Of a stretch of 64,000 nucleotides of DNA, positions 1 through 64,000 are shown piece after piece. Under the pieces are notes generated by a model, which saw only the letters and a program-made list of their open reading frames with translations, did no database searches and was not told the origin of the DNA. A program made the position numbers and the translations under genes. The DNA comes from Longimicrobium sp. (GTDB taxonomy: Bacteria; Gemmatimonadota; Gemmatimonadetes; Longimicrobiales; Longimicrobiaceae). Location: assembly GCA_036377595.1 (NCBI GenBank), contig DASUYB010000104.1, positions 1 to 64,000 of the forward strand, in the 5' to 3' direction. How positions within the stretch are numbered: position 1 is the first letter of the stretch; each line of letters starts with the position of its first letter.

Positions 1-206
1 AGTGCGAGAGTGCGAGAGTGCGAGAGTGCGAGAGTGCGAGAGTGCGAGAGTGCGAGAGTGCGAGAGTGCGAGAGTGCGAGAGTGCGAGAGTGCGAGAGTG
101 CGAGAGTGCGAGAGTGCGAGAGTGCGAGAGTGCGAGAGTGCGAAGGTGCGAGAGTGCGAAGGTGCACGGATACTCTCGCACTTTCGCACCTTCGCACCTT
201 CGCACC
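1..206. repeat. 8-bp tandem array with hairpin end
   Basis: About twenty head-to-tail copies of an 8-base unit (AGTGCGAG, drifting to GTGCGAAG near the right end) run from the window edge to about 165. They are followed after a short spacer by inverted units of the form TCTCGCAC / TTTCGCAC to about 206. The array can therefore fold into a long hairpin. All six-frame translations across it are repetitive and no gene is claimed. The array is cut by the window start, so its full length is unknown. The same unit recurs at 663, 2200 and 58497. Confidence 0.95.
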
Positions 207-299
207 AGGTGTCACCGGTGTGGCGCCCTTCGTGCAAATCCCAGACGGCGGGAGGCGCGGATGCGCCTCCCGCCATCCTTTTCACCGCATGATCAGCCG

Positions 300-662
300 A
301 TGAACGTGCATTCGCTCCGCCGCCGCGCCGTCCTGGTGGCGCTCCTGCTCGTCTCCGCCTGCGCCACCGCGGGACAGAACGACGCCGGCACCGCCTCCTC
401 GGGCGCGCGCCCGCGCACCACGGTGGTGGTGCGGAACACCAACTTCAGCGCCTTCACCATCTACGCCGTCAACGGCACCGAGCGCCGCCGCCTGGGCGTG
501 GTGCAGCCCGCGTCGTCGGCCACCTTCGTCATCCCCGCGGGGATGGTGGTGGGCGTCAGCAACATGCGCTTCGTGGCCGACCCCATCGGCAGCGACGCCG
601 TCTCCAGCACCTACAATCTCCCCGTGAACGAGGGGGATACGCTGGAATTGACGATCAACTAG
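300..662 (+). CDS. Small putative lipoprotein
   Basis: A 120-residue protein of unknown function. The N-terminus is basic, then hydrophobic, and ends in a lipobox-like VSAC with Cys21, which predicts export and lipid attachment. The remainder is Val/Thr/Asn-rich with alternating polarity and probably folds as a small beta-sandwich. ATG 300 is chosen because the signal peptide starts there; longer in-frame extensions only read through the 8-bp array. The stop codon abuts the next 8-bp hairpin. No enzymatic motif is visible, so structural or envelope role is as far as I would go. Confidence 0.72.
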   Translation: MNVHSLRRRAVLVALLLVSACATAGQNDAGTASSGARPRTTVVVRNTNFSAFTIYAVNGTERRRLGVVQPASSATFVIPAGMVVGVSNMRFVADPIGSDAVSSTYNLPVNEGDTLELTIN

Positions 663-743
663 GTGCGAGAGTGCGAAAGTGCGAAGGTGCGAGAGTACCC
701 TGCGCACTCTCGCACCCTCGCACTTTCGCACCCTCGCACTCTC
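663..743. repeat. 8-bp-unit hairpin
   Basis: Four GTGCGARR units are followed by a short loop and five inverted units (CACTCTCG, CACTTTCG, CACCCTCG). The whole forms an imperfect palindrome placed exactly between two convergent stop codons (662 and 745), where it could act as a bidirectional transcription terminator. Confidence 0.9.
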
Positions 744-744
744 C

Positions 745-1281
745 TCAGAGGCGGATGCGCACGCCCACGTCGCCGCGCACGTAGCTGGCGTCGCCGTGAT
801 GCACCCAGCTGACGCCGGGGGTCAGCGACAGCGGTCCGAAGCCGAAGCCCAGCCCGGCGCCCACCTCCACGCCCGTGCTCCAGCCGTCGTCGATGCTCGT
901 GGCGGTGCCCGACACCTCCAGGTTGTGCACCACCACGCCGCCCTTGATCCACGGATCGATGGGGATCAGCGGCGTGGGGATCCCCACGCGCACCCCCGCG
1001 TCGAAACCGCTGTCCTTGAACTCGCCGCTCGAGCCCTCGGCGTCGAACTGCGCGTAGCTGTAGCCGCCGTAGATGCCGATCACCGGGATGGCGTGGTAGG
1101 TCACGCTGCCGCCCACGGTGAAGCCGGGGTTCGCGGCGTCGTTGAAGTCGCCCTGCGGCAGCGCCACGCCCGCGCGCGCCTCGAAGGAGAACGGCGTGAT
1201 GTGCGGGATCTGCGCGCGCGCCGGGCCGGCCAGCAGCGCCACGCCCGCCAGGGCGGCAATGCCGACGGAAAGCTTCTTCAT
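745..1281 (-). CDS. Outer-membrane beta-barrel protein
   Basis: A 178-residue exported protein with a Sec signal peptide ending near PARA-Q. It continues as alternating amphipathic strands rich in Gly and aromatic residues and ends in IRL, as expected for a small OmpW/OmpX-size barrel. It starts with FSFEARAGVALPQGDF, a phrase echoed in the neighbour at 1549. Two ATGs lie six bases apart (1287 and 1281). The strong GAGGAGGG ribosome site is too close to the first and ideally spaced for the second, so 1281 is used. An 11-bp GC hairpin (1321-1352) and an ACGATA (minus-strand TATCGT) candidate -10 at 1356-1361 lie upstream. Function beyond outer-membrane structure or porin is unknown. Confidence 0.82.
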   Translation of the reverse strand: MKKLSVGIAALAGVALLAGPARAQIPHITPFSFEARAGVALPQGDFNDAANPGFTVGGSVTYHAIPVIGIYGGYSYAQFDAEGSSGEFKDSGFDAGVRVGIPTPLIPIDPWIKGGVVVHNLEVSGTATSIDDGWSTGVEVGAGLGFGFGPLSLTPGVSWVHHGDASYVRGDVGVRIRL

Positions 1282-1455
1282 CTCCATCCCTCCTCAGGAG
1301 TCGTCAGTCAGGGTGATACAGCCGCGCCGGCGAAACCCTCTGCCGGCGCGGCAGCACGATAACGCCCGCCGCGGCGGACGCGAAAGGAGAACGCAACCGC
1401 GCCGCCGCGGGTTTCATCTTCTTCCACGATTCCGTCGCGGACAGGGCACCGATGG

Positions 1456-1532
1456 ATCTCACGCAGAGGCCGCAGAGGTCGCAGAGGAGTAGTGTCGATC
1501 CCTCTGCGACCTCTGCGGCCTCTGCGTGAGAT
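1456..1532. repeat. 9-bp-unit palindrome (CACGCAGAGG family)
   Basis: Perfect 32-base inverted repeat: arms 1456-1487 and 1501-1532 around a 13-base loop. Each arm is itself three imperfect 9-base units of the type CGCAGAGGC. It lies between two minus-strand barrel genes. Confidence 0.95.
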
Positions 1533-1548
1533 TCTCTTCTTCGTTCGA

Positions 1549-2085
1549 TCAGATCCGGATGTGAAGCCCCACCTGCACGTAGGCCCACTGGTCGTTCTGC
1601 ACCGTGCTGAACCCCACCTGCGGCGTGAGCGCGACGGGAACGCGGGGGATGCCGATCTCCGTCCCCACGCCCACCTCGAACCCCGTGGCCTGGTCGCCGG
1701 TGAGCACCTGGCCGCCGTCCGTCTCCGCCTTTCCCCGCTTGTAGACCAGGCCGCCGCGCACGAAGGGCGTGTACGGGCCGATGGGGCTGAACGTCAGCCG
1801 GATCCCGCCCTCCCAGCCGTAGAACGAGAGGTCCACGCTGTCCGCCCCGGCCGCGTTGGCGCGCTGCCACTCGTAGCCGCCGTAGATGGAGACCAGCGGG
1901 GTGATGCGGAAGATCACGTCGCCGCCGATGGCCAGCCCCGTCTGCTCGTCGTCCGCCGTCGTCGCGACGGGCGCCGCCACGCCGATGCGCGGCTCGATGG
2001 AGAACGGCGTCACCTGCGCCCGCGCGGCCGCGGGAAGCGACAGGGCGGCGGCCAGCGCCAGCAGCCCCGCGAGGGTCCTCTTCAT
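1549..2085 (-). CDS. Outer-membrane beta-barrel protein
   Basis: A 178-residue barrel protein with signal peptide MKRTLAGLLALAAALSLPAA and cleavage near ARA-Q. The mature start VTPFSIEPRIGVAAP resembles that of the preceding barrel, so the two are probably distant paralogs. Strands alternate hydrophobic and polar residues, with a YGGYEW hairpin and a final HIRI. The start at 2085 is the first residue of a clean signal peptide; the open frame continues upstream only through repeats. A candidate promoter lies at 2136-2164. The exact function is not identifiable. Confidence 0.82.
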   Translation of the reverse strand: MKRTLAGLLALAAALSLPAAARAQVTPFSIEPRIGVAAPVATTADDEQTGLAIGGDVIFRITPLVSIYGGYEWQRANAAGADSVDLSFYGWEGGIRLTFSPIGPYTPFVRGGLVYKRGKAETDGGQVLTGDQATGFEVGVGTEIGIPRVPVALTPQVGFSTVQNDQWAYVQVGLHIRI

Positions 2086-2135
2086 GGGTGGGTGTCGAGG
2101 GGAGGGGACGAGACGATGCGACGGGGACTGGCGGC

Positions 2136-2164
2136 ACGATACACCCCGCCACGCCGCGTGGAAA
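2136..2164 (-). promoter_or_regulatory. Candidate promoter of barrel gene 1549-2085
   Basis: On the minus strand TTTCCA (2164-2159), a 17-base spacer, then TATCGT (2141-2136). The start codon follows about 50 bases downstream. The same GGCACGATA context is found upstream of the neighbouring barrel gene at 1351-1361. Confidence 0.38.
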
Positions 2165-2199
2165 GGGAGATCTCCCCTGGAACGCGTCCGGCCCCCCAA

Positions 2200-2272
2200 A
2201 AGTGCGAAAGTGCGAAAGTGCGAGGGTGCGAAGGGTACTCTCGCACTCTCGCACTCTCGCACTTTCGCACCT
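2200..2272. repeat. 8-bp-unit hairpin
   Basis: Four GTGCGARR units are followed by four inverted units (TCTCGCAC / TTTCGCAC) with a 5-8 base loop. It sits between the barrel gene at 1549 and the end of the barrel gene at 2304. Same family as 1-206 and 663-743. Confidence 0.9.
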
Positions 2273-2303
2273 AGCTGATCGTCAGCCAGGGGCGATCGGG
2301 CAA

Positions 2304-2942
2304 TCAGAACTTGATGCCCGCGCGCACGCCGAACACCGGGTCGGCGCCCGGGTTGTCGACCCACTCCACCGTGCCGCCCAGGAAGAAGCGGTCGAAGTTC
2401 ACGTCCGCGCCGCCGCGGATCCCGAAGTCGGTCTCGGTTTCGCTCCCCTCGCCCAGGATGGGGTCGTCGATGCTGAAGCGGGTGATGACCAGCGCGGGGA
2501 TCACGAACGGCGTCAGCGTCAGGCTCTGGTCGCCCAGCGGCAGGGTGGCGCCCAGCCCCACCCCGATCGGCACCTGGATGACGTCCACGTCGCCCTGCGA
2601 GGCGAAGTCGGCGCGGACGTTGGGGCAGATCGACAGCGAGGGCGACGCCGCGGCGATGTAGGGCGTGAGGTCGAACGCCGCGCCGGCGCGGAAGGTGGTC
2701 AGGTCGTCGTCGTCGTCGCTGGCGAAGAGGACCCCGCCGTTGAGGGAGAGCGGCCCGTTGAAGTTGAACGATCCCTCCACGCCGAACTGGTCGACGTCGG
2801 GCGGGAAGTTCGCCACCCCGTGGATCTCGCCCTGGTTGTCGTGCGTGGGGAAGCCGGCGCACACCTGGGCGCTGGCCGCGCCCGCAGTCGCCATCACCGC
2901 CATCGCGGCCAGGACGCCGCACGTCGTCTTCTTCATCTTCAT
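2304..2942 (-). CDS. Outer-membrane beta-barrel protein
   Basis: A 212-residue protein with signal peptide MKMKKTTCGVLAAMAVMATA and cleavage near ASA-Q. The mature chain has repeated amphipathic strands, Asp-rich turns (ASDDDDDL) and a C-terminal GVRAGIKF ending in Phe, the classical BAM targeting residue. The start at 2942 has a well-spaced GGAGG. A Cys pair (VCAG, SICPN) could form a periplasmic disulphide. It is larger than the two upstream barrels but sits in the same minus-strand run, all separated by hairpin repeats. Substrate or role is unknown. Confidence 0.82.
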   Translation of the reverse strand: MKMKKTTCGVLAAMAVMATAGAASAQVCAGFPTHDNQGEIHGVANFPPDVDQFGVEGSFNFNGPLSLNGGVLFASDDDDDLTTFRAGAAFDLTPYIAAASPSLSICPNVRADFASQGDVDVIQVPIGVGLGATLPLGDQSLTLTPFVIPALVITRFSIDDPILGEGSETETDFGIRGGADVNFDRFFLGGTVEWVDNPGADPVFGVRAGIKF

Positions 2943-3351
2943 CCTTGTTTTCCTCCGTGAGAGGTCGTGCTCCAGGAATGCCCCGCACCGTGCCGCCGCG
3001 GGGCGCCCGCCGGGAGCGCCGGAAACATGCCCGCCTCCGGCACGCGCGTCAACACGCGCCGGAAGCGGACGGCGGACGAATCGCAAATCCCATGCGCATA
3101 TATACTTGGTCGAGGAACATGTGTAGTATGACAGGGGGTCTCGACGGGACAATTCGCGGGGAACGCATCCCGGCGGCGTCCGCCGGAAGGGGCAAGGGCG
3201 TCCACGGGCGAGGGCGTGCGCGCCTCTTGCGTAGCCCATGTGCGGGCGTAGTGTTGTACCAACCCCGTACGTCTGCGCCGGACGCCCACACCGCACTGAA
3301 CCCGCCCCGGGCCTGTCGCCCGCCGGCCGGCGGCGCACCCCACCGAACCCG
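2943..3351. other. Intergenic region between divergent genes
   Basis: No convincing gene. It must hold the divergent promoters of the barrel gene (minus) and the DhaL-DegV gene (plus). The only AT-rich stretch is around 3090-3135 (CATATATACTTGG and TAGTATGAC), the best place for promoters, but no hexamer pair is good enough to call. Confidence 0.4.
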
Positions 3352-5184
3352 ATGAACGGACCCACGCACCTGGACGGCGCCGGCCTGCGCGGCGCGCTGC
3401 TCACCGCCAACGAGTACGTGCAGCGTCACCGCGCCGACCTGAACCGCATCAACGTGTTCCCCGTCCCCGACGGCGACACGGGAACCAACCTGGCGCTCAC
3501 CGTAAGCTCCATCGCCGACCGGCTGCGCGGCGGCAGCGAGTCGTCGCTCTCGGCCGTGGCGCGGCAGGCCTCCGAGGCCGCCATCATGGGCGCCCGCGGC
3601 AACTGCGGGATGATCCTGTCGCACTTCCTGCTGGGCTTCAGCGACGCCATCGGCGAGCGCGCGCGCATCGGCGTGAGCGAGTTCGGCGACGTGCTGCGCA
3701 AGGCGAGCGAGCACGTGTACCGCGCGCTGGAAAAGCCGGTCGAGGGCACCATGATCACCATCATGCGCGCCATCGCCGACGAGGCCGAGCGGCTGCAGCA
3801 CGGCGACTTCGTGGTGCTCTTCGAGCGGCTGCTGGTCAAGGCGCGCGAGGCGCTGGCCAGCACCCCCGACCTCCTCCCCGCGCTGAAGGCCGCCGGCGTG
3901 GTCGACGCCGGGGCGAAGGGCTTCGTCCACCTGCTCGAGGGGATCTCCTCCTTCGTCGCCGGCGATCCCCTCGTCGCGCTGGACGAGGCGCCCGAGTGGG
4001 AGGCCGAGCCCGCGTTCGCCGCCGCGGCGGTCGAGTATCCCACCGGGGAGGAGAACTTCCGCTTCTGCACCGAGGCGCTGGTGCGCGGCGCGAAGATCCC
4101 CGAGGCCGACGCGGTGCGCGCGGTGCTGCGCGAGAAGGGCGACTCGCTGGTGGTGATCCGCACCGCCGACCTGCTCAAGGTGCACATCCACACCGACGAG
4201 CCCGACGACGTCTTCGCCTATCTCCGCACGCTGGGGCGGCTGGCCACGCACAAGGCCGAGGACATGCGCGCCCAGCACGCCACCGTCGAGCGCGCGGCCG
4301 CGGCCGGGCACATGACGCTGGCGCGGCGCCCGGTCTCCATCGTCGCCGACACCGCCTGCGACCTCCCCGACGAGATCGTGCGCGCGCACGGCATCCACCT
4401 GGTCCCCCTCTCCCTCGTCTTCGGCGACCGGGTGCTGCGCGACCGCTTCGACATCACCGCCGACCAGTTCGCCGAGGAGCTGAAGAACGGCGCGCATCCC
4501 GGCACCTCGCAGCCGCCGCCGGCGCTCTTCCTCGACGCCTTCCGCCGCGCCGCCGACGAGGGCGAGGCGGTGATCGGCATCATCCTCTCCTCCGGCCTCT
4601 CCGGCACCTTCGCCAGCGCGCAGGCGGCGGCGAAGCAGCACAGCCACGACTCCGTCCGCGTCCACCTCTTCGACAGCCGCGGCGGCTCGGTGATGCAGGG
4701 GTTGCTGGCGATCAAGGCCTCGGAGCTGGGCGAGCTGGGGTGGGCGCCGGAGAAGATCGTGGGCGAGCTGGAGCGGATCCGCGCGCGCACGGGGATCCTG
4801 GTGGTGCTCGACACCTTCGAGCGCGCGCTGGCCTCGGGGCGCGTCGGCCGGGGTCGCGCGTGGCTGGGGAGCATCCTCGACATCAAGCCGATCCTCGAGG
4901 TCGACGACGCGGGCAAGCTCAATCCCGTCGCCAAGGTGCGCGGGAAGAAGCAGGTGCTGGGGAAGATGATGGAGCTCCTGGCCAGGCGCGTGCCGAAGGA
5001 CGCGAAGAAGGTGCGCTTCGGCGTCTTCCACGTGGCCATCCCCGAGATCCTCGACGAGGTGTCAACGGAGCTGCGCGCGCGCTACGGGGAAGACGTGGAG
5101 ATCCTGACCGCGCCGGGGACGCCGATCATCGCCACGCACGCGGGCGAGGGGGCGTGGGGGCTGTCCTGGATGATCGAGGACTGA
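3352..5184 (+). CDS. DhaL (FakA-like) / DegV (FakB-like) fusion protein
   Basis: A 610-residue fusion. The N-terminal third is a DhaL/DAK2 nucleotide-binding domain: INVFPVPDGDTGTN carries the Mg-ATP aspartates and MGARGNCGMILS the following helix. A middle segment around ENFRFCTEAL...VHIHTDEP matches the linker domain of FakA/YloV. The C-terminal ~290 residues are a DegV (EDD) fold starting SIVADTACDLP, with SSGLSGTF as the fatty-acid carboxylate loop. In known systems FakA phosphorylates fatty acids held by separate FakB proteins; here kinase and carrier are one chain, implying an acyl-phosphate role feeding phospholipid synthesis. The start ATG 3352 begins the conserved region; an upstream extension is Pro/Arg-rich and unlikely. 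Confidence 0.88.
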   Translation: MNGPTHLDGAGLRGALLTANEYVQRHRADLNRINVFPVPDGDTGTNLALTVSSIADRLRGGSESSLSAVARQASEAAIMGARGNCGMILSHFLLGFSDAIGERARIGVSEFGDVLRKASEHVYRALEKPVEGTMITIMRAIADEAERLQHGDFVVLFERLLVKAREALASTPDLLPALKAAGVVDAGAKGFVHLLEGISSFVAGDPLVALDEAPEWEAEPAFAAAAVEYPTGEENFRFCTEALVRGAKIPEADAVRAVLREKGDSLVVIRTADLLKVHIHTDEPDDVFAYLRTLGRLATHKAEDMRAQHATVERAAAAGHMTLARRPVSIVADTACDLPDEIVRAHGIHLVPLSLVFGDRVLRDRFDITADQFAEELKNGAHPGTSQPPPALFLDAFRRAADEGEAVIGIILSSGLSGTFASAQAAAKQHSHDSVRVHLFDSRGGSVMQGLLAIKASELGELGWAPEKIVGELERIRARTGILVVLDTFERALASGRVGRGRAWLGSILDIKPILEVDDAGKLNPVAKVRGKKQVLGKMMELLARRVPKDAKKVRFGVFHVAIPEILDEVSTELRARYGEDVEILTAPGTPIIATHAGEGAWGLSWMIED

Positions 5185-5413
5185 CGCCGTCGCGATTCGC
5201 GGCGGCGGTGGAGTGAAACGCGGCGGGCCGTCCGATCGTCACACTCGTGGATGACGTCCGGACGGCCGCCGCGGCGCGGGAAGCAATCGACCGCACGGGG
5301 CGTGCGACTTGCAAAGCACGCCTCCATACCCGTCCAGACGAACCCGCAACACCCCGCCGCAGGGGCGCGTCCGCCGCCCATGCCGCGCGGCGCCCCGACC
5401 CTGGGAGGCGGTC

Positions 5414-5713
5414 ATGTACGTCCTGGTGCAGCACTACATCTCCGACCCGGTGACGTTCTGGTCCGACGTGCGCTACGCCGTCGGCGCGCTCCCCCCGCAC
5501 CTGCGGCTGCATCACGTCTTTCCCACCCCCGACGGCACGCACGCCGTCTGCCTGTGGGAGGCCGAGTCGGTGCGCGACGTGAAGGCCTTCATCGAGACGT
5601 ACGTGGGCCACGTGAGCCGCAACCTCTACTTCCAGGTGGAGAACCGCGACTCCATCGCCCTCCCCGGCGACCTGGTGCTCCCCGAGCCGCAGACGCAGGC
5701 CTCCGCCGCATAG
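5414..5713 (+). CDS. Small uncharacterised protein, ferredoxin-like fold likely
   Basis: A 99-residue cytosolic protein starting MYVLVQHYISDP with a GGGAGG ribosome site 5 bases upstream. The beta-alpha-beta pattern (LVQHYI, then a helix over VKAFIETYVG) and short length resemble dimeric alpha/beta-barrel (ferredoxin-like) proteins. I do not recognise the specific family. A longer in-frame start at 5309 would add a Pro/Arg-rich segment unlike the rest. Confidence 0.7.
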   Translation: MYVLVQHYISDPVTFWSDVRYAVGALPPHLRLHHVFPTPDGTHAVCLWEAESVRDVKAFIETYVGHVSRNLYFQVENRDSIALPGDLVLPEPQTQASAA

Positions 5714-5737
5714 CCGTGGCGGGGCGGGATCGATAGA

Positions 5738-5810
5738 CTGACGCGGAGGCGTGGAGGAACGTGGCGGGGACGCCGCGCGCTCCGCGTCCTCCGCGTCTCC
5801 GCGTGAGGCC
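5738..5810. repeat. Degenerate palindrome (CACGCGGAG family)
   Basis: Left arm GACGCGGAGGCGTGGAGG and right arm CCTCCGCGTCTCCGCGTGAG surround a GC-rich loop. A diverged member of the CTCACGCGGAG variant, whose better copies are at 40191 and 51460. Confidence 0.75.
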
Positions 5811-5844
5811 TTCTTTTCTTTCGATCGAGACGGAACCGCAGACG

Positions 5845-6705
5845 ATGAGCGACGGCGGCGAGGCGCGCAGGATCACCCGGTCGACCTTCGAGATCCGCCC
5901 CGCGGACGGCGGCCCGCCCCTGCGCGGCGACGTGCGCGTGGCGGAGGGGACGAAGCCGAAGAGCGCGGTGGTGATCGTGCACGGCTTCAAGGGCTTCCGG
6001 GAGTGGGGCCCGTGGCCGCCGCTGGCCCGCGCGCTGGCGCTGCGCGGCTTCGCGGCGGTGAGCTTCGACTTCAGCCACAACGGCGTGGGCGACGACGGCG
6101 AGTTCTCGCGGCTGGACCTGTTCCGCGAGAACACGCAGACGCGCGAGCTGGACGAGATCCGCGCCGTCGTCTCCGCCCTGGAGGATGGGTCGCTGACGGG
6201 GAAGCGCGTCCGCCGCATCGGCCTGCTGGGCCACTCGCGCGGCGGCGGGGGATCGGTGATCGTGGCGGCGGAAGACGATCGGGTGAACGCGCTGGTGACC
6301 TGGGCGGCCATCGCCGACATCCCCGGGCGCTGGACGCAGGCGCAGGTGGCCGCCTGGCGCCGCGGCGACGACGTGGCCATCGAGAACGTGCGCACCAAGC
6401 AGATGATGCCGATCGGCCCGGAGTACTGGGTGGACCTGCAGCAGAACCGCGAGCGCCTCGACATCGCCGCCGCGGCCGCGCGCGTGGCGGTTCCCTGGCT
6501 CATCGTCCACGGCGACGCCGACACCTCGGTGCCGGTGGACGACGCCCACGCGCTCTTCGCCGCCGCGGGCGACAACGCCGAGCTGATGGTGATGGAGGGC
6601 ACCGACCACGTGTTCGGCGTCCGCCACCCGTACGGCGGTCCCAGCGACGACCTGCGCACCGCCGCCGAGGCCACGCTGGAGTGGTTCGACACGCATCTTG
6701 CGTAG
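5845..6705 (+). CDS. Alpha/beta hydrolase (dienelactone-hydrolase-like)
   Basis: A 286-residue cytosolic alpha/beta hydrolase. Visible landmarks are the oxyanion loop [14 protein letters not shown], the nucleophile elbow GHSRGGGG, the acid in HGDADTSVP and the C-terminal His in GTDHVFGV. The start MSDGGEARR at 5845 follows a hairpin repeat; in-frame upstream codons read through that repeat and are excluded. Substrate cannot be deduced; an esterase or peptidase-like activity is probable. It stands alone between intergenic repeats and the ferredoxin promoter. Confidence 0.86.
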
Positions 6706-6732
6706 GCGTTCGAACGTTCGTTCCAGAGAGGG

Positions 6733-6761
6733 TAGACAAGGCGGGGCGCGCCTGCTATCGT
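6733..6761 (+). promoter_or_regulatory. Candidate sigma-70-type promoter of ferredoxin
   Basis: TAGACA (6733-6738), 17-base spacer, TATCGT (6756-6761). Transcription would start about 55 bases ahead of the ferredoxin ATG. Confidence 0.55.
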
Positions 6762-6823
6762 ATCGCCCCGGCCGCACCCGAACGTGTGAAACGATCCCCG
6801 AGAACCGCTGGCGGAGCACCCAT

Positions 6824-7060
6824 ATGCCGTACGTGATCGCCGAACCCTGCATCGGCACGAAGGACGCGAGCTGCGTGGAGGTCTGCCCCGTGGACTGCAT
6901 CTACGAGGCGGACGACCAGTACTACATCAACCCCGACGAGTGCATCGACTGCGGGGCGTGCGAGCCGGAGTGCCCGGTGCAGGCCATCTTCCCCGACACC
7001 GACGTGCCGCCGGAGTGGACCAGCTACATCGAGAAGAACCGCGCTCTGTCGGACAAGTAG
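6824..7060 (+). CDS. fdxA: Ferredoxin, 7Fe FdxA type
   Basis: A 78-residue ferredoxin. The N-terminal cluster region reads [18 protein letters not shown] and the second reads [16 protein letters not shown], followed by a short helical tail [11 protein letters not shown]. Spacing in the first motif is that of the [3Fe-4S]/[4Fe-4S] FdxA group rather than a symmetric 8Fe ferredoxin. It would act as a low-potential soluble electron carrier. It is monocistronic, with a clear promoter upstream and a strong hairpin downstream. Confidence 0.92.
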
Positions 7061-7077
7061 GCGGGGGTGTGCGACGC

Positions 7078-7118
7078 AAACCGGCCGCGGCGAGAGATCT
7101 CCTCGCCGCGGCCGGTTT
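7078..7118 (+). terminator. Rho-independent-type terminator of fdxA
   Basis: Perfect 17-bp stem (7078-7094 with 7102-7118) with a 7-base loop; AAACCGGCC on the left and GGCCGGTTTCGTTT on the right give a short U-rich tail. Confidence 0.85.
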
Positions 7119-7138
7119 CGTTTACAGAAAACTGAGGG

Positions 7139-7211
7139 GCCTCACGCAGAGGAGCAGAGGAAGCGGAGAACCGATCGGTTTCTCTGCTGCCTCTGCTCCT
7201 CTGCGTGAGAC
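7139..7211. repeat. 9-bp-unit palindrome (CACGCAGAGG family)
   Basis: Left arm from GCCTCACGCAGAGGAGCAGAGG and right arm ending CCTCTGCTCCTCTGCGTGAGA, separated by about ten bases. It sits just after the fdxA terminator and at the 3' end of the convergent transglycosylase gene. Confidence 0.92.
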
Positions 7212-7236
7212 CCTTTTCAGGATCCAGGCGATGCGG

Positions 7237-8010
7237 TCAGCGGTGCCGGGTGCGGCGGCCGAGGACCATGTCGGCGTAGCCGTTGTCGGGGTCGCCGCCA
7301 CGCTTCAGCACGCGGTCGACGGTGCCGGGGCCGCGGTTGTACGCGGTCAGCGCCAGCTCGGTGTCGCCCTCGTACTTGTCCATCAGCTCGCGCAGGTAGC
7401 GGAAGCCGATGCGCAGGTTGAGTTCCGGGTCGCGCAGCTGCCGCTGCGTCACGCCGCGCTTGAACAGCCGCGCGGTCGACGGCATCAGCTGCGTCAGGCC
7501 GATGGCGCCCACGGGGCTGGTGGCGCTGTTGCGGAAGCCGCTCTCGGTGCGCACCAGGCCGAACGCGACCTCCGCCGGGATGCGGTTGGCGGCGGCCGCG
7601 GCCGTGATGGCGCTGGCCAGCGACGGCGACACCTTGTAGCCGCGGTCGCGGTACTTGCCGGCCAGCTCCTCGGCCGTGCGGTTGCGCTCGCTGCGCGCCT
7701 TCTTGACCGACGACTCCGCCTTCTTCGCGGTGCGGCGCGACTCGGCCGCCTCCTTCAGCGCCACCCGCGCGGGCGGGGCCACCACGACGGGCGACATCAC
7801 CTGCACGGGCGCGGTCTGGAAGCGTCGGGCCATCTCGGCCAGCGAGCCCGGCGCGCCGTCGTGCAGCGCCTTCCCCGAGCCCACCGCCACCACCTGCATT
7901 CCCGCCACCGCCAGCAGCACCGCCTGCAGCGGGCGCGAGCGGAGGAGCGAGCGCGTGTCGTTACGAAGCCGCGTGCGCCTGCGCGCAGGGGGGTTCGCAG
8001 CTTTCTTCAT
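7237..8010 (-). CDS. Lytic transglycosylase (SLT family)
   Basis: A 257-residue envelope enzyme. It has a basic N-terminus, one hydrophobic segment (LQAVLLAVAGMQVVAVG), a charged helical linker and a C-terminal SLT/lysozyme-like domain. The catalytic Glu lies in LVRTESGFRNSA, followed by the family signature GAIGLTQLMPSTA and the AYNRGPGTV motif. It should cleave peptidoglycan glycan strands with 1,6-anhydro formation in the periplasm. The start at 8010 gives a normal signal/anchor and has an AGGAG upstream; a longer frame to 8130 lies beyond the promoter at 8102-8130. Confidence 0.88.
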   Translation of the reverse strand: MKKAANPPARRRTRLRNDTRSLLRSRPLQAVLLAVAGMQVVAVGSGKALHDGAPGSLAEMARRFQTAPVQVMSPVVVAPPARVALKEAAESRRTAKKAESSVKKARSERNRTAEELAGKYRDRGYKVSPSLASAITAAAAANRIPAEVAFGLVRTESGFRNSATSPVGAIGLTQLMPSTARLFKRGVTQRQLRDPELNLRIGFRYLRELMDKYEGDTELALTAYNRGPGTVDRVLKRGGDPDNGYADMVLGRRTRHR

Positions 8011-8101
8011 CGGAATAGGATGTCTCCTGTCTACGCAAGCAAAGATGCGGCGCCAGGCCAGCCGCCGCACCACGCCGTTTCGGCATTCAACATTGCCTAT
8101 C

Positions 8102-8130
8102 ATGATAAAACCCGTAACGCGTTGTGTCAA
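8102..8130 (-). promoter_or_regulatory. Sigma-70-type promoter of lytic transglycosylase
   Basis: On the minus strand a perfect TTGACA (8130-8125), a 17-base spacer, and TATCAT (8107-8102), about 90 bases before the start codon. This is the best consensus match in the window. Confidence 0.72.
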
Positions 8131-8543
8131 CCCTACTTAGCGATTTGATACGTCCGTTCACCGCGAAAATCCGCATCAACTCTGCACTTCCGGCCCGGTG
8201 ATCCGTATGTTTATCGCAGTGGGGCGACCGAACACGCACCGAATAAGTAGCAGAATACCATGGATCAAAGCATCTGCCGGTCCATTGCTTCGCATATGAC
8301 GTCCGTACCGGAAACATCATGCGAATTGCACGGCCGGCGACGCGAGACGGACCTCGAGCTGCGGGGGGATGAAGATGCGCGGAGCCGCACGGCCGAAGCG
8401 TCGGAATTCCGGGCGGTGGAAGGGGATCAGGGCGGGGATGGGGAGGCGTGTGGGGACGAAACGACACGGGCGCGGACGCCCCGATTGGGACATCCGCGCC
8501 ACGTCTTCCGCGCACTCTTCTTCGCGGACCGGATCGCGTGCGG
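8131..8543. other. Intergenic region without a convincing gene
   Basis: A relatively AT-richer stretch (notably 8140-8300). Open frames exist on both strands but neither shows a domain, a signal peptide or a good ribosome site. It may be a decayed gene or regulatory DNA; nothing specific can be supported. Confidence 0.4.
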
Positions 8544-8726
8544 CTAGAACCCCGCGGCGCGAAGATGCTCCAGGTCCAGGTCCACTGCAGCCGGTGAGTG
8601 CTCGGGCCTCTTGGCCCTCGGATGCGCCGGTACGTCGTGGCGCTGGCGGACGAGGGTGAGGCTGGCCACGATGGCTGCTACGGCCACGAGACTGACACCC
8701 AAGGTGCGGATAAGCGCCTCCCACAT
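8544..8726 (-). CDS. Possible small single-pass membrane protein
   Basis: A 60-residue frame: one N-terminal transmembrane helix (LIRTLGVSLVAVAAIVASLTL) followed by a basic, His-containing cytosolic tail. The composition is that of a real small membrane protein, but no ribosome site is visible before ATG 8726 and there is no family assignment. It could be a chance frame in GC-rich DNA. Confidence 0.35.
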   Translation of the reverse strand: MWEALIRTLGVSLVAVAAIVASLTLVRQRHDVPAHPRAKRPEHSPAAVDLDLEHLRAAGF

Positions 8727-9000
8727 GGAGGATGAACGCAGCGCATCGGACGAGGCGCCACCGGTACGTTAAGCAGCTTGCGTGCCCAACGCGGTCCTGA
8801 CCCTGTAACGTCTGAAACCACAATTCCATGACAGCTTCGCGACGGCGTTTTTCCGCGTCGGGATTGGACTTCCGCACCGGCGCGAAGGGGGCTGAGTGCC
8901 CTCTGGGGAGGACGGTGGGCGCGGGATGGACGGCCTTGCCGGCTGCTGCAATGTCGTGCATCTTGCGCGACCTGTGATTTCAGCAATGTGAAGGGGGCGG

Positions 9001-9465
9001 ATGAGCGAGACGGCACGCGACCCCGAGGGCCGGTTCGAGCTGCGGGCGCCCGCCGGGTGGCAGGCGGCGCCCGACGAGGACGGCGACGGGCTGGAGGTGT
9101 GGAGCGACGAGGGGGCGGGAACGCTGCACCTGATCTCGTTCGCGCCCGGGGACGACGACTTTCCCGACCCCGGCGAGGAGCTGTACGCGTTCCTGGCCGA
9201 GCAGGACGTGGAGCTGGAGGAGGACGAGGTCGACGACGTGCCGCTGGAGGGCGGCGCGGAGATGGCGCTGTGCGAGTACCTGACCGAGGACGAGGAGAGC
9301 GGCGAGAGCCTGTTCTGGATCGTCGGGGTGGCGGCCGCGCCGGGGCGCCTGGTCTTCGCCACGTACTTCTGCCCCGCGGGCCAGGAGGCGCGCGAGCGCG
9401 AGGCCGTGCGCGAGGCGCTGGGGACGCTGCGGATCCTGGGCGCGGGGGAGATCGGGGGGGAGTAG
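9001..9465 (+). CDS. Acidic uncharacterised protein
   Basis: A 154-residue very acidic protein that opens FELRAPAGWQAAPDEDGDGLEVW and ends GTLRILGAGEIGGE. The layout (an extended APxGW strand, an internal strand pair, then a helix ending in LGTLRIL) resembles small PsbP/DUF1795-like proteins, but the match is only by eye. No signal peptide or catalytic motif. A GAAGGGGGC sequence lies just before the ATG. Function unknown. Confidence 0.72.
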   Translation: MSETARDPEGRFELRAPAGWQAAPDEDGDGLEVWSDEGAGTLHLISFAPGDDDFPDPGEELYAFLAEQDVELEEDEVDDVPLEGGAEMALCEYLTEDEESGESLFWIVGVAAAPGRLVFATYFCPAGQEAREREAVREALGTLRILGAGEIGGE

Positions 9466-9508
9466 AGGGGGGTGGGTACGTGTTGCCGGCATCGGCGCTC
9501 TCGCCGGC

Positions 9509-9860
9509 GCGGCGCCCTCTCCGGCTCGCCTAGGCTCGCCACCTCTCCCGTACCGGGAGAGGTAGGGGTGAGGACGTCCGCGCGGGTGACATGGATTCGC
9601 GCGGACGCGGAGTGGCCCCCTCCCCCGGCACCTCCCCCGCTGCCCAGGGGAGGGGAGAACTCAGCGCGGCGTCAGCACTTGCGTGAGGGATGCGCGCCCG
9701 GAGGGCCGGGACACCACCGCGCGCGCACCGTCGCCGCGTCAGGCGCGGATGGCCGGCGCGGTGGGGGCCCGGCGCCGTTGGCCACAGTTGTATCGTGGCC
9801 TACGGCGCGCGCAGCCCGTTTGGGCGTCTCAGCGCCCAACACGCCCGAATCCGCTGTTCA
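9509..9860 (+). repeat. ~350-bp dispersed structured element, copy 1
   Basis: Nearly collinear with 44151-44506 in the same orientation. It contains a hairpin ACCTCTCCC/GGGAGAGGT (about 9541-9563), a C/G-rich hairpin around CCTCCCC...GGGGAGG, a palindrome GGCGCCGTTGGCCAC/GTGGCCTACGGCGC, and a terminal hairpin TTGGGCG-TCTCAG-CGCCCAA. In two hairpins the differences from copy 2 are compensatory. No protein-coding frame is shared. The element ends 39 bases before the peroxiredoxin ATG, so it may form part of its leader. Confidence 0.85.
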
Positions 9861-9899
9861 ATCAGTTGAGTAGGCATCCTCACGACTGGAGGGACGAAC

Positions 9900-10373
9900 A
9901 TGGGGTTGAAGGTGGGGGACCGCGCGCCGGACGTGACGCTGCCGTCGCACGAGGGCGAGCAGACGCAGTTGTCGTCGCTGTGGCAGGACGGGCCGGTGGC
10001 GCTGCTGTTCTTTCCGCTGGCGTTCAGCAGCACCTGCACCGAGGAGCTGTGCACCGTGCGCGACGACATCGGCGCGTACACGGGGGTGAACGGGCGCGTG
10101 GCGGCCATCAGCGTGGACTCGCCGTACGTGCTGAAGCGCTACCGCGAGGACATCGGCGCCGACTTCCCCTTCCTCTCCGACTTCAACCGCGAGGCCAGCC
10201 AGGCCTTCGACGTGCTGCGCACCGCGCCCGTCGGCCCCGGCCTGCTGAACGCCAGCGACCGCGCCGCCTTCGTCGTCGACCGCGACGGGACGGTGAAGTA
10301 CGCGTGGCACGAGACGCGGCCCTGGCTCCTCCCCCCGTTCGACGAGATCAAGTCCGCGCTCGCATCCGCCTGA
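9900..10373 (+). CDS. Peroxiredoxin (AhpE/Bcp-like)
   Basis: A 157-residue thioredoxin-fold peroxidase. The family opening VGDRAPDVTLPSHEGE is followed by FFPLAFSSTCTEELCTVRDD, where Cys46 in the SxxC active-site loop is the peroxidatic residue and Cys51 a possible resolving partner. The NASDRAAFVVDRDGTVKYAW strand pair is typical of this class. It should reduce hydroperoxides in the cytosol using a thioredoxin-like donor. The start codon follows a GGAGGGACG ribosome site, and the gene lies immediately behind the dispersed element. Confidence 0.88.
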   Translation: MGLKVGDRAPDVTLPSHEGEQTQLSSLWQDGPVALLFFPLAFSSTCTEELCTVRDDIGAYTGVNGRVAAISVDSPYVLKRYREDIGADFPFLSDFNREASQAFDVLRTAPVGPGLLNASDRAAFVVDRDGTVKYAWHETRPWLLPPFDEIKSALASA

Positions 10374-10420
10374 CGCGATGTCCAGATACGCGATCCCTCA
10401 TACCAGATCCCGAAAAAGAC

Positions 10421-10493
10421 TTGGCCTCACGCAGAGCAGCAGAGGGAGCAGAGGTGAGTTCTCTGCTGCCTCTGCTGCTCTGCGTGAGGCCAA
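10421..10493. repeat. 9-bp-unit palindrome (CACGCAGAGC variant)
   Basis: Perfect 25-base arms 10421-10445 and 10469-10493 (TTGGCCTCACGCAGAG / CTCTGCGTGAGGCCAA). It lies between the convergent stops of the peroxiredoxin and Hsp33 genes. Confidence 0.93.
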
Positions 10494-10514
10494 GTTGTTT
10501 CTACGGATCTGATC

Positions 10515-11408
10515 TCAGCGCGATGCGTCGAGGATCGCTTCCATGTCCGTGGGGGTGAAGTGGTACGCCTCGTTGCAGAAGTGGCAGACCACCTCGGTGT
10601 ACTCGTTCTCTTCCTCCTCGATGATCCGCCGGATCTCGTCGTGGCCCAGGCTGACGATGCCGCTCTCGAAGCGCTCGCGCGAGCACGGGCAGTGGAAGCG
10701 CACGGGATAGCGGTCCAGCAGCTCGAAGCCACCGGGGAAGACGCGCTCCAGCACCTGCTCGGGCGTCACGCCTTCGTGCACCAGCGCCGTGGGATGCGGC
10801 AGCGAGGCCAGCGCGCGCTCGATCTGCGCGATCTCGTCGTCGTCGAGCCCGGGGAGGAGCTGCACCAGGTAGCCGCCGGCCGCGTCCACGCTGCCGTCGG
10901 GGCGCACGAACACGCCCACCGCCAGCCCGGACGGGCTCTGCTCGCTCTTGGTGAGGTAGTACGCCAGGTCCAGCCCGATCTCGCCGGACTGCAGCTCCAC
11001 GGTGCCCTGGTAGGTCTCGCGCATCCCCAGGTCGCGGGTGACGGAGAGGTAGCCGGTGGCGCCGACGACGCCCGCCACGTTCAGCTTGCCGTTGACGCTC
11101 TGCTCGTGCGCGTGCGGGTTGCCGGCCAGCGCGCGGACCTCGCCGCGGCCGTTGGCGGTGGCCAGGATGCGCCCCGCGGGCCCGCCGCCCTTGATCTCCA
11201 CGGTGAGCGACTGGTCCTGTTCCTTGAGCGCCGATGCGGCCAGCAGCAGCGCGCCCATGGCCGTGCGGCCCACGGCGGCGCTCACCGCGGGCCAGGTGTC
11301 GTGCCGCCGCTGCAGCTCGGCCACCACGCCGGTGGCGTTCAGCGCGAAGGCGCGCACTCGGCCGTCCAGCGCCGTCGCGCGCACCATGTAGTCTCCGCTC
11401 AGCGTCAT
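10515..11408 (-). CDS. hslO: Hsp33 redox-regulated chaperone
   Basis: A 297-residue cytosolic holdase. The N-terminal domain (GDYMVRATALDGRVRAFA, then GGPAGRILATANGRGEVRA) is typical Hsp33. The C-terminal zinc switch is present as FHCPCSRERF (CxC) and VVCHFCNEAYHF (CxxC), so oxidation by peroxide or HOCl should release zinc and activate it. The start MTLSGDYM at 11408 has a GGAGGG site nearby; the longer frame reads through a hairpin and low-complexity sequence. It converges with a peroxiredoxin gene, so two oxidative-stress genes sit side by side. Confidence 0.93.
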   Translation of the reverse strand: MTLSGDYMVRATALDGRVRAFALNATGVVAELQRRHDTWPAVSAAVGRTAMGALLLAASALKEQDQSLTVEIKGGGPAGRILATANGRGEVRALAGNPHAHEQSVNGKLNVAGVVGATGYLSVTRDLGMRETYQGTVELQSGEIGLDLAYYLTKSEQSPSGLAVGVFVRPDGSVDAAGGYLVQLLPGLDDDEIAQIERALASLPHPTALVHEGVTPEQVLERVFPGGFELLDRYPVRFHCPCSRERFESGIVSLGHDEIRRIIEEEENEYTEVVCHFCNEAYHFTPTDMEAILDASR

Positions 11409-11428
11409 CTTTTCCCTCCAATACGAAC

Positions 11429-11454
11429 CGCGGCCGGAGTGCTGTCGGCCGCGG
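11429..11454 (-). promoter_or_regulatory. Leader hairpin upstream of hslO
   Basis: Nine-base perfect stem CCGCGGCCG/CGGCCGCGG (11429-11437 with 11446-11454) only about ten bases ahead of the ribosome site. It could be a leader structure or upstream terminator remnant; function is unproven. Confidence 0.4.
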
Positions 11455-11546
11455 CGTGAATGCTGGAATCTGTTACAACGAGCGGGGGATGGGGTTCCGC
11501 GCGCGGACCTGGCCGCGTCGCGCGGATCGCCCCTCCATCGACGCAC

Positions 11547-11582
11547 CGAGCCCCATCTCCGTCGCCGCGGAGATGGGGCTCG
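11547..11582 (-). terminator. Terminator-like hairpin after lipoprotein gene
   Basis: Perfect 15-bp stem (11547-11561 with 11568-11582, core GAGCCCCATCTCC) and 6-base loop, 36 bases past the stop of the 11618 gene in its direction of transcription. There is no clear U-tract. Confidence 0.65.
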
Positions 11583-11617
11583 ATTGACTTCGATCTCCAT
11601 CGATCCCGCTCAACCCG

Positions 11618-12607
11618 TCACCGGCAGGCCTTGCCCTCCCACACCTTCACCCAGCGGCCGCCGCGGTCGGCGGAGATGGCCTCGTACCAGGCGTCGGTGG
11701 GGCCGAAGACCTGGATCAGCAGCTCGTTGCCCCCCTTGCCGTTCCAGTTCAGGTAGTCGACCGCGTGCGGCGCACGCTTGGGCACGCGGCGGTAGTCGGC
11801 CACCTCGCTGTAGATGGGGTTGTAGCCCGTGCGCTGCTCGTACGCGGCCACGTAGAACACGCTCCACCCTTCCTTGTCGCCCGCTCCCACGGCCAGGTTG
11901 TCGCCGGAGAGGAAGGTGGTGGCCATCTCCGCCGTGCCGCCGCGCACCAGGTCCATCGCCTGCAGGTCGCGCTGGGCGCGCGTCCAGCTTCCGGGACGCG
12001 GGAGGCCGGCCGTCAGGATCTGCCGCTCGGCGACGAGAGGCGCGTAGCGGCGGATGGGTCCGTCCACCTGCGGCGGGCTGAACTCGCCCACCACGTCGGG
12101 CTCCAGCCCCTTGCGGAAGGCCAGGAACTCCTGGTCCGCCGCCGCCGCCGCCACCGTGGTGGCCTGCCCGGCGCCGATCGGCACGCCGCAGCTCGACAGC
12201 CCCGCGGGCCCGGCCAGCGTGAACGTCCCCACCTTTGCGCCACGTCGGAAGAGCACGTACTGCGCGTTGGGCGGGAGCACGGCCTGGCGGAAGCGCTGCT
12301 CGAACGCCTGCGGCGACACGCCCGCCGGCCGCTGCAGCGCGCGCAGCGAGTCGCCCGAGATCTCGGCCACGGGAACGATGCGGTCCTGCCCCGCGCTGCG
12401 CACCACGTGGAAGACCACGTTGCCGCGCGGGAGGCCCAGGTCGGTCTGCTCGGTGGGCGTCGGCGTGCCCGCGGTGGCGCCCTCGGGCGGCGGCGGCTTG
12501 ACGATGCGGACCTCGGCGCCGCCCCACTGTACCTTTTCGCAGCCGGAGAGACCGGTTAGAATCAGGGCGGCCGCGGCGCAGACGGCGCGGGCTGGCTGTG
12601 CGCGCAT
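11618..12607 (-). CDS. Putative lipoprotein of unknown function
   Basis: A 329-residue exported protein with a type II signal: hydrophobic AAAALILTGLSG followed by Cys23. After a Pro/Thr linker the mature part has mixed alpha/beta character, a single Cys in LSSCGVPIG and a C-terminal YLNWNGKGGNELLIQVFG segment ending in KACR. No catalytic motif or known family is recognised. The start at 12607 is set by the signal peptide. It is divergent from the flavin reductase gene. Confidence 0.72.
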   Translation of the reverse strand: MRAQPARAVCAAAALILTGLSGCEKVQWGGAEVRIVKPPPPEGATAGTPTPTEQTDLGLPRGNVVFHVVRSAGQDRIVPVAEISGDSLRALQRPAGVSPQAFEQRFRQAVLPPNAQYVLFRRGAKVGTFTLAGPAGLSSCGVPIGAGQATTVAAAAADQEFLAFRKGLEPDVVGEFSPPQVDGPIRRYAPLVAERQILTAGLPRPGSWTRAQRDLQAMDLVRGGTAEMATTFLSGDNLAVGAGDKEGWSVFYVAAYEQRTGYNPIYSEVADYRRVPKRAPHAVDYLNWNGKGGNELLIQVFGPTDAWYEAISADRGGRWVKVWEGKACR

Positions 12608-12757
12608 ACACAATCCGGAAGCGTGTTGGAACGGACCGGCGGCGCCCATGGCGCGGCGCCGGTCCGCTGGTTGCGGGGGCCCGCACCAGCAAGGAACCGG
12701 CCACCCGACGGCGGCCCGTGGCGCGGTAGCTTAAGGAAATCCCCCGATCCCTGCCAG

Positions 12758-13243
12758 ATGATCGACACCAGCGAGTTCCGCCGCGTGATCGGCCACTTCG
12801 CCTCGGGCGTCACGGTGGTCACCACGTGCCGGCCCGACGGCGGCCCGTGCGGCCTGACGGCCAGTGCGGTAGCGTCGCTCTCGCTGCAGCCCACCCTCCT
12901 CCTCGTCTGCGTGGAGAAGAGCTCCGACACGCACGCCTGCATCGTGACGAGCGGCTTCTTCGCGGTGAACGTGCTGGCCGAGGGAAAGGGCGAGACGCTG
13001 GCCCGCCGCTTCTCGGACACGGACGCGGGGCCGGCGGAGAAGTTCACGGGAATCGCCTGGCGTTCCGAGCGCACCGGCGCGCCCGTGCTCGACGACGCGC
13101 TGGCGTGGCTGGACTGCGAGGTGACGGAATCGGTCGAAGCGGGAGACCACACGGTGTTCATGGGCGAGGTGAAGGCGGCGGACGCCGGCGAGGGCACGCC
13201 GCTGCTGTACTACCGGGGAGGGTACGGCCGCTTTGTCCCGTGA
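12758..13243 (+). CDS. Flavin reductase-like FMN-binding protein
   Basis: A 161-residue split-barrel flavoprotein. The family opening FRRVIGHFASGVTVVTT, the substrate loop CGLTASAVASLSLQPTLLLVCV and FAVNVLAEG are all present. It should reduce FMN/FAD with NAD(P)H, possibly as the reductase partner of a monooxygenase, though none lies nearby. ATG 12758 is preferred over an Arg/Pro-rich upstream extension. The 3' end overlaps the next gene by 11 bases, so the two are co-transcribed and probably translationally coupled. Confidence 0.86.
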   Translation: MIDTSEFRRVIGHFASGVTVVTTCRPDGGPCGLTASAVASLSLQPTLLLVCVEKSSDTHACIVTSGFFAVNVLAEGKGETLARRFSDTDAGPAEKFTGIAWRSERTGAPVLDDALAWLDCEVTESVEAGDHTVFMGEVKAADAGEGTPLLYYRGGYGRFVP

Positions 13244-14732
13244 GCTGATCCGCCGCCTGGCCGCACCCGCGCGCCCGCTGCTGGTGGGCGTGGCGCTGGC
13301 CGTGGTCGCCTTCGCCGGCGGCAGCCTGATGCTGTACGAGGCGCGCGGCGCGCTGGCCGCGGCCGGCGGGCTGGTGGCCACCTTCGCGGCGGCGCTGGCG
13401 GCGGGGCTGTGGGCCGGCGCGCCGGTGGACGATCCCGAGCGCCCGCCCGCCGGCCGCTGGGTGCTGGCGGCCATCTCGCTCGGCATCGCGGGCGTCATCG
13501 CCACGGCGTGGCGGCTGTGGGAGGGGGAGCGGATGGGCGGCCCGGCGCGCGCGCTGGGGCTGCTGTTCGTCATCGGCATCCCCGTCTACGCGGCCGGCTA
13601 CCTCCTTCCCGGCCTGCTGGCGTGGGAGTCGGCGTCGGACGAGGAAGAGGATGGAGATGTCGATCCCGGCATCACCTCCACGACGTTCGTGACGGCGGTG
13701 ATGGCGGGCGTGGCGATCGGCGCGGCGCTCTGCGGCCTCTTCCTCCTCCCCCGCTTCGCGCCGGGGACGCTGCTGCTGGGCGCGGCCGCGGTGCTCGCCT
13801 TCCCGCTGGCCTATCCGCGCACGCTGCGGGGGACGAGCACCGAGCGCACGCTGCTGATGGAGGAGCAGACGCCGTTCGGCACGCTGCAGGTGATGGAGAT
13901 CGTCTACCCGGGGAAGCGGCAGCCCGAGCGGCGCCTCTACCAGAACGGCGAGATCGAGTCGGGCGAGCTGGTGCGCACCGGCGCGCCGACCTTCGCCTAC
14001 ATCGCGGCGGCGGAGCGGCTCTTCCAGGCGGTGGAGCGCCCCGGGCTGAGCTGGCTCTTCCTGGGCGGCGGCGCGTACACGCTCCCCCGGCGCATCGCCG
14101 AGCGCGACCCGCAGGCGCGGATCACGGTGGTCGAGCTGGACCCCGAGGTCACGCGCGCGGCCTACCGCTGGTTCGGGCTGCGCCCCGAGCACGGCGTGCA
14201 CACCATCCACGGCGACGCGCGGCTGGTGGCCGACGGGCTTCCCGACGCCGCGTACGACCGCCTGTTCGTGGACGTGTACGACGGCACCGAGGCGGTCCCC
14301 TATCACCTGGTGACGCTGGAGGCGCTGCACGGGCTGGCGCGGCTGCTGCGCCCCGGCGGGGTGATCGTGGTGAACGTGATCGGCGTGGCGCAGGGCGAGG
14401 GCGACCGGCGCTTCTGGTCGACGGCGCGGACGGCGCGCGAGGCGTTCGGGAGCGTGCGCCTCTATTACCACCTGAGCCGCGACTTCCCCGACCGGCAGAA
14501 CTTCCTCGTGGCCGCCGCGCCGGGCGGCGGGGTGGCGCTCCCCGACACGGCGGGGACGTTCGAGCCGTGGCCGGAGGCGGAGTGGCCGCGGCTGTCGGGA
14601 ACGGTGGTGTTCCGCGACCGCTTCGCCGACCCGCAGGAAAAGCGCGCCCCGCTGCACTCCGGCGACCGCCCCGAGCGCGTCCTCTTCCCCGAGCGCGAGC
14701 AGCGCGGCGTGGAGCCGGATTTCGGGGAGTGA
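13233..14732 (+). CDS. Membrane protein with spermidine-synthase-like methyltransferase fold
   Basis: A 499-residue protein with about six transmembrane helices in the first 210 residues and a cytosolic Rossmann domain after residue 230. Landmarks are WLFLGGGAYTLPRRIAE (nucleotide loop), ITVVELDPEV (acidic end of strand 2) and DRLFVDVYDGTE (strand 4), as in polyamine-synthase/SAM-dependent proteins. The start is TTG 13233, overlapping the upstream stop by 11 bases. Such fused membrane forms are common in environmental bacteria, but their substrate is usually unknown. True spermidine synthesis is not demonstrated. Confidence 0.8.
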   Translation: MSRELIRRLAAPARPLLVGVALAVVAFAGGSLMLYEARGALAAAGGLVATFAAALAAGLWAGAPVDDPERPPAGRWVLAAISLGIAGVIATAWRLWEGERMGGPARALGLLFVIGIPVYAAGYLLPGLLAWESASDEEEDGDVDPGITSTTFVTAVMAGVAIGAALCGLFLLPRFAPGTLLLGAAAVLAFPLAYPRTLRGTSTERTLLMEEQTPFGTLQVMEIVYPGKRQPERRLYQNGEIESGELVRTGAPTFAYIAAAERLFQAVERPGLSWLFLGGGAYTLPRRIAERDPQARITVVELDPEVTRAAYRWFGLRPEHGVHTIHGDARLVADGLPDAAYDRLFVDVYDGTEAVPYHLVTLEALHGLARLLRPGGVIVVNVIGVAQGEGDRRFWSTARTAREAFGSVRLYYHLSRDFPDRQNFLVAAAPGGGVALPDTAGTFEPWPEAEWPRLSGTVVFRDRFADPQEKRAPLHSGDRPERVLFPEREQRGVEPDFGE

Positions 14733-14768
14733 GCCGTTTCGGGCGATGAGCAGCGCGTCCCGGAAGGA

Positions 14769-14952
14769 TGTCATTCCGAACGGAGCCGCTGCACCGGCCT
14801 TTCCATCGCACCGGCGGTCGGCGGCTCCGTGAGGAATCTATACTCCGCACAGGAGCGATAGGCGGCCTGTCGCTCGTACGCTGGCCAAAGATTCCTCGGG
14901 CTGCAGCCATCGGAGCGGACGCGGGATCGGTCTGGCCGCCCTCGGAATGACA
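14769..14952. repeat. Nested inverted-repeat element (GTCATTCCGA type)
   Basis: Ends with TGTCATTCCGA (14769) and CTCGGAATGACA (14941-14952) as outer inverted repeats. Inside, GAGGAATCTATACTCC and AAAGATTCCTC form a second inverted pair. No coding frame. It has the same architecture as 59438-59663. It fills most of the leader before queD. Confidence 0.82.
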
Positions 14953-14990
14953 GAATCGTGCGCCAGTCGTATTCGGAGTCTGGAGGCGGG

Positions 14991-15353
14991 ATGGAGATCT
15001 TCAAGGAGTTCGGGTTCGAGGCGGCGCACCGGCTGCCGAACGTGCCGGAGGGGCACAAGTGCGCGCGGCTGCACGGGCACTCGTTCCGCGTGGAGGTGCA
15101 CGTGCGCGGCGGGCTGGACCCGCGGCTGGGGTGGGTGATGGACTTCGCCGACCTGAAGGCCGCGGTGAAGCCCGTGATCGCCGAGCTCGACCACTACTAT
15201 CTCAACGAGATCCCCGGGCTGGATAACCCGACCAGCGAGGTGCTGGCCCGCTGGCTCTGGACGCGCCTGATCCCCACCCTTCCCGGCCTCACCCGCATCG
15301 TCGTCCGCGAGACCTGCACCTCCGGCTGCACCTACCAGGGCGAGGACGAATAG
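14991..15353 (+). CDS. queD: 6-carboxy-5,6,7,8-tetrahydropterin synthase
   Basis: A 120-residue T-fold enzyme converting 7,8-dihydroneopterin triphosphate to 6-carboxytetrahydropterin in queuosine/preQ0 synthesis. Zinc ligands are His13 (FEAAHRLP), His28 and His30 (RLHGHSF). Cys24 is the catalytic Cys, LDHYYLNE supplies the Asp-His pair, and Glu in VRETCTSGC binds pterin. Start 14991 follows TGGAGGCGGG. No other que genes are in the window, so a biopterin-type PTPS activity is a less likely alternative. Confidence 0.9.
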
Positions 15354-15354
15354 G

Positions 15355-15437
15355 TCTCACGCAGAGGCCGCAGAGGTCGCAGAGTAGGACGGAGTCGGCC
15401 GTCCGTTCTCTGCGTCCTCTGCGGCCTCTGCGTGAGA
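15355..15437. repeat. 9-bp-unit palindrome (CACGCAGAGG family)
   Basis: Thirty-base arms 15355-15384 and 15408-15437 with one mismatch and a 23-base loop. It lies between the convergent queD and histidine kinase genes. Confidence 0.94.
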
Positions 15438-15443
15438 TTCGTT

Positions 15444-16976
15444 TCACCCCGGCAGGCGCACGGTGAAGGTGCTCCCCTCGCCGGGGGCGGATTGCGCTTC
15501 GATGTCGCCGCCCATGAGGCGGGCCATGCGCCGCGCCACGGCGAGGCCCATCCCCGTGCCGCCGGCGCGCCGCACGAGCGGGTGCTCGGCCTGCCAGAAC
15601 GGCTCCCAGATCCGCTCCAGGTGCTCGGGATCGATCCCGATCCCCGTGTCCTCCACGACCACGGCGAAGGCGCCCGGCTCGCGGTGGGTACGCGCGCTCA
15701 CCCGGCCGCGCTCGGTGAACTTCACCGCGTTGCCGAGGAGATGACAGACGATCTGCCGCAGCCGCGTGGCATCCGTCTCGGCCATGCACGCGCCGTTCAT
15801 CTCCACCGCCACCTCGATCCCCCGCGCCTCGGCGTCGCCGCGCACGCCGGCGGCCGCGTCGCCCACCAGTGCCTGCACGTCGGTGGCGTCCAGGCGCAGC
15901 GGCTCGCCCGCGTCCATTCGCGCATAGGCCAGCACGTCGTCGATCATCCCCAGCAGCTGCCGGGCGCCCGCGCGGATGCGGTCCAGGTGGCGCGCCTGTG
16001 CATCGGTGAGCGGCCCCGCCTCGCCGTCGCGCAGCAGCTCGGCGAAGCCGGTGATCACGTTCAGCGGCGTCTTCAGCTCGTGCGTGACCACGGCCAGGAA
16101 GTCGCCCTTCGCGGCCGCGGCGGCCTCGGCCTCGGCGCGCGCGATGCGCTCGCGCAGGAGCAGCGTCTCGCGCTCGGCCTCGGCGCGCTTGCGCTGGGTG
16201 ATGTCCTCGGCGATGCAGTACACGCCGAGGATCGCCTCGTCCACCACAATGGGGAGGAGGCGGAGGCTGACGTCCACGCGCGTGCCGCCGCAGTGCGTCA
16301 GCGCCGTCTCGGTGTACTGCGGCTCGCCCCGCGCCGCGGCGGTGAAGAACTCGCGCGCCGACGCCCGCGCGCCGGGGACGACCAGCGTCCAGAACGGCTC
16401 GCCGACCAGGTCGTCGGCCGCGTAGCCGGTGAGCGCCTCGGCGGCGGGATTCGCGGTGCGCAGGCCGCCGTCCAGGTCGAACGAGCAGACGGCGTCGGGG
16501 TTGTTCTCGAAGAGCGAGCGGTAGCGCTGGCGGCTCTCCTCGTAGCGGCGCGCCACCTCGCGGCGCTCGGTCAGGTCGCGCATCAGCACGCCGAACCCCA
16601 CCATCCGCCCCTCCTCGTCGCTGACGGCGGTGAGCACGACGCTGGCCCACAGGCGCGAGCCGTCGCGGCGGACGCGCCACGCCACCGCCTCGCACCTCCC
16701 CTGCGACTCAGCGATGCGCAGGTCGCGCTCCGGCGCTCCGCGCTCCGCGTCCTCGGGGGGATAGAGGACGGAGACGGGCCGGCCGACGACCTCCGCCTCG
16801 CTCCACCCCAGCATCCGTCCGGCGCCCTCGGTCCACGTGGCCACGCGGCCGTCGGGGCTCAGCATGAGGATGGCGTAGTCGGTGACGTGCTCCACCAGCA
16901 GCCGGTACAGCTCGTCGCGCGAGGGCGGCGCCGGCGGCAGCGGGTCGGGGATGGATTTGCGGCGGCGTTCGGGCAT
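15444..16976 (-). CDS. PAS-domain sensor histidine kinase
   Basis: A 510-residue soluble kinase. Two PAS domains come first: the first reads DYAILMLSPDGRVATW...MLGWSEAE and the second NPDAVCSFDLDGGLRTANPAAEALTGY, each ending in a PAC-like DLTERRE / DITQRKR helix. A coiled-coil linker leads to HisKA with the phospho-His in FLAVVTHELKTPLNV. The HATPase domain has LLGNAVKFTERG (N box), [12 protein letters not shown] (G1) and GGTGMGLAVARR (G2). There is no transmembrane segment and no adjacent response regulator, so it is an orphan cytosolic sensor. The start MPERRRK at 16976 is at the domain edge; an open frame continues upstream without domain support. Confidence 0.88.
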   Translation of the reverse strand: MPERRRKSIPDPLPPAPPSRDELYRLLVEHVTDYAILMLSPDGRVATWTEGAGRMLGWSEAEVVGRPVSVLYPPEDAERGAPERDLRIAESQGRCEAVAWRVRRDGSRLWASVVLTAVSDEEGRMVGFGVLMRDLTERREVARRYEESRQRYRSLFENNPDAVCSFDLDGGLRTANPAAEALTGYAADDLVGEPFWTLVVPGARASAREFFTAAARGEPQYTETALTHCGGTRVDVSLRLLPIVVDEAILGVYCIAEDITQRKRAEAERETLLLRERIARAEAEAAAAAKGDFLAVVTHELKTPLNVITGFAELLRDGEAGPLTDAQARHLDRIRAGARQLLGMIDDVLAYARMDAGEPLRLDATDVQALVGDAAAGVRGDAEARGIEVAVEMNGACMAETDATRLRQIVCHLLGNAVKFTERGRVSARTHREPGAFAVVVEDTGIGIDPEHLERIWEPFWQAEHPLVRRAGGTGMGLAVARRMARLMGGDIEAQSAPGEGSTFTVRLPG

Positions 16977-17190
16977 GGCGGAGGGCGGGGCGATGACGGG
17001 ATGACCGAACCGGGCGGGGATCTCAGAGTTACAGAAAATGTCCGGGCGGCGCCAGAGGTTTGGAGGGAATTTGAACGGGATCCCCGGGAAACAGCGCCCG
17101 CGTGCGAGACACCATGGAAGGAATTTCACCCTGCCGAAGACACCCCTTCGCTCCTCGACAAGGAGATCGCCACGTCGGACTCGTACCGCC

Positions 17191-17219
17191 TTGCCTGCAC
17201 GCGAAAGGGGTCGTACTAT
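17191..17219 (+). promoter_or_regulatory. Candidate promoter of 17258 gene
   Basis: TTGCCT (17191-17196), 17-base spacer, TACTAT (17214-17219), in a locally AT-rich stretch 39 bases before the GTG start. Confidence 0.4.
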
Positions 17220-17257
17220 TCCAAAAACGGTACAGAATACCCACCGATGAATGATCC

Positions 17258-17749
17258 GTGGCGACAAACGTTCCAGGGACCAACGTTCCCGGCGTGCCCC
17301 CTGCCGGTCGACCGAAGCCGTTCAAGGGCTTCCTGCCGTGGTACTGGGAGAACTATGTCCTGTGCCTCCTGTTCCACCTGCTGGTACCGCTGCTCCCGCT
17401 TGGATTCGAGCTGGCGTTCACCGGCCGGGTGAGAACGTCTTCCCTTCTGCTGGGCGCGTCCTTCTATATAATTGGAATCGGTGTGTCATCGGCGAGCCGG
17501 CTGTTCTTCGGCGCCAGTCTGGTAACGGGCCTGATCTTCGCGGCAATCTATGGAAACGCCGTGAGCCGTGAGACATCGGGCGTGCCGCCAGCAGCCGCGC
17601 AGCACGGGCCCACCAGCCGCGGGCCGCTGGATTCGGCGCCGGTGTGGGCGCTGCTCGTGTTCGGCGCGGCACATGCTGGAGAACGGTACATGCGGCACGT
17701 GGCCGGAAGGGCATCGTTCCTGGAGTTCCTTCCCGAGGAGGATGGGTAG
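17258..17749 (+). CDS. Small multi-pass membrane protein
   Basis: A 163-residue protein of unknown function. Three or four hydrophobic helices are visible (YVLCLLFHLLVPLLPLGFEL, SLLLGASFYIIGIGVS, LFFGASLVTGLIFAAIYG, and VWALLVFGAAHAGE). GTG 17258 is the start because no ATG lies upstream in frame. Codon use is less GC-biased than the neighbours. Its stop is one base before the next start, so it forms a two-gene operon with 17751-18101. Confidence 0.68.
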   Translation: MATNVPGTNVPGVPPAGRPKPFKGFLPWYWENYVLCLLFHLLVPLLPLGFELAFTGRVRTSSLLLGASFYIIGIGVSSASRLFFGASLVTGLIFAAIYGNAVSRETSGVPPAAAQHGPTSRGPLDSAPVWALLVFGAAHAGERYMRHVAGRASFLEFLPEEDG

Positions 17750-17750
17750 G

Positions 17751-18101
17751 ATGTGGCAAGACGTCCTGATGGTCTTCAGCGTCCTGACCGGTACCGCGCT
17801 GGCCATTCTCTCGATCTACTCCGTGTGGCGCCTGCACAGGGCCGAAGCGAAACTGATCGACCGGCTGAAAGCCGACCGCGAGCTCTCGCGTGAGTTGCAT
17901 CCGACCGGCCTTCTCGAGCCGAGCGAACGCGAACTCGAGGCAATCCACCGCGCCGTGCTTCGCAACCTCCGGACGCTGCGCCCCGACGAGCGCCGCGATC
18001 TGCGGCAGGTCATCCAGCAGCCCTCCGAGACTGGCCGCAAGAACTACCTGGCCAAGCTCTTCGAGAGCGTGAGCACCGGGTTGGCGAGCGACGCGGCTTG
18101 A
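17751..18101 (+). CDS. Single-pass membrane protein with helical tail
   Basis: A 116-residue protein: one N-terminal transmembrane helix (VLMVFSVLTGTALAILSIYSV) followed by a charged, helix-forming cytosolic tail (EAKLIDRLKADRELSREL, then a Glu/Arg-rich segment). GGAGGATGGGTAGG immediately precedes ATG 17751. Translationally linked to the upstream membrane protein; the pair may form a small complex. Family not recognised. Confidence 0.68.
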   Translation: MWQDVLMVFSVLTGTALAILSIYSVWRLHRAEAKLIDRLKADRELSRELHPTGLLEPSERELEAIHRAVLRNLRTLRPDERRDLRQVIQQPSETGRKNYLAKLFESVSTGLASDAA

Positions 18102-18127
18102 GATCCCCTCGTGATCACCAGAAGGAC

Positions 18128-18156
18128 AAACGGCCGCCTGCGTCGGGCGGCCGTTT
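18128..18156. terminator. Bidirectional terminator hairpin
   Basis: Perfect 11-bp stem AAACGGCCGCC/GGCGGCCGTTT (18128-18138 with 18146-18156) and 7-base loop, between the convergent genes ending at 18101 and 18190. A-rich left and U-rich right flanks suit both directions. Confidence 0.82.
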
Positions 18157-18189
18157 CGCGTCCATCGCGTACGTCGGATCTGACCGGAC

Positions 18190-19590
18190 CTACTCCGACG
18201 CCGGGTGCTCGGCCGGGCCCTCGTCCTCCATCCAGACGGTCTTGAGGTTCATGAACTCGTGGATGCCGACGCGGCCCAGCTCGCGGCCGTAGCCGCTCTG
18301 CTTCACGCCGCCGAACGGCAGCCGCGGGTCCGACGCCACAATCGCGTTCACGAACGTCATCCCCGCCTCCAGCTCGTCCACGAAGCGCCGCGCCTCGGCC
18401 TCGTCGCGCGTCCACACGCTGCTCCCCAGGCCGAAGTCGCTGTCGTTGCCGATGCGGATCGCGTCGTCCGCGCCCGCAGCGCGGAAGAGGAGGGCCACGG
18501 GGCCGAACACCTCCTCGCGGTATGCCGGCGCGTCCTCCGGGATCTCCGCCAGGATGGTGGGGCGATAGAACCATCCCGGCCCCTCGATCCGCTCGCCGCC
18601 GGTCAGCACCTTCGCGCCCGCGGCCACGGAGTCGCGCACCTGCCGCTCCACGTCGTCGCGCGTACTCTCCATCGCCAGCGGACCGACGTCCGTCTCGTCC
18701 CGCATCGGATCTCCCACCTTCTGCGCCTCCATCGCGCGGACGAAGCGCTCGGTGAACGCGTCGTAGACGTCCGCGTGCACGATGAAGCGCTTGGCGGCGA
18801 TGCAGCTCTGGCCGTTGTTGATGCATCGCGCCTTCGCCGCCGTCTCCGCCGCCGCGTCGAGGTCGGCGCTGGGGAGGACGATGAAGGGATCGCTCCCGCC
18901 CAGCTCCAGCACCGTCTTCTTCAACCGCTTCCCCGCGCGCTCGGCCACGCTGCTCCCCGCTGGCGTGCTGCCGGTGAGCGTGGCCGCCTTTACCCGCGGG
19001 TCGTCGATGATCCCCGCGACCGCGTCCGCGCCCACCAGCAGCGTCTGGAACACGCCCTCGGCGAAGCCCGCGCGGCGCAGGACGTCCTCGATCGCCATCG
19101 CGCAGCGGGGGACGTTGGACGCGTGCTTGAGGAGGCCGACGTTCCCCGCCATCAGCCCCGGCGCGGCGAAGCGGAAGACCTGCCAGAAGGGGAAGTTCCA
19201 CGGCATCACCGCCAGCACGGGGCCGAGGGGGAGATGGCGCACGTACGAGCGCCTGGCCTTCGTCTCCACCGCGTCGTCGGCCAGGAAGCGCGCGGCGTTC
19301 TCGGCGTAGTAGCGGCACGACCAGGCGCACTTCTCCGCCTCGGCGATCGCCGACTTGAGCGTCTTCCCCATCTCCGTCGTCATCGTCCGGGCGAGATCGA
19401 GCTTCTCGCGCTCCAGGATCTCGCCGGCGCGCGCCATCTTCGCCGCGCGGTCGGAGATGGAGGTGCGGCGGTGCGCGCGGAACGCCTCGTCGGCCAGCGC
19501 CAGCCTGCGCTCGACCTCGTCGGGCGTGTGCTTCTCCAGCCCCGTCGGCTGCTCCTCGCCCGTGGCGGGATTGATGGTGGTGATGGGCAT
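18190..19590 (-). CDS. Aldehyde dehydrogenase, succinate-semialdehyde type
   Basis: A 466-residue NAD(P)-dependent aldehyde dehydrogenase. It shows the MPWNFPFWQVFRFAAP cofactor loop, the general-base Glu in VLELGGSDPFIV and the nucleophile Cys in NNGQSCIAAKRF. The overall length and INPATGEEQ opening match the short SSADH (YneI/GabD-like) group that oxidises succinate semialdehyde to succinate. The start MPITTINPATGE at 19590 is the conserved one. It lies between the terminator at 18128 and the cytoskeletal operon but is separated from that operon's last gene by about 200 bases. Other small aldehydes are possible substrates. Confidence 0.88.
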   Translation of the reverse strand: MPITTINPATGEEQPTGLEKHTPDEVERRLALADEAFRAHRRTSISDRAAKMARAGEILEREKLDLARTMTTEMGKTLKSAIAEAEKCAWSCRYYAENAARFLADDAVETKARRSYVRHLPLGPVLAVMPWNFPFWQVFRFAAPGLMAGNVGLLKHASNVPRCAMAIEDVLRRAGFAEGVFQTLLVGADAVAGIIDDPRVKAATLTGSTPAGSSVAERAGKRLKKTVLELGGSDPFIVLPSADLDAAAETAAKARCINNGQSCIAAKRFIVHADVYDAFTERFVRAMEAQKVGDPMRDETDVGPLAMESTRDDVERQVRDSVAAGAKVLTGGERIEGPGWFYRPTILAEIPEDAPAYREEVFGPVALLFRAAGADDAIRIGNDSDFGLGSSVWTRDEAEARRFVDELEAGMTFVNAIVASDPRLPFGGVKQSGYGRELGRVGIHEFMNLKTVWMEDEGPAEHPASE

Positions 19591-19794
19591 CGGGTTCCGG
19601 GTGAGATCGTACGAGAGACGTGGGATCCGCTCGCGATCGCACGCAAGCATCGGGCGCGGGCCCGCGCAGCGCAGTCCGCGTGGAAAGCGAAGGCCGGACG
19701 CGCATCGGGACGCACGTCCGGCCTCGATCCCGCAAGTCACTGATCGTTCGATGATGAATCGCTTCCGCTCCTCCTCCTGACCGGATCGCGAGCG

Positions 19795-21978
19795 TCATCC
19801 GTCCGCCACCGCGACGCCCGCCCGACTCTCACCGGCGAGGCCGCGCATGATCTCGAGCACCGCGCCGGCCTGTGAGGTGTCGCGCAGGGCGGCGAGGAAC
19901 GGCGTGGCGAGCCGGGGGTGCTCGAACGCCTCGGAGGGTGCCATGGCGGCGTAGGCGACGAGGTCGGCCCACGAGCGGTGGCGGCGGGTGTCGGCGGGCG
20001 GGCGGCGGGGAAGCAGGTCCAGCGCGAACACGGCGAAGGCGAGCGCGTCGATCTCCGGGAGCGCGACCTCGGCGCCGGTCAGCCACGGCAGCATGGCGCC
20101 GTAGCCGAGCTGCTCGTATTCCGCGTATCCGCGTGCGCCGGTGTCGGCGGCAAAGTAGCGCCCGGCCGGCACGGCGAAGGGCGCGTAGCAGAGCAGGGCG
20201 CGCGGCCGCACGTCGGCCTCGCGCCCGCCGTATCCCGCCGAGAACGCGAACATCGAGCGGTGGCACACGCCCAGCACCCAGCCGGTGTCGTGCACCGCCA
20301 CCAGCGCCTCGGCCACCGCGCGCACGAAGGAGAGCGGCCGCTCGCGCAGCCACGCGGCCACCACCGGCGAGCCGTCGGCACGCAGCGCGAAGGGCGCGGC
20401 GTACAGGATCCCCCGCTCGGCCCCGCCGGGCGTCGCCGCGCGCGCCAGGTAGCGCAGCCCCCGCGCCCCCGAGCGCCGCTCCAGCGCCGCGAACAGCTCG
20501 CGCTCGTGCTCCAGCGCCTCGTCCACCGCCGCCGACCCGTCGCCGCCGCGCAGCCAGGCCGTGGGATGGCGGTGGAAGGGGGCGTGCACCACGCGCGTGC
20601 GCAGCCCCAGGAAGGCGTGGCCGGGGAGCGGCGCGGGGCCCACCTCGATCCCGCCGGGCGCGTCGATCTGGTCGGGTGGGGGAAGGAGGCGCAGCGCGCC
20701 GGGCTCCGCCACCTGCTCGGACCAGGCGGGGGTGTCGATCCGCCGCACCGACCCGCGCTTCTCCACCCGCGCGAACCATCCCCCCCGGAACGCCGCCGCC
20801 ACCCGCAGCCGCGCCGGATCGGCGGTGACGTACCAGGCCGGGATCGCCGCGTCGGTCCCGTCGAACAGCGGCGCCACGTCCAGCTCCGCCATCCGCGAGC
20901 CCACCTCGGCGCGCTCGGGCGCGAACACCCGCGCCTGAACCGCCTTTCCCGCCTCGGCCGAGAGCGCGCGGAGGCGGACGGGAGACGGGGTGTCGGGGGT
21001 GATCCAGGCCCACTCGCGGTCGATGGGGATCACGAAGAGGGTGGACTGCGTGCGGAGCGGCTCCGCGGGCGGCGCGGGAAGGCGCACCGCGGGGCGCCAC
21101 GCCGGCCGCGCCCCCGCGCGATGCACCGCCGCCGCGGCCCTGGCGACCAGCGCCGTCCACAGCGGCACCTCGAGCCCGGCGGGAACGAAGCCCGGCTCGC
21201 CCAGCGCGCTGCCGGCGAGCTGCTCCATCGCCAGCTGGCCGCCGTGCGCCTCCGCCGCTTCGCCCGCGGCCGCGGCGGAGAGTGCGTGCACCTGCCGCGC
21301 CGTCTCGTCCCGCGCGGCCACGGCCCGGGCGGGGCGCGCCTGCGCCCGCTCGCGCAGCCGCCGGCGGGCGCGCAGCAGCACCCAGAGCTCCTCCACCGTG
21401 GGCCCGTCCTCCGCCCGCGCGGGGAGGAGCTCCGCCTGCTCGGGAAGGTCCGCCGCCAGCTCCGCCAGCCGCGCCGACACGTGCTCCAGGCGCGCCAGGA
21501 ACACCCGCACGTCGGCGGGCTTGCGCACGCGGCGCAGGTCGTCGCCCGACACCCCGGCCTCGCCGAGGAGCCGGGCGGTGAGCGTGGGAAGCCGCGGGGC
21601 GAAGCGGTCGTGCAGCGCGGCGAGCGCTTCAGCGGCGCGATCAGCATGCGCCTGCAGGAGCGCCGCCGCCTCCACCCGCTCCGAGAGATCGCGGAGATAC
21701 TTCCCGAACGCGCGGATCGCCGGGCTCTTCGTGTCGAGCTGCCAGAGGGGGCGGCGCAGGATGCGCGGGAGGGCGCCGTGCTCGCGGTCGTCCAGCGCGC
21801 GCGCCACCTCGGCGCGCAGCTCCTCGACCAGGGGAAGCGCGGGGGAGGGGAGCGCCTGGAGACGGTCGAGCGCCGCGCGCAGGTCGCGCTCGGCGCGGGC
21901 AAGGTAGGCCACCAGCCCGGGAGGCACCGCCAGCGCGTCGGCGAGCGCCTCGGCGAGCAGCGGAGAGACCTGCGTCAC
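19795..21978 (-). CDS. Operon protein with degenerate kinase-like C-terminus
   Basis: A 727-residue protein, last gene of the operon, its ATG overlapping the upstream stop by 4 bases. Residues 1-300 are Ala/Leu/Arg-rich and helical. Around residues 470-700 the order of elements resembles a protein kinase: HERELFAALER (C helix), an APFALRADGSP strand pair, WLRERPLSFVRAVAEALVAVHDTG (D/E helices), then VLGVCHRSMFAFS where a catalytic HRD loop would fall, and EIDALAFAVFALDLLPRRPP like the F helix. The HRD Asp and a DFG are not evident, so it would be a pseudokinase or receptor module. This reading is by eye. No signal peptide or membrane segment. Confidence 0.7.
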   Translation of the reverse strand: MTQVSPLLAEALADALAVPPGLVAYLARAERDLRAALDRLQALPSPALPLVEELRAEVARALDDREHGALPRILRRPLWQLDTKSPAIRAFGKYLRDLSERVEAAALLQAHADRAAEALAALHDRFAPRLPTLTARLLGEAGVSGDDLRRVRKPADVRVFLARLEHVSARLAELAADLPEQAELLPARAEDGPTVEELWVLLRARRRLRERAQARPARAVAARDETARQVHALSAAAAGEAAEAHGGQLAMEQLAGSALGEPGFVPAGLEVPLWTALVARAAAAVHRAGARPAWRPAVRLPAPPAEPLRTQSTLFVIPIDREWAWITPDTPSPVRLRALSAEAGKAVQARVFAPERAEVGSRMAELDVAPLFDGTDAAIPAWYVTADPARLRVAAAFRGGWFARVEKRGSVRRIDTPAWSEQVAEPGALRLLPPPDQIDAPGGIEVGPAPLPGHAFLGLRTRVVHAPFHRHPTAWLRGGDGSAAVDEALEHERELFAALERRSGARGLRYLARAATPGGAERGILYAAPFALRADGSPVVAAWLRERPLSFVRAVAEALVAVHDTGWVLGVCHRSMFAFSAGYGGREADVRPRALLCYAPFAVPAGRYFAADTGARGYAEYEQLGYGAMLPWLTGAEVALPEIDALAFAVFALDLLPRRPPADTRRHRSWADLVAYAAMAPSEAFEHPRLATPFLAALRDTSQAGAVLEIMRGLAGESRAGVAVADG

Positions 21979-22643
21979 CGCGGCCTCTGCGTGTCCTGCA
22001 CGCAGCGGCCGCGCTGCCGCTCCTGCTCGGCGTCGCCGGGGATGCGCGGGCGGATCTCGATCTCGATGCGCCGGTCGGCGGGGTCGGGGTCGCGGCTGGC
22101 GCGGGCGCGCTCGGGGCTGCGGGGATAGTAGCGGCTGCGCCCCAGCGCGGTGACCTGGCAGGGGAGGATGTGCACCGAGTCGATCAGGAAGAGCGCCACC
22201 GACGCCGCGCGCGCCGCCGACAGCCGCCAGTTGGTGGAGTCGGCGCCCTCGCGGCTGGTGTGCCCCACTACCTGGATCTGGTCGATCGAGGCGATCAGCC
22301 CGCTGTCGGACCGCAGGTACGTGCCGAACGCGCGCAGGATCCGCCGCCCCTCGGGCCTCAGGTCCGCCAGCTCCGAGCGGCGCTGGGGAAAGGTGGCGTC
22401 GCCCTCGATGCGCAGCAGCAGGTAGTCGCCCGGGCGGCTCACGCTTACCCGGTGGCGCTCGGCGGTGCGGGTGAGCGCGGAGTCGATCCGCGCCAGGGTG
22501 CTTTCCCGCGCGCGGTTGCGGCCGATGGCGGGCACCGTGGTGGCGGCGAAGAGGATCAGGAAGAGGAGCGAGGTGGCCGCCAGCAGGTCGGCGAAGGCGG
22601 GCCAGGGGCTGTGCTCCTCCGGGTCGTGCTCGATCTCGGCCAT
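21975..22643 (-). CDS. MotB/OmpA-like stator partner
   Basis: A 222-residue inner-membrane protein. A short cytosolic N-terminus leads into one helix, PAFADLLAATSLLFLILF, that carries Asp19 where MotB and ZorB have their proton-binding Asp (the YADxM-type motif). After a linker, an OmpA-like peptidoglycan-binding domain covers about residues 75-200, with IDQIQVVGHTSREG and LSAARAASVALFL; the usual GHTD Asp is replaced by Ser. It lies four bases after the MotA-like gene and overlaps the next by four. In context it should pair with the 617-residue channel protein to form an ion-driven stator anchored to the wall. Confidence 0.85.
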   Translation of the reverse strand: MAEIEHDPEEHSPWPAFADLLAATSLLFLILFAATTVPAIGRNRARESTLARIDSALTRTAERHRVSVSRPGDYLLLRIEGDATFPQRRSELADLRPEGRRILRAFGTYLRSDSGLIASIDQIQVVGHTSREGADSTNWRLSAARAASVALFLIDSVHILPCQVTALGRSRYYPRSPERARASRDPDPADRRIEIEIRPRIPGDAEQERQRGRCVQDTQRPR

Positions 22644-22647
22644 GCGC

Positions 22648-24501
22648 TCACCAGGGCCAGAGCGCGGCCAGCCACCCCTGTGCCGCCGCCACCGCCACCA
22701 GACCGCCCGCCGCGGCGACGATCCCCACGCGCGTGGCGATGCGCCAGCGCCGCGCCTCGCGCTCGCGCTGGTCGTCGAGCGCGGCGGCGATGCGGCGCAG
22801 CAGGCTCACCGTCTCGGGATTCGCCGCCCCGCCCTCCACCACCCCCGGACGGTCGTGCACGACGGGCATGGGCGCCGGCGCCGCGGGGGCCAGCGCCCGC
22901 AGCCCCTCGCCCAGGCGCTGCACGAGCTGGTCGCCCACGCGCCCCCAGCTTTCCTGCGCGCGCCGCTCCATTCCCTCCAGCGATCCCACGGCGGCGCGCA
23001 GGGCGCCGTCGAGCTGGTCGATGGCCGGCTGCGCCACGGTGATGCCGGAGGTGAGCGCGTCGATCCGCTCCTGCACGGCCGCGGTCCCCTCCACCAGCAC
23101 CCGCACGTTGGTGCGCACCTCGTCCGACGCCTCCTTCGACGCGGTGCCCAGCGCCAGCAGCCCCTCCAGCGCCTGGGTCAGCCGCTCGTTGGCGCGCTGC
23201 ATCTCGCCCAGCGCGCCGCGCGACTCGCTCGCCCGCGCGCCCACCTGGTCGATCAGCGCCGTGTACTGCAGCGCGTTCCCGCGCACGGCGTCGGCCAGCT
23301 CGCCCACGTACTTCTCCACCTCCTGCAGCCGGGTGGAGGTGCGCTCGTACATCCCCTTTTCCTGCTGGGTCAGCGCCTGCACGATGCGGTCGTCGAGGGT
23401 GGAGATGGCCGACTTGAAGTCGCTCCCCAGCGTCTCCAGGCTGGCCTCGATCCCCAGCAGCGCGCCGTTGGACGACTTGAACTCGTCGGCGGTGCGCCGC
23501 AGCGCGTGCACGGCCGCCTGCAGCGTGTCGGTGGTCTGGGCGCTCTCGTCTCCGTAGATGTATTTGACGGATACGATCTCCAGCCGCTCCAGGAAGTGGC
23601 GGCGCCCCACGGCCATCCCGTGCCCGGCCAGTCCCACCGCGATGGCGCCGATCAGCGCCAGCGCGTTGCCGCCGAAGGCGTCGGCCACCTTCTGCAGCGG
23701 CGCCACCACGCTCCCGGTGTCGGTGCCCGCCGTGGAGAGCGCGGTGATCAGCTCGGGAAGCGCCGTCTTGACCCCCGCGAAGGTCCCCAGCACCGCCAGG
23801 AGCAGCAGGAGCGAGCTGGCGTAGCGCGCGAAGGAGCCGAAGCGGAGCGTGCGCTGCTGCGCGATCCCGCGCAGCTCCTCGGGCGACACGCCCGACGCGG
23901 CGGGGTTGCGCCGCGCCTGGATCACGTGCCAGACCCGGTCGTCCACCAGCGTCTCCACCGTCTGCTTCTCGTGCGGTATGGAGCGCTCGCCCGCGGCGAA
24001 GAGGCGGTCGCGCTCGGCGGGCACGGCGAAGACCAGCCCCAGCCCCTCGCGCCCGTGGCGGCGCACCCACTCCACGTCCTGCTCCTCGTCGCGCAGCCCG
24101 ATGCGCGGCTCGTAGATCTCCTGCAGCACCAGGACGAGGGTCACCGCCACCAGCGCGATCCCCGCGATGACCAGCGCGGCCACGGTGTAGTTGGGGTCGT
24201 GCCCCAGCCCCACGATCTCGCCGAACCCGCGGCGGAGGGTGTCGGCGCGCACGGCGGCGGAGTCGGCGCCCGCGGCGGGCGCGCGCCCGCCCTGGCTGAG
24301 CAGCGTCACCACGAAGACGAGCGACAGCCCCAGGTAGGCGGCCACGCCCACGCCCCACCAGCGCAGCGCGATCCGGTCGCCGCGCTGCGGCAGGTCGAGC
24401 ATCTCGGCACGCCGCACGGGTGCCGGTCCGCGCGATGCTGGGGGAGATGAAGCGGGGGGAGATGGAGACGCGCCCGTCGGGGCAGGTTCGGTGATGCTCA
24501 C
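22648..24501 (-). CDS. MotA/TolQ-like channel with long helical tail
   Basis: A 617-residue membrane protein. A Pro/Ser-rich N-terminus precedes helices at about 48-68 (WWGVGVAAYLGLSLVFVV) and 107-131. A large cytosolic loop is followed by two helices, YASSLLLLLAVLGTFAGVKTAL and GNALALIGAIAVGLAGHGMAVG, the latter pair typical of MotA/TolQ/ExbB pores. Residues about 310-570 are a long heptad-rich helical tail, and a final hydrophobic stretch (VGIVAAAGGLVAVAAAQG) ends the chain. Start GTG 24501 overlaps the upstream stop (GTGA). A MotA-like pore with an extended tail recalls ZorA of Zorya defence, but the third C-terminal membrane segment differs. Confidence 0.82.
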   Translation of the reverse strand: MSITEPAPTGASPSPPASSPPASRGPAPVRRAEMLDLPQRGDRIALRWWGVGVAAYLGLSLVFVVTLLSQGGRAPAAGADSAAVRADTLRRGFGEIVGLGHDPNYTVAALVIAGIALVAVTLVLVLQEIYEPRIGLRDEEQDVEWVRRHGREGLGLVFAVPAERDRLFAAGERSIPHEKQTVETLVDDRVWHVIQARRNPAASGVSPEELRGIAQQRTLRFGSFARYASSLLLLLAVLGTFAGVKTALPELITALSTAGTDTGSVVAPLQKVADAFGGNALALIGAIAVGLAGHGMAVGRRHFLERLEIVSVKYIYGDESAQTTDTLQAAVHALRRTADEFKSSNGALLGIEASLETLGSDFKSAISTLDDRIVQALTQQEKGMYERTSTRLQEVEKYVGELADAVRGNALQYTALIDQVGARASESRGALGEMQRANERLTQALEGLLALGTASKEASDEVRTNVRVLVEGTAAVQERIDALTSGITVAQPAIDQLDGALRAAVGSLEGMERRAQESWGRVGDQLVQRLGEGLRALAPAAPAPMPVVHDRPGVVEGGAANPETVSLLRRIAAALDDQREREARRWRIATRVGIVAAAGGLVAVAAAQGWLAALWPW

Positions 24502-25205
24502 AGCTGCTTCGCCACGCCCTTCTCGATGAGCCGGCCGCGCCCGGCCGACTCGTTCCAGTCCACCAGGGCGGCCTTCGTGGTCCGGTAGCGCCGGTATGCG
24601 GCGCCGCCCTCGAAATCGAAGAATTCCTTCCAGCGGTCGAGCGCCATGTGGTCGATCTCGATGCTCTCGTTCAGCGACAGCCGCGCCGGGCGCCCGTCGC
24701 CGCCGCCCGCCAGCGTGGCAACCGCCTCGAGCGAGCGCGAGAGTACCAGCTGCCCGCCCTCCAGGTCCACGCCCCGGCCGCCCGGCTCCGTCCCGCCCAG
24801 GTCCACCATGTGCGTCCCGTAGTCGTAGTCCTCCATCGCCCCGGCGCCGCGGAGCGGCCGCTCCACCGGCCGCGGGGGAGACCCCCGGTCCCACTCGCGC
24901 TCGTTTCGCGGCGGTGCGGCGGCGCGGGCGTTCTCGGCCAGGTCGCGCACGTCCTCCTGCATGGCGCCGAGCAGCTGCCTCAGCTCCGCCGCCTCCTTCT
25001 CCACCGCCAGCAGCCGCCGCTCGAGCGCCGGCACCAGCGTGCGCGCCTGCGCCTCGTCGGGGTCCACCACCGTCCGCTGGTTGCGGGCGGGCTCGCGGTC
25101 CACCGGCGGCGGGGGGGGGATCGGCCGGCGGCGGATCACCAGCGCCAGCGCAAAGACGCCCGGCACCGCGGCCAGCACGATCAGGACGAGGACGAAGAGG
25201 CTCAT
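24498..25205 (-). CDS. Membrane-anchored coiled-coil protein
   Basis: A 235-residue protein starting with one transmembrane helix (SLFVLVLIVLAAVPGVFALAL), a Pro-rich basic patch, then a heptad segment (LVPALERRLLAVEKEAAELRQLL) at about 55-90. The C-terminal half is acidic with a DYDYGTHMVDLGG turn and an amphipathic DRWKEFFDFEGG helix. No known family. It overlaps both neighbours by four bases (ATGA upstream, GTGA downstream). It is probably an adaptor between the actin-like ATPase and the channel; that role is inference from position. Confidence 0.75.
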   Translation of the reverse strand: MSLFVLVLIVLAAVPGVFALALVIRRRPIPPPPPVDREPARNQRTVVDPDEAQARTLVPALERRLLAVEKEAAELRQLLGAMQEDVRDLAENARAAAPPRNEREWDRGSPPRPVERPLRGAGAMEDYDYGTHMVDLGGTEPGGRGVDLEGGQLVLSRSLEAVATLAGGGDGRPARLSLNESIEIDHMALDRWKEFFDFEGGAAYRRYRTTKAALVDWNESAGRGRLIEKGVAKQL

Positions 25206-28200
25206 GCGCGCTTCGAGAAGAAGGCGTCGAGGAGCCGGTCGAGCACCACCGAGCACTCCAGCACGAAGATGGAGCCGGCGAACTCGCCGTCGTGCTGCAC
25301 CAGGTACTCCAGCCGGCTCTTGGCCAGGTCGCGGATCTCGGGCTCCACCTCGGCGAACACGCGGCGGTAGCGGTCGGGAAGCTCGCTCCACTGGCGCCCA
25401 TGGCCGGCCACCTCGCGCGCCGCGTCGATCACCGCGCGGTGGAAGCGCTGCACCTCGAGCTCGCCGTCCTCCCACCTCGCCTCGCGCACGTACGCCGGCT
25501 TGATGCGCTCGCCCGCGCCGTAGCAGGCGGCGGGCGAATAGGTGCGCGCCGTGCCCTCGTCGCCCGTGCGCAGCTGCACCGCCTCGCCCACCACGGGGGT
25601 GGTGACGGCGCCCGCCTCGTTCAGCCCCGCGGGGTCCACCTTGGCGATCAGCCCCAGCGCCACCTCGAGCTTGGGGTTCTCGCTGGGCACCACGCCGGGA
25701 CGCGGCGCGTCGGCCTTCACTCCGGCGCCGGCCGCCAGCACGCCGGCCAGCGCGCGGTGGAAGGGGTTCTCTCGCGGGGTCTTGAGATCGGTCAGCCATC
25801 CCAGGAAGCGGCTTCCGTTCCCCGCCACCACCACCGAGCGGGGAAGCCGGACGCCGCCGTCGCCCCCGGCCGCGGCCCCGCCGTCGGCCGCGTTCCCGTC
25901 GCGCTCCGCCATTCCCCGGAAGGTCAGGCCGGCGTAGTAGAAGAGCGCCGAGAAGAGGTAGAAGATCAGCGCCTGGAAGTCGTGGAACTCGCGGCGCGCC
26001 GCGAAGAGCGCCGCCTTCCCTTCCTGGAACCAGCGGGTGGTGACCAGATAGTTGAAGGCCAGGTGGATCTGCCGGTCGGCCAGGTAGGCGCGCAGCGCGT
26101 CGGCGTCCTGCGCGGGAAGGTTCCCCTCCTTGTTGGCCCAGTTGACGAACGCCTCGACGAACGGGTTGGTCTGCGCCTCGCGGGTGGCCGCGTTGCGCCG
26201 CGGCCCCGCCAGGTTGCGCCCGCCCAGGATCACCGAGTCGAGCAGGAGCACGCGCCCGCGGCCGTACACCGCGATGTCGGTGGTGCCGCCGCCCACGTCC
26301 AGGATCACCTTCTCGTCGCCCGCGGGCGAGACCACCGCGGTGTTGAAGAAGTAGCGCAGCACGCTGCGGCTCTCGTCCGTCCGCTCCTGCGCCGCGTCGG
26401 GTCGCACCCCCAGCTTCGAGAAGAGCCGCACGATGTTGTCCCACATCGACTCCAGCTGCGACACCTGGCTGGGGAGGAACGAGCGGGGATAGGCCCAGGT
26501 GAAGGTCACGCGCGCGGGCGACACGCCGTTCTGGATCGCGTTCGCCAGCACCGCCGCGACCAGGTGGCGCAGGAACGAGGCGGAGAGGAAGTACGCGTGC
26601 GGCGCGTCGGACCACTTCAGCTCGCCGGCGATGGCGTTGGACTCGTACTCGCGCACGTAGCCGCTGAACGGCACGTTCACCCGCCCACCCAGCGGCTCCT
26701 GCTCCAGGTGCAGCGTGGGCAGCGCCTTCAGGTGCACCACGGCGGTGCCGAAGGGGCGCCGCTCCACGGTGAAGGGGAAGTAGTACGCCTCCATCAGCTG
26801 CTGCGTCCCCGGCGCCGGCTCGGTCAGCGCCAGCGTGAGGCCGGAGATGGCGAACACCTCGCCCGCGGTCTCGTCGTTCTCGCGCAGCGACAGCACGGTG
26901 TTCGAGGTGCCGAAGTCGACGCCCACCTGCCACGAGGTCTGCGTGACGCCGGGGGTGGGCCGGTAGCGCGGCACCACCACGCCCAGCGAGAGCGCCTGCG
27001 CGCCCTCGCCGCTCATGGTGTTGAGGATCTCCAGCGCCTCGGGCGCCCGGTCGGCCGTGGCGATGTGCAGCAGGGGCAGCCGCGACACCACCTCGTTGGC
27101 CAGCGTCTGCCCGTCGAGCACCGGATCCACGCGGTAGAAGCGGGCCAGCTGCGTGCTGCTGTCGGCCCGGAACACCACGTAGTCGGTCCAGTCGGGGTGC
27201 CGGAACGACGGCCACAGCGCCAGCGCCGGCCCCGGCTCGCGGCGCACGTCGGCGTCGGTGTAGGCGCGGCGGATGGTGAGCGCGCGCGGCGACGACGGGT
27301 TGCCCACCTTCAGCCGCAGCGTCACCTCGATGCGGCCGCCGGGAAGAACCTCGATCGACAGCATGTCGTCGAGCTCTTCCGCCGTGAAGTAGCGGAAGAA
27401 CTCGCGCCGCAGCGGCAGCGCCAGCCGGGGGAGCCCGAAGCGGGGGTCGTCGGCGGGGCCGTGCCAGCGGTAGCCGCGCAGCCCGTGCACGTTCTCCTGC
27501 TGCAGCGGCTCGTTCAGCAGCAGCAGCTGGTCGGTCAGCCAGTCCACCGCGGGGCTCACCCAGGGGTGGCTCATCCCCAGCCCGGGAAGGACCTCGCGGT
27601 CAAGCCCGCGCAGCGAGTCGGGAAGCGGCACCGGCGCGGCGCCGTCGAAGTAGACGCCGTCGAAGAGGCCGGGGTCGATCACCAGCGGCCGCTGCCGGGT
27701 GACCTTGCTCGACACCAGCTGCCAGGGGCTCTCCTCCAGCTCGCGCCCGCGCACCCGGCGGAAGAGGGTGACGCCCGCGAACGGCTGCTCGATGGGCTGC
27801 AGCCCCAGGTCGGCGGCGGCGGCGTGCCAGTCCCACGGCTGGTTGGGATCGGGCTCGGCCACCTGCGCCGCCCGCGTTCCCGCCGCGGCCTCGCAGCGCG
27901 CCACCTGCCCACGCAGCCAGGGAAGGAGGAGCGTCTGGACGGTGGTGGCCTCCACGTCGGGGCCGGGGGGGAGCGCGGCCAGCTGGGGGAGGAGGACCCG
28001 CGCCACGTACGCCTGGAAGCCGAACGAGCGCTCCACCAACTCGCGGCGCTTCTCGCCCTGCGCGTAGCGGAAGAGGCGGGGCGAGCCGGGGTTGGCGGCG
28101 TCCTCGGAGGTGAACACCAGGGTGTAGGGCGACGAGCCCACCACGGGGCGCTGCTGGTTGAGGACCGCCACCACCAGCGAGGCCATGGCCGGCTCGCCCG

Positions 28201-28609
28201 TGGGGCGGCGCGGGGCCAGCCGCACCAGCGCGTCGGAGAGCCCCTCCACCCGCTCCGAGCCCGACTGCGCGGCGAGGCGCGGCAGGTCGGCCATCGGCAC
28301 GCGGCGGAAGTCGAGGGTCACGCCCTTCAGCGACTCCGACGACCAGAGCAGCTCCAGCGCGTCGAGGATCTCGTTCTCCACCAGCACCCGCGCCGGGTGG
28401 TCGGGGTCGCCCAGCGCGGCGCGGAAGAGGAGGAGGCGGGCCCAGGGGCTGGGGATGGACTGGATGCGCGTGCGCAGCTCGCCGGCGTCGTCGGCGGCGT
28501 ACTCCAGCCGGGCCAGCTCGGCGGGCGAGGGGATGATGGTCCAGGCGCCTTCCTGCGCGACCTTGATGTTGGCGGCCGAGCGCAGGCGGGGCAGGAGGTT
28601 GCGGGGCAT
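25202..28609 (-). CDS. Large protein with actin/Hsp70-type ATPase core
   Basis: An 1,135-residue cytosolic protein. The first ~550 residues are a unique, mixed alpha/beta region. An actin-fold ATPase follows: phosphate-1 motif QVGVDFGTSNTVLSL near residue 562, phosphate-2 ILDVGGGTTDIAVYG near 768, and adenosine motif VVVAGNGSRFLGWL near 928. The last 150 residues are helical. Size and layout recall the SrfB-type virulence-associated proteins, which also carry an actin-like core, but this is a resemblance only. It follows the tubulin-like gene by 18 bases and overlaps the next by four. It may polymerise or act as a chaperone-like switch. Confidence 0.84.
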   Translation of the reverse strand: MPRNLLPRLRSAANIKVAQEGAWTIIPSPAELARLEYAADDAGELRTRIQSIPSPWARLLLFRAALGDPDHPARVLVENEILDALELLWSSESLKGVTLDFRRVPMADLPRLAAQSGSERVEGLSDALVRLAPRRPTGEPAMASLVVAVLNQQRPVVGSSPYTLVFTSEDAANPGSPRLFRYAQGEKRRELVERSFGFQAYVARVLLPQLAALPPGPDVEATTVQTLLLPWLRGQVARCEAAAGTRAAQVAEPDPNQPWDWHAAAADLGLQPIEQPFAGVTLFRRVRGRELEESPWQLVSSKVTRQRPLVIDPGLFDGVYFDGAAPVPLPDSLRGLDREVLPGLGMSHPWVSPAVDWLTDQLLLLNEPLQQENVHGLRGYRWHGPADDPRFGLPRLALPLRREFFRYFTAEELDDMLSIEVLPGGRIEVTLRLKVGNPSSPRALTIRRAYTDADVRREPGPALALWPSFRHPDWTDYVVFRADSSTQLARFYRVDPVLDGQTLANEVVSRLPLLHIATADRAPEALEILNTMSGEGAQALSLGVVVPRYRPTPGVTQTSWQVGVDFGTSNTVLSLRENDETAGEVFAISGLTLALTEPAPGTQQLMEAYYFPFTVERRPFGTAVVHLKALPTLHLEQEPLGGRVNVPFSGYVREYESNAIAGELKWSDAPHAYFLSASFLRHLVAAVLANAIQNGVSPARVTFTWAYPRSFLPSQVSQLESMWDNIVRLFSKLGVRPDAAQERTDESRSVLRYFFNTAVVSPAGDEKVILDVGGGTTDIAVYGRGRVLLLDSVILGGRNLAGPRRNAATREAQTNPFVEAFVNWANKEGNLPAQDADALRAYLADRQIHLAFNYLVTTRWFQEGKAALFAARREFHDFQALIFYLFSALFYYAGLTFRGMAERDGNAADGGAAAGGDGGVRLPRSVVVAGNGSRFLGWLTDLKTPRENPFHRALAGVLAAGAGVKADAPRPGVVPSENPKLEVALGLIAKVDPAGLNEAGAVTTPVVGEAVQLRTGDEGTARTYSPAACYGAGERIKPAYVREARWEDGELEVQRFHRAVIDAAREVAGHGRQWSELPDRYRRVFAEVEPEIRDLAKSRLEYLVQHDGEFAGSIFVLECSVVLDRLLDAFFSKRA

Positions 28610-28627
28610 GCTGGTCTCTCTCCCGGT

Positions 28628-30160
28628 TCAGGCCGCTTCGTTGAAGCGCGCGTCCACGAAGCGTTCGCTCCCCTCGCGCAGCACCTCCAGGAACCCGCCG
28701 AACCCCGTGCGCCGCCGGTCGCGCGCCGCCAGGTTCCAGTGGCGGAAGATCTCGAAGTCGTCGTTCACGGGGGCGGTGCGCCCGCTCCCCCGGCGCCCGT
28801 CGATCACCTCGTCGAGGCGCACCGCGGTGGGCGGGCGGCTGTTGGTGCAGGCAAGCTGCAGCGCCGGGCGCGACCCGCGCATCTCCTCCAGCCAGTTCCA
28901 GGTCTGGAGATAGAACTCGCCCATCAGGTCCAGCGCGCGCGAGCCGGCCTGCAGCTCGGCCGAGCTCATCTTCAGCTCCTCCAGCCAGGTGGCGCCCTTC
29001 AGCAGCGGGGCCAGCCCGGCGCGCGGGCGCCCGTCGGGGCGGAACACGCGCAGGAAGGTGTGCGCCGCCACGATCCCCCCCATCAGCCGCCGCCGCGACG
29101 CCTCGTCCATCGGCAGGTCGGGCCAGGACACGTTCTGGCCGCGCACCGCGATGGTGCGGAACACGGGGAGCGCCTGCTCGGGCTTCTCGCCCCCGTGCGC
29201 GGCGAAGTCGAGCGCGGCCAGCGCGGCGAACAGCTCCACGTAGTGCGCGCGGTTGGCCTGGCGCTCGCCGCCCACCTCGTTGTGCTCCTGCTCGCGCGGC
29301 TCGCCGTCGCCCAGCACGTAGTAGCTGCCGTAGCCGGCCTGGTCCTGCGTGTAGGCGGGGATGGCCGCGGCCGCGTTCTGCGCGAACAGCGCCGTCTCGG
29401 GGCGGGGGCCGGCGTCGCCCTCGCGCCCCGCGGGCGCGGGAAGGGTGAAGTAGGGAAGGAGGATGGCGCCGCTCACCCGCCGCCGCGCCACGCCGGGGAT
29501 CTCGGGGCGCCCCTCCATCCCCCGCAGCCCGTCGGTGAGCGCCCGTCCCACCACGGGGAAGGCCGCCGCGCCGGTGCCGCCGAAGATGGAGCCGGCGGCG
29601 AAGAACACCGAGTCGGCCTGCTGCTGCGCGTCGGTCAGCAGCTGCTCGAAGAACTGCTGGTCGCGCAGCCGGTTCATGAACACGGTGCCGATGGAGGGGA
29701 CGCCGCGGAACCCCATCCCCAGGTCCATCTCCTGGAAGCGCGAGGCGAAGAGCAGGTCGAACAGGTGCCCGAGCGACGAGGTGCGCTGCCCGTGCAGGAG
29801 CGAGGCGTCCACGCGCGCGGCGAAGCGGGCGTCGGGGAGGTTGCGGTCGTCGGCGATGGGCGACCAGAGGAGGGAGCCGGGGATGGCGTCCACCACCTGG
29901 GTGCGGAAGTACCCCTCCGGGGTTCCCGCGCCCTTCAGCGCCGCCCACGCCTGCCGGTACAGGTCGATCAGGCGGCGGGTGCGGGTGACGGCGGCGTTGG
30001 CCTCGTCGGGGTCGATCAGCACCAGGCGCAGCTGCGCGGGGCCCAGCCCCAGCGCGCACAGGTGCAGCAGCGGCTCCACGGCGCGGATCCCGCTGCCGCC
30101 CAGCCCGAAGTACGTCAGCGTCCGCCCGGCCAGGCCGGGGGAAAGCAGCTCGGAGCTCAT
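28628..30160 (-). CDS. Tubulin/FtsZ-like GTPase (Tubulin_2-type)
   Basis: A 510-residue cytosolic protein. The N-terminal strand-loop TYFGLGGSGIRAVEPLL corresponds to the first nucleotide loop of the tubulin fold, LRLVLIDPDEANAA to the second strand and acidic turn, and AGSIFGGTGAAAFPVVG (about residues 186-202) to the GGGTGSG phosphate signature of tubulin/FtsZ. The rest lacks FtsZ features such as the C-terminal tail, and the length and order fit bacterial tubulin-like proteins of uncertain role. It is encoded between a membrane protein and the actin-like ATPase with gaps under 20 bases. GTP-dependent assembly is expected but untested. Confidence 0.84.
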   Translation of the reverse strand: MSSELLSPGLAGRTLTYFGLGGSGIRAVEPLLHLCALGLGPAQLRLVLIDPDEANAAVTRTRRLIDLYRQAWAALKGAGTPEGYFRTQVVDAIPGSLLWSPIADDRNLPDARFAARVDASLLHGQRTSSLGHLFDLLFASRFQEMDLGMGFRGVPSIGTVFMNRLRDQQFFEQLLTDAQQQADSVFFAAGSIFGGTGAAAFPVVGRALTDGLRGMEGRPEIPGVARRRVSGAILLPYFTLPAPAGREGDAGPRPETALFAQNAAAAIPAYTQDQAGYGSYYVLGDGEPREQEHNEVGGERQANRAHYVELFAALAALDFAAHGGEKPEQALPVFRTIAVRGQNVSWPDLPMDEASRRRLMGGIVAAHTFLRVFRPDGRPRAGLAPLLKGATWLEELKMSSAELQAGSRALDLMGEFYLQTWNWLEEMRGSRPALQLACTNSRPPTAVRLDEVIDGRRGSGRTAPVNDDFEIFRHWNLAARDRRRTGFGGFLEVLREGSERFVDARFNEAA

Positions 30161-30177
30161 GGTTCGTCAGCCAGGGT

Positions 30178-30702
30178 TCAGCGCCAGCGGGGCACGGGGC
30201 AGCCGCGGTTGTGGAAGAAGCCGTTCCGCGCGGCCGGAAGGTAGCCCACGGAGCGGGTGAGGATCAGCGACACCACCGGGTACAGCACCAGCCCCCACAG
30301 CAGCCCGGCTACGCCGCGGTTGAGCGCCAGCCGGAAGGGAAGGTGCCGCGCGAAGGCGGTGGGATTGGTCTCGCACGAGCCGGCCAGCGCGTGCGTGGGC
30401 CACAGCCCGATCACCAGCCCGCCCAGCAGGCCGGCCAGCAGCACCGCGGCGATCCCCGTCCACCACCAGCGGCGCACGAAGCGGGGCCCCAGCGCGGTGG
30501 AGTTCCAGAGGTAGACCAGCACGACCAGCAGCAGCACCAGCCCCACCGTGGCCAGGCCGGCCGCCATGTAGGCGCTCGACACGCTGGAGGGGTCGTAGAA
30601 GCCGCCGGGGTCGATGGGGTCGCCGGGCGGCGGCGGCGGGCAGGGCGTCAGCGCCACGTTGTCGGGCGCCAGCCCCAGCAGGGTCTGCAGGAACACGGGC
30701 AT
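30178..30702 (-). CDS. Three-helix membrane protein of the operon
   Basis: A 174-residue protein with a Pro-rich N-terminal segment (CPPPPPGDPIDPGGFYDP) likely outside the membrane. Hydrophobic helices lie at about 46-66, 79-101 and 128-150 (LATVGLVLLLVVLVYLW, IAAVLLAGLLGGLVIGLW, LLWGLVLYPVVSLILT). Two Cys residues could be periplasmic. No family recognised. It is 21 bases after the vWA gene and 17 before the tubulin-like gene, so it is part of the same transcript. Confidence 0.75.
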   Translation of the reverse strand: MPVFLQTLLGLAPDNVALTPCPPPPPGDPIDPGGFYDPSSVSSAYMAAGLATVGLVLLLVVLVYLWNSTALGPRFVRRWWWTGIAAVLLAGLLGGLVIGLWPTHALAGSCETNPTAFARHLPFRLALNRGVAGLLWGLVLYPVVSLILTRSVGYLPAARNGFFHNRGCPVPRWR

Positions 30703-30723
30703 TGCGGCGGTCTCGAATCGGGT

Positions 30724-32061
30724 TCAGTTGGCGACCACGTAGACGCGGGCGGCGGGCGGCACGCCGGGCTGTCCGCCCCGGGTGCGGAAGAGCTCGAACA
30801 GGCGGCCGAGCCCGTAGGTGCGCAGCGCGTCGCCCGCGTTCTCCGCGTCGAACTCGTCCAGCCAGCCCGGTACCCCGTTGGGGTAGAGTTCGATGCGGTA
30901 CAGGTAGCGCGGCTGGTCGGCCCCGCGGGTCAGCGCCTCGAACGCCAGCGGCTCGCCGGGAACCTGCCGCAGCAGCCCGCCCTGCGCCGCGCTCGATCCC
31001 CAGTCGCGGCCCGCGCCGTCCAGTGGCTTGACGGAGAGATCGCTGCGCAGCCCCTGGCCGCGAAGCGCTGCGTTGGCCGCGACCCCCGCTGGCGAGGTGG
31101 TGTCCTTCAATGCCAGCCGGATCCGCAGGGGGCGGTTGCTGAACTGCGGACCGCGCGTGCGCAGGATCGGCGTGCCGTCGGCCGCGCGCGACCAGGCGCG
31201 CTCGAACTGCACGTCGCTCGCGGCGCCCTCGGCCGCGGCGACGGTGCCGGCCGACGGTACTGCGGGAACCGGCCACACAAACAGGTGCTGGAACCGGTCG
31301 CCCAGCACCGACGCGATGCGGGTCTGCTCCCCCGGAGCCACGAAAGCGAAGGCGTACAGCGGGCAGGTGCCGTGCTCACCGGCCTCCTCCGGGTTGTCCT
31401 CGTTTTCTTCCTCTTCGCCGTTGCCGGCGCGGCGGCACCCCGAGGGATCGTCGGGCACGGGGCGGAAGGGCGCCAGCGAAGCCGCCACCATGAAGGTGCC
31501 GCCGGAGCGGACCCATGTGTCGGCCAGCGTACGGATGCGCACGTACTGCTCGTTAGCCGCGTTGGGATTCGAGCGGCGACCGTCTCCCACGAGCACATGC
31601 GACTTTCCGAGCCCGATGTCGAGCGCAATCAAATCGAGCGCGCTCTCCAACTCGGTGTTGTTGTCCGAGTAGACGGTCCTGTCTCCGAGAGTTCCCAGCG
31701 ACGGCGAGATCGACGTGATGCGGGTGCCGAATCCGAACGCCGAGTCGGGCTTTAGGCCAACTACCAGCCCGTCGATTACCGAGCGGTAGTCTGTGCGTAC
31801 GCGGGTGTGATATTCGGGGTCGAGGAACCCGCGCATGCTTCCGCTGCGGTCGACGTACAGGATCACGGGCTTCGAACCCGCCTCTGCTGGCCACGCGTGC
31901 AGCGCTGGCGAGGTCGCCAGGGACTCCGCGACCGCCATGTCACCTGGCTCGGTACCCGTACGCGGCGGCTCGGCCCCATCACCGCACTTCGCACCGGCGA
32001 GCACGATCATCGCCAGGATCAGCGGCCAGACACTGCGAGCGGGTCGGTGAGACGGCACCAT
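30724..32061 (-). CDS. vWA-domain envelope protein, first gene of operon
   Basis: A 445-residue exported protein. The hydrophobic N-terminus SVWPLILAMIVLAGA is followed by Cys26, giving a possible lipoprotein signal. A von Willebrand A domain starts at VILYVDRSGSMRGF, with DxSxS metal-ion adhesion residues intact. A later DLIALDIGLGKSHVLVGDGR segment supplies the expected beta strand. The middle has an acidic insertion (GEEEENEDNPEEAGEHG) and the C-terminus is a separate beta-rich region. The vWA would bind a partner through Mg in the periplasm or outside. It is the promoter-proximal gene of the tubulin/actin/stator operon. Confidence 0.82.
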   Translation of the reverse strand: MVPSHRPARSVWPLILAMIVLAGAKCGDGAEPPRTGTEPGDMAVAESLATSPALHAWPAEAGSKPVILYVDRSGSMRGFLDPEYHTRVRTDYRSVIDGLVVGLKPDSAFGFGTRITSISPSLGTLGDRTVYSDNNTELESALDLIALDIGLGKSHVLVGDGRRSNPNAANEQYVRIRTLADTWVRSGGTFMVAASLAPFRPVPDDPSGCRRAGNGEEEENEDNPEEAGEHGTCPLYAFAFVAPGEQTRIASVLGDRFQHLFVWPVPAVPSAGTVAAAEGAASDVQFERAWSRAADGTPILRTRGPQFSNRPLRIRLALKDTTSPAGVAANAALRGQGLRSDLSVKPLDGAGRDWGSSAAQGGLLRQVPGEPLAFEALTRGADQPRYLYRIELYPNGVPGWLDEFDAENAGDALRTYGLGRLFELFRTRGGQPGVPPAARVYVVAN

Positions 32062-32437
32062 GTGGCGATACCTTGACGAAACGAACGTGCGGGGACAGGT
32101 CGGCAGGGAGATCGGCCGGGCTGACCGGAGACCGGCGTCCGTGACACTCTATGGACGCCCACTGGAGCGGGCAAGTTTATAAACAAAATGCGGGATCCTC
32201 CCGAGCCGCCGCGTCTCCCGATCCCGATGGAATCCGGCGGCGCGAGGAGGACAATTCGCCCAATCTATCCGACATGCACTTGCAGGCACAAGTTGCGCAA
32301 CGGCACGACATCCCGGGTGTCCGCGATAGATCCTGGCCGACGTACGACCCGTTGCCGGCTACGGTTTCAGCGCTTCTTCGTCTTCGTTTGGACGGGCTGC
32401 ATCCGAGCGTTTCGCAGTCCTCCCCGATCTCCCGCAG
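32062..32437. other. Intergenic region, leader of tubulin/actin operon
   Basis: No gene is supported. The only AT-rich point is 32170-32190, containing the 10-base palindrome GTTTATAAAC at 32175-32184. On the minus strand it could supply a TATAAA -10 about 110 bases before the vWA start, but there is no good -35, so it may need an activator. The remaining sequence shows no repeat of the classes seen elsewhere. Confidence 0.35.
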
Positions 32438-33316
32438 TCATAGCCCCGCCGACTCCGCGACGAGCGCGGCGATGGCGGACCAGTCGTGGTCGCCGCGGCC
32501 GGTGGCGACGCCCGACAGGAAGCGGTCGTGCAGCAGGCTGGCGGCGGGCATCGGCACCTCCGCGGCGTCCGCGGCGGCGAGCGCGAGCCGCACGTCCTTC
32601 AATCCGAGCGCCAGCTTGAACCCCGCGGGCTGGAACTTCTTCTCCGCGATCGCCTTCGCGTAGCCGGCGAAGATGGGAGAGGAGAAGAAGGTGCCGTTCA
32701 GCACCTCGAGGAACATGTCCTCGCCCACGCCGCTCTTGCGCGCCAGGGCGAAGGACTCGCCCAGCGTCTCGATCATCGACGCAATGATGAAGTTGCCGCA
32801 CAGCTTCACCACGTTGGCGAGCGCCGGCTCGTCGCCGACCACGAAGGTGCGCTCGCCGATGGCGTCGAGCACCGGCCGCGCCCGCTCGATGGCATCCGCC
32901 GCGCCGGCGGCGACGATCTTGAGCTTCCGCGCCTCCGCCGCTTCCGGGCGGCCGAAGACAGGGGCGGCCACGTAGCCCTGCCGCTGCGAATCGTGCGCGT
33001 CGGCCAGCGTGCGCGAGAACGCCACGCCGATGGTGCTGCAGGAGACGTGGACGGCGCCCTGCGGCAGCGCCACGTAGATTCCCTCGTCGTCGAACACCGT
33101 AGCGGCCACCGCGCGGTTGTCGGCGAGCATGGTGACGGCGATCTCGGCGTCCCGCGCGGCCTCGGCCGGCGTCTCGACGACGCGGACGCCGTGCTCCGCC
33201 AGCGGCTCCGCCTTCTCGCGCGTGCGGTTCCACGCGGCGACGTCGTGCCCCGCCGCGGCCAGGTTGCGGGCCATCGGCAGCCCCATGTGCCCCGTCCCCA
33301 GGAACGCGATCTTCAT
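32438..33316 (-). CDS. NAD(P)-dependent beta-hydroxyacid dehydrogenase
   Basis: A 292-residue enzyme of the 3-hydroxyisobutyrate/6-phosphogluconate dehydrogenase superfamily. The Rossmann loop FLGTGHMGLPMARNLAAAG begins at residue 5 and WNRT marks the cofactor-specific turn. VSCSTIGVAF is the substrate loop and VVKLCGNF contains the catalytic Lys. It probably oxidises a small beta-hydroxy acid or reduces a semialdehyde such as glyoxylate/succinate semialdehyde. It is divergent from a TetR gene whose operator lies about 110 bases upstream, so it may share that control. Start 33316 follows GGGAGGAGGGGG. Confidence 0.86.
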   Translation of the reverse strand: MKIAFLGTGHMGLPMARNLAAAGHDVAAWNRTREKAEPLAEHGVRVVETPAEAARDAEIAVTMLADNRAVAATVFDDEGIYVALPQGAVHVSCSTIGVAFSRTLADAHDSQRQGYVAAPVFGRPEAAEARKLKIVAAGAADAIERARPVLDAIGERTFVVGDEPALANVVKLCGNFIIASMIETLGESFALARKSGVGEDMFLEVLNGTFFSSPIFAGYAKAIAEKKFQPAGFKLALGLKDVRLALAAADAAEVPMPAASLLHDRFLSGVATGRGDHDWSAIAALVAESAGL

Positions 33317-33412
33317 CCCCCTCCTCCCGAAGTCCTGTTCGAACAGCTATCGTGTCGCACGCAGGTGCCGTTCCGGCCTGGCGACAAGATAGGATGTGTC
33401 GCAACGGAGGTC

Positions 33413-33441
33413 TTGACGGATCCGTTAGCGATCGCTAACAT
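33413..33441 (+). promoter_or_regulatory. TetR-gene promoter with embedded operator
   Basis: TTGACG (33413-33418), 17-base spacer, TAACAT (33436-33441). A perfect 16-base palindrome GTTAGCGATCGCTAAC (33424-33439) fills the spacer and overlaps the -10, the usual place for a TetR repressor. The start codon is at 33448, so the leader is very short. Confidence 0.75.
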
Positions 33442-33447
33442 CTGATC

Positions 33448-34038
33448 ATGCCGACTCCGCTGCCGTTCTACATCCGCGAAGACGATCCGCCGGCGAAGCG
33501 CGAGATCCTGCGCGCGGCCCTCTCTCTCTTCAGCGAGCGCGGGCTGGCGGCCACCAGCATCCGCGACATCGCGGGAGAGAGCGGCTACACCAACCCCGCG
33601 CTCTACCGCCATTTCGAGAGCAAGGACGCGCTGGCGCTGCACCTCTTCGAGACCTGCCACGCGCGCGTGTGGACCAGCCTGGCCGCCGCGCTGGATTCGG
33701 CGAGCGGGTTCGACGCGAAGCTGGACGCGTACGTCGGCTGCTGGCTGGGGCTGAGGGATGACGATCCCGCGGTGATGAACTTCCTGTCCGACAGCGCCCG
33801 CGTCCTCTGGCCCCGCGCGGGCGCCTCCGTCCGCTGGCGCACGGTGATCGGCCTCGTCCGCTCGCTGGTTCTCCAAGCGCCGGGGATAGCCGACGGGCTC
33901 GAAGCCGACGCCGCCGCGGCGACCGTGCAGGGTGCACTGTCCGAGCTGGGGCGGATGATCGAGGTGGGCGTGGTGCCCGGCCCGGCGCGCGCCTGGAGGG
34001 ATCGGACCGTGGCGCTTCTCCGGAAGGCGCTCGGCTGA
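33448..34038 (+). CDS. TetR-family transcriptional regulator
   Basis: A 196-residue repressor. The N-terminal helix-turn-helix is KREILRAALSLFSERGLAATSIRDIAGESGYTN in outline, followed by the family-typical ALYRHFESKDALA. The C-terminal helical domain binds an unknown ligand. Two matching 16-base palindromes, one over its own promoter (33424-33439) and one before the next gene (34057-34072), are almost certainly its operators, so it should repress itself, the downstream membrane protein and perhaps the divergent dehydrogenase. Confidence 0.9.
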   Translation: MPTPLPFYIREDDPPAKREILRAALSLFSERGLAATSIRDIAGESGYTNPALYRHFESKDALALHLFETCHARVWTSLAAALDSASGFDAKLDAYVGCWLGLRDDDPAVMNFLSDSARVLWPRAGASVRWRTVIGLVRSLVLQAPGIADGLEADAAAATVQGALSELGRMIEVGVVPGPARAWRDRTVALLRKALG

Positions 34039-34056
34039 TTTTTTCGTGTCCCCGGA

Positions 34057-34072
34057 GTTAGCAATTGCTAAC
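34057..34072 (+). promoter_or_regulatory. Second TetR operator
   Basis: Perfect palindrome GTTAGCAATTGCTAAC, identical to the first operator at 14 of 16 positions (only the central pair flank differs), 16 bases before the ATG of the next gene. Confidence 0.75.
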
Positions 34073-34088
34073 GGAAGGAGATGTGCCG

Positions 34089-34778
34089 ATGTTCGCGATC
34101 GATCACGCGGCGACCGCGCTGCTGCTGAAGCGCCGCTACCCGTCCGTCTCCATGCTTCCGCTTCTGCTCTCCGTGCAGGCGATGGAGCTCGCGTGGGTCG
34201 TGCTCAACTACCTGGGCGTCGAGCGCACGACGACGGAACCGAGCGTGCGCAGCGTGGCCGACATCCACCTGTCGTACATCCCCTGGTCCCACTCCGTGGC
34301 CACGGCGCTGGGCGCGGCGATCGTCGCGTGGCTCGCGCTGGAGTTCGGCTTCCGCAAGCCGCTGCTGGGCCGCGCGGTGGGGCTGGGGATCGCGTCGCAC
34401 CTGGTGCTGGACCTGCTGACGCACGCGCACGACATCGCGCTGTGGCCGGGGCTGGCGGCGCCGAAGGTTGGGCTGGGGCTGTACGATTCCGCGCCGTTCC
34501 TCGCGTTCCTGGTGGAGATGGCGTACGGCGTCCTCTGCTGGCGCGTGTACCGCGGCGGCCGCGGGCTACTGGCGCTGGTGGTGATCGGCAACCTGGCGAA
34601 CCTGTCGCTCCTCTCCGCCGCCGTGCCGGGGCCGGAGGCGCTCCTCGCCGGGCACCCGCTGACGGTGGTGACGCTGATCGCCGCGCAGATCGCCGTCACC
34701 CTCGTGCTGGTGGGGATTCTCTCCGGGCGCACGAAGGCGGAATCTCCGCCGTACGGCGCGCTCGCCGGGGCGACCTGA
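34089..34778 (+). CDS. Multi-pass membrane protein under TetR control
   Basis: A 229-residue protein with about six hydrophobic helices (for example SMLPLLLSVQAMELAWVVLNYL, ALGAAIVAWLALEFGF, LVVIGNLANLSLLSAAV, LTVVTLIAAQIAVTLVLVGIL). A conserved-looking SHLVLDLLTHAHD loop could bind a metal, as in some membrane hydrolases of the YdjM/LexA-binding-like type, but I do not assign it. ATG 34089 follows GGAAGGAGATG. The operator just upstream and the TetR gene before it suggest ligand-induced expression, perhaps with transport or membrane stress. Confidence 0.75.
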   Translation: MFAIDHAATALLLKRRYPSVSMLPLLLSVQAMELAWVVLNYLGVERTTTEPSVRSVADIHLSYIPWSHSVATALGAAIVAWLALEFGFRKPLLGRAVGLGIASHLVLDLLTHAHDIALWPGLAAPKVGLGLYDSAPFLAFLVEMAYGVLCWRVYRGGRGLLALVVIGNLANLSLLSAAVPGPEALLAGHPLTVVTLIAAQIAVTLVLVGILSGRTKAESPPYGALAGAT

Positions 34779-34820
34779 ATAGCGAATCTGCAACGATCGC
34801 TCGGTGATCAGGCGATCTTG

Positions 34821-34897
34821 ATTTCACACGGAGGAAACGGAGGGAACGGAGGAACTCAGGTCAGTCCTCCGTTTCCTCCGTTCCCTCCGTGTGAAAT
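34821..34897. repeat. Palindrome, CACACGGAGG variant
   Basis: Thirty-three-base arms (34821-34853 with 34865-34897) with two mismatches; units are CGGAGGAAA / CGGAGGGAA. Same architecture as the CACGCAGAGG family but different unit sequence. Confidence 0.93.
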
Positions 34898-34995
34898 TCT
34901 TTTCCGGATTCGATCAGAGCGCAGACGAAAAGGCGCGGGGCCGGCATCGCTGCCGGCCCGCGCCTCTTCTCCATCTCTCGCGAAGCGAGAGGTCG

Positions 34996-37900
34996 TCAGC
35001 TGGACTGGACGGCGGCGGCTACGCTCTGGAGCTGGCGCACGGCCAGCGCGAAGGCGGCCAGCGGGCACTCGCCGCGGCTCAGCTCGGCGGCCAAGTCGCG
35101 GTAGGCCCGGAACGCCTGCGGATGCGCCTTCTCCAGCGCCGCCAGCGTGCGCGCCGGGTCCTCGCCGTCGCGGAGGACGGCGGCGACCACTGCGCGCTGC
35201 GCGGCGGTCAGGTCGTCGCCCAGCGTACCGGCGTAGCGCCGCTCCCACGGGTCGTTCCCCGCGGCCACGCGCAGCCCCTCGCGCATCCGCGCGGTCCCCA
35301 GCTTCTCCGACACCGTGTAGAACGCCCTGGCGGTGCGGATCTCCTCCGTCCGCGAGCCGCGCGCCACGTTCACGATCTCCAGCAGCTGCGGGAGGAAGCG
35401 CAGGGTGATCAGCCGCTCGCCCAGCGTCTTTTCCACCCCCAGGTCCTGCAGCTCGCCCAGGCGCTGCAGGAAGACGTTGCGGTCCTCGCCCGCGACGAAC
35501 TTGGCGAAGCTGCCGCGGAGCGTGGCCAGCCCGCCGCGCGCCTCCTCGATCACCGCGCGGGTGTCGGCGTTCGCGGGGAGGTTGGCCAGGAGCCACTGCG
35601 TGGTCTGCTCCAGCACCCGCGCCAGCCCATTCAGCCAGCGGTAGATGGTCTCCGCGGGGAAGCGCCCCTCGGCGGCGGCCATGTCGGCGCGGATCTCCTC
35701 CGCCCCGGCGATGCGGCTGGCTACCAGCCACGCCCGCACCACCTCGGCGATCCCCCGCCCGCTGTCGCGGCTCACGCGGTGGAGGAAGGACGACCCCATC
35801 AGGTTCACCAGGTCGTTCACCAGCTCGGTGGTCACGATCTCGCGCCGCAGCCGGTGCTCGCGCAGGCGCGCGTCGCCCGCCACCTGCACGGCCGCGCGGG
35901 GGAAGTACTCCACCAGGTACTCGTCGGTAGCGGCGTCGTCGGGCACCGTGCTCTCCAGCAGCGCGCCCTTGGCCTGCAGCTTGGCATGGGCCAGGAGCAC
36001 GCACAGCGTCGGCCGGGTGAGGCCGAGGCGCGCCTGCCGCCGGGCGCGCAGCTCCTCGGCGTCGGGCATCCCCTCGGCCGCGGGGTCCAGCCGCCCGTCG
36101 CGCGCGCGGGCGTCGATGAACGAGACGAAGTCGTCCAGCGCCTCCTTCGACCGCCCCTCGTCGAGCGAGACCGCCAGCGACTGGCCGAAGTTGTTGCGCA
36201 GCACCAGGCGGTTCACCTCGTCGGTCATCGAGCGCAGCAGCTCGTTGCGCCCCTCCTCGTCCAGCTCGCCGTCGCGCACCACGCGGCCCAGGAGGATCTT
36301 CAGGTTCACCTCGTGGTCCGACATGTCCACGCCCGCCGAGTTGTCGAGCGCGTCGGTGTTGATGCGCCCGCCGCGCAGCGCGAACTCGATCCGCCCCTTC
36401 TGCGTGAACCCCAGGTTGCCGCCCTCGCCCACCACCTGGCAGCGCAGCTCGGCGGCGTCGATGCGCACGGGGTCGTTCGTCGTGTCGCCCACGTCGGCGT
36501 GCGTCTCGTCGCTGGACTTCACGTAGGTGCCGATCCCGCCATTCCAGAACAGCTCCACCGGCGCCTTCAGCACCGCGCGCACCAGCCCCTCGCCGTCCAG
36601 TCTCTCGACGTCCTCACCCAGCCCCAGCGCGGCGCGCGCCTGCGGGGTGAGCTCGATCTCCTTGCTGGCGCGGGGGACGATCATGGCCCCTTCCGACAGC
36701 GCCGCGCGGTCGTAGTCGTCCCAGCTGCTGCGGGGAAGGTCGAACATCCGCTTCCGCTCGGCGAACGAGCGCGCCGGATCGGGGTCGGGGTCGATGAAGA
36801 TGTGGCGATGGTCGAACGCCGCGACCAGGCGGATCACCGGCGACAGCAGCATCCCGTTGCCGAAGACGTCGCCGCTCATGTCGCCGATCCCGCTGACGGT
36901 GAAGGGCTCCGTCTGGATGTCCTTCCCCATCTCGCGGAAGTGGCGCTTGACGCACTCCCAGGCGCCGCGCGCGGTGATCCCCTCCTTCTTGTGGTCGTAC
37001 CCCTGGCTGCCTCCGCTGGCGAAGGCGTCGTCGAGCCAGAAGCCGTACTCCGCCGCTACCGCGTTGGCCGTGTCGGAGAGGTCCGCCGTCCCCTTGTCCG
37101 CGGCGACCACGAGGTAGGGGTCGTCACCGTCGTGGCGCACCACGCCCGGCGGGGGGACGACCTTGCCGTCCACCAGGTTGTCGGTGACGTCGAGAAGGCC
37201 GCGCATCAGCGTCATGTACTGCTGCCGCCGCTCCTCCAGCTGTGCGTCGCGGTCGGAGAACTGCCGCTTGGTGATGAAGCCGCCCTTCGATCCGCTGGGG
37301 ACGATGGTGGCGTTCTTCACCACCTGGGTCTGCACCAGCCCCAGCACCTCGGTGCGGAAGTCGTCCGGCCGGTCGCTCCAGCGGATGCCGCCGCGCGAGA
37401 CGGGGGCGCCGCGCAGGTGCACCCCCTCCATCCGCGCGGAGTGGACGTAGATCTCGTAGAGGAGGCGGGTCTTCTTCAGCTCCTCCACGTCGGCCGAGCG
37501 CACCTTGATGGAGATGTACGGCACCCCGCCCGAGCGGAACGAGGGGTCCGCGCCGCCGTGGCGGTAGTAGTTGGTGCGGACGGTGGCCTCCACCAGGTTG
37601 GCCATCCGCCGCAACGCGCGGTCGTCGGCCAGCGAGGTCACCTTCTCCAGCGCCGCGGTCACCGTCTTCCGCATTTCCTGCAGCTCCGCCTTGCTCGCCT
37701 TGCGCTCGGGCGACAGGCGGGCGTGGAAGAGGTCGATCAGGAGCCGGCCGAAGTGGGGGTAGGTGGTGAACGCGCGTACCGGCGCCAGCCGGTTGGGCAC
37801 CGCGCCGATCTGCGACGCGTAGTTGGCGTAGGTGCGGACGACGTCGACCTCGCGCCAGCGCAGCCCCGAGAGGAGGGTGAGCTGCGCGTACGGGTCCTTC

Positions 37901-39879
37901 TGCGCATCACCGGAACGGGACGCGAGGAGGCTCTCCGCCAGCGCCGAATAGAGCTCGGCGGGAATGGGCTCGCCCGCGCGCGTCTGCACGTGGAACGAGT
38001 ACGTCATCAGGTGCGGGAGCGAGTCGCTGGGCTGGAACTCGAAGGTGTCGACCTCCAGCACCTTGATCCCGTGGTCCTCGAGGATGGGCATGAAGTCGGA
38101 GAGGACCAGCCGCTCGCCGGCCAGGTACAGGCGCAGCACCGTGGCCCCCGGCGCCACCGTCTCGCCGTCGACGGGGGGACGGAGGAGAAGGGAGACGGAG
38201 TGGCCGCCGCGCAGCATCTCGTCCATGCGCAGCACGTCGGGCACCGCGGCGGCGGGATTGTTGGCGGCGCGGTAGTCGGCGCCCACCACCTGCCCGTACG
38301 CCTGCGCCAGCCGCCGCGCCTCCTCGCCGTCGACGCTCTCGCCCAGCCGCTCCTCGAGCACGTCTTCCCACGCGCGCAGCAGCTGGGTGATCTCGCGCTC
38401 CAGCTCGCGCTCGCCGGCGGCCACGTCGCCGTCGGCGGGGGCGGCGGCGCGGCGGCCGGTGAGATAGTAGTGGATGCGCGCCTGCTCGGCCGCGCCCGCC
38501 GTGGCGCTGGAGCGGAGCGAGCCGCCCAGGCGGTCCTGCAGCAGCGCGCCGATCTCCTTCTTCACCCGGTTGCTGAAGCGGCCGCGGGGGAGGATCACCA
38601 TCACCGCCACCTCGCTGCGCAGCGTGTCGGGGCGCAGCACCACGCGCACCTCGTCGCTGAACAGGTGGGCCAGGACGGCGCCCACCTCCTCGCGCAGCTG
38701 CTCGGTGGTGGCCTGGAACAGCTCCTCCTTGGGCATCTCGTGCAGCGCCGAGACGATCTCCTTGTAGTCGTGGCTCCCCTTCCGCGCGCCGCTCTGCGCC
38801 AGGATGCTGTCCGCCTTCTGGCGCAGCACGGGGATGTCGGCCGGGCTCTGCGCGTAGGCCTGGCTGGTGAAGAGGCCCAGGAAGCGCCACTCGCCCACCA
38901 CGTTCCCCTGCTCGTCGAGCCGCTTGACGCCGATGTAGTCGAGCGGCGCGCGGCGGTGCACCGTGCTCTCGCGGTTGGCCTTGCTGACGATCAGCAGCGG
39001 CCCGGCCACCACGCGCTCGCGCAGCTCGGCGGGCATGTCGGCCAGCCGCTGCGGCGCCGCGTACTGCGAGCGCTCCTCGTCGGCCAGGATCCCCAGCCCG
39101 CTCCCCGCCTGCACGCCCACCGCGGCGGCGTCGCCCTCGCCGGTGATCTCGTAGGCGCGCGAGCCCAGGAACACGAAGTTCCCCGCGCGCAGCCAGCCCA
39201 GGAACTCCAGGTACTCGCCGTACTCGCGCGCGCGGTCGGGAAAGCGGCGCAGGTAGCCGGCGACCGCGGCCTGCACGCGCTCGACCTGCTCCACCATCGC
39301 GTGGAAGTCGCGGGTGGCCTCCACCACGTCGGTCAGGCGGCGGCGCACCTCCTCGCCGATCTCGGCGGCGCGCTCGCGGCGGGCCACGTGCGGGATCTCC
39401 ACGTGGCCGAGCGCCACGAGGCCCTCGGCGCCGCCGGTGCCGCCGCCGACCGCGGTGATGGCGCCGTCGGGGCCGCGCTCCACCCGCAGGACGGGATAGA
39501 CGTAGTGGAGGATGGGGATGTTCTCGGCGTTCAGGTACTCGCGGATGGTGTCCACGATGAACGGCCGGTCGCCCACCTCGGTGCGGATGACGGTGACGGG
39601 CGCCTTCCATCCCTCGTCGCGGGGGTCGGCCACCTCCACGCTCACCTGGTCGGGGCGGTCGCGCTTGAGGAACTCCCAGGCGCCCAGGGTCATGGCGGCC
39701 AGCTCCTGCGGCGAGCGCTCCTCAAGCAGCGTGCGCGGGATGCGGGCGAAGAAGATCCGCGCGAAGTCGCAGGCCAGCTGCTCGTCCGCGCGGGAGAGGG
39801 TGCCGATGTGGGCGCAGAGCTCGTCGACCGTGACCGCCTCCTGGGCGGCGGCCGGCGAGGCGGGGGCGATGGTACTCAT
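34996..39879 (-). CDS. gdhB: NAD-specific glutamate dehydrogenase, large 180-kDa class
   Basis: A 1,627-residue cytosolic enzyme deaminating glutamate to 2-oxoglutarate with NAD. The ~800-residue N-terminal regulatory region contains ACT-like segments. The catalytic core has VSRGGIRWSDRPDDFRTEV and VPSGSKGGF (catalytic Lys, about residue 865), then a glycine-rich NAD loop GIGDMSGDVFGNGM (about 995). A long helical C-terminus completes the class, whose normal size is about 1,600 residues, so the gene is intact. The start MSTIAPASP at 39879 is the only good one. It is a single-gene unit flanked by palindromic repeats. Allosteric control is typical of the family. Confidence 0.94.
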   Translation of the reverse strand: MSTIAPASPAAAQEAVTVDELCAHIGTLSRADEQLACDFARIFFARIPRTLLEERSPQELAAMTLGAWEFLKRDRPDQVSVEVADPRDEGWKAPVTVIRTEVGDRPFIVDTIREYLNAENIPILHYVYPVLRVERGPDGAITAVGGGTGGAEGLVALGHVEIPHVARRERAAEIGEEVRRRLTDVVEATRDFHAMVEQVERVQAAVAGYLRRFPDRAREYGEYLEFLGWLRAGNFVFLGSRAYEITGEGDAAAVGVQAGSGLGILADEERSQYAAPQRLADMPAELRERVVAGPLLIVSKANRESTVHRRAPLDYIGVKRLDEQGNVVGEWRFLGLFTSQAYAQSPADIPVLRQKADSILAQSGARKGSHDYKEIVSALHEMPKEELFQATTEQLREEVGAVLAHLFSDEVRVVLRPDTLRSEVAVMVILPRGRFSNRVKKEIGALLQDRLGGSLRSSATAGAAEQARIHYYLTGRRAAAPADGDVAAGERELEREITQLLRAWEDVLEERLGESVDGEEARRLAQAYGQVVGADYRAANNPAAAVPDVLRMDEMLRGGHSVSLLLRPPVDGETVAPGATVLRLYLAGERLVLSDFMPILEDHGIKVLEVDTFEFQPSDSLPHLMTYSFHVQTRAGEPIPAELYSALAESLLASRSGDAQKDPYAQLTLLSGLRWREVDVVRTYANYASQIGAVPNRLAPVRAFTTYPHFGRLLIDLFHARLSPERKASKAELQEMRKTVTAALEKVTSLADDRALRRMANLVEATVRTNYYRHGGADPSFRSGGVPYISIKVRSADVEELKKTRLLYEIYVHSARMEGVHLRGAPVSRGGIRWSDRPDDFRTEVLGLVQTQVVKNATIVPSGSKGGFITKRQFSDRDAQLEERRQQYMTLMRGLLDVTDNLVDGKVVPPPGVVRHDGDDPYLVVAADKGTADLSDTANAVAAEYGFWLDDAFASGGSQGYDHKKEGITARGAWECVKRHFREMGKDIQTEPFTVSGIGDMSGDVFGNGMLLSPVIRLVAAFDHRHIFIDPDPDPARSFAERKRMFDLPRSSWDDYDRAALSEGAMIVPRASKEIELTPQARAALGLGEDVERLDGEGLVRAVLKAPVELFWNGGIGTYVKSSDETHADVGDTTNDPVRIDAAELRCQVVGEGGNLGFTQKGRIEFALRGGRINTDALDNSAGVDMSDHEVNLKILLGRVVRDGELDEEGRNELLRSMTDEVNRLVLRNNFGQSLAVSLDEGRSKEALDDFVSFIDARARDGRLDPAAEGMPDAEELRARRQARLGLTRPTLCVLLAHAKLQAKGALLESTVPDDAATDEYLVEYFPRAAVQVAGDARLREHRLRREIVTTELVNDLVNLMGSSFLHRVSRDSGRGIAEVVRAWLVASRIAGAEEIRADMAAAEGRFPAETIYRWLNGLARVLEQTTQWLLANLPANADTRAVIEEARGGLATLRGSFAKFVAGEDRNVFLQRLGELQDLGVEKTLGERLITLRFLPQLLEIVNVARGSRTEEIRTARAFYTVSEKLGTARMREGLRVAAGNDPWERRYAGTLGDDLTAAQRAVVAAVLRDGEDPARTLAALEKAHPQAFRAYRDLAAELSRGECPLAAFALAVRQLQSVAAAVQSS

Positions 39880-40090
39880 TCAGCCGTGCTCGTCGGGTTC
39901 ATACACAGGGTCCGGGGCGCGCCAATGTAGCGCGTCGGGCGCGCTTTGGCACGTCCGGAGGAGCACCGGACCGGTGGAGTGGAAACTACCACCGCGGATT
40001 CCGAAAGAAATCGGAGGAAGCGCCGCAAAGCCTGGCGGAATGACATCACCCCGAATCCCCATAATCTCGTTCGGCGTCGGCGATCCTGAT

Positions 40091-40160
40091 TCTCACACGG
40101 AGGGCACGGAGGTCACGGAGGCACGGAGAACTGCGGATCGACGCTCCGTGCTCTTCGTCG
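40091..40160. repeat. Partial CACACGGAGG-type repeat
   Basis: The left arm TCTCACACGGAGGGCACGGAGG is well preserved, but the right arm is reduced to GCTCCGTGCTC. Apparently a decayed copy beside the intact one at 40191. Confidence 0.65.
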
Positions 40161-40190
40161 GATCGCCCTGCGTTTCCAAAGACTGCTTTT

Positions 40191-40269
40191 GCCTCACGCG
40201 GAGACGCGGAGACGCGGAGAACTCATCGCCGCGGTGAGTTCTCCGCGACTCCGCGGCTCCGCGTGAGGC
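40191..40269. repeat. Palindrome (CACGCGGAGAC family)
   Basis: Arms GCCTCACGCGGAGACGCGG and CCGCGGCTCCGCGTGAGGC around a centre containing GAGAACTCATC/GGTGAGTTCTC, so almost the whole 79 bases can fold. Lies between NAD-GDH and the 40353 gene. Confidence 0.92.
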
Positions 40270-40352
40270 CATCTCGATCTTTTTCTCGGAAAGAAACTGC
40301 GGGGGCGCGTCTCCGCACCCCCGCATTCGACCAATTCGGGCTTCGCCGACGA

Positions 40353-43300
40353 TCAGAAGCCGGGCTGGAAGCTGAACTGCCAGTGCCAGTTCGTGGGCCG
40401 GTCGAAGGCGTTCACGTAGTCGGCCTCGATGATGATGTAGCCGAACAGGTTCACGCGGGCGCCCACGCCGCCGCTGGTCAGGAACCCGCGCTGCGTGATG
40501 TCGTCGCCCACCCCGCGCTCGAAGTTGAGCTTGGTGTCGAGCGTGGTGCCGTCGTTCAGCTGCAGCTTGCCCCACGCCGCGCCCGCGTCGAGGAAGGTGA
40601 AGATCTCCACCGGCGGCACCTGCACCGACCCGCGCACCGGATTGTTGATCAGCGGCACGCGCAGCTCCAGGTTGCCCACCGCCACGCGGCTGCCGAACAG
40701 GTCCTGGAAGATCACGCAGTCCTTGCCGTTGGCCGCCGTCTCGAGCTCCGCCAGGCAGTCGTTCTGCACGCTCGAGTAGCCGTAGCCGCGCAGCAGCGAG
40801 GGATAGCCCACGAACACGGGGCTGGGAATCGCCTCGTCGCGCCCGTAGCGCCCGAAGTGCAGCGCGCGGAACGCCAGCGTCACCGGCCGGAACAGGAAGT
40901 ACTTGCGGAAGTCGCCGGTGACGGAGTTGAACTGCAGGTCGCCCACCGTGGGCGCCACCTCGAAGCGGTAGCGCTGCCCGGCGATGGGGCTGGTGTAGCC
41001 GTTCAGCGCGTTGTCGTACACCAGCGCCGCCGTGGCCTCGGCCAGGTTCCAGCTCCCCAGGCTCTGCTTGGTCTCCTCGAACGACAGCAGCGCCGTGCCC
41101 GAGGGGTCGTAGGTGTAGTCGCGGATGCGCAGGTCCTGCGAGATCCGCCGCACCCCGCCCGCCAGCTCCACCCGTTGCACCCGCGAGAACGGGTACTGCA
41201 CGATCCCGTAGGCGCTGTTGTCGAAGTAGCGGTAGATCAGCAGCTGGTCGTGGATGTTGCCGCTGCCGTCGCGCCCCGTCTGGATTCCCGCGGCCACGTA
41301 CGGCAGCCGCTGCACGCTGGCCCCCCAGTTCCAGCGGTGCTGCTGGTTGAGATAGACCAGGTTGCCGCCGATCTCGTCGAGCTGCCCCTGCGCCTGGATG
41401 GTGCCGTAGATGGTGTGGTAGCCCAGCACGTCGCTGAAGATGCCGCCCACGCCGCCGTACACCCCGCCGCGCGCGTACGGCCCGGTGGCCGCCGCCGCGC
41501 CGATCGAGGGCTGGCCCAGGTAGTCCAGCGACAGCCGCGGCCGGTACGGTGCCACCGCGTACGAGGCCGGCGCCTCGGGCTCGGGACGCCCGAAGTTGGG
41601 GTCGTGCAGCGACGCGTAGACGCGGTTGTACGCGGCCTCCGCCGGCCGCGGGCTGGGCGGCAGGAGCGCCGGCAGCGGCTCGCCGTTCGACGCCAGCTGC
41701 GGCGTCTCGGGCGCCGAGCCGGCCAGCTGCGCCGGGGCGTTGATCGCGTACAGGTTGTACGAGTTGCGCTCGTACACGGTGATCAGCAGCCGGTCGGCGC
41801 GCGATGCCGACGAGATGGCCGGGCTGAGGCCCGTGATGCCGCTGACGCCCGTGAACAGCTTGGTCACCTGCGTGACCCCGCCGCCGGCCGCGCCCACGCG
41901 GTACACGTTGGGGATGCCGGTGCGGTCGCTGACGAAGAAGAGCGCCGAGCCGTCGCGGGTCCACTGCGGGTTGATGTTCTTCCCCGCGTCGGTCCCGGCC
42001 AGGAGGCGCACCGGCCCGCCCGAGCCATCGTTCCAGTCCATCACCGCCAGGCGGTAGTTGCCGAAGGTCAGCTGCGCGAGGTCGGTGCCGGCGTCGGTCA
42101 CGAACGCCAGCGTGCGCCCGTCGGGGCTGAAGGCGGGCTGCAGCTGGGCCACCTTGTCGTTGGTCAGCTGCCGCGTCTGCCCGTTGCCCAGGTCGATGGC
42201 GTACAGGTCGCTGATCCCGCCCTTCAGCCCCGAGACCACGATGGTGTTGCCGTCGGCGGTGAAGGTGGGGTTGCTGATCTCGCCCACGCCGGGGATGCCG
42301 TACTCGCGGAGGATGCGCGCCGACTGCACGTCGAGCACCACCACCACGTCGTGCGCCTTGCGCAGCGCCGAGAAGGCGAAGCGCCGCTGGTCGGGCGACC
42401 ACGCCCCCGCCGAGTTGATGAAGCGCAGGGAGCCGAAGTGCGCGTCGAGCGCCGTGCCCTTCACCAGCCGGCGCTGCACCCGCCCCGTCTCGGCGTCGCC
42501 CAGGTACAGCTGGATGTCGAGCAGGTTCAGCGTGCTGAGGAAGGCGAACTGCCGCCCGTCGGGCGACACCGACGGCGACACGTTGTAGCCGCCGCGCCGG
42601 TCGCGGTTGATGACCAGCGGGGTGGCGATCTCGCGCGCCTCGCGCTGCTCGGTCAGCAGCGGCAGGTAGGTGCGGCGGATGGAGTCGTGCCAGTCCTTGA
42701 TGATCTGGTCGAGGTCCGAGTTCAGGATGCGCTCGAACGCGTCCTGGTAGGGCACGCCTTGCCCCACCTGCTTGAGGATCTGCCCGATGGCCGCGTCGCC
42801 CCAGCGCCCGCCCACGTACGCCCACAGCGCCTGCCCCCAGCGGTAGGGGAAGAAGCGCGGGTCGTAGTTCAGCTGCGCCTGGTTGGGAAGGGTGTTGGTG
42901 AGCGCGGCGTCGCGCAGCCACATGCTGGTGTTGGGGTCGACCGGGCCGATGGAGAGGTACTCGGCCATCCCCTCGGTGAACCAGAGCGGGGCGTTGAAGC
43001 GCGCGGCCGCCGCCTCGAGCCCGCCGCCCGCGCGCCCCAGCCCGGTGATGTCGTACTGGAAGGCGTGCACCAGCTCGTGGCCCAGGACGTGGTCGGTCTC
43101 GGCGTACGGCCCGGCGAAGGGCAGGATCACGCGCTGCTTGAAGACCTCGGTCACGCCGCCCGTGCCCTCGCCCACCTCGCCCTGCAGCGCGGAGGTCTGC
43201 TGGAACTCGGGGTGGCTGCCGTAGAGGATCACCGGCTGGCGCGCCTCGAAGTCGTGCGAAAGCACGCGCGACAGCCGGGCGTACCAGCGCTCGGCCATGC

Positions 43301-43496
43301 GCGAGGCGTCGCGCGTGGCGGATTCCTCTTCGGGATAGTAGTAGAGGTCGAAGTGGGGCGTCCGCAGGATGCGGAAGTCGAAGGTCCGGTACTGGACCTT
43401 GTTCTGCCCGAAGTACTGGGCGTGCGCCTGCGGCGCCGCGAACAGGGCCGCGAGCGCGGCGGCCAACAGCGCGGACCTGCGGACGATGGGGGACAT
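40353..43496 (-). CDS. Metallopeptidase-propeller-Omp85 barrel fusion
   Basis: A 1,047-residue exported outer-membrane protein. A signal peptide (RRSALLAAALAALFAAPQAHA) is followed by a gluzincin-like domain with VLGHELVHAFQY (HExxH near residue 138) and WFTEGMAEYL (third ligand Glu near 175). Residues about 260-570 are TolB/PD40-type propeller blades, for example VSPSVSPDGRQFAF, AFSPDGRTLAFVTD and NPQWTRDGSALFFVSD. The last ~350 residues form a barrel with VGYPSLLRGYGYS, the Omp85 loop-6 motif, and a terminal Phe. It probably hydrolyses or handles peptides at the cell surface. GGAAGGAG supports start 43496 over 43511. Known related proteins are uncharacterised. Confidence 0.84.
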   Translation of the reverse strand: MSPIVRRSALLAAALAALFAAPQAHAQYFGQNKVQYRTFDFRILRTPHFDLYYYPEEESATRDASRMAERWYARLSRVLSHDFEARQPVILYGSHPEFQQTSALQGEVGEGTGGVTEVFKQRVILPFAGPYAETDHVLGHELVHAFQYDITGLGRAGGGLEAAAARFNAPLWFTEGMAEYLSIGPVDPNTSMWLRDAALTNTLPNQAQLNYDPRFFPYRWGQALWAYVGGRWGDAAIGQILKQVGQGVPYQDAFERILNSDLDQIIKDWHDSIRRTYLPLLTEQREAREIATPLVINRDRRGGYNVSPSVSPDGRQFAFLSTLNLLDIQLYLGDAETGRVQRRLVKGTALDAHFGSLRFINSAGAWSPDQRRFAFSALRKAHDVVVVLDVQSARILREYGIPGVGEISNPTFTADGNTIVVSGLKGGISDLYAIDLGNGQTRQLTNDKVAQLQPAFSPDGRTLAFVTDAGTDLAQLTFGNYRLAVMDWNDGSGGPVRLLAGTDAGKNINPQWTRDGSALFFVSDRTGIPNVYRVGAAGGGVTQVTKLFTGVSGITGLSPAISSASRADRLLITVYERNSYNLYAINAPAQLAGSAPETPQLASNGEPLPALLPPSPRPAEAAYNRVYASLHDPNFGRPEPEAPASYAVAPYRPRLSLDYLGQPSIGAAAATGPYARGGVYGGVGGIFSDVLGYHTIYGTIQAQGQLDEIGGNLVYLNQQHRWNWGASVQRLPYVAAGIQTGRDGSGNIHDQLLIYRYFDNSAYGIVQYPFSRVQRVELAGGVRRISQDLRIRDYTYDPSGTALLSFEETKQSLGSWNLAEATAALVYDNALNGYTSPIAGQRYRFEVAPTVGDLQFNSVTGDFRKYFLFRPVTLAFRALHFGRYGRDEAIPSPVFVGYPSLLRGYGYSSVQNDCLAELETAANGKDCVIFQDLFGSRVAVGNLELRVPLINNPVRGSVQVPPVEIFTFLDAGAAWGKLQLNDGTTLDTKLNFERGVGDDITQRGFLTSGGVGARVNLFGYIIIEADYVNAFDRPTNWHWQFSFQPGF

Positions 43497-43695
43497 CGAA
43501 GCTCCTTCCACCCCGGCCGGCGTGTGGTTTGGACGTCCATGGGAAACGTCGGCCCGCGACCTGGGGGCCGGGGCAGGGGCGGGCGTCCGGTCCGCACCTG
43601 CTCGTCACAACGTCTATCGGAGGGGGCTTCTGACGCGCCCGCGCGGCCATTCGTCAGGCGTTTGCTCGCGTCGAGCCCCGTTCGATCCCTCGCGT

Positions 43696-43935
43696 TCAGG
43701 GCGCCGGGGGGGCGGCCGCCGGCGGCGCGGCCGGCTCGGCCGCCACGGGGGCGCCGCCGTCGAGCAGCCGGGTGAGCCCCCACAGCAGCAGCGCCAGCAC
43801 CACCACGCCGGCGAACCACGGCCATGCGCCGGGCCTGCGGACCTCCGCTGCGGGTTCGGCCACCTCGCGGCTCCTCGTCTCCGGGTCCCTGCAATTCCGC
43901 TTCGAAAACCGCCGCACGACCGTCGTGTCCGGCAT
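43696..43935 (-). CDS. Small single-pass membrane protein
   Basis: A 79-residue protein: charged N-terminus (MPDTTVVRRFSKRNCRDPETR), one transmembrane helix (WFAGVVVLALLLWGLTRLL) and an Ala/Pro-rich tail. The frame extends upstream but only ATG 43935 gives a sensible protein. No family recognised; real-gene status rests on the clean topology. Confidence 0.5.
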   Translation of the reverse strand: MPDTTVVRRFSKRNCRDPETRSREVAEPAAEVRRPGAWPWFAGVVVLALLLWGLTRLLDGGAPVAAEPAAPPAAAPPAP

Positions 43936-44150
43936 CGCCGAGGCGGCGCCGGATGACGCCGCTGGGAACGCACGGATCGTGCCCTGTGCGGAACCTTTGC
44001 CGCGCCAGCGAAAACGACCGCCAACCCCGTCCTCTGGCCGTGGGAGCCCAACCGTTCCGCATGCCCGGAACCGGCATGCGAGGCGCGGGGAAGGGCCCCC
44101 ACACATCCACTGACACGCGAGGGGGCGCGGCACCCTACGGGGGCCCTCCC

Positions 44151-44506
44151 GCGGCGCCCTCCCCGGCTCGCCTTAGGCTCGCCACCCCTCCCGTACCGGG
44201 CGGGGTAGGGTTGAGGACATCGGCGCGGGCGGCGGGGATTCGCGCGGCGGCGGGCTGGCCCCCTCCCCCGGCCCCTCCCCCGCTGCGCAGGGGAGGGGGG
44301 AACTCAGCGCGGGGGCGGGCACTTGCGTGAGGGATGCGCGCCCGGAGGGCCGGGACACCGCCGCGCGTGCGCCGTCGCCGCGGGTTCGCGTGGATGCTCG
44401 GCGCGGCGGGGGCCCGGCGCCGTTGGCCACAGTAGTATCGTGGCCTACGGCGCGCGCAGCCCGGTTTGGCGTCTCAGCGCCAAACACGCCCGAATCCCGC
44501 TGTTCA
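44151..44506 (+). repeat. ~350-bp dispersed structured element, copy 2
   Basis: Copy of 9509-9860 in the same orientation; long blocks are identical, such as GGGATGCGCGCCCGGAGGGC. The hairpins of copy 1 are kept: ACCCCTCCC/GGGCGGGGT in place of ACCTCTCCC/GGGAGAGGT, and TTTGGCG-TCTCAG-CGCCAAA in place of TTGGGCG-TCTCAG-CGCCCAA. It ends just before the region of the next plus-strand gene, as copy 1 does. Confidence 0.85.
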
Positions 44507-44658
44507 TCTGCTTCAAAGAGCGCTTCAGCAGGAGGGGGATGCGCGCGGAGAAGGGCTCGTCGACCGGGGTGGCTCGCGGCTTGCTCGCCCCCCACGGGCG
44601 TGTAGCGGGGCGGAACGAGCGCGTCCCGCGGCGAGGCAAGAGGCAGGGAGACCGGACC

Positions 44659-45198
44659 TTGGACGCGACCACGGACGAACGGGCGATGGCGGAGCGCGAG
44701 GAGCGGGCGCAGCACGCGCTGGAGGCATTCCGCGAGCGGCGGCGGCGCCGGCGCGCGGACGACACCTGGTTCGGCAGCGCCGAGTGCCTGCTGGCCGCGG
44801 AGGACCACGCGCTGGACCCGGAGGCGCTGGCGCGGCGGCGGATGGACGTGGTGGCCGAGGCGCAGGCGGAGGGGATGTCGCCCGAGCTGGCGGAGATGAT
44901 GTACGACGTGGCGCGGGAGGAGGGCCTGGACCCCGCGCTGGCGCACGAGCTGGTGCGCAGCGGGCTGGGCGTGGCCCCGCCGCCCGAGGGCGTGGCCAAC
45001 GCGGCCGACCAGCCGGCGAGCGACAAGTACTATCCCACCTGGCTCCTTCCTGCGTCGGCGCCGGACGACGTGCTGCGCGAGCGGATGCTGCGCTTCTCGT
45101 TCCGCCGCATGCGCGCCATGCTGGAGCGCCACGCGGACCCCGTGGAGGCCTTCCGCGCCTACGCGCGCGAGCCCGACGTGGGGCTGTACGGATTCTAG
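44659..45198 (+). CDS. Uncharacterised helical protein
   Basis: A 179-residue, mostly helical cytosolic protein, Ala/Glu/Arg-rich: an Arg-rich stretch REERAQHALEAFRERRRRRR, then helical repeats (ALARRRMDVVAEAQAEGMS, AREEGLDPALAHELVRSG) and an ending FRAYAREPDVGLYGF. No known domain. Start codon is uncertain: TTG 44659 has a GGGAG site; ATG 44686 would shorten it by nine residues; ATG 44539 sits at AGGAGGGGG but the added residues are low-complexity. It follows copy 2 of the dispersed element. Confidence 0.62.
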   Translation: MDATTDERAMAEREERAQHALEAFRERRRRRRADDTWFGSAECLLAAEDHALDPEALARRRMDVVAEAQAEGMSPELAEMMYDVAREEGLDPALAHELVRSGLGVAPPPEGVANAADQPASDKYYPTWLLPASAPDDVLRERMLRFSFRRMRAMLERHADPVEAFRAYAREPDVGLYGF

Positions 45199-45277
45199 GG
45201 GACGGGGGACAGCAAGGGATGAGTCGCGCGACGATGATGCCGCGGATCCGCACTGACGACCGGATTCGCGCTGTGTG

Positions 45278-45295
45278 AGTCCGCGAAGGCGGACT
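45278..45295. repeat. Solo AGTCCGC hairpin repeat
   Basis: AGTCCGC-GAAG-GCGGACT, the same 18-base core that ends both arms of the inverted repeat at 52930-53129. The gap around it (45199-45475) also contains a GGTGGG/CCCACC hairpin at about 45310-45331 upstream of the helicase gene; nothing else is seen there. Confidence 0.7.
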
Positions 45296-45475
45296 TCTTG
45301 ATGTTCCAGCGGTGGGTTTCAACCCCACCGGCGAATTCAACCCACCGGCCGGCGATCCTCGTCGCCGTTGTTACCGCGGGCGCGCGGCGCGAGATTGTCC
45401 GCCCCTCGCCGGGGGGTGAAGCGGGCGGGGATTCGATTCGGGATCCACAGACAGCTATTCAGCCGGAGACGGGAC

Positions 45476-47233
45476 GTGGCGGAGGAGATGGATCGCGCGG
45501 AGGCGCAGGAGGATACCGTCGCATCGGGCGAGACGGCGGCGGCGATGGACGATACGACGCAGGCCACCGGGTTCGGCGACCTGGGGCTGGCGCCGGAGGT
45601 GCTGGCGGCGCTGGAGGTGCTGGGTTACGAGGAGCCGACGCCGATCCAGGTGGAGGCCATCCCGCTCCTCCTCTCCGGCCGCGACGTGATCGGCCGCGCG
45701 GCCACGGGAACGGGAAAGACGGCGGCGTTCGCCCTTCCCCTCGTCCAGCGCATCGATCCCGAGGGCGGGGTGCAGGCGCTGATCCTGGCGCCCACCCGCG
45801 AGCTGGCCGTGCAGGTGGCCGAGGCCACGCACCGCTACGGCTCGCGGCTCGGCGTGCGCGTGCTCGCGGTCTACGGCGGGCAGGCCATCGACCGGCAGCT
45901 GCGCGAGCTGCGGCGCGGCGTCCACGTCGTCGTCGGCACGCCGGGGCGCATCCTGGACCACATCCGCCGGCGCTCGCTGGACCTGTCGCGCGTGAACTAC
46001 GTGGTGCTCGACGAGGCCGACGAGATGCTGGACATGGGGTTCATCGAGGACATCGACACCATCCTCGACGAGACCCCGCCCGAGCGGCAGACGGCGCTCT
46101 TCTCCGCGACGTTCCCGCCGCGCATCCAGGAGTTGGCCGACAAGCACATGCGCGAGCCGGCGCGCGTGACCGTGCGCCAGGACAAGCTCGAGACGCCGCT
46201 GGTCCGCCAGGTGGCCTACGTCGTCCCCCGGCCCTACAAGCTCGAGGCGCTCACCCGCATCCTCGACCTCGAGGCGCCCACCTCGGCCATCCTCTTCTGC
46301 CGCACGCGCAACGAGGTCGACGAGCTGACCGAGGCGCTGCAGGTGCGCGGCTACCGCCCCGAGGCGCTGCACGGCGGCCTCAACCAGGCGCAGCGCGACC
46401 GGGTGATGAAGAAGTTCCGCGACGGCACCGCCGATCTCCTCATCGCCACCGACGTGGCCGCGCGCGGGCTGGACGTGGAGCACGTGAGCCACGTGATCAA
46501 CTACGACATCCCGCAGACGCCCGAGGTGTACGTCCACCGCATCGGGCGGACGGGGCGCGCGGGGCGCGAGGGAACGGCGGTCACCCTCGCCCAGCCGCGC
46601 GAGCAGTTCCTCCTCCGCGGGATCGAGCGCGAGGTAGGGCGGCCGATCGAGCGCGCGCGCGTGCCCACGGTGGCCGACCTGCGCGCGCGGCGGCTGGAGC
46701 TGATGCGCGCCGCGCTGGTGGAGACGCTGGAGGGCGAGGACTACGAGGCGTACCGCGACAACGTGGTGCTGCCGCTGGCCGAGGAGTTCGATCCGCTCGA
46801 CATCGCGGCGGCGGCGGCCAAGCTGGCGGCCGACGCCACGCGCGGCGAGGAGCCCGACAGCGAGGTGGAGATCCCGCAGTTCGAGGAGCGCCGCCCGCCG
46901 CGCGACCGGGAGATGCGCGGCCCGCGCGGGCGCCAGGAGCGCTTCGACCGCGGTGGCGGGGGTGGCCCGCCGCGCCGCGGCCGCGACGGGCGGGGGATGA
47001 CGCGGCTGTTCATCGGCGTGGGCCGGCGGCGCGGCATCCGCCCGGGCGACATCGTGGGCGCCATCGCGGGCGAGGCGCGCATCCCCGGCGAGGGGATCGG
47101 CGCCATCGAGATCGCCGACCAGTTCACCATCGTGGAGGTGGCCGAGGAGTTCGCCGAGCAGGTTCTCCGCGCGATGCGCAACGCGACGATCAAGGGCCGC
47201 CCGGTGAGCGTCCGCCCGGCGCGCGAGGGGTGA
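45476..47233 (+). CDS. deaD: DEAD-box ATP-dependent RNA helicase with DbpA-type RRM
   Basis: A 585-residue RNA helicase. All core motifs are visible: ATGTGKT, PTRELA, TPGR, DEAD, SAT in LFSATFPPR, the RGLD motif and HRIGRTGR. An acidic and Arg/Gly-rich linker (residues about 440-510) leads to a C-terminal DbpA-like RNA-binding domain, RLFIGVGRRRGIRPGDIVG. It should unwind structured RNA during ribosome assembly or cold adaptation. Start GTG 45476 or ATG 45488 are both possible, with the conserved region beginning later (FGDLGLAPEV). The symbol is for the DeaD/CsdA subfamily, not a proven orthology. Confidence 0.9.
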   Translation: MAEEMDRAEAQEDTVASGETAAAMDDTTQATGFGDLGLAPEVLAALEVLGYEEPTPIQVEAIPLLLSGRDVIGRAATGTGKTAAFALPLVQRIDPEGGVQALILAPTRELAVQVAEATHRYGSRLGVRVLAVYGGQAIDRQLRELRRGVHVVVGTPGRILDHIRRRSLDLSRVNYVVLDEADEMLDMGFIEDIDTILDETPPERQTALFSATFPPRIQELADKHMREPARVTVRQDKLETPLVRQVAYVVPRPYKLEALTRILDLEAPTSAILFCRTRNEVDELTEALQVRGYRPEALHGGLNQAQRDRVMKKFRDGTADLLIATDVAARGLDVEHVSHVINYDIPQTPEVYVHRIGRTGRAGREGTAVTLAQPREQFLLRGIEREVGRPIERARVPTVADLRARRLELMRAALVETLEGEDYEAYRDNVVLPLAEEFDPLDIAAAAAKLAADATRGEEPDSEVEIPQFEERRPPRDREMRGPRGRQERFDRGGGGGPPRRGRDGRGMTRLFIGVGRRRGIRPGDIVGAIAGEARIPGEGIGAIEIADQFTIVEVAEEFAEQVLRAMRNATIKGRPVSVRPAREG

Positions 47234-47257
47234 CCGCGGGGCAGGAAAACTGAAAAG

Positions 47258-47321
47258 TCTCACGCAGAGGAGCAGAGGCAGCAGAGAACCAACTCCGCTG
47301 CCTCTGCTTCTCTGCGTGAGG
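47258..47321. repeat. 9-bp-unit palindrome (CACGCAGAGG family)
   Basis: TCTCACGCAGAGGAGCAGAGG pairs with CCTCTGCTTCTCTGCGTGAG around a short centre. Located between the convergent helicase and 47334 genes. Confidence 0.92.
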
Positions 47322-47333
47322 CCAAATCTGTTT

Positions 47334-47609
47334 CTATCCGTCGCCGGGCGGCGGCTCGGACGACGGGCGGTGCGGCGACGGCGCGTTGAGCTGGGCGTAG
47401 AAGGTCTCGGCGTCCTTCAGGCGCTCCACCTGCGTGCGGAGCTCCTCGACCTCGGTCTGCAGCTGGGCCACGCGCGGGTCCTCCAGCCGCATTGGCTGCT
47501 GCGGATGCGGGGGGAGGTCGCGGTTGCGCTGGCGGCCGCCGCCGCGGACGGCGCGCACCACCATCGACACGCCGATGGCCACGAACAGGAACTCGATACC
47601 GCTCAGCAT
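47334..47609 (-). CDS. Small membrane coiled-coil protein, paralog 1
   Basis: A 91-residue protein: N-terminal membrane helix (LSGIEFLFVAIGVSMVV), basic linker, then a heptad helix RVAQLQTEVEELRTQVERL followed by KDAETFYAQLNAP and a Pro/Ser-rich tail. The C-terminal half is clearly homologous to the next gene (47711-48001). The layout resembles PspB-like small membrane proteins, but that is only a structural analogy. Confidence 0.75.
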   Translation of the reverse strand: MLSGIEFLFVAIGVSMVVRAVRGGGRQRNRDLPPHPQQPMRLEDPRVAQLQTEVEELRTQVERLKDAETFYAQLNAPSPHRPSSEPPPGDG

Positions 47610-47710
47610 GGGGCGATCGGGGAAAAGGTGCGCTCCGCCGCGGGCGGCCGTGCGGCGGCCCGGTGACGGAGCAAGATAGCTCGCCCGCCGCCGCGGCGGG
47701 GAGTCCGATG

Positions 47711-48001
47711 TCAGTCGCGCGCGGATGCGGACGGCGCGTTCAGCTGCGCGTAGAACGATTCGGCGTCGCGCAGGCGCTCCAGCTGGCCGCGCAGCTCGTC
47801 GACCTCCGCCTGCAGCCGCGCCACCTGCGGGTCCGGCAGCGCGGGCGCCGGCGGCGGCGCGAGCTGCACCGGCTGCCGCGGTCCGCGCACGTGCGCGATG
47901 GCGGCGCCGACGCTGCGGATCACGATGCCCACGCTCACGGCCAGCACGGGGAACAGGGCGAGGAAGAACCAGGGTGGCGGTCCGTTCGGCGGCACGATCA
48001 T
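47711..48001 (-). CDS. Small membrane coiled-coil protein, paralog 2
   Basis: A 96-residue protein: one membrane helix (WFFLALFPVLAVSVGIVIRSV), Pro-rich linker, then RLQAEVDELRGQLERLRDAE and SFYAQLNAP, matching paralog 1 almost residue for residue. Start 48001 has an AGGAG just upstream. The two genes are a tandem duplication about 100 bases apart. Function unknown; a homo- or hetero-oligomeric membrane assembly is likely from the coiled coils. Confidence 0.75.
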   Translation of the reverse strand: MIVPPNGPPPWFFLALFPVLAVSVGIVIRSVGAAIAHVRGPRQPVQLAPPPAPALPDPQVARLQAEVDELRGQLERLRDAESFYAQLNAPSASARD

Positions 48002-48088
48002 GCTCCTGCGCGGGGGTGGTGGTCTGCGGGCGATGCCTCTACGGGCAAGCGCGTCCGAAGGATTCGCGCGGGGACAGGTCCGTTGAAA

Positions 48089-48171
48089 TCTCACGCAGAG
48101 GGCGCAGGGGACGCAGAGAAAACAGTGTGTGGCGATGAGTTCTCTGCGACCTCTGCGGCCTCTGCGTGAGG
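48089..48171. repeat. 9-bp-unit palindrome (CACGCAGAGG family)
   Basis: Left arm TCTCACGCAGAGGGCGCAGG and right arm CCTCTGCGGCCTCTGCGTGA with several mismatches, ending 18 bases before the glucosidase start, so it forms most of that gene's leader. Confidence 0.92.
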
Positions 48172-48189
48172 CTTATCTGTTCGGGATGA

Positions 48190-49788
<1,599 letters not shown>

Positions 49789-49810
49789 ATCGGCATCACG
49801 GGACGAAGAA

Positions 49811-49846
49811 GCGGGGGTGGGCGCCCCGACGGACGCCCACCCCCGC
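49811..49846. terminator. Terminator-like hairpin between convergent genes
   Basis: Perfect 13-bp stem GCGGGGGTGGGCG/CGCCCACCCCCGC (49811-49823 with 49834-49846) and 10-base loop, midway between the stops at 49788 and 49877. No U-tract. Confidence 0.65.
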
Positions 49847-49876
49847 TCGTCATCTCCCCGTCCCCTGTCCCCTACA

Positions 49877-51232
49877 TCACCGGTAGATGGTGACGAAGTT
49901 CGACAGGGTGTTGCCGCTCGGCCAAGCGTTGTAGCACGCGCCGCTGCTGTCCTTGTACGAGCGGTTGGTCACCGTGCGCAGCGTGGTGCCGGCCAGGCCC
50001 TTGCCGTCCCAGGAGCGCCGTACGCCGTCGTAGTTGAAGTACGCCGTGTAGTAGCTCTCCGTCCCCGTGCAGTCCGCGCCGGTGAAGTGGCTGATGTAGG
50101 CGGCCTGCACCGGCGTGCACGACGCCTCGCCGCACCCCCCGACCATGTCGCCGTTCCAGTCCGGACCGTGCTGTCCAGGACCCTGCGGCCCGCTGGTGTC
50201 CTCATCCTTCACGAGCTCCTCGGTGCCGATCTCGCCCCACCGGCCCCCGTAGCGGAGCCACTCCTGCCCGGGCATCGGGCGCAGGTTCGTGCCCGATACC
50301 GGCATCTCGCCCACGTTCACCAGCCCGCCGCCCTGCAGCCCGGCGTCGTAGCCCTTGCCGCCGCTCCAGGTGAACCAGCGCTGGTCCGGGTTGGTCCAGC
50401 AGCTCTCGTTCGTCCCCTCGGGGTAGGCGCTGTCGCACTCGCCCTCGCTGGCGTAGCTGGCGTGCGACCCGTCGGCCACCCACACCTGCGGGTGCCTGCC
50501 GTTGTACCAGCTGATCTGGTACGCCTGCCACGTCTTGGGGCTGTAGTGCGCCGCGTAGATCAGTGTCACCGGCTGCTGGCTGCCGTTCAGCTGCACGGTG
50601 ATGTGCTCCCAGTCCGCCTCGTGGTTGTAGGCGGAGATGAAGTCGTTGTACGCGTAGAAGAACCAGTACTGGATGCTGTATCCGCCCAGGTTGTTGCGGT
50701 ACACGTGCGTGTACACCTTCCATCCCGACGGGTCGCGCACGCCCGGGTGCGTCACGTCGTCATTCGTGGCCTGCAGGAAGAACGTCTGGTCCTTGTTCCA
50801 CCCGCCGTCGCCGTTGGAGCCGTAGGTAGTGCCCGAGTGCAGGCAGAACGAGCCCGTGCTCTGGTGGCGCTGGGCGGTCACGTTCGAGACGGTGATCGTA
50901 CCCTGGTTCAGGATCTGGTGGTCAGGGCAGTTGTTGTGGTGGAAGCGCATCTGCACGTTCGACAGATACCACTCCACGTTGGCCGGCCACGTCCAGTCGC
51001 CCCACACGCTCCCCGCCTCGGCGCGGGAGATGAGATTGGGCATGTACAGCACCGGCGCGTAGGTGTCGGCCAGGTCGGCCTCGACGCCATCGTCGATCCC
51101 GTCGCCGTCGTTGTCCACGCCCCAGACAGCGGCGCGGGGCTTCTCGATCGAGGACGCCATGGGCTGCTCCGTGACGTCGGAACAGCCGGCCGCAAACACG
51201 GCAAGACCCAGCAGGGCCATCCACGTCTTCAT
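49877..51232 (-). CDS. Vps62-like lipoprotein
   Basis: A 451-residue exported lipoprotein: signal MKTWMALLGLAVFAAG then Cys17. Near the N-terminus VDNDGDGIDDG is a calcium-binding-like loop. The main domain has YAPVLYMPN at its start, EADWEHITVQL and WVADGSHASYASEGE, which are hallmarks of Vps62-related domains found in fungal and bacterial secreted proteins. Several Cys residues may be disulphide-bonded. Base composition is slightly lower in GC than the neighbours. Start 51232 fits the signal peptide; a good promoter lies at 51295-51323. Biochemical function of the family is unknown. Confidence 0.75.
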   Translation of the reverse strand: MKTWMALLGLAVFAAGCSDVTEQPMASSIEKPRAAVWGVDNDGDGIDDGVEADLADTYAPVLYMPNLISRAEAGSVWGDWTWPANVEWYLSNVQMRFHHNNCPDHQILNQGTITVSNVTAQRHQSTGSFCLHSGTTYGSNGDGGWNKDQTFFLQATNDDVTHPGVRDPSGWKVYTHVYRNNLGGYSIQYWFFYAYNDFISAYNHEADWEHITVQLNGSQQPVTLIYAAHYSPKTWQAYQISWYNGRHPQVWVADGSHASYASEGECDSAYPEGTNESCWTNPDQRWFTWSGGKGYDAGLQGGGLVNVGEMPVSGTNLRPMPGQEWLRYGGRWGEIGTEELVKDEDTSGPQGPGQHGPDWNGDMVGGCGEASCTPVQAAYISHFTGADCTGTESYYTAYFNYDGVRRSWDGKGLAGTTLRTVTNRSYKDSSGACYNAWPSGNTLSNFVTIYR

Positions 51233-51294
51233 CTGTTCACCGGAAGTCGCAAGGGTACCGATTCGCACGAACGGAGGTGCGATTGTGGACCGCA

Positions 51295-51323
51295 AAGCTA
51301 TGCTATCAAATGATTTACGTCAA
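51295..51323 (-). promoter_or_regulatory. Promoter of Vps62-like lipoprotein gene
   Basis: On the minus strand TTGACG (51323-51318), 17-base spacer, TAGCTT (51300-51295), about 60 bases before the start codon in an AT-rich island. Confidence 0.5.
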
Positions 51324-51459
51324 GTGTCGGGAAAGGGTGTTCCTCGCAACGGATTTCCGCGTCGCGATCGCGGCGAGGCGTTCCTCCATCTCCCGCGCGG
51401 TCCGGGTCGGGCGCGGTTCGGCGTAGAACCTGCGGATTTCGCGCGTGGAGCACGGGATG

Positions 51460-51538
51460 TCTCACGCGGAGCCGCGGAGACGCGGAGGAGTTGCGTGGCG
51501 CGGTGAGTTCTCCGCGACTCCGCGTCTCCGCGTGAGAT
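51460..51538. repeat. Palindrome (CACGCGGAG family)
   Basis: TCTCACGCGGAGCCGCGGAG with CTCCGCGTCTCCGCGTGAGA, 23 bases before the next start codon. Closest relative is 40191-40269. Confidence 0.92.
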
Positions 51539-51562
51539 TCGCTGGATGATCGAGACGGGAGG

Positions 51563-52876
51563 ATGGCGATGGCGGACGACGACCGGCTGGTGGAGGGCGT
51601 GCGCGAGCGCGCGCTGCCGCTCGAGGACGAATCCGACCTCGACCCGCTGCTGGAGCGCATCGGCGACGCGCGCGTGGTGCTGCTGGGCGAGGCCAGCCAC
51701 GGCACCAGCGAGTACTACACGTGGCGCGACCGCATCTCCCGCCGGCTGATCTCCGAGAAGGGCTTCGGCTTCATCGCCGTGGAGGGCGACTGGCCGGACT
51801 GCTACACCCTCAACCTCTACGCCAAGGACTGGGACGCGCCCGGCGCCGACGCGCGCGAGGTGCTGCACGCCTTCAGCCGCTGGCCCACCTGGATGTGGGC
51901 CAACGAGGAGGTGGCCGAGCTGGCCGAGTGGCTGCGCGAGTTCAATCACGGGCGCCCGGACGGCGAGCGCGTGGGGTTCTACGGGCTGGACGTGTACTCG
52001 CTGTGGGAGTCGATCGACGTCGTCACCCGCTACCTGGAGCGCGTGGACCCCGCGCTGGCCGAGCGCGCGCGGCGGGCGTACGGCTGCTTCGACCCGTACG
52101 AGGACGACGTGCAGGAGTACGCGTGGGCCACCGCCATGGTCCCCACCGACTGCGAGGAGGAGGTGATCCACGCGCTCGCCGAGCTGCGGCGCAAGGGGCC
52201 CGACTTCCGCCGCGAGGGTCCCGAGGCGTACTTCAACGCCGAGCAGAACGCGCTGGTGGCGCAGAACGCCGAGCGCTACTACCGCGCGATGATCCGCGGC
52301 GGCGCGGCCAGCTGGAACGTGCGCGACACGCACATGATGGAGACGCTGGACCGGCTCCTCCGCCACCACGGCCCCGGTGCGAAGGCCATCGTGTGGGAGC
52401 ACAACACGCACGTGGGCGACGCGCGCGCCACCGACATGGCGCGCGCGGGGATGGTGAACATCGGCCAGCTCGCGCGCGAGGCGTACGGCGACGAGGTGGT
52501 GATCGCCGGGTTCAGCAGCTACGAGGGAAGCGTGATCGCCGGCGAGCAGTGGGGCGCGCCGATGGAGCGCATCGCCGTGCCGCAGGCGAAGGCGGGGAGC
52601 TGGGAGGACCTCTTCCACCGCGCGTCGGCGGAGGACAAGCTGCTGATGCTGGAGGGGTTCGACGAGGTGCCCGGCGCGCTGGAGCGCCGCGGCCACCGAG
52701 CCATCGGCGTGGTCTACCGCCCCGAGCGCGAGGCGTACGGCAACTACGTGCCCACGGTGATGCCCTACCGCTACGACGCCATGCTGTACATCGACCGGAG
52801 CCAGGCGCTGCACCCGCTGCACATGGCCCCCGTCCCCGACCACGAGGTGCCGGAGACGTATCCGAGCGGGATGTGA
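51563..52876 (+). CDS. Erythromycin esterase family protein
   Basis: A 437-residue cytosolic protein of the EreA/Erythromycin-esterase fold. Visible motifs are VLLGEASHGTSEYY with the conserved His, FIAVEGDWPDCY, and VWEHNTHVGDARATDM. Many family members are not antibiotic esterases; without a resistance context I would call it a hydrolase of unknown substrate. ATG 51563 has GGGAGG just upstream. The gene is alone, followed by a long inverted repeat with an internal terminator-like hairpin. Confidence 0.88.
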   Translation: MAMADDDRLVEGVRERALPLEDESDLDPLLERIGDARVVLLGEASHGTSEYYTWRDRISRRLISEKGFGFIAVEGDWPDCYTLNLYAKDWDAPGADAREVLHAFSRWPTWMWANEEVAELAEWLREFNHGRPDGERVGFYGLDVYSLWESIDVVTRYLERVDPALAERARRAYGCFDPYEDDVQEYAWATAMVPTDCEEEVIHALAELRRKGPDFRREGPEAYFNAEQNALVAQNAERYYRAMIRGGAASWNVRDTHMMETLDRLLRHHGPGAKAIVWEHNTHVGDARATDMARAGMVNIGQLAREAYGDEVVIAGFSSYEGSVIAGEQWGAPMERIAVPQAKAGSWEDLFHRASAEDKLLMLEGFDEVPGALERRGHRAIGVVYRPEREAYGNYVPTVMPYRYDAMLYIDRSQALHPLHMAPVPDHEVPETYPSGM

Positions 52877-52929
52877 GGTCCGTTCCCGCAAGGAAAATCG
52901 TGCGGGAGATCTGGATTTTCGTGTGGGAC

Positions 52930-53129
52930 GATGCGGCTGAAGCCGCGGCTACAACCACACGCAGTCCGCCTTCGCGGACTTCCCGGTGCGGACCAAACGC
53001 AGAAGCCCCACGGCAGCATCGCCGCGGGGCTTGGTTTGCCGGTGTTCGGGGATACGGGACGATGCCGCCCCGCCTCCGAAGTCCGCGAAGGCGGACTGTG
53101 TGTCGTTGTAGCCGCGAGTTCACTCGCAT
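52930..53129. repeat. 200-bp inverted repeat with nested terminator hairpin
   Basis: About 52-base imperfect arms (52930-52981 and 53078-53129), each containing CAGTCCGCCTTCGCGGACT or its complement, and GGCTACAAC/GTTGTAGCC. Between them lies AAGCCCCACGGC/GCCGCGGGGCTT (about 53002-53031), a 12-bp hairpin in a good position to terminate the esterase gene. A solo 18-base core occurs at 45278. This explains most of the 308-base gap; no gene is seen. Confidence 0.85.
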
Positions 53130-53184
53130 ACACCCCCACCTCGCCGAACCTCATTCGGCCTGTCCGGGGACGCGGCCGGCGGGC

Positions 53185-53586
53185 TCAACCCTCCGCGACG
53201 GCGCTCGATGCTTCGATGTAGCCGGGGAGGGCGCGGATGAGCGCCTGGGTGTCGACGGGCTTGACCAGGTAGGCGGCGCAGCCGGCGGCGCGGAGCGCCT
53301 CGCGGTCGCCGTCGTCGTCGCGGCCGGTGAGCGCCACGACGGGGGTGTTCTGCGTCCGCGGCGCGGCCTTGAGCTGCCGCGCCACCTCCACGCCGGGAAT
53401 GTCGGGGAGGCCGAGGTCGAGGAGAACGAGGTCGGGCGTGCGCTCGGCGGCCAACCTCACCGCCTCGGCGCCGTTGGGGGCGGCGGCCACGTCGTAGCCG
53501 CTCTCTTCCAGCAGGATGGTGAAGGCGGTGCGGATCGCGTCGCTGTCCTCCACCACCAGCACCAGGCGCCGCGCCGGCTCCGTCAC
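53185..53586 (-). CDS. Response-regulator receiver protein
   Basis: A 133-residue single-domain receiver. The acid pair is in [11 protein letters not shown], the phospho-acceptor Asp in [11 protein letters not shown], the Thr in [10 protein letters not shown] and the Lys in [10 protein letters not shown]. There is no output domain, so it should act by phosphotransfer or protein binding, CheY-like. Start GTG overlaps the kinase stop by four bases (GTGA), so it is the second gene of a kinase-receiver operon. Confidence 0.9.
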
Positions 53587-54563
53587 GCCGCCGCGCCCTC
53601 CGCGACCGGCGACCGCGCCGCCTCGGCGTTCCCGACCTCCACGCTGGGCAGCGTGAAGTAGAAGCGGCTCCCCTCGCCCAGCTCGCTCTCCACCCAGATG
53701 CGGCCGCCGTGCAGCCGCACGAACTGGCGCGCGATCGCCAGCCCCAGCCCCGTGCCGTGGTGGATGCGCGCGCGGCTGGCGTCGACCTGCGCGAACTCCT
53801 GGAAGATCAGCTCGTGGTGCGCGGGGTCGATGCCGATCCCCGTGTCTTCCACGCCCACCTCGATCCAGCGCGCGTCCTGCGCCGAGCGCCGCGCCACCAC
53901 CCGCACCAGCCCCGCGTCGGGGGTGAAGTCGATGGCGTTGCCGATCAGGTTGCCCAGCACGTGCGCCACCTTGTCGCGGTCGGCGTACGCGCGCGGCAGC
54001 TCCGGCGCCATCTCCGTCTCGAACGAGAGCCCCTTCCGCTCCACCAGGCTGGCGTTCATCTCGAACACCGAGCGCACCACCTCGTCCATGGCGAAGGCGG
54101 AGGGCTGGATGGAGATGGCCTGCGCGTTGGTCCTGGCGTAGGTGAGGATCTCCTCGATCATGGCGAGGAGCTGCCGGCACGAGCCGATCATGCTCTCGAT
54201 GGCCTCGCGCTGGCGCGGCGTGATCTCGCCCAGCATCCCGTCGCGCAGGATCTCGCCGTAGGTGACGATGGCCGTGAGCGGGGTGCGCAGCTCGTGCGAG
54301 ACGTTGGTCAGGAACTGGCTCTTGGCCACGTCGAGGTTGCGCAGCTCCAGCACCGTGCGCTCGAGCTCCTCGATCTTCCGCGACGTCTCGTGGCGGCCGT
54401 GCGCGTGCTGGTGGTGGTGCCCCTCGGGCTCCACCACCAGCACGGGTTGGCCGGCCTCCGGCTTCGGCGGCTCTACGATGCGGAAGCCCTCGCGGGCCAG
54501 CACCTCGCGGAGCCGGGCCTCGGCTTCGCGGCCGCCGTGGATCTGCAGTCGAAGGTCGGTCAT
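53583..54563 (-). CDS. Histidine kinase with His-rich N-terminal segment
   Basis: A 326-residue soluble kinase. A short N-terminal domain ([19 protein letters not shown]) is followed by an unusual [13 protein letters not shown] segment around residues 45-60. HisKA has the phospho-His in [16 protein letters not shown] and HATPase has [26 protein letters not shown] and [12 protein letters not shown]. There is no transmembrane helix. Start 54563 is favoured because a promoter (54598-54626) lies just upstream; an alternative ATG at 54635 has a GGAGGGGGA ribosome site. The His cluster could bind metal. It works with the adjacent receiver. Confidence 0.88.
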
Positions 54564-54597
54564 GACGGACGCCGATGCGGGAACTGATGAATCAAAC

Positions 54598-54626
54598 AAC
54601 TTAGACCCGGCCTCCGGCCGCTGCAA
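54598..54626 (-). promoter_or_regulatory. Candidate promoter of kinase-receiver operon
   Basis: On the minus strand TTGCAG (54626-54621), 17-base spacer, TAAGTT (54603-54598), in an AT-rich patch about 35 bases before the kinase start. The remainder up to 54908 shows no feature beyond a low-complexity GC stretch. Confidence 0.42.
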
Positions 54627-54908
54627 GGAGATCATTCCCCCTCCACCGCTCCGCCGGGAGCTGCCGCGCCTCCCGGTCCCATGGGCTCGTATCGCCGGGC
54701 GACGACCTCGGCCCTGACGACCGCGGGCGTCTCCGCGTCACCTGTTTCCGCGGCGGGCGGCGGGATGCGGGAGAGTGCCGGAGAGCGCTCTGAGGGTCGG
54801 CACGGGCGTTGCCCCCTCTACGGGATGCGGAGCGCGAGGGCGGAAGGCTGGACGGAAGCCCCCCGGCACCCGCAGATTCAAGGCGTCACGCCACTCAGGA
54901 GCCCCCTC

Positions 54909-55790
54909 ATGCAGATCCGCACCCTCGCCGCCGCGGCGCTCGTCGCGCTGCCGGCGTCCACTCTTCTGGTCGCCTGCGACCGTCGCGGAGAGGACACTTC
55001 CGACCGCCAGAAGATCGAGCAGCGCGCGCTGGAGCGCGACCTCGACATCGCGCTGCGCCCCGACACGCCCGCCGCGCCCGCGCAGATCGCCGACGTGCCG
55101 GTGACCGCCGAGCCGCCCGCCGCCACCCCGCCGGCGCCCGCGCCCGAGCCGGAGCCCGCGGCGCCCACCCGGCCGCAGCGGCAGACGCGCCGGCCCCCGC
55201 CGCCGCCCGAGCGCGAGCCCGAGCCGGCGCCGGTGGCCGAGGCGCCCGCGCCCGCCGCGCCGCAGTACGTCACGCGCACCGCGGCCGCGGGGCAGACCTT
55301 CGCGGTCAGCTTCGACCGGCAGGTGAGCGCGCGGACGGACGGCGTGGGCTCCACCTTCACCGCAACGCTCACCGACGCGCTGGTGGACGACCTCGGCCGC
55401 ACGGTCATCCCCGCCGGGGCCACGGTGACGGGGCGGATCACCAGCGCCGAGCGCGGGCACCTGGGGCTGGCGTTCACCTCCGTCTCCTATGCCGGCGAGC
55501 ACTACCCGATCGACGCCAGCGTGGTGACGAACCCGGTGACGCGGCAGGTGAACCTGGACAGCCGGGGCGAGCGGATCGCCAAGGTGGCCGCGCCGGCCGC
55601 CGCGGGCGCGGTGATCGGGCGCGTGATCGGCCGCAACCGCCGCGGCGCGGTGGTCGGCGCGGTGATCGGCGCCGCCGCCGGTGCCGCCACGGCGGGAGCG
55701 ACGGCCACGGTCGACACGGTGGTCGACCCCGGCGCCACGGCCACCATCCGCCTCGACGGCCCCGTCACCGTCCGCCGCCGCGCCGACTGA
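54909..55790 (+). CDS. Lipoprotein with Pro-rich linker and glycine zipper
   Basis: A 293-residue exported lipoprotein: signal ending STLLVA then Cys23. A long Pro/Glu/Ala linker (about residues 45-115) may span the periplasm. A beta-rich domain at about 120-230 follows, with VIPAGATVTGRIT. Near the end is a glycine-zipper segment AAAGAVIGRVIGRNRRGAVVGA, as in SlyB/Rick-17-kDa-like outer-membrane proteins, suggesting a membrane-inserted helical hairpin. Start 54909 fits the signal peptide and AGGAG. Specific role unknown. Confidence 0.78.
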   Translation: MQIRTLAAAALVALPASTLLVACDRRGEDTSDRQKIEQRALERDLDIALRPDTPAAPAQIADVPVTAEPPAATPPAPAPEPEPAAPTRPQRQTRRPPPPPEREPEPAPVAEAPAPAAPQYVTRTAAAGQTFAVSFDRQVSARTDGVGSTFTATLTDALVDDLGRTVIPAGATVTGRITSAERGHLGLAFTSVSYAGEHYPIDASVVTNPVTRQVNLDSRGERIAKVAAPAAAGAVIGRVIGRNRRGAVVGAVIGAAAGAATAGATATVDTVVDPGATATIRLDGPVTVRRRAD

Positions 55791-55824
55791 CGCACGCCGC
55801 GGCGACGGCAGATTGTGGATGCGA

Positions 55825-55855
55825 GCGCCCCCGCCGGCCGAGCCGGCGGGGGCGC
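55825..55855. terminator. Terminator hairpin between convergent genes
   Basis: Perfect 14-bp stem GCGCCCCCGCCGGC/GCCGGCGGGGGCGC (55825-55838 with 55842-55855) and 3-base loop, between stops at 55790 and 55892. Confidence 0.7.
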
Positions 55856-55891
55856 AATGCTGGTCCTCTCCACGGCACGTGCAAAATCCAT

Positions 55892-56293
55892 CTACAAGGC
55901 CTGGACCTCGAGGCCCCCGATGCGCGCGAACTCGCGTACGTTCGCGGTAGCGATCCGGAAACCGTGCGCGATGCACGTGGCTGCCAGCCAGAGGTCGTGC
56001 GTGCCGATCATGCGCCCCGTGGCCATCTGCTCCGCCCAGATCTGCGCATGGACGCGCGCGACGGCTACGTCTATGTCGACCATCGGGAATTCGCGAAACA
56101 CCGCCTCGACGAACGCATTCCGCTTCGCCCGAACGCCCGCGTCCGTCGCCCTCCATACGCCGTGCAGCAGCTCGCTCGCCGTGATCACGGAAAGGAGCAG
56201 GGTATCGTCGGGATTCGAGCGCAGGGGGTCGAGCACCTCGATCCCCGCACGCTCGGCCCTGATGAAGACGCTCGTATCGATCAGGATTCCCAC
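55892..56293 (-). CDS. vapC: PIN-domain ribonuclease toxin (VapC-like)
   Basis: A 133-residue PIN nuclease. The acidic residues are present: Asp6 in GILIDTSVFI, Glu in SVITASELLHGV, and Asp in TGRMIGTHDLWLAATC. It would cleave RNA (often initiator tRNA or rRNA) when its partner is lost. Its start overlaps the antitoxin gene by 13 bases, the typical antitoxin-toxin order. Small size and placement in a generally conserved region hint at gain by transfer, but codon use is not obviously odd. Confidence 0.9.
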   Translation of the reverse strand: MGILIDTSVFIRAERAGIEVLDPLRSNPDDTLLLSVITASELLHGVWRATDAGVRAKRNAFVEAVFREFPMVDIDVAVARVHAQIWAEQMATGRMIGTHDLWLAATCIAHGFRIATANVREFARIGGLEVQAL

Positions 56294-56559
56294 GGATCCC
56301 GTACGGGAACGGAATTCTGCTCCTCGCGAGCCGCGTCGATATCCCTCCCGAACGCTTCCGCCTCGTCTGCGCCAAGCCGTGGCAACGAGGCAAAGATCTC
56401 CGCGAGCTCGCTGACTCGCCGACCCGTGGGCACGGGCCGAAGCTCGGCAACCGCCTTTCCTCCACGCATCAGCACGAACCGCTCGCCACGATGCGCGACG
56501 CGGTTGATGTAGTCGGAGAAGTTGCGGGCGACGTCCGTGACCGAAGCGCTCTTCGACAT
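56281..56559 (-). CDS. Phd/YefM-type antitoxin
   Basis: A 92-residue antitoxin. The N-terminal Phd/YefM fold has VTDVARNFSDYINRVAHRGER and FVLMRGGKAVAELRPV. A flexible C-terminal tail (about residues 60-92) rich in Glu/Ala should wrap the toxin. It precedes and overlaps vapC. It has a strong GAGAGGAGG ribosome site and a promoter with repeated half-sites at 56578-56609, fitting autorepression by the complex. Confidence 0.88.
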   Translation of the reverse strand: MSKSASVTDVARNFSDYINRVAHRGERFVLMRGGKAVAELRPVPTGRRVSELAEIFASLPRLGADEAEAFGRDIDAAREEQNSVPVRDPWES

Positions 56560-56577
56560 CAGATCCTCCTCTCGCTA

Positions 56578-56609
56578 ATCAGAATATCAGATTTTCGCTC
56601 TGATGTCTA
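56578..56609 (-). promoter_or_regulatory. Phd-VapC promoter and operator
   Basis: On the minus strand TAGACA (56609-56604), 17-base spacer, TATTCT (56586-56581). Three half-sites of ATCAGA/TCTGAT (56578-56583, 56586-56591, 56599-56604) overlap both promoter boxes. Confidence 0.6.
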
Positions 56610-56613
56610 CTGA

Positions 56614-56647
56614 AAAAGCCTCGGGCTCGACCGCGCCCGAGGCTTTT
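56614..56647 (-). terminator. Rho-independent terminator of ispG
   Basis: Thirteen-base stem AAAAGCCTCGGGC/GCCCGAGGCTTTT (56614-56626 with 56635-56647), 8-base loop. On the minus strand it ends in five U residues, right after ispG and before the toxin-antitoxin promoter. Confidence 0.9.
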
Positions 56648-56672
56648 CTCCAGCATATGGCTTCGATGCGCG

Positions 56673-57923
56673 CTACACGCCCGCCGCGACCGGCTCCCGC
56701 TGCCTCGCCGGGTAGTGGCTTTCGACGTAATCGTCCAGGATGCGCTTGAACTCCTCGGCGATGTGGTCGCCGCGGAGGGTGACGGCGTGCTCGCCGTCGA
56801 CGTACACCGGCGCCTTGGGCTCCTCGAAGGTGCCGGGGAGCGAGATCCCCAGGTTCGCGTGCTTCGACTCGCCGGGGCCGTTCACCACGCACCCCATCAC
56901 CGCCACCTTCATCTCCTCCACGCCGGGGTGCGTCTCGCGCCACACGGGCATCTGGTCGCGCAGGTAGCCCTGGATCTCCTCGGCCAGCTTCTGGAAGTAG
57001 GTCGACGTGGTCCGGCCGCAGCCGGGGCAGCTGGTGACCTGCGGCGTGAACGAGCGGATCTCCAGCGACTGCAGGATCTGCTGCGCGACGTGCACCTCCT
57101 CGGTCCGGTCGCCGCCCGGCTTCGGGGTGAGGGAGACGCGGATGGTGTCGCCGATCCCCTGCTGCAGGAGGATGGACAGCCCCGCGGTGGAGGCCACGAT
57201 CCCCTTCGTCCCCATCCCCGCCTCGGTCAGGCCGAGGTGGAGCGGGTAATCGGAAAGCGGCGCCAGCATCCCGTAGACGGCTACCAGGTCCTGCACGCCG
57301 GAGACTTTCGCCGACAGGATGATGCGGTCGTGCGGCAGCCCCAGCCGCTCGGCCAGCGCGGCGGAGCGCATGGCGCTTTCCACCATCGCCTGCATCATCA
57401 CCGTCTTCGCGTCCTCGCGCTCGGCCTCGGGACGGCGCGCGTTGGCGTCCATCATCTCCGTCAGCAGCGCCTGGTCCAGCGAGCCCCAGTTGACGCCGAT
57501 GCGCACCGGCTTCCCGAACTCCAGCGCCTTCTCGATGATGGCGGCGAAGTTCTCGTCGTGCCGCTTCGCCCCCACGTTGCCGGGGTTGATGCGGTACTTG
57601 GCCAGCGCCGCCGCGCAGTCCGGGTACCTGGCCAGCAGGAGGTGGCCGTTGTAGTGGAAGTCGCCCACGATGGGCACGTGCACGCCGCGCTGCGCCAGGA
57701 ACTCCACGATGTGGGGGACGGCGCGCGCGGCCTCGTCGTTGTTCACCGTCACGCGCACGATCTGGCTGCCGGCGCGCCAGAGCGCGGCCACCTGGCGGAC
57801 GGTGCCCTCGATGTCGGTGGTGTCTGTATTGGTCATCGACTGCACGACCACGGGGTGCGCGCTCCCCACGGGAACGTCGCCCACCCAGGTGGTGACGGTC
57901 GGCCTTCGCTGGATCGGCTGCAT
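56673..57923 (-). CDS. ispG: 4-hydroxy-3-methylbut-2-enyl diphosphate synthase
   Basis: A 416-residue cytosolic MEP-pathway enzyme that converts MEcPP to HMBPP, using a [4Fe-4S] cluster. Conserved features are [11 protein letters not shown] near the start, ADFHYN-like [18 protein letters not shown]-like [12 protein letters not shown], and cluster ligands SCPGCGRT and [11 protein letters not shown]. Length is normal for the compact (two-domain) bacterial form. Start 57923 begins the conserved sequence. A strong terminator follows. Isoprenoids are thus made by the MEP route. Confidence 0.95.
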
Positions 57924-58054
57924 GCGTCTCAGACGGACTGAACGGTGGATCAGGAAGCCATAAATCTAACGCAGATGCGGAGAAGACGGCAATTCGCCGC
58001 CGGCCGGATCGCGATCGGCGGAGAAGGAAGATCGGGCGCGCGCCGTCAGGATCG

Positions 58055-58082
58055 TTGCTTGTCCGAAGTGGCGCATTATCGT
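58055..58082 (+). promoter_or_regulatory. Promoter of small membrane protein gene 58133
   Basis: TTGCTT (58055-58060), 16-base spacer, TATCGT (58077-58082), about 50 bases before the ATG. Confidence 0.5.
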
Positions 58083-58132
58083 GATCGCCGTCTCCCGATC
58101 TCTCCTTCTCCTCTCTCCGATCTCCTACCCCC

Positions 58133-58456
58133 ATGTCACGACTCTGGCTCGGCGTCCTGTGCGGGATCGTCTACGGCGGGCTGTCCGCGGCGTCGATGAT
58201 CCCGCTGAGCTTTCCGGACAAGCGCGCGGCGCTGATCGGCGCCTTCCTGAACCGCTTCGCCATCGGCGCGGTGATCGGGATGGCCGTCGGGGCGCCGCAG
58301 GTGAGCAACGTCCCGCCGTGGGCGCTCGGCCTGGTGATCGGCCTCCTCGTCAGCGCCGCGGACGCGGTGATCACGAAGGCCTACGCGCCGATCCTCGTCC
58401 TCGGCGCGATCGGCGGCGCCGTCATCGGCTACGTGATCGGGCGATGGGGAGCGTGA
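58133..58456 (+). CDS. Small glycine-rich membrane protein
   Basis: A 107-residue protein with three or four hydrophobic helices (LWLGVLCGIVYGGLSAASMI, FAIGAVIGMAVGAP, WALGLVIGLLVSAADAVI, LVLGAIGGAVIGYVIG). Gly-rich helices imply tight packing or oligomers. No family recognised. It ends 40 bases before an 8-bp array. Confidence 0.72.
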   Translation: MSRLWLGVLCGIVYGGLSAASMIPLSFPDKRAALIGAFLNRFAIGAVIGMAVGAPQVSNVPPWALGLVIGLLVSAADAVITKAYAPILVLGAIGGAVIGYVIGRWGA

Positions 58457-58496
58457 CCAGGTGATGCCGGCGACCGTGGACGCGCGTATCTTCCCC

Positions 58497-58556
58497 GCAC
58501 TTTCGCACTTTCGCACTTTCGCACTTTCGCACTTTCGCACTTTCGCACTTTCGCAC
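58497..58556. repeat. 8-bp tandem array in gene leader
   Basis: Seven and a half direct copies of GCACTTTC, identical to the inverted half of the hairpin arrays at 663 and 2200, but here without a facing arm. It ends five bases before the PhzF-family start codon, so it makes up the expected ribosome-binding region; no Shine-Dalgarno sequence is present. Confidence 0.95.
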
Positions 58557-58561
58557 CCGAG

Positions 58562-59353
58562 ATGCCCCAGCCGATCCTCCAGGTCGACGCCTTCGCCGAC
58601 CGTCCGTTCGGCGGCAACCCCGCCGCGGTGTGCGTGATGCCCGCCGCGCGCGACGAGGCGTGGATGCAGGACGTGGCAGTGGAGATGAACCTCTCCGCGA
58701 CGGCGTTCCTGCACCCGGAGGACGGCGGGTTCCGGCTGCGCTGGTTCACGCCGACGGTGGAGGTGGCGCTCTGCGGGCACGCCACGCTGGCCAGCGCGCA
58801 CGTGCTGTGGGAGACGGGCGCGCTGGCGCCGGGCGACGAGGCGCGCTTCCACACGAAGAGCGGCCTCCTCACCTGCCGCCGCGACGACGGGTGGGTCTGG
58901 ATGGACTTTCCCGCCCAGCCCGAGCAGGCGTCGGAGCCGATCCCCGGGCTGGCCGAGGCGCTGGGCGTTCCGCTGGTGTACGTGGGCCGCAGCCAATTAG
59001 ACGTGCTGGTGGAAGTAGGATCGGAGGATGAAGTGCGCGCGGTGGAGCCGGACCTCCGCGCGCTGCGCGGCGTGCGGACGCGCGGGGTGATCGTCACCGC
59101 GCGCGCGTCGGACGGGGGATACGACTTCGTGTCGCGCTTCTTCGCGCCCGCGGCGGGGCTGGACGAGGACCCGGTGACGGGGTCGGCGCACTGCGTTCTC
59201 GCACCGTACTGGGCGCGCAGACTCGGCCGCGGCGAGCTGACCGGCTACCAGGCCTCGCGCCGCGGCGGCACCGTGCGCGTACGCGTCGCCGGCGATCGCG
59301 TGCTCCTGGGCGGCCGCGCCGTCACCGTCCTCCGCGGCGAGCTGGCGGACTGA
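58562..59353 (+). CDS. PhzF-family isomerase-like protein
   Basis: A 263-residue cytosolic protein with the diaminopimelate-epimerase-like fold. Family motifs are VDAFADRPFGGNPAAV, RWFTPTVEVALCGHATLAS and DEDPVTGSAHCVLAPYW. In characterised PhzF proteins a catalytic Glu occurs in NLSET; here the same place reads MNLSATAFL, with codon GCG, so the usual acid/base residue is Ala. It may be inactive or use another residue. No phenazine genes are present. The start ATG is directly behind an 8-bp tandem array rather than a ribosome site. Confidence 0.88.
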   Translation: MPQPILQVDAFADRPFGGNPAAVCVMPAARDEAWMQDVAVEMNLSATAFLHPEDGGFRLRWFTPTVEVALCGHATLASAHVLWETGALAPGDEARFHTKSGLLTCRRDDGWVWMDFPAQPEQASEPIPGLAEALGVPLVYVGRSQLDVLVEVGSEDEVRAVEPDLRALRGVRTRGVIVTARASDGGYDFVSRFFAPAAGLDEDPVTGSAHCVLAPYWARRLGRGELTGYQASRRGGTVRVRVAGDRVLLGGRAVTVLRGELAD

Positions 59354-59362
59354 GGGGAAAGA

Positions 59363-59397
59363 AAGTCCTAAGTCCCAAGTCCTAAGTCCTGAGTGAG
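59363..59397. repeat. 7-bp tandem repeat
   Basis: Five copies of AAGTCCT with variants (AAGTCCC, GAGTGAG) directly after the PhzF-family stop codon. Confidence 0.85.
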
Positions 59398-59437
59398 TGG
59401 GGCGTTTGCGATCAGGCGTGCACGAAACGCGGATAGA

Positions 59438-59663
59438 ACGTCATCCTGAGGCCGGTCAGACCGTACTTTCGTCGCGGACGATGACGGCAGGCCGAAGGAT
59501 CTATAGCCTGTTGCGGCACACACTTGCGGAGACGCGAGGATGCTTGCCCCGTGTTTCGGCTCGGTACCGCGACGGGCGTTCACGCCGATGCGATAGATCC
59601 TTCGGGCGCCGCGAGCGTTCGTGCGGACGCAGGCATTCGGCGGCGGCGCCCTCAGGATGACGT
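59438..59663. repeat. Nested inverted-repeat element (GTCATCCTGAG type)
   Basis: Outer repeats ACGTCATCCTGAG (59438-59450) and CTCAGGATGACGT (59651-59663), with inner GAAGGATCTATAG and GATAGATCCTTC. Same plan as 14769-14952, but both arms of each pair have changed together. It accounts for much of the 618-base gap; the rest (59664-59971) shows no gene I can support. Confidence 0.82.
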
Positions 59664-59971
59664 CTTCAGGTTAAGGTTCGAAGGACGAGCCCCGGCCGGA
59701 ATCGATCCGCCGGGGCTTGCTGCTTCTGCAGAAACCTGCGCTGCCTCGCTTCCGTAGGCCCGCACAATGTGACACACGCGGCGTCCGCATCCGTGGACGC
59801 AGGGCGACCGCCGCCGAGCGCCGATCCCGCGCGCGGTGATCCGCATCTCCATCCAGCGAAAGGAGATGCGATCCCGGCGCGAAATCCGTCCCGCGTGGCG
59901 CGGATGATCCATGGTGCGGCGGCGACGTCCATCCGCGACGGTCCCGTCATCCCCCCGAGCCGTTTCCGATC

Positions 59972-62170
59972 ATGCTCACCACAGCCGCAACCCTGCTCCT
60001 GCTCACCGGCGCGCCCGCCGACAGCTCGCGCGCGCTCCCCGCGTCCGTCATCGCCAGCGCCTACCAGGACGACGCCGTGGCGCGCGAGCTGGTGCGGCGC
60101 GCGCGAGAATATCGCCGCACCACCGACCGGAGCGTGCGCGCGTACCGGGCGCTGGCGCGGCAGCGGATGGCCGCCGGGCTGCGCACCCCGCTGCGCGAGC
60201 GGATGCTGGCCTCGCAGGAGCTGGCGGCGCGCATCGACTGGCGCCGCGAGGGGCCGGTGAGCGTCGACATCGTCGGCGCCCGCGCCCGCAACGTGGCCGA
60301 CGAGGACGACGACGACAACGACGTGCGCGGCGAGGCGCGCAGCCTGGCCTTCGACCCGGCGGACGACCGAATGCGCATGGGGCTGCTGGGCGGCGAGACC
60401 TGGATCCGTCACCCGCTGGCCGAGGGAAGCGAGCGCGACTACCGCTTCCGCGCCGGCGACACGCTGACCGTGCGCCTCAGCGGCGGCGAGACGGTGCGCG
60501 TGTACGAGCTGCGCGTGGAGCCGCGCCGGCTGGACGCGCCGCTTGTGAGCGGGTCGATCTGGCTGGAAGACCGCAGCTACGGCGTCGTCCGCACGCTGCT
60601 GCGCCTGTCGCACTCGCTGATGGAGGAGCTGCGGACGGAGAGCCGCCGCGACTCCGCCGGGCGGCGCCAGGTGAACGTGAGCGCGCAGATCGGCGGCGAC
60701 AGCACGCCCCAGCGCCGGCGCCGCCGCGGCGGGAGCGGGTGGATGGGGATGCTGCCGGACATCCGCATCGACGTGCGCTACGTGACCACCGAATACGGGC
60801 TGGTGCAGGGGAAGTGGTGGATGCCCACGCTCTCGGCGATCGACGCCACGATGACCGCGGGGCCGCTGACCGTGCCCGTCCGCTTCGAGCGCAGCTACTC
60901 GCAGTACGCGGTGGAGGGCGATGCGGCGCCGGGCGCGCTGGCCGCCGCGCCGCCGCGGGCGCAGCGGCCGGACACCCCCGCCGCCTGCCGCGACGGCGGC
61001 GAGTGCCTGTGCGCGGTGGGCGTCTGCCGCGAGGTGGAGGTGCGGATGCCGGCCGACACCACGACGCTCGCCAGCAGCCCCGACCTGCCGCCGCCGCTGG
61101 AGCAGGGCGCGCCGCTCCTCTCCGGCAAGGAGGCCGACCAGCTGGCCGGCGAGCTGCGGCGCGTGGCTAGCGACCCGTGGATCTTCCAGCCGCCGGCGTG
61201 GCGGCGCGCGCCGCTGCTGATGCGCTACAACCGCGTGGAGGGGCTGTCCGTCGGCGTCCGCCAGTCGGGCGACTTCGGCCCCATCGCCGCCGACGGCACG
61301 CTGCGCATTGCCACGGCCACGGGCGAGCCAGACGTGGAGATCGGCGTGCGGCGCGAGACGGCCGAGCGGCGCCTGCGCCTGGCCGGGTACCGGCGCCTGT
61401 CCGCGGCGAATCCGGAGGAGCGGCCGCTGGGGATCGGCAACTCGCTCTCGGCGCTGCTGTGGGGGCGCGACAACGGCGACTACTTCCGCGCCACCGGCGT
61501 GGAGCTGCGCGGCGCGCCGCCGCGCTCGGTGCGGCAGTGGGTGGAGTGGCGCCTGTTCGCCGAGCACCAGGGCCCGGTGCACAACGAGACCGACGCCACG
61601 CTGCGCGGCGTGTTCTCCGACTTCGACTTCCGCCCCAACATCCGCGCCGACCGCGCGGACCAGTTCGGCGCCGCGCTCACCCTGCGGCCATGGGCCGACC
61701 GCGACGTGCTGGGCGTGCGCTGGGGCACCGCGCTGGGGCTCGACGCCGAGGCCGGCACCTTCCGCTTCGCCCGGCCCTCGCTCACGCTGCGCGGCGCCAC
61801 GGAGCTCGGCCGGCTCGCGGTGGCGCTGGAGGGCGCGGCGGGCACCAGTTTCGGCGACGTGCCGGTGCAGTCGCTCTGGCGCCTGGGCGGCGCGGCCACG
61901 CTGCGCGGCTACGACGGCAGCAGCGCGGCGGGCACCGCGTTCTGGCGCGGCCGCGGCGAGCTGGGGATCGGCTCCGGCGCGTTCCGCTACGCCGTGTTCT
62001 CCGACGTGGGCTGGGCCGGCGCGCGCGACGCCGTTTCCTTCGATCGCCCGCTCTGGTCCGTGGGCGCCGGCGCCAGCGTGCTGGACGGGCTCATCCGCGT
62101 CGACCTGGCGCGCGCGCTCCGCGAGCCGAAGGGGTGGCGCCTCGAGCTCTACATGGATGCGGCGTTGTAG
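59972..62170 (+). CDS. Omp85-superfamily outer-membrane protein
   Basis: A 732-residue exported protein. A weak signal peptide (LTTAATLLLLTGAPADSSRA) leads into a ~430-residue periplasmic or extracellular part with a cysteine cluster (ACRDGGECLCAVGVCR, about residues 337-353). The C-terminal ~300 residues are amphipathic strands and include GGAATLRGYDG, the Omp85/BamA loop-6 motif, and a terminal YMDAAL. Not BamA itself: no POTRA repeats are evident. Perhaps involved in surface anchoring or export of another protein. Start 59972 lacks a clear ribosome site but gives the signal peptide. Confidence 0.78.
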   Translation: MLTTAATLLLLTGAPADSSRALPASVIASAYQDDAVARELVRRAREYRRTTDRSVRAYRALARQRMAAGLRTPLRERMLASQELAARIDWRREGPVSVDIVGARARNVADEDDDDNDVRGEARSLAFDPADDRMRMGLLGGETWIRHPLAEGSERDYRFRAGDTLTVRLSGGETVRVYELRVEPRRLDAPLVSGSIWLEDRSYGVVRTLLRLSHSLMEELRTESRRDSAGRRQVNVSAQIGGDSTPQRRRRRGGSGWMGMLPDIRIDVRYVTTEYGLVQGKWWMPTLSAIDATMTAGPLTVPVRFERSYSQYAVEGDAAPGALAAAPPRAQRPDTPAACRDGGECLCAVGVCREVEVRMPADTTTLASSPDLPPPLEQGAPLLSGKEADQLAGELRRVASDPWIFQPPAWRRAPLLMRYNRVEGLSVGVRQSGDFGPIAADGTLRIATATGEPDVEIGVRRETAERRLRLAGYRRLSAANPEERPLGIGNSLSALLWGRDNGDYFRATGVELRGAPPRSVRQWVEWRLFAEHQGPVHNETDATLRGVFSDFDFRPNIRADRADQFGAALTLRPWADRDVLGVRWGTALGLDAEAGTFRFARPSLTLRGATELGRLAVALEGAAGTSFGDVPVQSLWRLGGAATLRGYDGSSAAGTAFWRGRGELGIGSGAFRYAVFSDVGWAGARDAVSFDRPLWSVGAGASVLDGLIRVDLARALREPKGWRLELYMDAAL

Positions 62171-62182
62171 ATCCAAAAAGAA

Positions 62183-62276
62183 TTTCACACAGAGGGCACG
62201 GAGGAAAAAGAGAGGCACAGAGAACCAATCGCGGTCCTCTGTGCCTCTCTTTTTCCTCCGTGTCTCCGTGTGAAAA
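62183..62276. repeat. Palindrome, CACACAGAGG variant
   Basis: Arms of about 39 bases (TTTCACACAGAGGGCACGG ... and ... CCGTGTCTCCGTGTGAAAA) with few mismatches, directly after the Omp85-like stop codon. Confidence 0.92.
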
Positions 62277-62397
62277 ATAGATCGCCAGAGGATCACGCAG
62301 AGTCAGCAGGGTGAGCAGTTGGACCGCTGCCGCTTCGGAGTGCGCTAAGTTGTTGTTGCAGTGTTGCAGTTACCTCTCCCATCGGTTTGGGAGAGGT

Positions 62398-62450
62398 CGA
62401 AAAAGTGAAGAGCCGTGACGGCAGTTTTGTCACGGCTCTTCGCTTTTTCG
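62398..62450. terminator. Bidirectional terminator-like hairpin
   Basis: Twenty-two-base stem (62398-62419 with 62429-62450) with one G-T pair and a 9-base loop; A-rich left and U-rich right flanks (CGAAAAAG / CTTTTTCG) suit both the plus gene ending at 62170 and the minus gene ending at 62483. It is flanked by ACCTCTCCC...GGGAGAGGT (62372-62397) and GGGTGAGGACC, sequences also adjacent to each other in the ~350-bp dispersed element. Confidence 0.82.
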
Positions 62451-62482
62451 GGTGAGGACCCATCCCCGGCTCGGCTCGAATC

Positions 62483-64000
62483 TTACCGCACGCGGCGGAA
62501 GACGTACTCCTGCGGGTCCACGAAGTCGGGGCGGACCTGCATGCGGAACGAGTCGGCCTTCCCGCTCGCGTCCACGGTGAAGGTGACGAGGCTGGTGGCC
62601 AGGTAGCGGTCCTGCCACGTGGCGCGGAAGGTGTCGTACTGCCAGTGCGCCAGCTCGCCGCCGATGCCGGGGTTGTGCACCAACTGCAGCCGCAGCGCGC
62701 CGTTCGCCGCCGTCACCCGCGCCTCGCCGAGCACGGGGTTCTGGTACGTGCCCGCGTAGCCATCCAGCGCCAGCGTGGGGCGGGTGCCGGTGACGTGGCC
62801 GGCCTCGGGGTCCGCCGGCGGCTGGCGCAGGCCGAGCTGCACGCGGCTCCAGTCACGCTCCGGGTTGCCCAGCATCCGGTCGATGATCTCCCAGAAGAGC
62901 GCCGAGTACAGCGACTGCTCGTCGTAGTTGGTGAAGATCGCCACGCCGAAGTCCGCCTCGGGGACGAAGCCGGTGTACGACAGCATCCCGTCCATCCCGC
63001 CGCTGTGGTAGACCAGCAGCTTCCCGGAGTAGTCGCGCAGGAACCACCCCATCCCGTACGCCGCGAAGTGCGTGCTGGGGAAGAGGCGCCGCGTGGCCGC
63101 GCCGATCGGGATCGTCGTCTGCGGGTTGCGCAGCTGCAGGATCACCGCGGAGTCCACGATGCGGCGGCCGCCGTACGCGCCGCTGCGCAGCTGCATCCGC
63201 AGCCACTGCGCCCAGTCGCGCACGCTGCTGTTCAGCGCGGCGGCGCCTGGCCCGTTGTCGAGATCGCGGTAGGGCACGGTGACGATGCGCCCGCCGATCT
63301 TCGTGTGCGGCCGCGCCACGTTCTCCATCCCCCGCAGTTGGGAGATGCTGGTCGTGGTGCGCGTCATCCCCAGCGGCTGCAGGAGGCGCGCGCGCAGGAA
63401 GTCCGCCCAGCTCGTCCCCGTGACGGCGGGGATGATCTCGCCCGCGGCCACGAAGAGCACGTTGTTGTAGCCGTACTCGCCGCGGAAGCTGGTGACGGGC
63501 TCCAGGTTGCGGTACGCGGCCAGCACGTCGCGCGTGGAGCGGTCGGACCCGTACCACAGCAGGTCGCCCTGCCAGGTGGCGTAGCCCGCGCGGTGGCCCA
63601 GCAGGTCGCGCACGGTCAGCTCGCGCGTGGCCCACGGGTCGTGCAGCTGGAAGTACGGGAGATACTGCGTCGCGCGGTCGCTCCACCGCAGCTTCCCTTC
63701 CCCCACCAGAAGCCCCAGCGCGGTCGCTGTCACCGCCTTGGTGTTGGATGCGACGGCGAAGACGGTGTTCTCGTCCACCCGCTCGGGCTTGCCGAGCTCG
63801 CGCACGCCGAAGCCCTTCGCGTAGATCACGCTGTCGTGGCGCACGATGGCCACGGCCAGGCCGGGCACCTCCCAGTCGCGCATGGCCTGCTCGATGTACG
63901 CGTCCAGCCCGCGCAGCGGGTCCGCCGCCTGCGCGCGCAGCGGCAACGCCCACGCGAGCGCGGCGGCGAGGATCGCGAGCAGGCGGATGGAGAGGGGTCG
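62483..64000 (-). CDS. Serine hydrolase, beta-lactamase/D-Ala-carboxypeptidase fold (partial)
   Basis: The 5' end lies beyond the window. The visible part (about 505 residues) begins inside a signal peptide (SIRLLAILAAALAWALPLRA) and continues with a penicillin-binding-protein fold. The nucleophile and Lys are in VASNTKAVTA (SxxK), the YxN motif is EYGYNN and the third element is YHSGGMDG. A C-terminal lipocalin-like strand domain (YAGTYQNPVLGEARV) follows. It is a periplasmic or secreted esterase/peptidase of the class C fold; antibiotic resistance is not implied. Confidence 0.88.
   Translation of the reverse strand, partial: RPLSIRLLAILAAALAWALPLRAQAADPLRGLDAYIEQAMRDWEVPGLAVAIVRHDSVIYAKGFGVRELGKPERVDENTVFAVASNTKAVTATALGLLVGEGKLRWSDRATQYLPYFQLHDPWATRELTVRDLLGHRAGYATWQGDLLWYGSDRSTRDVLAAYRNLEPVTSFRGEYGYNNVLFVAAGEIIPAVTGTSWADFLRARLLQPLGMTRTTTSISQLRGMENVARPHTKIGGRIVTVPYRDLDNGPGAAALNSSVRDWAQWLRMQLRSGAYGGRRIVDSAVILQLRNPQTTIPIGAATRRLFPSTHFAAYGMGWFLRDYSGKLLVYHSGGMDGMLSYTGFVPEADFGVAIFTNYDEQSLYSALFWEIIDRMLGNPERDWSRVQLGLRQPPADPEAGHVTGTRPTLALDGYAGTYQNPVLGEARVTAANGALRLQLVHNPGIGGELAHWQYDTFRATWQDRYLATSLVTFTVDASGKADSFRMQVRPDFVDPQEYVFRRVR

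What the first reader, a model, noticed from the sequence alone, without database searches (positions are those of the whole stretch)
9509..9860. ~350-bp dispersed element with compensatory base changes
Copies at 9509-9860 and 44151-44506 share long identical blocks. In two separate hairpins the copies differ by paired substitutions that keep pairing: T-A to C-G in ACCTCTCCC/GGGAGAGGT versus ACCCCTCCC/GGGCGGGGT (a neighbouring pair is lost in copy 2), and G-C to T-A in TTGGGCG/CGCCCAA versus TTTGGCG/CGCCAAA. Both copies lie in the same orientation directly upstream of a plus-strand gene. This suggests a structured RNA, a mobile leader/promoter module or a MITE-like element maintained for its folding.
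Basis: seen in the sequence. Interest (0 to 1): 0.75.

Follow-up and report, generated by a model that had tools for sequence, protein, structure and literature searches.

The report
Multi-copy structured repeat in Gemmatimonadota
The finding is one copy of an apparently undescribed, roughly 175-base DNA repeat that sits between genes in dozens to over a hundred places in a few related bacteria, and whose copies keep the same elaborate folded shape through matched pairs of mutations; it most likely spreads as a small parasitic element rather than controlling the gene next to it.

Summary
The 350-bp unit is a composite of two independent dispersed repeats: L (about 150 bp, CTCTCCC hairpins) and R (about 175 bp). 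R has a 52-pair fold with a perfect four-way junction and a GNA loop. About 66 R copies occur in this 7.2-Mb genome, at least 150 in G001, 59 in G003, and a diverged set in G040. The covariance model finds none in three other same-genus genomes, and a strict core pattern finds only one fragment outside the genus among 395 genomes of the phylum. In 167 copies from four species 95.6% of pair cells pair, and 29 of 52 pairs show double compensatory changes, some fixed between species. R is almost always intergenic, with near-random orientation, diverse neighbours and no dedicated partner gene. Same-site copies in two species are no more alike than random cross-species copies: concerted evolution. 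No Rfam, phage, plasmid or viral match to R. Best explanation: a new non-autonomous, fold-dependent interspersed element of the broad REP/BOX/"mobile-repeat candidate" kind, spread by an unidentified factor. It is not a leader RNA. Whether the folded form is RNA or single-stranded DNA is unresolved.

The parts
9679..9852 (+). R element, copy 1 (full covariance-model match)
   Evidence: CM R1 182.7 bits; MFE z = -3.8
9681..9685 (+). P1 5' strand GCGTG (pairs with CACGC at 9840-9844, closing the element)
9696..9706 (+). P3 hairpin GCCC-GGA-GGGC; where read, the loop in the family is GGA 113, GAA 20, GCA 3 or GACA 3
9707..9770 (+). P4/P5 stem with hypervariable apical loop
9771..9807 (+). P6 hairpin with conserved loop AGTTGTATC; clear compensatory changes
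9820..9839 (+).
9513..9665 (+). L module, copy 1: separate dispersed repeat with CTCTCCC hairpin (9541-9563), found without R elsewhere
44323..44497 (+). R element, copy 2
   Evidence: CM R1 189.3 bits; MFE z = -2.5
44156..44308 (+). L module, copy 2

Best explanation
R is a small non-autonomous interspersed element (about 175 bp, possibly plus a short ...CAGTTC tail). It multiplied to dozens or more than a hundred intergenic copies in a few species of one Gemmatimonadota genus. What is selected is the folded single strand: P1 closes the ends, P2-P3-P4-P6 form a perfect four-way junction, and P7 branches where P1 meets P2. The likeliest mechanism is that an enzyme encoded elsewhere recognises this fold and copies or moves the element, so that only correctly folding copies spread; gene conversion or turnover then homogenises copies within each species. 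Shown: copy number, conserved fold with compensatory change, intergenic placement, patchy distribution, presence/absence at orthologous sites, loss of orthologous signal. Inferred: mobility in trans, recognition of the fold, selfishness. L is a second hairpin-bearing repeat that often sits just upstream and has been co-amplified with R in this genome.
For: Copies: 66 strong CM matches in the own genome; 59 in G003 and 150 (the cap) in G001; a diverged family in G040. Strict core pattern: 58/165/46 hits in G000/G001/G003, one in another genus, none in 391 other genomes of the phylum. Structure: 0 of 500 shuffles reach the observed covariation in A1 and A6; in 167 sense-strand copies 95.6% of cells pair and 29 of 52 pairs have double Watson-Crick changes, 23 of them in 3 or more copies; pair 20 is G-C in nearly all copies of three species and A-T in all 23 G040 copies; GNA loop rule. 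Intergenic in 143 of 144 copies and in all orientations. R-free intergenic sites in relatives. Concerted evolution: orthologous copies rank on average at 0.42 and 0.51 of all cross-species pairs.
Against: No transposase or other partner was identified. Y1 transposases occur also in genomes without detected R, and none of the loci read has R within about 1.5 kb. No target duplication or clean empty site gave exact ends. Persistence at about 16 shared sites in two species suggests slow movement or some host benefit. There is a weak excess of copies reading with flanking tandem genes (61 versus 40).
Confidence: 0.62

Rival explanations
1. R is a host-functional RNA module (transcript stability, processing or protein binding in untranslated regions), kept at each site by selection for its fold.
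For: About 16 sites shared by G000 and G003 with the fold intact despite only about 65-83% sequence identity; on the plus strand G.U outnumbers A.C, 29 versus 11 cells and 18 versus 9 events, p = 0.06 by events; conserved loops.
Against: No copies detected in several same-genus genomes; diverse neighbours and both orientations; orthologous copies no closer than random pairs.
Confidence: 0.2
2. R is neutral repeat debris; its palindromes only look covarying because template switching and gene conversion repair imperfect hairpins.
For: Concerted evolution is evident; intergenic regions here are rich in other repeats.
Against: Invariant unpaired positions and the GNA loop rule; double changes in the long-range helices P1, P2, P4 and P5 as well as in local hairpins; a hypervariable apical loop beside near-invariant stems.
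Confidence: 0.1
3. R is the guide or scaffold RNA of a transposon nuclease or recombinase (HEARO/omega RNA, bridge RNA), present mostly as orphan copies.
For: Size, fold complexity, hypervariable loop and many orphan copies.
Against: No Rfam match to R at E <= 10 nor in diverged copies up to E 0.5; no nuclease or recombinase family recurs beside 138 + 135 flanking genes; the variable loop is replaced by a short hairpin in many G001 copies. IS110, TnpB and IscB were not searched genome-wide.
Confidence: 0.05

Closest known systems
Mobile/repeat sequence candidates such as MRSC-65-2 (PMC11109978)
   Same: Dozens of copies per genome, inconsistent orientation to genes, strong covariation, RNA or DNA form undecided
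   Different: MRSC-65-2 is a single long stem spread over many phyla and sometimes near a transposase gene; R is a multi-helix four-way junction found, so far, in one genus plus one fragment in another
BOX / RUP / SPRITE repeats of Streptococcus pneumoniae (PMC3049150)
   Same: Lineage-restricted small interspersed repeats with extensive structure and slow movement, judged parasitic by the authors
   Different: Different organism; R has a larger fold; no sequence comparison with BOX was run
REP / REPIN with RAYT (TnpA-REP) (PMC3116915, PMC3733652, PMC8266576)
   Same: Extragenic, structured, high copy; a folded single strand is the proposed recognition form
   Different: REPs are 20-40-bp palindromes with an associated Y1 transposase; R is about 175 bp and no Y1 gene read here has R nearby
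Stem-loop sequence families (PMC2267715)
   Same: General class of repeated intergenic sequences that fold
   Different: R is more complex than a stem-loop; Gemmatimonadota coverage of that survey was not checked

Membership tests
REP/REPIN with RAYT | Short (20-40 bp) palindrome as the repeat unit | tested here: not met
   Conserved unit is about 175 bp with six or seven helices
REP/REPIN with RAYT | Dedicated Y1 transposase gene flanked by the repeat | tested here: not met
   Y1_Tnp in 6 of 7 genomes including some without detected R; no R match in the 8 Y1 loci read; the remaining Y1 genes were not read
MITE | Short, high-copy, intergenic | tested here: met
MITE | Terminal inverted repeats and target-site duplication | tested here: inconclusive
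   Only 5-bp GCGTG/CACGC at the ends; no duplication evident in the flanks; no clean empty site
MITE | Ends shared with an autonomous transposon in the genome | not tested
Cis-regulatory leader RNA / riboswitch | Consistent placement upstream of, and co-directional with, a gene class | tested here: not met
   >R> 61, <R< 40, >R< 17, <R> 15; varied gene families
HEARO/omega RNA or any other Rfam family | Covariance-model match | tested here: not met
   No match to R at E <= 10; in diverged copies at E <= 0.5 only one chance microRNA hit outside R
Retron / retroelement RNA | Reverse transcriptase in the host genome | tested here: not met
   No RVT_1 match in G001, which has the most copies
Structured mobile/repeat candidate (broad kind) | Covariation beyond shuffled and slid controls | tested here: met
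   R-scape itself was not available
Structured mobile/repeat candidate (broad kind) | Many copies per genome with inconsistent orientation to genes | tested here: met

The most novel reading that the evidence does not exclude
R is a complex structured RNA (perfect four-way junction, GNA loop, conserved apical motif) that itself directs its own spread or homogenisation through an unknown RNA- or fold-recognising machine, in a lineage whose copy-richest genome has no detected reverse transcriptase: a new class of small mobile structured nucleic acid.
Probability: 0.15. Interest if true: 0.8.

Novelty: new member of a known kind. Interest (0 to 1): 0.5.

Why it matters
Structured interspersed repeats are common in bacteria, but few are known to have such a complex fold with such clear compensatory evolution. 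Copy number ranging from none detected to over 150 within one genus, with copies at shared sites homogenised within each species, gives a natural system for asking whether the fold or the sequence is what spreads, and which enzyme reads it.

Tried and rejected
Rfam at gathering and permissive thresholds: no family. Viral contigs, plasmids and phages: no R match; two plasmid hits of 49 bp fall outside R, in the L/spacer part. Leader or riboswitch reading rejected on orientation and neighbours. RAYT association rejected as far as read; retro-mobilisation disfavoured. Empty-site comparisons gave R-free intergenic regions, but flanks were too diverged, or filled with other repeats, to fix the ends. 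A search for collapsed R sites found only one, in G003. Placement just downstream of terminators: seen in some G040 and G001 copies, not general. The pair count included 11 antisense self-matches and the G005 copy and is inflated; one search is the clean count. RNA-model searches of 60 and 40 relatives failed on the server. P7 subtypes are misaligned by the model, so its non-pair cells are overstated. Literature searches for repeats in Gemmatimonadota gave nothing relevant.

Full report
Observation. The two copies are present at the stated places, 89% identical over 352 bp. Searching the window's own genome with each half shows that the unit is composite: the left half (L, about window 9513-9665) and the right half (R, 9679-9852) each occur without the other.

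R and its fold. Thirty-seven own-genome copies align with a hypervariable patch in the middle and nearly invariant blocks on both sides. RNAalifold gives one structure, which I extended by hand with P7: P1 closes the element; P2, P3, P4 and P6 meet without unpaired bases in a four-way junction; P5 carries the hypervariable loop; P7 sits between P2 and P1. On this alignment 97.8% of cells pair, and none of 500 shuffles and no slid control reaches the covariation. The window copies refold into it on their own (z -3.8 and -2.5).

More species. A covariance model finds 66 strong matches in the own genome, 59 in G003 and 150 (the cap) in G001, and one weak match in G005. A DNA search later showed a diverged family in a fourth species, G040, of which 23 copies were read. 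Species differ by fixed or near-fixed double changes, for example pair 20 (P4) G-C to A-T in all G040 copies, P2 pair 10 G-C to T-A, and several P5 pairs. Over 167 sense-strand copies 95.6% of cells pair and 29 of 52 pairs have a double Watson-Crick change. The P3 stem hardly varies, but its loop obeys GNA or GNNA wherever read (GGA 113, GAA 20, GCA 3, GACA 3), which fits a folded plus strand, as RNA or as ssDNA. The consensus-fold energy exceeds the mean single-fold energy on both strands (structure conservation index 1.36 plus, 1.34 minus). On the plus strand G.U outnumbers A.C 29 to 11 in cells and 18 to 9 in events (p = 0.06 by events), modest support for plus-strand RNA.

Distribution. 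The exact 31-base core occurs in one record in a scan of 84,980 species genomes (near relatives of the own genome may be left out there), a Gemmatimonadetes MAG, where R is a 34-base fragment next to a transposase-like reading frame. A slightly looser pattern over 395 genomes of the phylum hits only G000, G001, G003 and one genome of another genus. This pattern misses diverged copies, as G040 shows, so it reports absence of the strict core only; for G002, G004 and G006 the covariance model also found none.

Placement. Of 144 copies in three species, one overlapped a called gene. With both neighbours called: >R> 61, <R< 40, >R< 17, <R> 15. Neighbouring proteins belong to many families without a recurrent transposase or nuclease.

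Evolution. Sixteen sites carry R in both G000 and G003. There the copies differ mostly by compensated pairs, yet an orthologous copy is no closer than a random copy of the other species (mean rank 0.42 and 0.51), while the best paralogue in the own genome is clearly closer. This points to concerted evolution or local replacement; the two were not separated. At the window's copy 1, G003 has an L-type repeat followed by TTGCGTG-GGGGA-CACGCC, which reads as R collapsed to its P1 ends, probably an internal deletion; G001, G256 and G040 have short intergenic gaps there. At another site, L240, G001 has a 77-bp gap without R.

Companions. CTCTCCC-type repeats lie within 220 bp upstream of R in 74 of 144 copies and downstream in 8; AGTGCG-type repeats show the reverse tendency, 10 upstream and 32 downstream. 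In G040 most copies are followed directly by an AGTGCG repeat. R thus sits in polar mosaics of intergenic repeats.

Mechanism. Many copies, patchy presence, no fixed context, a fold conserved over sequence, and homogenisation within species fit a parasitic element recognised by shape. No mobilising gene was found: Y1 transposases do not track R, and reverse transcriptase was not detected in the copy-richest genome. Transcription could not be tested.

Known kinds. Published work describes structured mobile/repeat candidates (PMC11109978), BOX/RUP/SPRITE (PMC3049150), REPINs (PMC3116915) and stem-loop families (PMC2267715). R behaves like these, belongs to none of the specific families tested, and has no Rfam model. 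I rate it a new family of a known kind, unusual for its fold.

Noticed in passing
L311 (G003 contig C124, about 82380): The orthologous place of window copy 1 holds TTGCGTGGGGGACACGCC: R reduced to its P1 ends, probably an internal deletion.
   Followed up: partly
L128, 5021-5054 (and L291): A perfect 34-base R fragment in a different genus, directly beside a transposase-like reading frame.
   Followed up: partly
G001 contigs C184, C174, C153, C31, C51, C10, C46 at base 1: Several contigs of this assembly begin inside an R copy, so R breaks assemblies and its copy number may be underestimated.
   Followed up: no
L160 upstream of R; L325, L342, L343 beside R: Further intergenic repeat families, GTAGGGGCGAGG... 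and AGTGCGNN tandem or inverted arrays, polarised around R.
   Followed up: partly
G000 contig C65, about 4977-46350: Five L copies on one contig, each followed by a second CTCTCCC-type hairpin in opposite orientation instead of R.
   Followed up: no
G001 copies such as L165, L167, L175: P5 is shortened and its loop resembles the P6 loop motif (CAC-AGGGGTATC-GTG), so one fold shows the same apical motif twice.
   Followed up: no
six of 23 G040 copies in alignment A6: Pairs 13, 14 and 33 around the junction change together, suggesting a subtype with a shifted four-way junction.
   Followed up: no
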